A DNA stretch of 12,974 bases, from contig JAIXMO010000141.1 in the NCBI GenBank assembly GCA_025677825.1, forward strand, positions 1 to 12,974, written 5' to 3'. Each line of letters opens with the position of its first letter. Position 1 is the stretch's first letter. This DNA comes from Helicostylum pulchrum. Its lineage: Eukaryota; Mucoromycota; Mucoromycetes; Mucorales; Mucoraceae. A program made the position numbers and the translations under genes. Positions 1 to 12,974 of the stretch are shown in pieces. The notes under the pieces are model-generated. The model made no database searches, had not been told where the DNA came from, and saw nothing but the letters and a program-made list of their open reading frames with translations.

Positions 1-770
1 AGGGCTCAGAAGTTGATTCAGGCTACGGCCGGCAGTACACTTGCAGGTGCCAAGTTGTCGAATGTAGTACCTCGTAATCTTCCTCTGTTTCAATGGGGAA
101 AACCAGGTTTCTGTACCAGGTGCTCCTGTTTTCGTGGATGTAAACACTTGCATCATGAATTTTACTGATGTTATGATTAGTCATAACTTAGATTTGGATG
201 CTAATTACCTTCGGGTATTACCTCCTCTTCTTGCTGGAACTATTCGTCTTTGGTTTGAAGATTTTGTGACACAATTTAGAAAATTGTACCAACAAGATCC
301 TTCTTGGATTCAGTTCTCCACTGCCATGCAAGATCGCTATGGTCTTAACGTGCAGGAAGAACGTAACAACTGTGCTAGGGAGTTAAACAGTATTATGATG
401 TATGAAGGCGAGAACCTCGAATCGTTCATTGATAGATTCAATAGTTTGAGACGCCGTGCGGTAGATCAAGTATTACCCAATTCATTATAATCGAACGTTT
501 TCTTCTTGCTTTGCCTCGAAAGGTTGCTGAATATATCAACGTTGCTATTGTCAATCTTCCTGAATACAAGCGACAAGATATTGAAGTTCTTTCAGATTTG
601 GCCCGCCGATTGCAAAACAGTACTTTGTTTACTATGCGTGCTAATACCATGGTTGCCCCTTTGATGCCTCCTCGTGCTCCTAAGCGTTCTGCCATGCACA
701 TTGATCAAAATGATGCTGTACACAGATCTTCGAATAGATCTAGGCATGCTACCAATTTGGCTCAGTGCTG
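1..770 (+). pseudogene. Retrotransposon Gag, N-terminal/central part, frameshifted
   Basis: This is the structural Gag region, open at the left window edge. Coding character moves between frames: frame 1 from base 1 to about 98 (PRNLPLFQW), frame 2 from about 100 to 480, frame 1 again from about 481 to 760, then frame 2 into pol. The frame-2 segment stops at 490; the frame-1 segment is open across that stop and ends at 798. The middle part has a retrotransposon Gag pattern: W-F/Y-x-F helices, a charged segment and ESFIDRFNSLRRRAV followed by LPNS. Three frame changes within 770 bp, against none in the next 4.1 kb, suggest decay of gag or assembly error at indels. A single programmed frameshift would not explain three changes. 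The junction positions are approximate. Confidence 0.72.
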
Positions 771-3700
771 CTGCGCCCACTGGTACCACTACTGGTGAAT
801 CTTCCTCTTCTGCTGCTGTTTCTGTTGTGCCCCAACCAACTGACAAGTATTGTACCTTCCACAAGGCTAAGTCTCACAATACTAGTGAATGTCGTGCTGC
901 TGCTGCTGCTGGTACCAATGTGAAACCCCGGGTGAAATATTGCCATGGCTGTGGTGTCGCCGGTTGGAACCCTCGACACGAGTGCACTACTGCAAAACGT
1001 ACGTCTCCTCCTCTTCCTCCTAATACTAATCAAGAGTATAACTTTGGTGCGATGACCTTGCAACAAGGTAGCAATGTTGTTGGCCCTGCCAATACTTCTT
1101 CTGCTGTTCCTTCTGTTCCTTCTGTTCCTTTTGTTCCTTCTGCTGTCTCTTCTGCTTCGGTTACGACTTCGCGTGCTGAATTACAGGCAGCATACAATGC
1201 TGGTGTTGCTGACGCCACTGCGGATATACAGGAATTATCCATTGCTGATGATGAAGATGTCATCATGGATATACAAGCCCAGAATTGTAAGTATCATAAC
1301 GTATTTAGTTCTTTACCAGAAAATAAGTCTAACATGATCATAATTCCTATTATTATTCAGAATATTAAAACGTATGCCATTGTTGATACTGGTGCTACTT
1401 TTAGCATGGTGTCTCCTTCTTTTTCGACTTTTTTGGGTGGTGATATCAAGGTAGTTCCTTCCAAAGGTACTATCCAACTTGGCCATTCTGAAGCAGTAGT
1501 TAACAGATCTGGTTCTACAATTTTAAACATCTATTATAATAAAAAGGTTTTAAAACACAATTTCGAGATTTTTTCTTTCTTTACAAGTAAAAATAACAGT
1601 ACCATACCTATATTGATTGGACTTGATTTAATAAGTAAACTTAACATTGGTATCACTGGTTTAGCACTTAGTCATACAGAACTTGCAGCTGATAACCCTT
1701 TTTCCGATCCTCCTATTGATCCTTCTATTTCTGAACCTAATAACAGTCCTTATGGTACTATAGAAGAAAGAATTGAAATGGAAAAGTTATTAGAGCCTGT
1801 ACTTCTTGCTAATAAGAATATTGATGTTAAAAACACTTACTGTACACTACCTGGAGCTATTGTATACCTTGAAACCAAACCTGGTTGTATTGCTTATCGT
1901 AAAAGTTATAGTCTTCCTTTAGCATATAAGGAGAAAGTAGCTGAGCAACTACAAATTTGGCAGGATGATAATGTAATTGAACCTGTTTCAACTTATAATG
2001 GGTTTAATTCTCCTTTATTGGTAGTCGGAAAAAAAGATACTTCTGGCAAAATATCTAAAGAGAAAATTAGATTAGTTACAGATGTCAGAAATCTTAATGC
2101 TTTACTTACTGAAACTGATACACAACGATTTCCTTTGATTTCGGAAATCCATCAGAAGTTGGGGATGTCTAAAATTCATACTGTACTTGATATTAAGGCA
2201 TGCTTCAATAGTTTCATGATAGCAAAAGAACATAGACACAAACTTGCTTTTACAGACGTCTTTACAAACAAGCAATGGCAGTACAAGAAAGCACCATTTG
2301 GGATTTCTTTCATTGGGAACCTTGTACAAAGAGTTTTACAAGATTTGTTTAGCGACTTAGATTACATACAAGTCTACGTTGATGATTTGACAATTAGCAC
2401 AAGTGATACTTTACGCCATCATACAGATTGTGTTGCTGAGGTTATTCGTAGATTAACTAAGCACAATTTAATGATTGCTACTGAGAAAATGGTTTTTGCT
2501 CAACAAGCTATCTTTATTTTGGGTTGGACAATTCAGAATGGTGCTATGGTTCCAGATCATCGTAAGGTCAATACGGCATACGAGTTTGAAATTCCACATA
2601 CTACTAAACAGCTGCAGTCCTATCTTGGATATATGAACTATTTTAGATCGCATATATTGCTTTACGCGCATATTAGTGCTCCTTTAGACCAACTACGAAA
2701 TGTTGCTAATTTACAGGAAGTATGGAAACAAGAACACACTGATGCATTTAACAAACTAAAAGTGGCATTAGCTTCTGCACCTCTTATTTTTCCCATTGAT
2801 TATAATTACCCTCTTCATGTTGCTACAGATGCTAGTAACACTGCTATTTGTGGTGTATTATATATGCAAGTTGGCGAAAAAAAGAAATACGTGGCAATGG
2901 CAAGTCGAGGTTTAACAAGTGTTGAGAGATGTTACTCTACTACAAGGCGTGAATTATTAGCTATAGTTTACTGTTTTCAACGATTTAATAAATGGCTAGT
3001 ACAAAAGCATTTTACATTACATACTGATCATCGTTCGCTTTTATATATTCAAACAAGTCTGGTGCCTAACCACCTGTTATTGACTTATTACGAAACATTA
3101 TTTAGTCTTTCATATACTGTTATCCATATTCCTGGTATTCTGAATGTCATTGCTGATGCTGGAAGTCGAATGTACACAGACGGATATAAGTTGCAGGGTG
3201 GAGAGATAATAAATGAAAACAATAGTGGTTTTATTTTAAAAAAGGAAAAACGTACTTTCGAAACTGCTTTAGGCGAGTCACATCCACGTGTACCTGTTAA
3301 GCTTTTAAAATACAGACGAAAGCAACAAAAATTAACTCCTCAGTTAAATATTAATAACTTTCATAAACAAGTTCGTTACATTCCTGATGCTACTAACACT
3401 GATCCGTCTGAGAAAAAGACAGCAAACAGTAAATACAGTACTCAACTAGTTATGCGTGCAATGCAATACAAAGACTACATTACACCTCCTCCTTCAGAAC
3501 GTGACGATATCATTAACCGTGCACACTTGCTAGGACACTGGGGACAAAATAATGTCTTGCAAACTATTCACAATGACTATAATTTACATTGGACTAATAT
3601 TCATAAAGACATTCAGCGTATTATTTCCAACTGTGACCAATGTAGTCGGTACTCTGTAGCAAAAACGGGGTTTCATCCTTTCCGTTCTACTTCACCAACA

Positions 3701-4882
3701 CAAGTGTTTGACCACTGGTCAATGGATTTGGCTACGTTCAATATTACTTCCTCTAGTGGAAATAACTATATGCTTATTTTGGTTGATCATTTCAGTCGAT
3801 TTACAATTCTTCGCGCAATTACAGATAAATCTAGTCTCACTATAGCTAAAGAATTACTTAATGTTTTCTGTCTATTTTCATTTCCTAAGGTATTAACCTC
3901 TGACAATGGATCTGAATTCGTTAACGAAATTGTATCACAGTTAATTTTAATGAGTGGCATTGACAGACGATTATCTTTACCTTATACTCCTACTGGTAAT
4001 AGCGTTACAGAAAGATTTGTAGGAATTGCAAAATCTGTTATTGTTAAATCACTGAAAGGAAGACACGCAGATTGGGATTTATATCTCAATCCTACGCAAT
4101 TGGCTATGAACATTAAATACTCTAAACTACACAAGTCGAGACCTTATAGTATTGTATTTAACAGACAACCAAACGATTTTGCAGACTATTCTAAAGTCAC
4201 ACCTACCTTATCTTTAATGAAAGCTGATACTAAAAAGATACATGACAGACTTGCTTTTGCACAAGAAGTTGTTATTCCTCAAATAGCGAAATTAATTAAG
4301 ACCACACAAGATAATGATCATGCTCGTTTCGAAAAATCTCACAAGGTTTTAAAAGACATGTATCCAATTGGTAGTAAGGTGATGATCGTTAATGTACATC
4401 GTCAGTCTAAGTTAGATGAAAGATATTCAGGTCCATTTACTATTAAAGGATATACCAAAAACAAATCTTATATCTTAACAGACAGACTCGATAATCTTTT
4501 AAGCCGTGATGTTCCTACGCAACAGATTAAATTAATCCAATCTAGCGCAGCTTCTCAAAATGTAGTTAAAGATAAACACTACGAGGTACAAGCTATTATC
4601 GCACACAGAGGTGGCCCCATTAATTATGAATACCTAGTTCATTGGTTAGGATATAATGATGAAGCAGACCATACTTGGCAAACTGCATCTGATTTCGATT
4701 CTTCTTTACACATAGAACTTTATTGGCAACGCCGCAATGGCAACAACACAAAGGCTGCTCCTTTAGCTAAAACTGTCAATCATACTATTCGTAAGAAAGC
4801 CAATCGTGATAAACATTCCAACAAGAATGCTCATATTATTACGCGATCTCAAAGATTACTTGAGGCTAAACAGCAAAAGTAA
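674..4882 (+). CDS. Gag C-terminus/Pol polyprotein: protease, RT, RNase H, integrase, chromodomain
   Basis: This is the retrotransposition polyprotein. The open frame is about 1402 codons; its true translation start is upstream in Gag, so base 674 only marks where the frame becomes open. Residues counted from 674: zinc knuckles near 60-105 (C-x2-H...H-x4-C, then CHGCG...HEC, C-x2-C-x8-H-x-C, not the classic CCHC spacing); protease DTGA at D238; RT motif A at D506 and YVDD at 568-571; RNase H D719, E760, D785; integrase zinc finger H951, H955, C987, C990; catalytic D1018, D1077, E1113 with exactly 35 residues between the last two; chromodomain about 1302-1355 with aromatic residues Y1303, W1324, Y1327. 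RT motif B reads APFGISFIGNLVQ instead of the common PFGLxNAPxTFQ. The full set of catalytic residues argues that this part could still be functional. Confidence 0.93.
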   Translation: MLLSVLPCTLIKMMLYTDLRIDLGMLPIWLSAAAPTGTTTGESSSSAAVSVVPQPTDKYCTFHKAKSHNTSECRAAAAAGTNVKPRVKYCHGCGVAGWNPRHECTTAKRTSPPLPPNTNQEYNFGAMTLQQGSNVVGPANTSSAVPSVPSVPFVPSAVSSASVTTSRAELQAAYNAGVADATADIQELSIADDEDVIMDIQAQNCKYHNVFSSLPENKSNMIIIPIIIQNIKTYAIVDTGATFSMVSPSFSTFLGGDIKVVPSKGTIQLGHSEAVVNRSGSTILNIYYNKKVLKHNFEIFSFFTSKNNSTIPILIGLDLISKLNIGITGLALSHTELAADNPFSDPPIDPSISEPNNSPYGTIEERIEMEKLLEPVLLANKNIDVKNTYCTLPGAIVYLETKPGCIAYRKSYSLPLAYKEKVAEQLQIWQDDNVIEPVSTYNGFNSPLLVVGKKDTSGKISKEKIRLVTDVRNLNALLTETDTQRFPLISEIHQKLGMSKIHTVLDIKACFNSFMIAKEHRHKLAFTDVFTNKQWQYKKAPFGISFIGNLVQRVLQDLFSDLDYIQVYVDDLTISTSDTLRHHTDCVAEVIRRLTKHNLMIATEKMVFAQQAIFILGWTIQNGAMVPDHRKVNTAYEFEIPHTTKQLQSYLGYMNYFRSHILLYAHISAPLDQLRNVANLQEVWKQEHTDAFNKLKVALASAPLIFPIDYNYPLHVATDASNTAICGVLYMQVGEKKKYVAMASRGLTSVERCYSTTRRELLAIVYCFQRFNKWLVQKHFTLHTDHRSLLYIQTSLVPNHLLLTYYETLFSLSYTVIHIPGILNVIADAGSRMYTDGYKLQGGEIINENNSGFILKKEKRTFETALGESHPRVPVKLLKYRRKQQKLTPQLNINNFHKQVRYIPDATNTDPSEKKTANSKYSTQLVMRAMQYKDYITPPPSERDDIINRAHLLGHWGQNNVLQTIHNDYNLHWTNIHKDIQRIISNCDQCSRYSVAKTGFHPFRSTSPTQVFDHWSMDLATFNITSSSGNNYMLILVDHFSRFTILRAITDKSSLTIAKELLNVFCLFSFPKVLTSDNGSEFVNEIVSQLILMSGIDRRLSLPYTPTGNSVTERFVGIAKSVIVKSLKGRHADWDLYLNPTQLAMNIKYSKLHKSRPYSIVFNRQPNDFADYSKVTPTLSLMKADTKKIHDRLAFAQEVVIPQIAKLIKTTQDNDHARFEKSHKVLKDMYPIGSKVMIVNVHRQSKLDERYSGPFTIKGYTKNKSYILTDRLDNLLSRDVPTQQIKLIQSSAASQNVVKDKHYEVQAIIAHRGGPINYEYLVHWLGYNDEADHTWQTASDFDSSLHIELYWQRRNGNNTKAAPLAKTVNHTIRKKANRDKHSNKNAHIITRSQRLLEAKQQK

Positions 4883-5081
4883 CTTTAAGTAAATGCATGA
4901 ACCTTTTCCCTATATATTGTTTTTCCTGATGAAGGTTTTTAAGGGTTTTTACTGGTCTTATATACGCATTTTACTACGATCTATTATATTAGTTTACTTT
5001 CTCCCAAAATTTTTTTTTCTTCTCTTCTTCCTTTATTTTTCTACTTTGCTTTACAAATTTATCAAGTCTGGTGGGGGGTAA
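4883..5081 (+). other. Retrotransposon 3' untranslated segment and polypurine tract
   Basis: This lies between the pol stop and the LTR. A 62-codon open stretch at 4893-5081 is T-rich and looks like untranslated spacer, not a gene. The G-rich run GGTGGGGGGTAA (5070-5081) directly precedes the TG that starts the LTR, as expected for a plus-strand primer. Confidence 0.6.
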
Positions 5082-5225
5082 TGTTGTATTCACGTACTAT
5101 ACAGATATATAATTTAGATATACCTTTATACACAAAGGCTATATAACAATATAATATTACCTATTTAGTATTTGGATCTGTATACTTCTTATCGACTATA
5201 TAAATTTAATGAAGAAATATAGTGT

Positions 5226-5335
5226 AACAGTTTATTTCTTCAAGTGATACAATAACCTACAAACAGTTTATTGTACTGAAGTGGTACAATAATCTACAAA
5301 CAGTTATTCTTCTAAAAAGTGATACAAGAAGCACT
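5226..5335 (+). repeat. Three imperfect ~36-bp tandem repeats in the LTR
   Basis: Units start at AACAG 5226, 5262 and 5299 (periods 36 and 37). Each runs AACAGTTTATT, a variable part, then AAGTGRTACAA and an AY-CTAC-like end. The third is the most diverged. They lie about 130-240 bp upstream of the TATA-like box, in probable U3. Confidence 0.8.
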
Positions 5336-5377
5336 TTGTCTTCAAAGCTTATTTATTCATATTTTCCCACATTATAT

Positions 5378-5424
5378 TCACTTATTTTCCTCACCATCAA
5401 CTCACTTATTTTTCCCACCATCAA
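5378..5424 (+). repeat. Two 23-bp direct repeats in the LTR
   Basis: Copies at 5378-5400 and 5402-5424 share TCACTTATTTT, then CC, then CACCATCAA with small differences. They sit 40-85 bp upstream of the TATA-like sequence. Confidence 0.8.
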
Positions 5425-5463
5425 TTAATGTTCCTTCAAATGTCTTATTTATATTCTGAAAAG

Positions 5464-5472
5464 TATATATAA
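5464..5472 (+). promoter_or_regulatory. TATA-like box of the LTR promoter
   Basis: TATATATAA lies in the 3' part of the LTR on the element's sense strand, where U3 promoters normally sit. No start site can be shown from sequence alone. Confidence 0.45.
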
Positions 5473-5502
5473 GGACCTATAATTTCCATTAAATAAACAA
5501 CA

Positions 5503-5558
5503 ATCATTTCAAGTCTGATAATCTTTCTGTTTAATTTTTTATTTTTGATATTTATTCT
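5503..5558. other. Junction between LTR and Plavaka fragment
   Basis: This is AT-rich sequence with no coding signal. It may be the remnant of a Plavaka intron or 3' end cut by the chromovirus. Confidence 0.3.
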
Positions 5559-6605
5559 TTAAATATCATACATTGGTAAGCGAGACTTGAAGAACAATGG
5601 TGAGAAAAACAAGGTGAAAATACGCCATTCGTCTGCTTTCATGTAAGAGAATCCGTCACCAATGGTAATCTTGCGAGACAAGGAAGAGGCATCAATACCG
5701 ATTGGCATCACAATTTCTTTAGCCATTTTCGCCATGGCATTTAAATCCGATCGACTAAAAAAAGTCACGAAGATCTTTTCCACCACACGTTTACACGTTC
5801 CAAGGTACAGATTATGCATGGGATCATACACAGTGTTTCTGACCAAGTCGTAATATCGCAATTTATGGAAAGAACTAAACCTAGTGCCATTTAGCAAAAC
5901 TAGCCTTTGGCGTTCAGCGTCGTTCTTTGCATTCGACCATGTAAGCGCATAACTTCTGTTGGAAGCATTGGTTCTTTCAGGCCAATTGCCATCAAATCCG
6001 CCAGAGAAATCTCTCATCCAGTTGTATGCTGATAGACCTGGTAATGCTTTATGACAGCGTCTACAGCCAAAGGTCGAGTTGTGGGAAGAGAATCCAAAAA
6101 CTTTTGCTGCGGCAGGGAGATCCAGTACACCAACGAGTAGAGCTGCACGAACAAAGACAATTTCACCATTAGAAGAGATCATGTCAACACCATTTAATAG
6201 TGTATTCAATTCTTCGACTAATGGATCCATATAATTATTCATTTGAGACAAGCTTGCTTCATGGGGACCGGGCATCAATGATACTAGTATCACATTCTTT
6301 CTCAAGTTTCGTGTTCTTCTATCTAAATTCAGGATAGTCATATATACGGCGCCAATAGAAAAACTTCCTTTCGTGAATGCTTGATACCAGTCCACATTCA
6401 ACGAGAACAAGATATTACTATCTGAACTTTCGACAAACGGTTTAGCATCAGATTCGTGTGCTTTAAAAGTTTTCCATGCATTTCCATCCATAATATCAAA
6501 AAGATGACCTTCCTTCTGTAACTTTCTTGATCTCCAAGAATTGATACTTTCCATAAATCCATTCCTTTTAAAAAAGGTTTTTAAAGTTGAAATGATTGAG
6601 TTATA
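5559..6605 (-). pseudogene. Plavaka/Tnp2-type transposase fragment, truncated at both ends
   Basis: This is a transposase-family fragment. The open frame runs 6704-5559 (381 codons), but its first ~34 codons translate Tc1-type terminal sequence, so the real fragment starts near 6605. Recognisable pieces, numbered in that frame: SLNVDWYQAF (D105), MPGPHEASLS near 145-153, PLVEELNTLL, a Cys/His motif FGCRRCHKALPG (C214, C217, H218), a WPERTNA segment and the conserved YDPMHNLYLGT (D294). These fit fungal Plavaka/Tnp2-like (CACTA-related) transposases. The N-terminal part and the C-terminal third are missing; full-length relatives are far longer. The frame stops 57 bp from the chromovirus LTR. 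A possible splice donor (GTATGA) lies just before the stop, so the next exon may have been lost when the LTR arrived. Confidence 0.8.
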
Positions 6606-6632
6606 TACAGTATGCGGCAAAAGTGTCCGCAT
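6606..6632 (+). repeat. Tc1-type terminal repeat breaking the Plavaka gene
   Basis: TA followed by CAGTATGCGGCAAAAGTG and TCCGCAT. Tc1 superfamily elements insert at TA and often begin CAGT, so 6606 is a good left insertion edge. Plavaka coding ends exactly here. The core is nearly palindromic (ATGCGG...CCGCAT), so its orientation is partly ambiguous. Inverted and direct copies of the core lie at 6801-6817 and 10277-10293. Confidence 0.72.
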
Positions 6633-6799
6633 GTTTTTGATTTCTCCGGTTTTTATGCAATATCTGTAAGAATATAAATCCAAACAAAACGAGTAATATA
6701 CCATTAAAACCCCCTTAAAAAACTAAAAAGAAGTTTGTTAAACTTAAACGCTATAAATAGTAAAAGCCCCGATTCAAATCAATTTCAAATTAAAAGGTG
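6633..6799. other. Subterminal Tc1 sequence or interior of a short non-autonomous element
   Basis: There is no coding potential beyond the read-through of the Plavaka frame. The stretch lies between two inverted copies of the terminal motif about 200 bp apart. It is either the subterminal region of the Tc1 element or the inside of a separate MITE-like copy of the same family. Confidence 0.4.
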
Positions 6800-6800
6800 T

Positions 6801-6817
6801 ATGCGGACACTTTTGCC
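6801..6817 (-). repeat. Inverted copy of the Tc1-type terminal motif
   Basis: ATGCGGACACTTTTGCC is the exact reverse complement of 6616-6632. With the TA at 6800-6801 and the copy at 10277-10293 it can form an inverted pair (about 15/18 matches over 6802-6819 and 10275-10292) around the Tc1 coding region. It is therefore a candidate left end of the autonomous element. Confidence 0.65.
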
Positions 6818-6857
6818 TCTTTTACATTTTTTTTTTACATCATTTATTAAAAAGTAG

Positions 6858-7711
6858 TTAATGCTTTGTCCAATATCCTTTTGCTCTAATAACTTTGTTA
6901 CACCTCTTGTGCATGCTAAGAATATATGGCCTTACTTCTTCTGGTGTGATACTGTACCAAATATCTACTATTCTTTTCTTGAGTTCCTTTATTGATGATG
7001 GTGGCATAGTATAATTAGAATACAATCGATTTTTCAATAGAGCCCAAATGTTTTCGATAGGATTCAAATCTGGTGACTGTGCTGGCCAGTTTACGGTCTC
7101 AATTTTTTGATCTCTGAGCCAATCAGTAACAATATTAGCAGTATGTTTTCTATCGTTATCATGCATAAAAAGAATGTCATCCTTCTTGAGATTGTAATAA
7201 TCAATTGTTTCAATAAAGTCTTCTTCTAGAATACGTTTATAAAGATGTTTGTCCATTGTTGTATCGATAAAAACAAGATAACCAACTCCTTCCCAAGTAA
7301 TACAGCTCCAAACCATAACACTACCACCACCATGCTTTACTGTCTGATTTACTTGCTCTAGTCTAATACCTTCGTCGGATCTTTTGTAACACCAACTTAC
7401 ACCGTCTGAGCCAAAACGGTTAATTTTTTCTCATCAGACCAAATAACATTTTTCCAGTCAATATCTGTCCAATCAACGCGGCTTTTACCGAATGCTAATC
7501 GCAATTTTCGATTGACAGGAGATATTTTAGGTTTGTTAGGTTTCTTAAAAGGGACAATACCTCTTGATTGAAGGTAACGACGAATAGAACGCGTACTTAA
7601 TGAGATTCCTAGGTCATTTAATAGCAGTCTTGACAAAACAGTAGCTGATTGGACCTTTCCTTTGGTCACCTGATAAACCATAAAATCGATTGTAGATTTA
7701 GTAACTTTCAT
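6858..7711 (-). pseudogene. Tc1 transposase, catalytic part, one frameshift
   Basis: This is the DDE domain that would cut and join transposon ends. It reads leftward from the insertion boundary. After KVTKST comes a second helix-turn-helix segment (about VTKGKVQSATVLSRLL to STRSIRRYLQSRG), then WSDEKK with the first catalytic Asp, and a frame change at the T6 run 7424-7429 (A6 on the coding strand). In the next frame it continues NRFGSDG, HGGGSVMVWSC, FMHDNDRKHTA with the second Asp, and DLNPIENIW with the Glu, exactly 34 residues after that Asp. It ends at a stop at 6858. Adding back one base in the run would restore the frame. The open frame continues past 7711 to 7867 (IYHM and beyond), but that part is inserted DNA, not Tc1. 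The N-terminal piece is at 9967-10137. Confidence 0.9.
7706..7710. repeat. Target-site duplication TTTCA, left copy
   Basis: TTTCA precedes TGTGGT and matches 9967-9971, which follows CGACA. The next base T is also shared. Collapsing the two copies to one joins the Tc1 pieces in frame through the shared Met-Lys codons. Confidence 0.72.
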
Positions 7712-7936
7712 GTGGTAAATGGGAGTGTAGAATAAAGATATATATATAATAAAAGAGAGGGTCAAGTATAAATACTGTGAGACTGGATTAAAGTGTTTTA
7801 TTATATCAAAAGAGATCTCAGGATTATAAGAATCCTGTTCTAAGGTTGTATTTATACCATTTACCAAAGAGACACTAAGTATTTTTAGTAAGCTATATTT
7901 ATTAGTGTCTTTACATTATATTATTTCATGATGTAA
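7711..7936. repeat. Probable solo LTR, left part, split by the Merlin-like unit
   Basis: This begins TGTGGTAAATGGGA at the 5-bp duplication; the partner end reads TGTCGTGATCTGGGA on the other strand. TG...CA ends with a 5-bp duplication are typical of an LTR. If bases 7937-9923 are removed the LTR would be about 269 bp. It has a TATAAAT-like sequence near 7770, a hairpin CAGGATT/AATCCTG (7819-7837) and an inverted repeat AGACACTAA/TTAGTGTCT (7870-7910). No internal retrotransposon sequence is present, hence solo. The ends are also similar enough to be terminal inverted repeats of a DNA transposon, so the identity is not settled. Confidence 0.48.
7928..7936. repeat. Candidate 9-bp target duplication of the Merlin-like unit, left copy
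   Basis: ATGATGTAA recurs exactly at 9915-9923. Merlin elements are known to make 8-9-bp duplications. In AT-rich DNA a 9-bp match can arise by chance, and no convincing inverted repeats lie just inside. Confidence 0.4.
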
Positions 7937-7993
7937 TTTGGGTCATTATCATTTTAGGTCTCAGGTTTATCTTTTTTGTATAAATTTAGATAT

Positions 7994-8842
7994 TCACAAT
8001 AGGTTATTAATAGAATTAATTAATCCGTTTAATGATGTTTTTTTAAGTGAATTAAAAGTATACAATGAGAATATATAGTCACTGTTTATTAATTTTTCAT
8101 TACTATATATTAGATAGCTTATTTCTGTATTTTTTAGAAATCTTGATTTATTTTTGTCATATATTTTTGAAACATCTGTAATATAATCATCATTTATTTC
8201 ATTATTAGTATATCTGTAAAATATATTAGCAAATGTTTCTAATGTATTTCTATTATTAGCTTTTATTTTTTCGTATAGGTCATTATTTTTCTTTAATTTC
8301 GTTAAATTATCTTTTAATTTATTTATAACTTTTATAACCTCTTTCTTATTATCTAATTTTTTATATTTATTTCTTTTGTTATCTTTATTTCTATCTTTTT
8401 CTAAATTCTCAATTAATTCTGGCATATAATCATCAGTTTCTTCACTATCTAATTCATAGTCTTCTTCCATAATATCTTTATTGCTATTATTATTATTATT
8501 ATTTTCTATAGTTTTTATATATGCTGTATTATTAATCGTTTTTTTCTTATAAATGGATATAGAATCATCTGTTTCAATATTCTCAATTAATTCTGGCATA
8601 TCATCATCTGTATCATCATTATCTAGTTCATATTTTTCTTCCGTAATATATTTATTATCTTTATTTTGAACTTCCGGTGTATTTTTGAAGCTATTTGAAA
8701 TAGGTCTGTTAAAAGATTTATAGCATAGATTTTCTCGTTTTAATAAATGTACTTTATTTTCTAGTTTTTTTATTTTTTTTAATAAATGTATATACTTTAC
8801 CTTTTTTATTCTAACATATAAATTGATATTATATGAAGCCAT
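7994..8842 (-). CDS. Unrecognised Lys/Asn-rich protein with coiled coil and duplicated acidic motif
   Basis: 282 codons, ATG at 8842, intact. I do not recognise a family. Residues about 14-40 have Leu/Ile/Val at coiled-coil spacing among Lys and Glu (YIHLLKKIKKLENKVHLLKR). Two acidic segments, EEKYELDNDDTDDDMPELIE and EEDYELDSEETDDYMPELIE, lie 58 codons apart and derive from a DNA duplication. An Asn run sits between them (ATT microsatellite, 8486-8504). The C-terminal half is basic, then Tyr/Ile/Asn-rich with no visible motif. There is no signal peptide or membrane segment. It lies just downstream of the Merlin-like transposase in the same direction, with the same base composition, so it is probably an accessory protein of that element. 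DNA or partner binding is only a guess from the coiled coil. Confidence 0.62.
   Translation of the reverse strand: MASYNINLYVRIKKVKYIHLLKKIKKLENKVHLLKRENLCYKSFNRPISNSFKNTPEVQNKDNKYITEEKYELDNDDTDDDMPELIENIETDDSISIYKKKTINNTAYIKTIENNNNNNSNKDIMEEDYELDSEETDDYMPELIENLEKDRNKDNKRNKYKKLDNKKEVIKVINKLKDNLTKLKKNNDLYEKIKANNRNTLETFANIFYRYTNNEINDDYITDVSKIYDKNKSRFLKNTEISYLIYSNEKLINSDYIFSLYTFNSLKKTSLNGLINSINNLL
8405..8601 (-). repeat. Direct repeat inside the accessory ORF (8405-8427 and 8579-8601)
   Basis: A 23-bp stretch is identical in both copies, and similarity extends about 40 bp further to the right of each. The offset is 174 bp, exactly 58 codons, so both copies encode the acidic MPELIEN motif in the same frame. 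Confidence 0.85.
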
Positions 8843-8896
8843 ATTATCTTAAATTTTATTTATTATTAGAAATTCAATTTTTTTATAAAAATACTT

Positions 8897-9802
8897 TTAA
8901 TCTTTTAAGAAATTTTTCCATATATTATTTTCTCTGTTTTTCTTTCTCCATTGATACTCTTTTAAATGCAGTAAAATATTTTTTTTATTACGATTTCTAG
9001 GAATAATACTTTGTTTTAAACCATTCCAAGTTCCTTCTATTGTGTTAGTGTGAACTCCAGTTATTGGGTCCTTAAAATTCTTAGAATGATTTACAGTTTT
9101 ATGCTTATATCCGATATTCTTTAAATTATTATAACCCTTCCAACAATCAGTATAAATAGTGGTACCTTTTTTAATGTGTTTTTTTATAATTTCATCAATA
9201 TTTTCAATATTTCTTTCTTCTATTGGAACTAAAAACATTTGTTTATTTTCATTCTTAATTTTATTTTTTAGTCTACTCCTTTGAATACCTCCAATAATCC
9301 AAGCACCCTCAACATTATGTCCTTTATTATACTTTCTTTTAGCAATTTTAGTTTCGTCAATTTCAACAATTTCATTTCTACCACCAATTTTATTAGTTTT
9401 ATTTAATATTTGCTTATTTTTAATATATTTTCTGTATATTTTATTATATGAGGATACTGTATTTTTACTAATTTTTAAGCTAGATGATATAAAAGATGAA
9501 GGTGCTTTACCCAAAAACAGATAAAGTATATGTAACTGTATATTTAATGGCAATCTCAATTTGTTAAATATTGTACTTCTAAGAGGAGAAAATGCTTTTC
9601 TACATTTATAAAACTTACAAACATATAATTTTTTCTTAAAATTTAATGTAGTGTCTTTTCCACATTTTTCACATTTGAGATACCTATTAACGTAATTATT
9701 TTTTATTAAGTAGTTTAAAGCTTCTAATTCGTTATCGAATACTTTTTTTAAAGATTGGTAAGATTCAATAAACATATGTTTTATAATAATAAAATAATTC
9801 AA
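8897..9802 (-). CDS. Merlin/IS1595 (ISXO2-like) family DDE transposase
   Basis: This is an intact 301-codon transposase, expected to cut and insert its own element in the nucleus. The N-terminal zinc ribbon has Cys at 44, 47, 62 and 67 (CEKCG...CKFYKC), followed by a helix-turn-helix-like stretch at about 100-125 (SSLKISKNTVSSYNK). The catalytic core shows VEIDETKIAKRKYNKG (D149), GAWIIGGIQR, YTDCWKGYNNL (D219) and HTNTIEGTWNGLK (H251, N253, E256), with 36 residues between D219 and E256. This set is diagnostic of the IS1595/Merlin superfamily, and its length is normal. The start may be Met1 or Met10. It is strikingly Lys/Asn/Ile-rich, unlike neighbouring transposases, which fits arrival from an AT-rich genome. 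The same-strand accessory ORF follows after 54 bp. Confidence 0.92.
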   Translation of the reverse strand: MNYFIIIKHMFIESYQSLKKVFDNELEALNYLIKNNYVNRYLKCEKCGKDTTLNFKKKLYVCKFYKCRKAFSPLRSTIFNKLRLPLNIQLHILYLFLGKAPSSFISSSLKISKNTVSSYNKIYRKYIKNKQILNKTNKIGGRNEIVEIDETKIAKRKYNKGHNVEGAWIIGGIQRSRLKNKIKNENKQMFLVPIEERNIENIDEIIKKHIKKGTTIYTDCWKGYNNLKNIGYKHKTVNHSKNFKDPITGVHTNTIEGTWNGLKQSIIPRNRNKKNILLHLKEYQWRKKNRENNIWKNFLKD

Positions 9803-9914
9803 TTTTTATATATTAAACTATATATGAGAGTTATATTGGGATACATCCTGTAATTTATATGATAGACTTTTAGTTTATATTACTTAGCTTCATTTAATAT
9901 ACTAGTCTTTGACT

Positions 9915-9923
9915 ATGATGTAA
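9915..9923. repeat. Candidate 9-bp target duplication of the Merlin-like unit, right copy
   Basis: ATGATGTAA, identical to 7928-7936. The match may be by chance. Confidence 0.4.
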
Positions 9924-9966
9924 GTGTGTCTAGTTAATTTTAATAATTATATCCCAGATCACGACA
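9924..9966. repeat. Probable solo LTR, right part
   Basis: This ends ATCACGACA next to the right TTTCA copy. Its terminal bases read inward as TGTCGTGATCTGGGA, 11 of 15 aligned positions matching the left end at 7711. Confidence 0.45.
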
Positions 9967-9971
9967 TTTCA
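9967..9971. repeat. Target-site duplication TTTCA, right copy
   Basis: Matches 7706-7710 and lies exactly where the N-terminal Tc1 piece stops being Tc1-like. Confidence 0.72.
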
Positions 9972-10137
9972 TATTTCGCCCTTTTAATTGTATATTTCTG
10001 TCGGGTAACTTTTCCTTTCCTATTTTAGCAACTGTTGACTTGCCTACCCCTGTTCTAGTTGAGGTTTCACGAACACTCATTCCGTTTGTTAAACATTGTA
10101 CGACATTATTGATTTTGGAAGTAGACGTTTTTCGCAT
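9967..10137 (-). pseudogene. Tc1 transposase, N-terminal DNA-binding piece
   Basis: 57 codons from ATG 10137. The first helix-turn-helix of a Tc1 transposase is visible: GMSVRETSTRTGVGKSTVAK, followed by a basic tail ending GRNMK. The frame then runs eight codons into foreign sequence and stops at 9940. The last shared codons, Met-Lys, recur in the same frame at 7711-7706 before VTKST. The two pieces plus one base for the 7424-7429 frameshift total about 339 aa, normal for Tc1. The gene was therefore nearly whole when the 2.26-kb insertion arrived. Confidence 0.86.
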
Positions 10138-10273
10138 TTTGATAACTTGAAATTTTGGATATTACTTACTGTGAATATGTGTAGTTAATATCTTACACTA
10201 TGTTTGGTGTCATTTTTTATAGCAATATTAAATATGTAGCCAAATTGTGGTTCAGAAAAAAAAAAAAAAAAAA
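10138..10273. other. Tc1 5' untranslated region ending in an A18 run
   Basis: AT-rich DNA between the Tc1 start codon and its right terminal motif. The A run covers 10256-10273. No promoter is certain. Confidence 0.4.
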
Positions 10274-10276
10274 GGG

Positions 10277-10293
10277 GGCAGAAGTATCCGCAT
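10277..10293 (+). repeat. Third copy of the Tc1-type terminal motif (right end)
   Basis: GGCAGAAGTATCCGCAT matches 6616-6632 at 15 of 17 positions in the same orientation and is inverted relative to 6801-6817. A TA follows at 10293-10294. Weak similarity continues to the right (TCTCTGGCTTT against TCTCCGGTTTT after the first copy), so this could instead be the edge of another copy extending rightward. Confidence 0.6.
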
Positions 10294-10471
10294 AGTATCT
10301 CTGGCTTTAAACAAAGATTAATTTCGTTACTCCAACTCTAAACTTTGTGTGACATAACTTGTAAACGACAATATACAGGGCTTTCATATCGTATAAACTT
10401 TGTCTGCTTTCGAAAATTATCTTAGCAACAATAAGCTGATATATTCAAAAGTCTCACCAAGGCGAAATGAA

Positions 10472-10536
10472 ATGATTACAATGATAAAATTATCAGTACT
10501 GCTAATCAGCGATGATAATTTTATCATTGTAATCAT
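10472..10536. repeat. Perfect inverted repeat, 24-bp arms, 17-bp loop
   Basis: Arms 10472-10495 and 10513-10536 are exact reverse complements, ending in TGATAAAATTATCA-type sequence. The loop contains a smaller GCT/AGC stem. DNA or RNA from this site could form a strong hairpin. It sits in non-coding DNA beside the Tc1 right end. Confidence 0.92.
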
Positions 10537-10638
10537 CACTGATTGAGACTAATCATTACTGATTGAGTCTATCAGTGATGCTAGCTCGCTATCATCACTG
10601 CTTGATTTATCATTACTGCTAAAAATTTATCATTACTG
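10532..10638 (+). repeat. Cluster of five ATCAT(C/T)ACTG repeats with small inverted repeats
   Basis: Copies at 10532-10541, 10552-10561, 10591-10600, 10609-10618 and 10629-10638. Some are followed by (A/C)TTGA. A reverse-oriented ATCAGTGAT occurs at 10571-10579, and AGACTAATCA faces TGATTGAGTCT around 10547-10570. Spacing is irregular, so this is not a simple tandem array. Confidence 0.8.
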
Positions 10639-10883
10639 ATTCCGCTGTCAGTATCGCTGATTTAATCCGTGCATAAAAAAAAAGGCATTTTAAGCTCTTA
10701 TTGAATCATTGAAAGTCCATGGTACTGATAAAATACCTATTCAATCAGGGGGGTAACGATAGCGCATTTCGTAATATATATTCGTACATATATTTCTTTA
10801 AAAAAAGGAATTATTAAAAAAAAGAAGAATTTTTATTATTTACAAATGAATTGTGTTGTTTTTATATATATTGAGAAGAGGAA

Positions 10884-10950
10884 GTGTATATGTTTATATA
10901 ATGGGAAATGTGTATGTTTATATAATGGGAAAGGTACGTGTTTATATAAT
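10884..10950 (+). repeat. Three short tandem repeats of ~24 bp
   Basis: The units share GTGTATGTTTATATAATGGGAAA-like sequence, starting near 10884, 10909 and 10933; the last is shortened and diverged. No function is visible. Confidence 0.75.
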
Positions 10951-11117
10951 AGTTCGTTATTGTTATTTAGTACGAACAGGGATTAAATAGGGTATAGTAA
11001 AGTAAGAGGAAAATGCACATTTGTAATAAGTCAATACCTTGAATAATAATAAAAAATAGTTAGAATAAGCTCAAGTTTGTATAATAACTTTATTCTTACC
11101 TTTTAGTCTGAAAGTGA

Positions 11118-11298
11118 GCAGTAGTAAAAATACAAGGTATGGAATAAAAACAATATTGTGTTAGCTATCTTTATATAAAGTTAAATTTGACTCATGACAT
11201 ACCTGAAGCGGTCAGTAATAAAAAAATACAAGATATAAAATAAAAACAATAGCGTTAGATATCTGTAACAGTTAAGTTTAATATGACATTACCTAATT
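11118..11298. repeat. Imperfect ~90-bp direct duplication
   Basis: 11118-11208 and 11211-11298 align over most of their length, sharing AATAAAAACAATA, TTAG-TATCT, GTTAA-TTT and GACAT-ACCT blocks. The diverged copies suggest an old duplication. Confidence 0.6.
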
Positions 11299-11497
11299 TC
11301 GAAAGAATGGGATGAATTGCAACATGATTGCAGACAGCTTTATGCCAAGCTCCAAAGAAAAAGTTTTATTTATTTTAATAGACGAAAAGTGTTATAAAAA
11401 AAAAGAAAAAAAAGAAAGGAAAGAAACTGTTCTATTTATAAAAAAAAAAGGAAAAAAAAAGCAAGAGTAATTTTACTGCCAGTCACACTAAAAGGGT

Positions 11498-12559
11498 CTA
11501 TGCTCTGCTTCTTTTGTCGCCTAAAACAGAAATAGGTACCCCATCAACTATACTTACCTGTGGAATGTCATCCTCCGCCGTCAAATCAGAAACTGAGAAA
11601 CCTTCAGCATCTTCTTCCTCAACCGTGACCTATTTATGTTGATCCAAAAAAAAAAAAAAAAAAAAAAAATAGTGAGTAATACTGATATTTGCGAAATAAA
11701 AAAAAAAGGAAATAATAAAATAACTTACGGTTGGGTTCTTTCCTAAACCCTTCCTCGTGCCTTCATTACGGATAGCAATGGATAACAGATGGTATGTAAC
11801 CCAATTATCTTCGGCCAAATCCAACGGAAGACAAGCATCGCGGGTGAGCGTCTCCAAAACAATATGCTCGACAACACATGCCATTCGTTCCTTCTCGTGT
11901 ACCGTTAAGTGACCCCATCTGATATTGCTGGCAGCATCGGAGAAGTGGGTTCTAACGAACAGAGTGATCATTACGTTGGTCTTTTCATATCTATCCGACG
12001 CATCTCTATATCTAGCTTGGCAATTTTCTTCTTCTGTCGCCATCCCGTAATTTACACTTATGGCTTTTAACCAAAGAGTGCCCGTTGCAATAATTATGTT
12101 TTTCATCTCTTTGACACTCACGCCAGTTTCCGAGGAGACATTACTCTTACTATAACAGCGTTTACCACGGTTACTTTTGGCATTGCTTACAATTTCATCG
12201 GTCTTAGCCTGATTCTTCAAGATTTCAAAAGAAGATGGGTGGATAGACAACGGGTTCGTGCCAACAGAGTAAGACCCTAAATAAATGCACGGTGGTTAGA
12301 ACTAGGCAAAATATGATTATTTATATCCTTAACCAAATTAGTTACCTGAACTGAAAGAAACAGGATTGGAAGAGAAGCCAGAAGAGTTTCCAGCGTTCAT
12401 ACTCAAAAGCTTTGAAAGCATCGACTTGATTTCAGACACTTCTCCTATAAGAAAGTCAAGCTTGGCAGCATCGGAAGAAGTATTATTGAATACTGCGTTT
12501 TGAAACAAATCATTAGATTCCCAAGAAGAAAGGTCGACGATGTTATTATTGTTGGACAT
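11498..12559 (-). CDS. Spliced gene for an unrecognised ~297-aa protein
   Basis: Exons: 12559-12346, 12276-11729 and 11629-11498. Introns: 12345-12277 (69 bp, GTAACT...TTTAG, branch-like TTCTAAC) and 11728-11630 (99 bp, GTAAGT...AATAG, containing an A24-type run). Splicing keeps one frame: 214 + 548 nt make 254 codons, and the third exon continues NPT with VTVEEEDAEGF. The N-terminus is polar, with an amphipathic helix at about 30-54 (KLDFLIGEVSEIKSMLSKLL) of coiled-coil type. After a Ser/Asn-rich linker comes a folded-looking domain with many W, Y, C and H residues, and an acidic C-terminus. I recognise no family, signal peptide or membrane segment. A 37-nt candidate third intron (11557-11521) would change the tail and move the stop to 11488. 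The lack of transposase motifs suggests a host gene. Confidence 0.72.
11630..11728 (-). other. Intron 2 of the unrecognised gene
   Basis: Perfect GTAAGT donor after the Thr codon and AATAG acceptor. It contains a T-run on the coding strand (11646-11669 on +) and is stop-laden if unspliced. Confidence 0.72.
12277..12345 (-). other. Intron 1 of the unrecognised gene
   Basis: Donor G|GTAACT, acceptor TTTAG|GG and branch-like TTCTAAC (12295-12301), about 20 nt from the acceptor. The unspliced frame stops at once (GGT AAC TAA), and splicing joins a split Gly codon. Confidence 0.75.
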
Positions 12560-12630
12560 AGTTAATTCAAGTTTTAAAAATTAAAAGAAAGGGTGGGGGG
12601 GGATTTTTTTTCTAAGTGAAAATTTGTACA

Positions 12631-12640
12631 TTTATATACA
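12631..12640 (-). promoter_or_regulatory. TATA-like element upstream of the spliced gene
   Basis: The minus strand reads TATATAAAT about 75 bp before the ATG at 12559, a plausible distance for a fungal TATA box. A G9-type run at 12592-12602 lies between them. Confidence 0.3.
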
Positions 12641-12974
12641 AACCGTTACCTGATACATAACCAAATATAAATTTTTTTCATGAAACATACCTACTTTTAG
12701 AAGAAGCAAGAAACAAATTTCAGCAGAAAAAAAAAAGTCACCAAATATAAATCTGCTATACAATCGAATTAGTAAATGAGCTTGTTGACTTTGTATCAAA
12801 AATTACCTTTATATATGTATGCATTTTCTTCATATTAATGAATTACTCTCTTCATCTTAACTCTATTGTTCTATTTTGCAACTTAAACTACTATTCCCGT
12901 TATTGAATCTAAAGCCTTTTGATTTCTTCTTTTTTTTCGATTATGGGTCCAAGGCCAGGTAAAAGTTTCATTGC
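12641..12974. other. Upstream intergenic DNA; possible start of a rightward gene at the edge
   Basis: This holds a 13-bp repeat ACCAAATATAAAT (12660-12672 and 12740-12752) and pyrimidine-rich DNA. An ATG at 12943 opens a + strand frame (Met-Gly-Pro-Arg-Pro) to the window end, preceded by a T-rich tract. It may be the first exon of a divergent gene, but only 32 bases are visible. Confidence 0.3.

Follow-up and report, generated by a model that had tools for sequence, protein, structure and literature searches.

The window, a stretch of 12,974 bp, very probably consists of transposons inserted one within another, in a transposon-packed part of a Mucorales-like fungal genome. Taking the assembly as given, comparison with other copies in the same genome and Pfam searches led us to the following features:

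1..5570 (+): Ty3 retrotransposon extending past the contig at its 5' end; a long frame, 665-4882, encodes RT, RNase H, integrase and chromodomain; 3' LTR 5082-5570, its ends set by copy comparison
5571..6607 (-): tnp2 (Transposase_21, 'Plavaka-type') transposase gene fragment, predicted oldest layer (Pfam E 7.1e-14; copies on contigs C59, C56 and C74 at 98.9-99.7%)
6606..6607: TA target of Tc1, uninterrupted in these three tnp2 copies
6608..7710 (-): left part of Tc1, with the left TIR and the larger portion of the transposase gene (copy comparison, Pfam)
7706..7710: left TTTCA duplication of the LTR unit; TTTCA is single in uninterrupted Tc1 copies
7711..7939: solo LTR, first part (comparison with other LTR copies)
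7932..7939: left 8-bp Merlin target duplication, TGTAATTT (copy comparison)
7940..9848 (-): Merlin element of 1909 bp with GG...CC ends, holding two genes; same ends in 13 complete copies
7994..8842 (-): ORF2, 282 aa, second Merlin gene, behind the transposase; start codon at 8842
8897..9775 (-): gene for the 292-aa Merlin transposase, start codon at 9775 (DDE_Tnp_IS1595, Pfam E 2.1e-17)
9849..9856: right 8-bp Merlin target duplication, TGTAATTT (copy comparison)
9857..9966: solo LTR, second part (comparison with other LTR copies)
9967..9971: right TTTCA duplication of the LTR unit (comparison with uninterrupted Tc1 copies)
9967..10454 (-): right part of Tc1, where the transposase gene begins; lacks the right TIR (copy comparison)
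10455..12974 (+): CAC...GTG-ended DNA element cutting Tc1, right end off the contig

No Rfam family was found in the window.

Junctions and boundaries

The tnp2 fragment scores 51.9 bits in Pfam against a cut-off of 28.6. A reading of the letters of the window (the sequence-only reading) had described it as a Plavaka-type frame broken by a Tc1 end at a TA, and the three copies that are continuous across 6606-6607 bear out the break; the label is supported as far as the level of Transposase_21/tnp2 and no finer, the ends of the element lying outside the window. On the left the gene is cut at 5570/5571 by the 3' LTR of the Ty3 element, the copies on C59 and C56 running on leftward beyond position 5571. 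This junction had been overlooked, as had the element from 10455 and the second Merlin gene.

The Tc1 gene encodes HTH_Tnp_Tc3_2 (33.5 bits, cut-off 31.5) and DDE_3 (50.5 bits, cut-off 28.6) domains. Complete copies, for instance that on C18, run from CAGTATGCGG to CCGCATACTG with a TA on either side, whereas the window has the left end only. A Tc1 end at 10294, as first proposed, is ruled out by other copies that match the window as far as 10454, after which the window diverges before the right TIR is reached. The element that begins there has a TIR of CACCAAGGCG...CGCCTTGGTG in a 2135-bp copy on C105, these CAC...GTG inverted ends being a trait of the CACTA/EnSpm type; no target duplication, which in that type has 2-3 bp, is evident at the C105 copy, and the two frames scanned (11633-12295 and 12341-12580) gave no Pfam match. 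The matching duplications of this element and of the left Ty3 element fall off the contig.

The split of the Tc1 gene by 2.26 kb flanked by TTTCA is as had been described, with 7711-9966 (2256 bp) lying between the two copies of that motif. Five Tc1 copies in the genome span the site (C18, C77, C15, C33 and C50) and all are without the segment; a copy on C73 stops at its contig end short of the site and is outside this count. The predicted in-frame join through Met-Lys is found as such in the uninterrupted C18 copy, which reads ...GRNMKVTK... in one frame. The outer part of the segment is a solo LTR with TG...CA ends (TGTGGT...ACGACA). We found 13 further LTR copies of 337-340 bp without Merlin; six of these have a 5-bp duplication around the LTR alone, and another four belong to two full-length pairs whose 5 bp agree. 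A full-length relative on C45 encodes H2C2, rve and Chromo domains.

Within the LTR, the unit of different composition (21% GC) with its own transposase is indeed present, with boundaries other than those first suggested. A 9-bp repeat, ATGATGTAA (7928-7936 and 9915-9923), had been noted with it. As a target duplication this repeat is rejected, since the LTR holds both of its copies; it is due to chance, the real boundaries being 7940-9848 with the 8-bp duplication. Inspection of this single copy is all that speaks for the unit being bounded by the 9-bp repeat, or for the whole 2.26-kb segment being a normal internal part of Tc1. This alternative is exceedingly improbable: the segment is absent from every Tc1 copy spanning the site, none of the 13 complete inner units has a 9-bp duplication and all stop at 9848, and bases 9849 to 9923 accompany the LTR at many places in this genome where there is no Merlin.

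Order of insertion

From oldest to youngest, the layers would with high probability be the tnp2 element, Tc1, the Ty3-type solo LTR (target duplication TTTCA) and Merlin. A cut-and-paste Tc1 element would have entered the tnp2 (Plavaka-type) transposon at a TA; a chromodomain Ty3-type retrotransposon would then have integrated into the Tc1 gene with a 5-bp duplication, leaving the solo LTR as its remnant; and Merlin would have integrated into this LTR with an 8-bp duplication. In separate events, the Ty3 element would have interrupted the tnp2 gene at the left side, and the CAC...GTG element would have interrupted Tc1 at the right. The relative age order of the sequence-only reading agrees with this: an empty site for each insertion step is present elsewhere in the same 32-Mb genome. 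These sites are seen directly, as are the junctions and the target duplications flanking the LTR unit and Merlin. Its family assignments also hold, namely Tc1 by its two domains, the LTR as a chromodomain Ty3-type solo LTR, and Merlin by DDE_Tnp_IS1595, the 8-bp duplication and GG ends.

We also considered that repeats might have been misjoined on a short contig, making the nest partly an assembly artefact. The contig is short, at 12,974 bp; contigs C37 and C21 each hold part of one Merlin insertion, so that repeats did break the assembly; and one Merlin site is common to two contigs. Nevertheless, this is very unlikely, as chance joins are not expected to produce exact target duplications around both the LTR unit and Merlin, and the same families are nested again on C50. 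In that second nest the arrangement differs: a Tc1 copy sits in an older Merlin and itself contains both a young Merlin and an LTR that has no Merlin in it. No matching target duplication was found between the two ends of the older C50 Merlin, and its pieces may therefore come from more than one copy.

A Merlin element with two genes

The Merlin transposase scores 64 bits against DDE_Tnp_IS1595 in Pfam (cut-off 27) and 90.9 bits against transpos_IS1595 in NCBIfam (cut-off 75). Its residues D140, D210 and E247 line up in the alignment, with E247 and D210 invariant and D140 nearly so. This DDE transposase would carry out the cut-and-paste step. Each of the 13 complete copies is flanked by a perfect 8-bp target duplication (8- or 9-bp duplications being the Merlin criterion); 12 of the duplications are distinct, and 10 of the copies are letter-identical. 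The copies on C67 and C69 occupy the same site. The termini start with GG (GGGTCATT / GGATGTAT); set against TIRs of 24 bp or more, their inverted match is 14/24 (P about 0.007) but 6/12 (P 0.15), and the literature records highly imperfect TIRs in the superfamily. The four termini of two Merlin lineages all carry TCTCA at positions 20-24.

The two open frames of the element follow one another, the genes lying 54 bp apart. Among eukaryotic DNA transposons, Harbinger and CACTA likewise have two genes, for a transposase and an accessory protein. These are alike in combining a transposase with a second protein in one element, but belong to other transposase superfamilies, and we found no sequence or fold link from them to ORF2. 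The Merlin superfamily is described for Mucoromycota in the accessible part of PMC8101967; the window element is alike in its DDE_Tnp_IS1595 transposase, 8-bp duplication, GG termini and, possibly, imperfect TIRs, and adds a gene downstream of the transposase. No second gene in Mucoromycota Merlin was found in that part of the source; one may be in print in Muszewska et al. 2017. Bacterial IS1595-family elements with passenger genes, such as MTnSag1 and tISCpe8 in the accessible accounts, share a related DDE transposase and genes beyond it, but are bacterial and have other cargo, while ORF2 matches no known domain. Nesting as such is ordinary, and the Tc1/mariner, Ty3 solo LTR and tnp2/Plavaka elements of the window are, as far as tested, ordinary members apart from it; the unusual part is the two-gene Merlin.

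The possible role of ORF2

ORF2 has a predicted layout of a helical, coiled-coil-like N-terminus, an acidic linker and a helical C-terminal domain. The window ORF2 gave no Pfam match and no enzyme or cargo-like domain, and Foldseek returned nothing at E<=0.001 in PDB and BFVD. Homologues numbered 17 in one search and 24 in another, and the named relatives are all Mucorales. A viral origin was dropped after these Foldseek searches and scans of viral contigs, with ORF2, P0128 and an alignment as queries, yielded no relative; the scan of viral contigs likewise had none for the Merlin transposase. The largest contigs with ORF2 matches and those with transposase matches have the same sizes (3580802, 5876844, 5142, 2081, 2020 and 1946), which hints at linkage without proving it, since no statistic attaches to it and a contig of Mb size has room for numerous copies.

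ORF2 is probably, by a modest preference, a transposon-encoded accessory protein that aids transposition, complex assembly or target choice. It adjoins the transposase also in the second, older Merlin lineage, in one continuous stretch on C50, and all 14 full-length matches in this genome are intact, though these are near-identical young copies. It is quite possible that ORF2 is instead a passenger with no part in transposition, as in the bacterial IS1595-type elements; IS1595-related elements carrying passenger genes have been published, at least in the accessible accounts, and nothing resembling ORF2 is present in the 2.6 kb taken around each of two distant Merlin relatives in this genome. 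The omega of ORF2 is 0.65 (protein-guided, bootstrap range 0.43-0.98; 0.52 in a first, piecewise estimate) against 0.08-0.09 for the transposase, and the ranges for its parts alone include 1 (N-terminal 0.19-1.31, C-terminal 0.21-1.10). This indicates a fast-evolving protein under weak constraint. The omega of the whole gene counts in favour of the accessory protein, the weakness of the constraint in favour of a passenger; retention beside the transposase in two lineages, the intact frames and the missing cargo-like domain argue for the accessory protein.

A more specific proposal, that ORF2 is a dedicated transposase partner steering integration into silenced, transposon-rich chromatin and so sparing the host, appears unlikely. 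It fits the finding that 12 of the 13 Merlin insertion sites lie in a recognisable transposon, and that the 13 contigs involved amount to 0.66% of the assembly. The C43 site (L016) gave no assignment: two of its flanking frames are without a Pfam match, and one of the two is not significantly similar to the tnp2 protein of the window. All Merlin copies found sit on short contigs, which makes the target choice of Merlin directly testable.

With the intermediates preserved in a single genome, the nest serves to date several transposon families relative to one another. Should movement depend on ORF2, the element would be a two-component Merlin, as far as the searches made here show, and, with its 1.9-kb size and near-identical copies, an experimentally accessible eukaryotic counterpart of the IS1595 elements.

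Nested insertions and their relative order

The genome comprises 32.2 Mb in 168 contigs, the window being one entire contig (C48, 12,974 bp). Our genome searches scored the best 40 of 54, 40 of 53 and 40 of 66 candidates, and the copy numbers are therefore lower bounds. The layers of the nest and the neighboring element are:

665-4882: frame of a Ty3 element, 1405 codons, with RT, RNase H, integrase and chromodomain
5571-6607, minus strand: segment of a transposase gene of tnp2 type (Transposase_21, E 7.1e-14)
6608-10454: Tc1 element
7711-7939 and 9849-9966: Ty3-type solo LTR inside the Tc1 gene
7940-9848: Merlin element inside the LTR
7994-8842, minus strand: ORF2, second gene of the Merlin element, 282 aa

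Comparison with the tnp2 copies on C59 and C56 shows that the gene is cut on its left, at 5570/5571, by the 3' LTR of the Ty3 element, whose 5' LTR and other target duplication lie off the contig. The sequence-only reading had the Plavaka-type frame broken at a TA by a Tc1 end, and the other tnp2 copies bear this out: those on C59 (99.7%; a single stop-to-stop frame of 887 codons), C56 (99.3%) and C74 (partial, 98.9%) all read through TA 6606-6607, where the window has TA followed by CAGTATGCGGCAAAAG. The left end of the Tc1 is common to the other copies of this family, and their match continues to window position 10454, which moves its right limit outward from the 10294 first proposed. After 10454 the window continues with CACCAAGGCG, while the other copies have the right TIR CATGCGGACACTTTTGCCGCATACTG-TA (with one base different on C50). 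Just inside the CACCAAGGCG end, positions 10472-10536 are near-palindromic with repeated ATCATTACTGATT-like motifs, resembling subterminal repeats.

The same reading had placed an insert within the Tc1 gene. None of the five Tc1 copies that span this site (C18, C77, C15, C33 and C50) carries it, and a further copy on C73 stops at the contig end short of the site. Long single frames are retained on C18 (347 codons) and C15 (342 codons); in the C77 copy the frame is separately broken. Over about 1590 bases, 7 substitutions separate the window Tc1 from the C18 copy, and a further break interrupts the window frame near 7.4 kb.

The insert, 7711-9966, is flanked by TTTCA repeats, and the two LTR segments, which overlap by the 8-bp Merlin duplication, total 339 bp. 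We listed 13 other LTR copies of 337-340 bp using a length filter of 250-450 bp, because of which the listed copies lack the Merlin by design. A perfect 5-bp duplication flanks six of these; in the other seven one flank is shared, element-internal sequence. Four of the seven pair up as the terminal LTRs of two full-length elements, one on C53 and one on C45, whose listed flanks give matching duplications (ACCAA and CATAC); the C45 element encodes H2C2, integrase and chromodomain regions.

The nested order of insertions is well supported, and the relative age order proposed earlier stands on this nesting: within-family divergence alone does not rank the layers, since the LTR copies are more divergent among themselves than the Tc1 copies. 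Nesting of this type is ordinary in kind. A second nest occurs on C50 (4124-8844, L006 and L027), where a Tc1 copy lies within an older Merlin and itself holds a Merlin-free LTR, plus a young Merlin near its other end.

Merlin copies and their insertion sites

Defining a complete Merlin copy by exact first and last 25 bases, we found 13 including that of the window, all with perfect 8-bp duplications (12 distinct ones, the copies on C67 and C69 being at the same site). Ten copies match one another at all 1909 positions and the window copy is one base away from these; in those on C63 and C67, small indels occur and the transposase frame is broken. The shared site and flanks on C69 (L015) and C67 (L021), with frame breaks in one copy, point to a duplication or two haplotypes. 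One more insertion is divided between two contigs (C37 and C21) and has GTAGTAAC at both flanks, and the copy on C47 has a single flank only. In the right flank of the latter (L024) is a frame with a C-terminal chromodomain (E 1.9e-9) and a weak, below-cut-off DDE_Tnp_4 match (E 0.011); this frame may encode a DNA transposase that carries a chromodomain itself.

The 13 contigs with complete copies total 213,728 bp, or 0.66% of the assembly. All 16 near-identical full or partial matches listed (contigs C9 to C69) sit on contigs no longer than 33.4 kb, and none was on a large contig among the matches listed (best 40 of 53 candidates). Twelve of the 13 distinct two-flank sites are within recognizable transposons (one LTR, one Tc1, eight Ty3-type frames akin to that of the window, one RT frame and one integrase frame), the thirteenth, on C43, being without assignment; this is no test of targeting, which would have to be set against the genome-wide TE share, and repeat richness may itself account for the shortness of these contigs.

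The Merlin TIRs are imperfect, with 14/24 (P about 0.007) and 17/30 (0.005) matches but 6/12 (0.15) and 10/20 (0.07) over shorter spans. Merlin elements with highly imperfect TIRs are already published (PMC8101967, in part). TCTCA at positions 20-24 is common to all four termini of the two Merlin lineages.

A second gene in the Merlin element

Transposase and ORF2 are read in that order from the minus strand, and ORF2 starts 54 bp past the transposase stop. Searching the genome with the 292-aa transposase gave 12 matches that are intact and full-length. In an alignment of 19 transposases, C35, C38, C53, C58, D210 and E247 do not vary, and D140 hardly does. ORF2 yielded 17 homologues in one search and 24 in a profile search (best 7994 candidates scored), with Thamnidium elegans, Mucor flavus and Mucor hiemalis as named sources both of these and among the relatives of both Merlin proteins. 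These sources suggest that the genome itself is Mucorales-like.

ORF2 showed no significant match to Pfam, PHROGs, NCBIfam or PDB sequences. Its AlphaFold2 model (mean pLDDT 61.5) places a helix at residues 14-44 and, past a disordered central stretch, a helical part beginning at 165 (block means 72-92); Foldseek returned no fold relatives of ORF2 in PDB or BFVD at E<=0.001. In the homologue P0128 a stretch weakly resembling DEDD exonucleases (NCBIfam E 2e-6, far below the model cut-off; Pfam E 0.01) precedes the ORF2-type C-terminal domain.

All 14 full-length ORF2 matches in the genome are intact and identical, which says little on constraint because the copies are young. In the older Merlin lineage on C50, which a Tc1 copy interrupts, ORF2 (86% to P0125) contains one stop and starts beside the end of a transposase gene. 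Between the two lineages omega is 0.65 for ORF2 (bootstrap 0.43-0.98, 219 codons), against 0.09 and 0.08 for the two pieces of transposase compared; a previous piecewise calculation had put ORF2 at 0.52 and the transposase at 0.07. Considered separately, the N-terminal part of ORF2 gives 0.53 (0.19-1.31) and the C-terminal part 0.51 (0.21-1.10).

No ORF2-like sequence was found in the 2.6 kb around each of two distant Merlin relatives (C33 and C15). In the distant Merlin relatives L081 (447-956) and L082 (455-1810) from this genome, the transposase frame itself has an acidic tail, whereas in the two-gene family the acidic stretch sits in ORF2.

Merlin elements are already reported from Mucoromycota (PMC8101967, PMC7928374), and the passages of PMC12730594 consulted mention Plavaka and not Merlin. 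The portions of literature searched, exclusive of the main fungal survey PMC5751038, contained no description of a two-gene Merlin. The searched text of PMC8101967 makes no mention of a second ORF, accessory or passenger gene; it does describe one more ORF, of 1 kb, that overlaps the transposase in the opposite orientation. Bacterial IS1595-related elements carrying passenger genes are published (PMC3129680, PMC5704250, each in part). A role for ORF2 is offered as a proposal; the Merlin lineage bearing this second gene is a new variant within the known Merlin superfamily.
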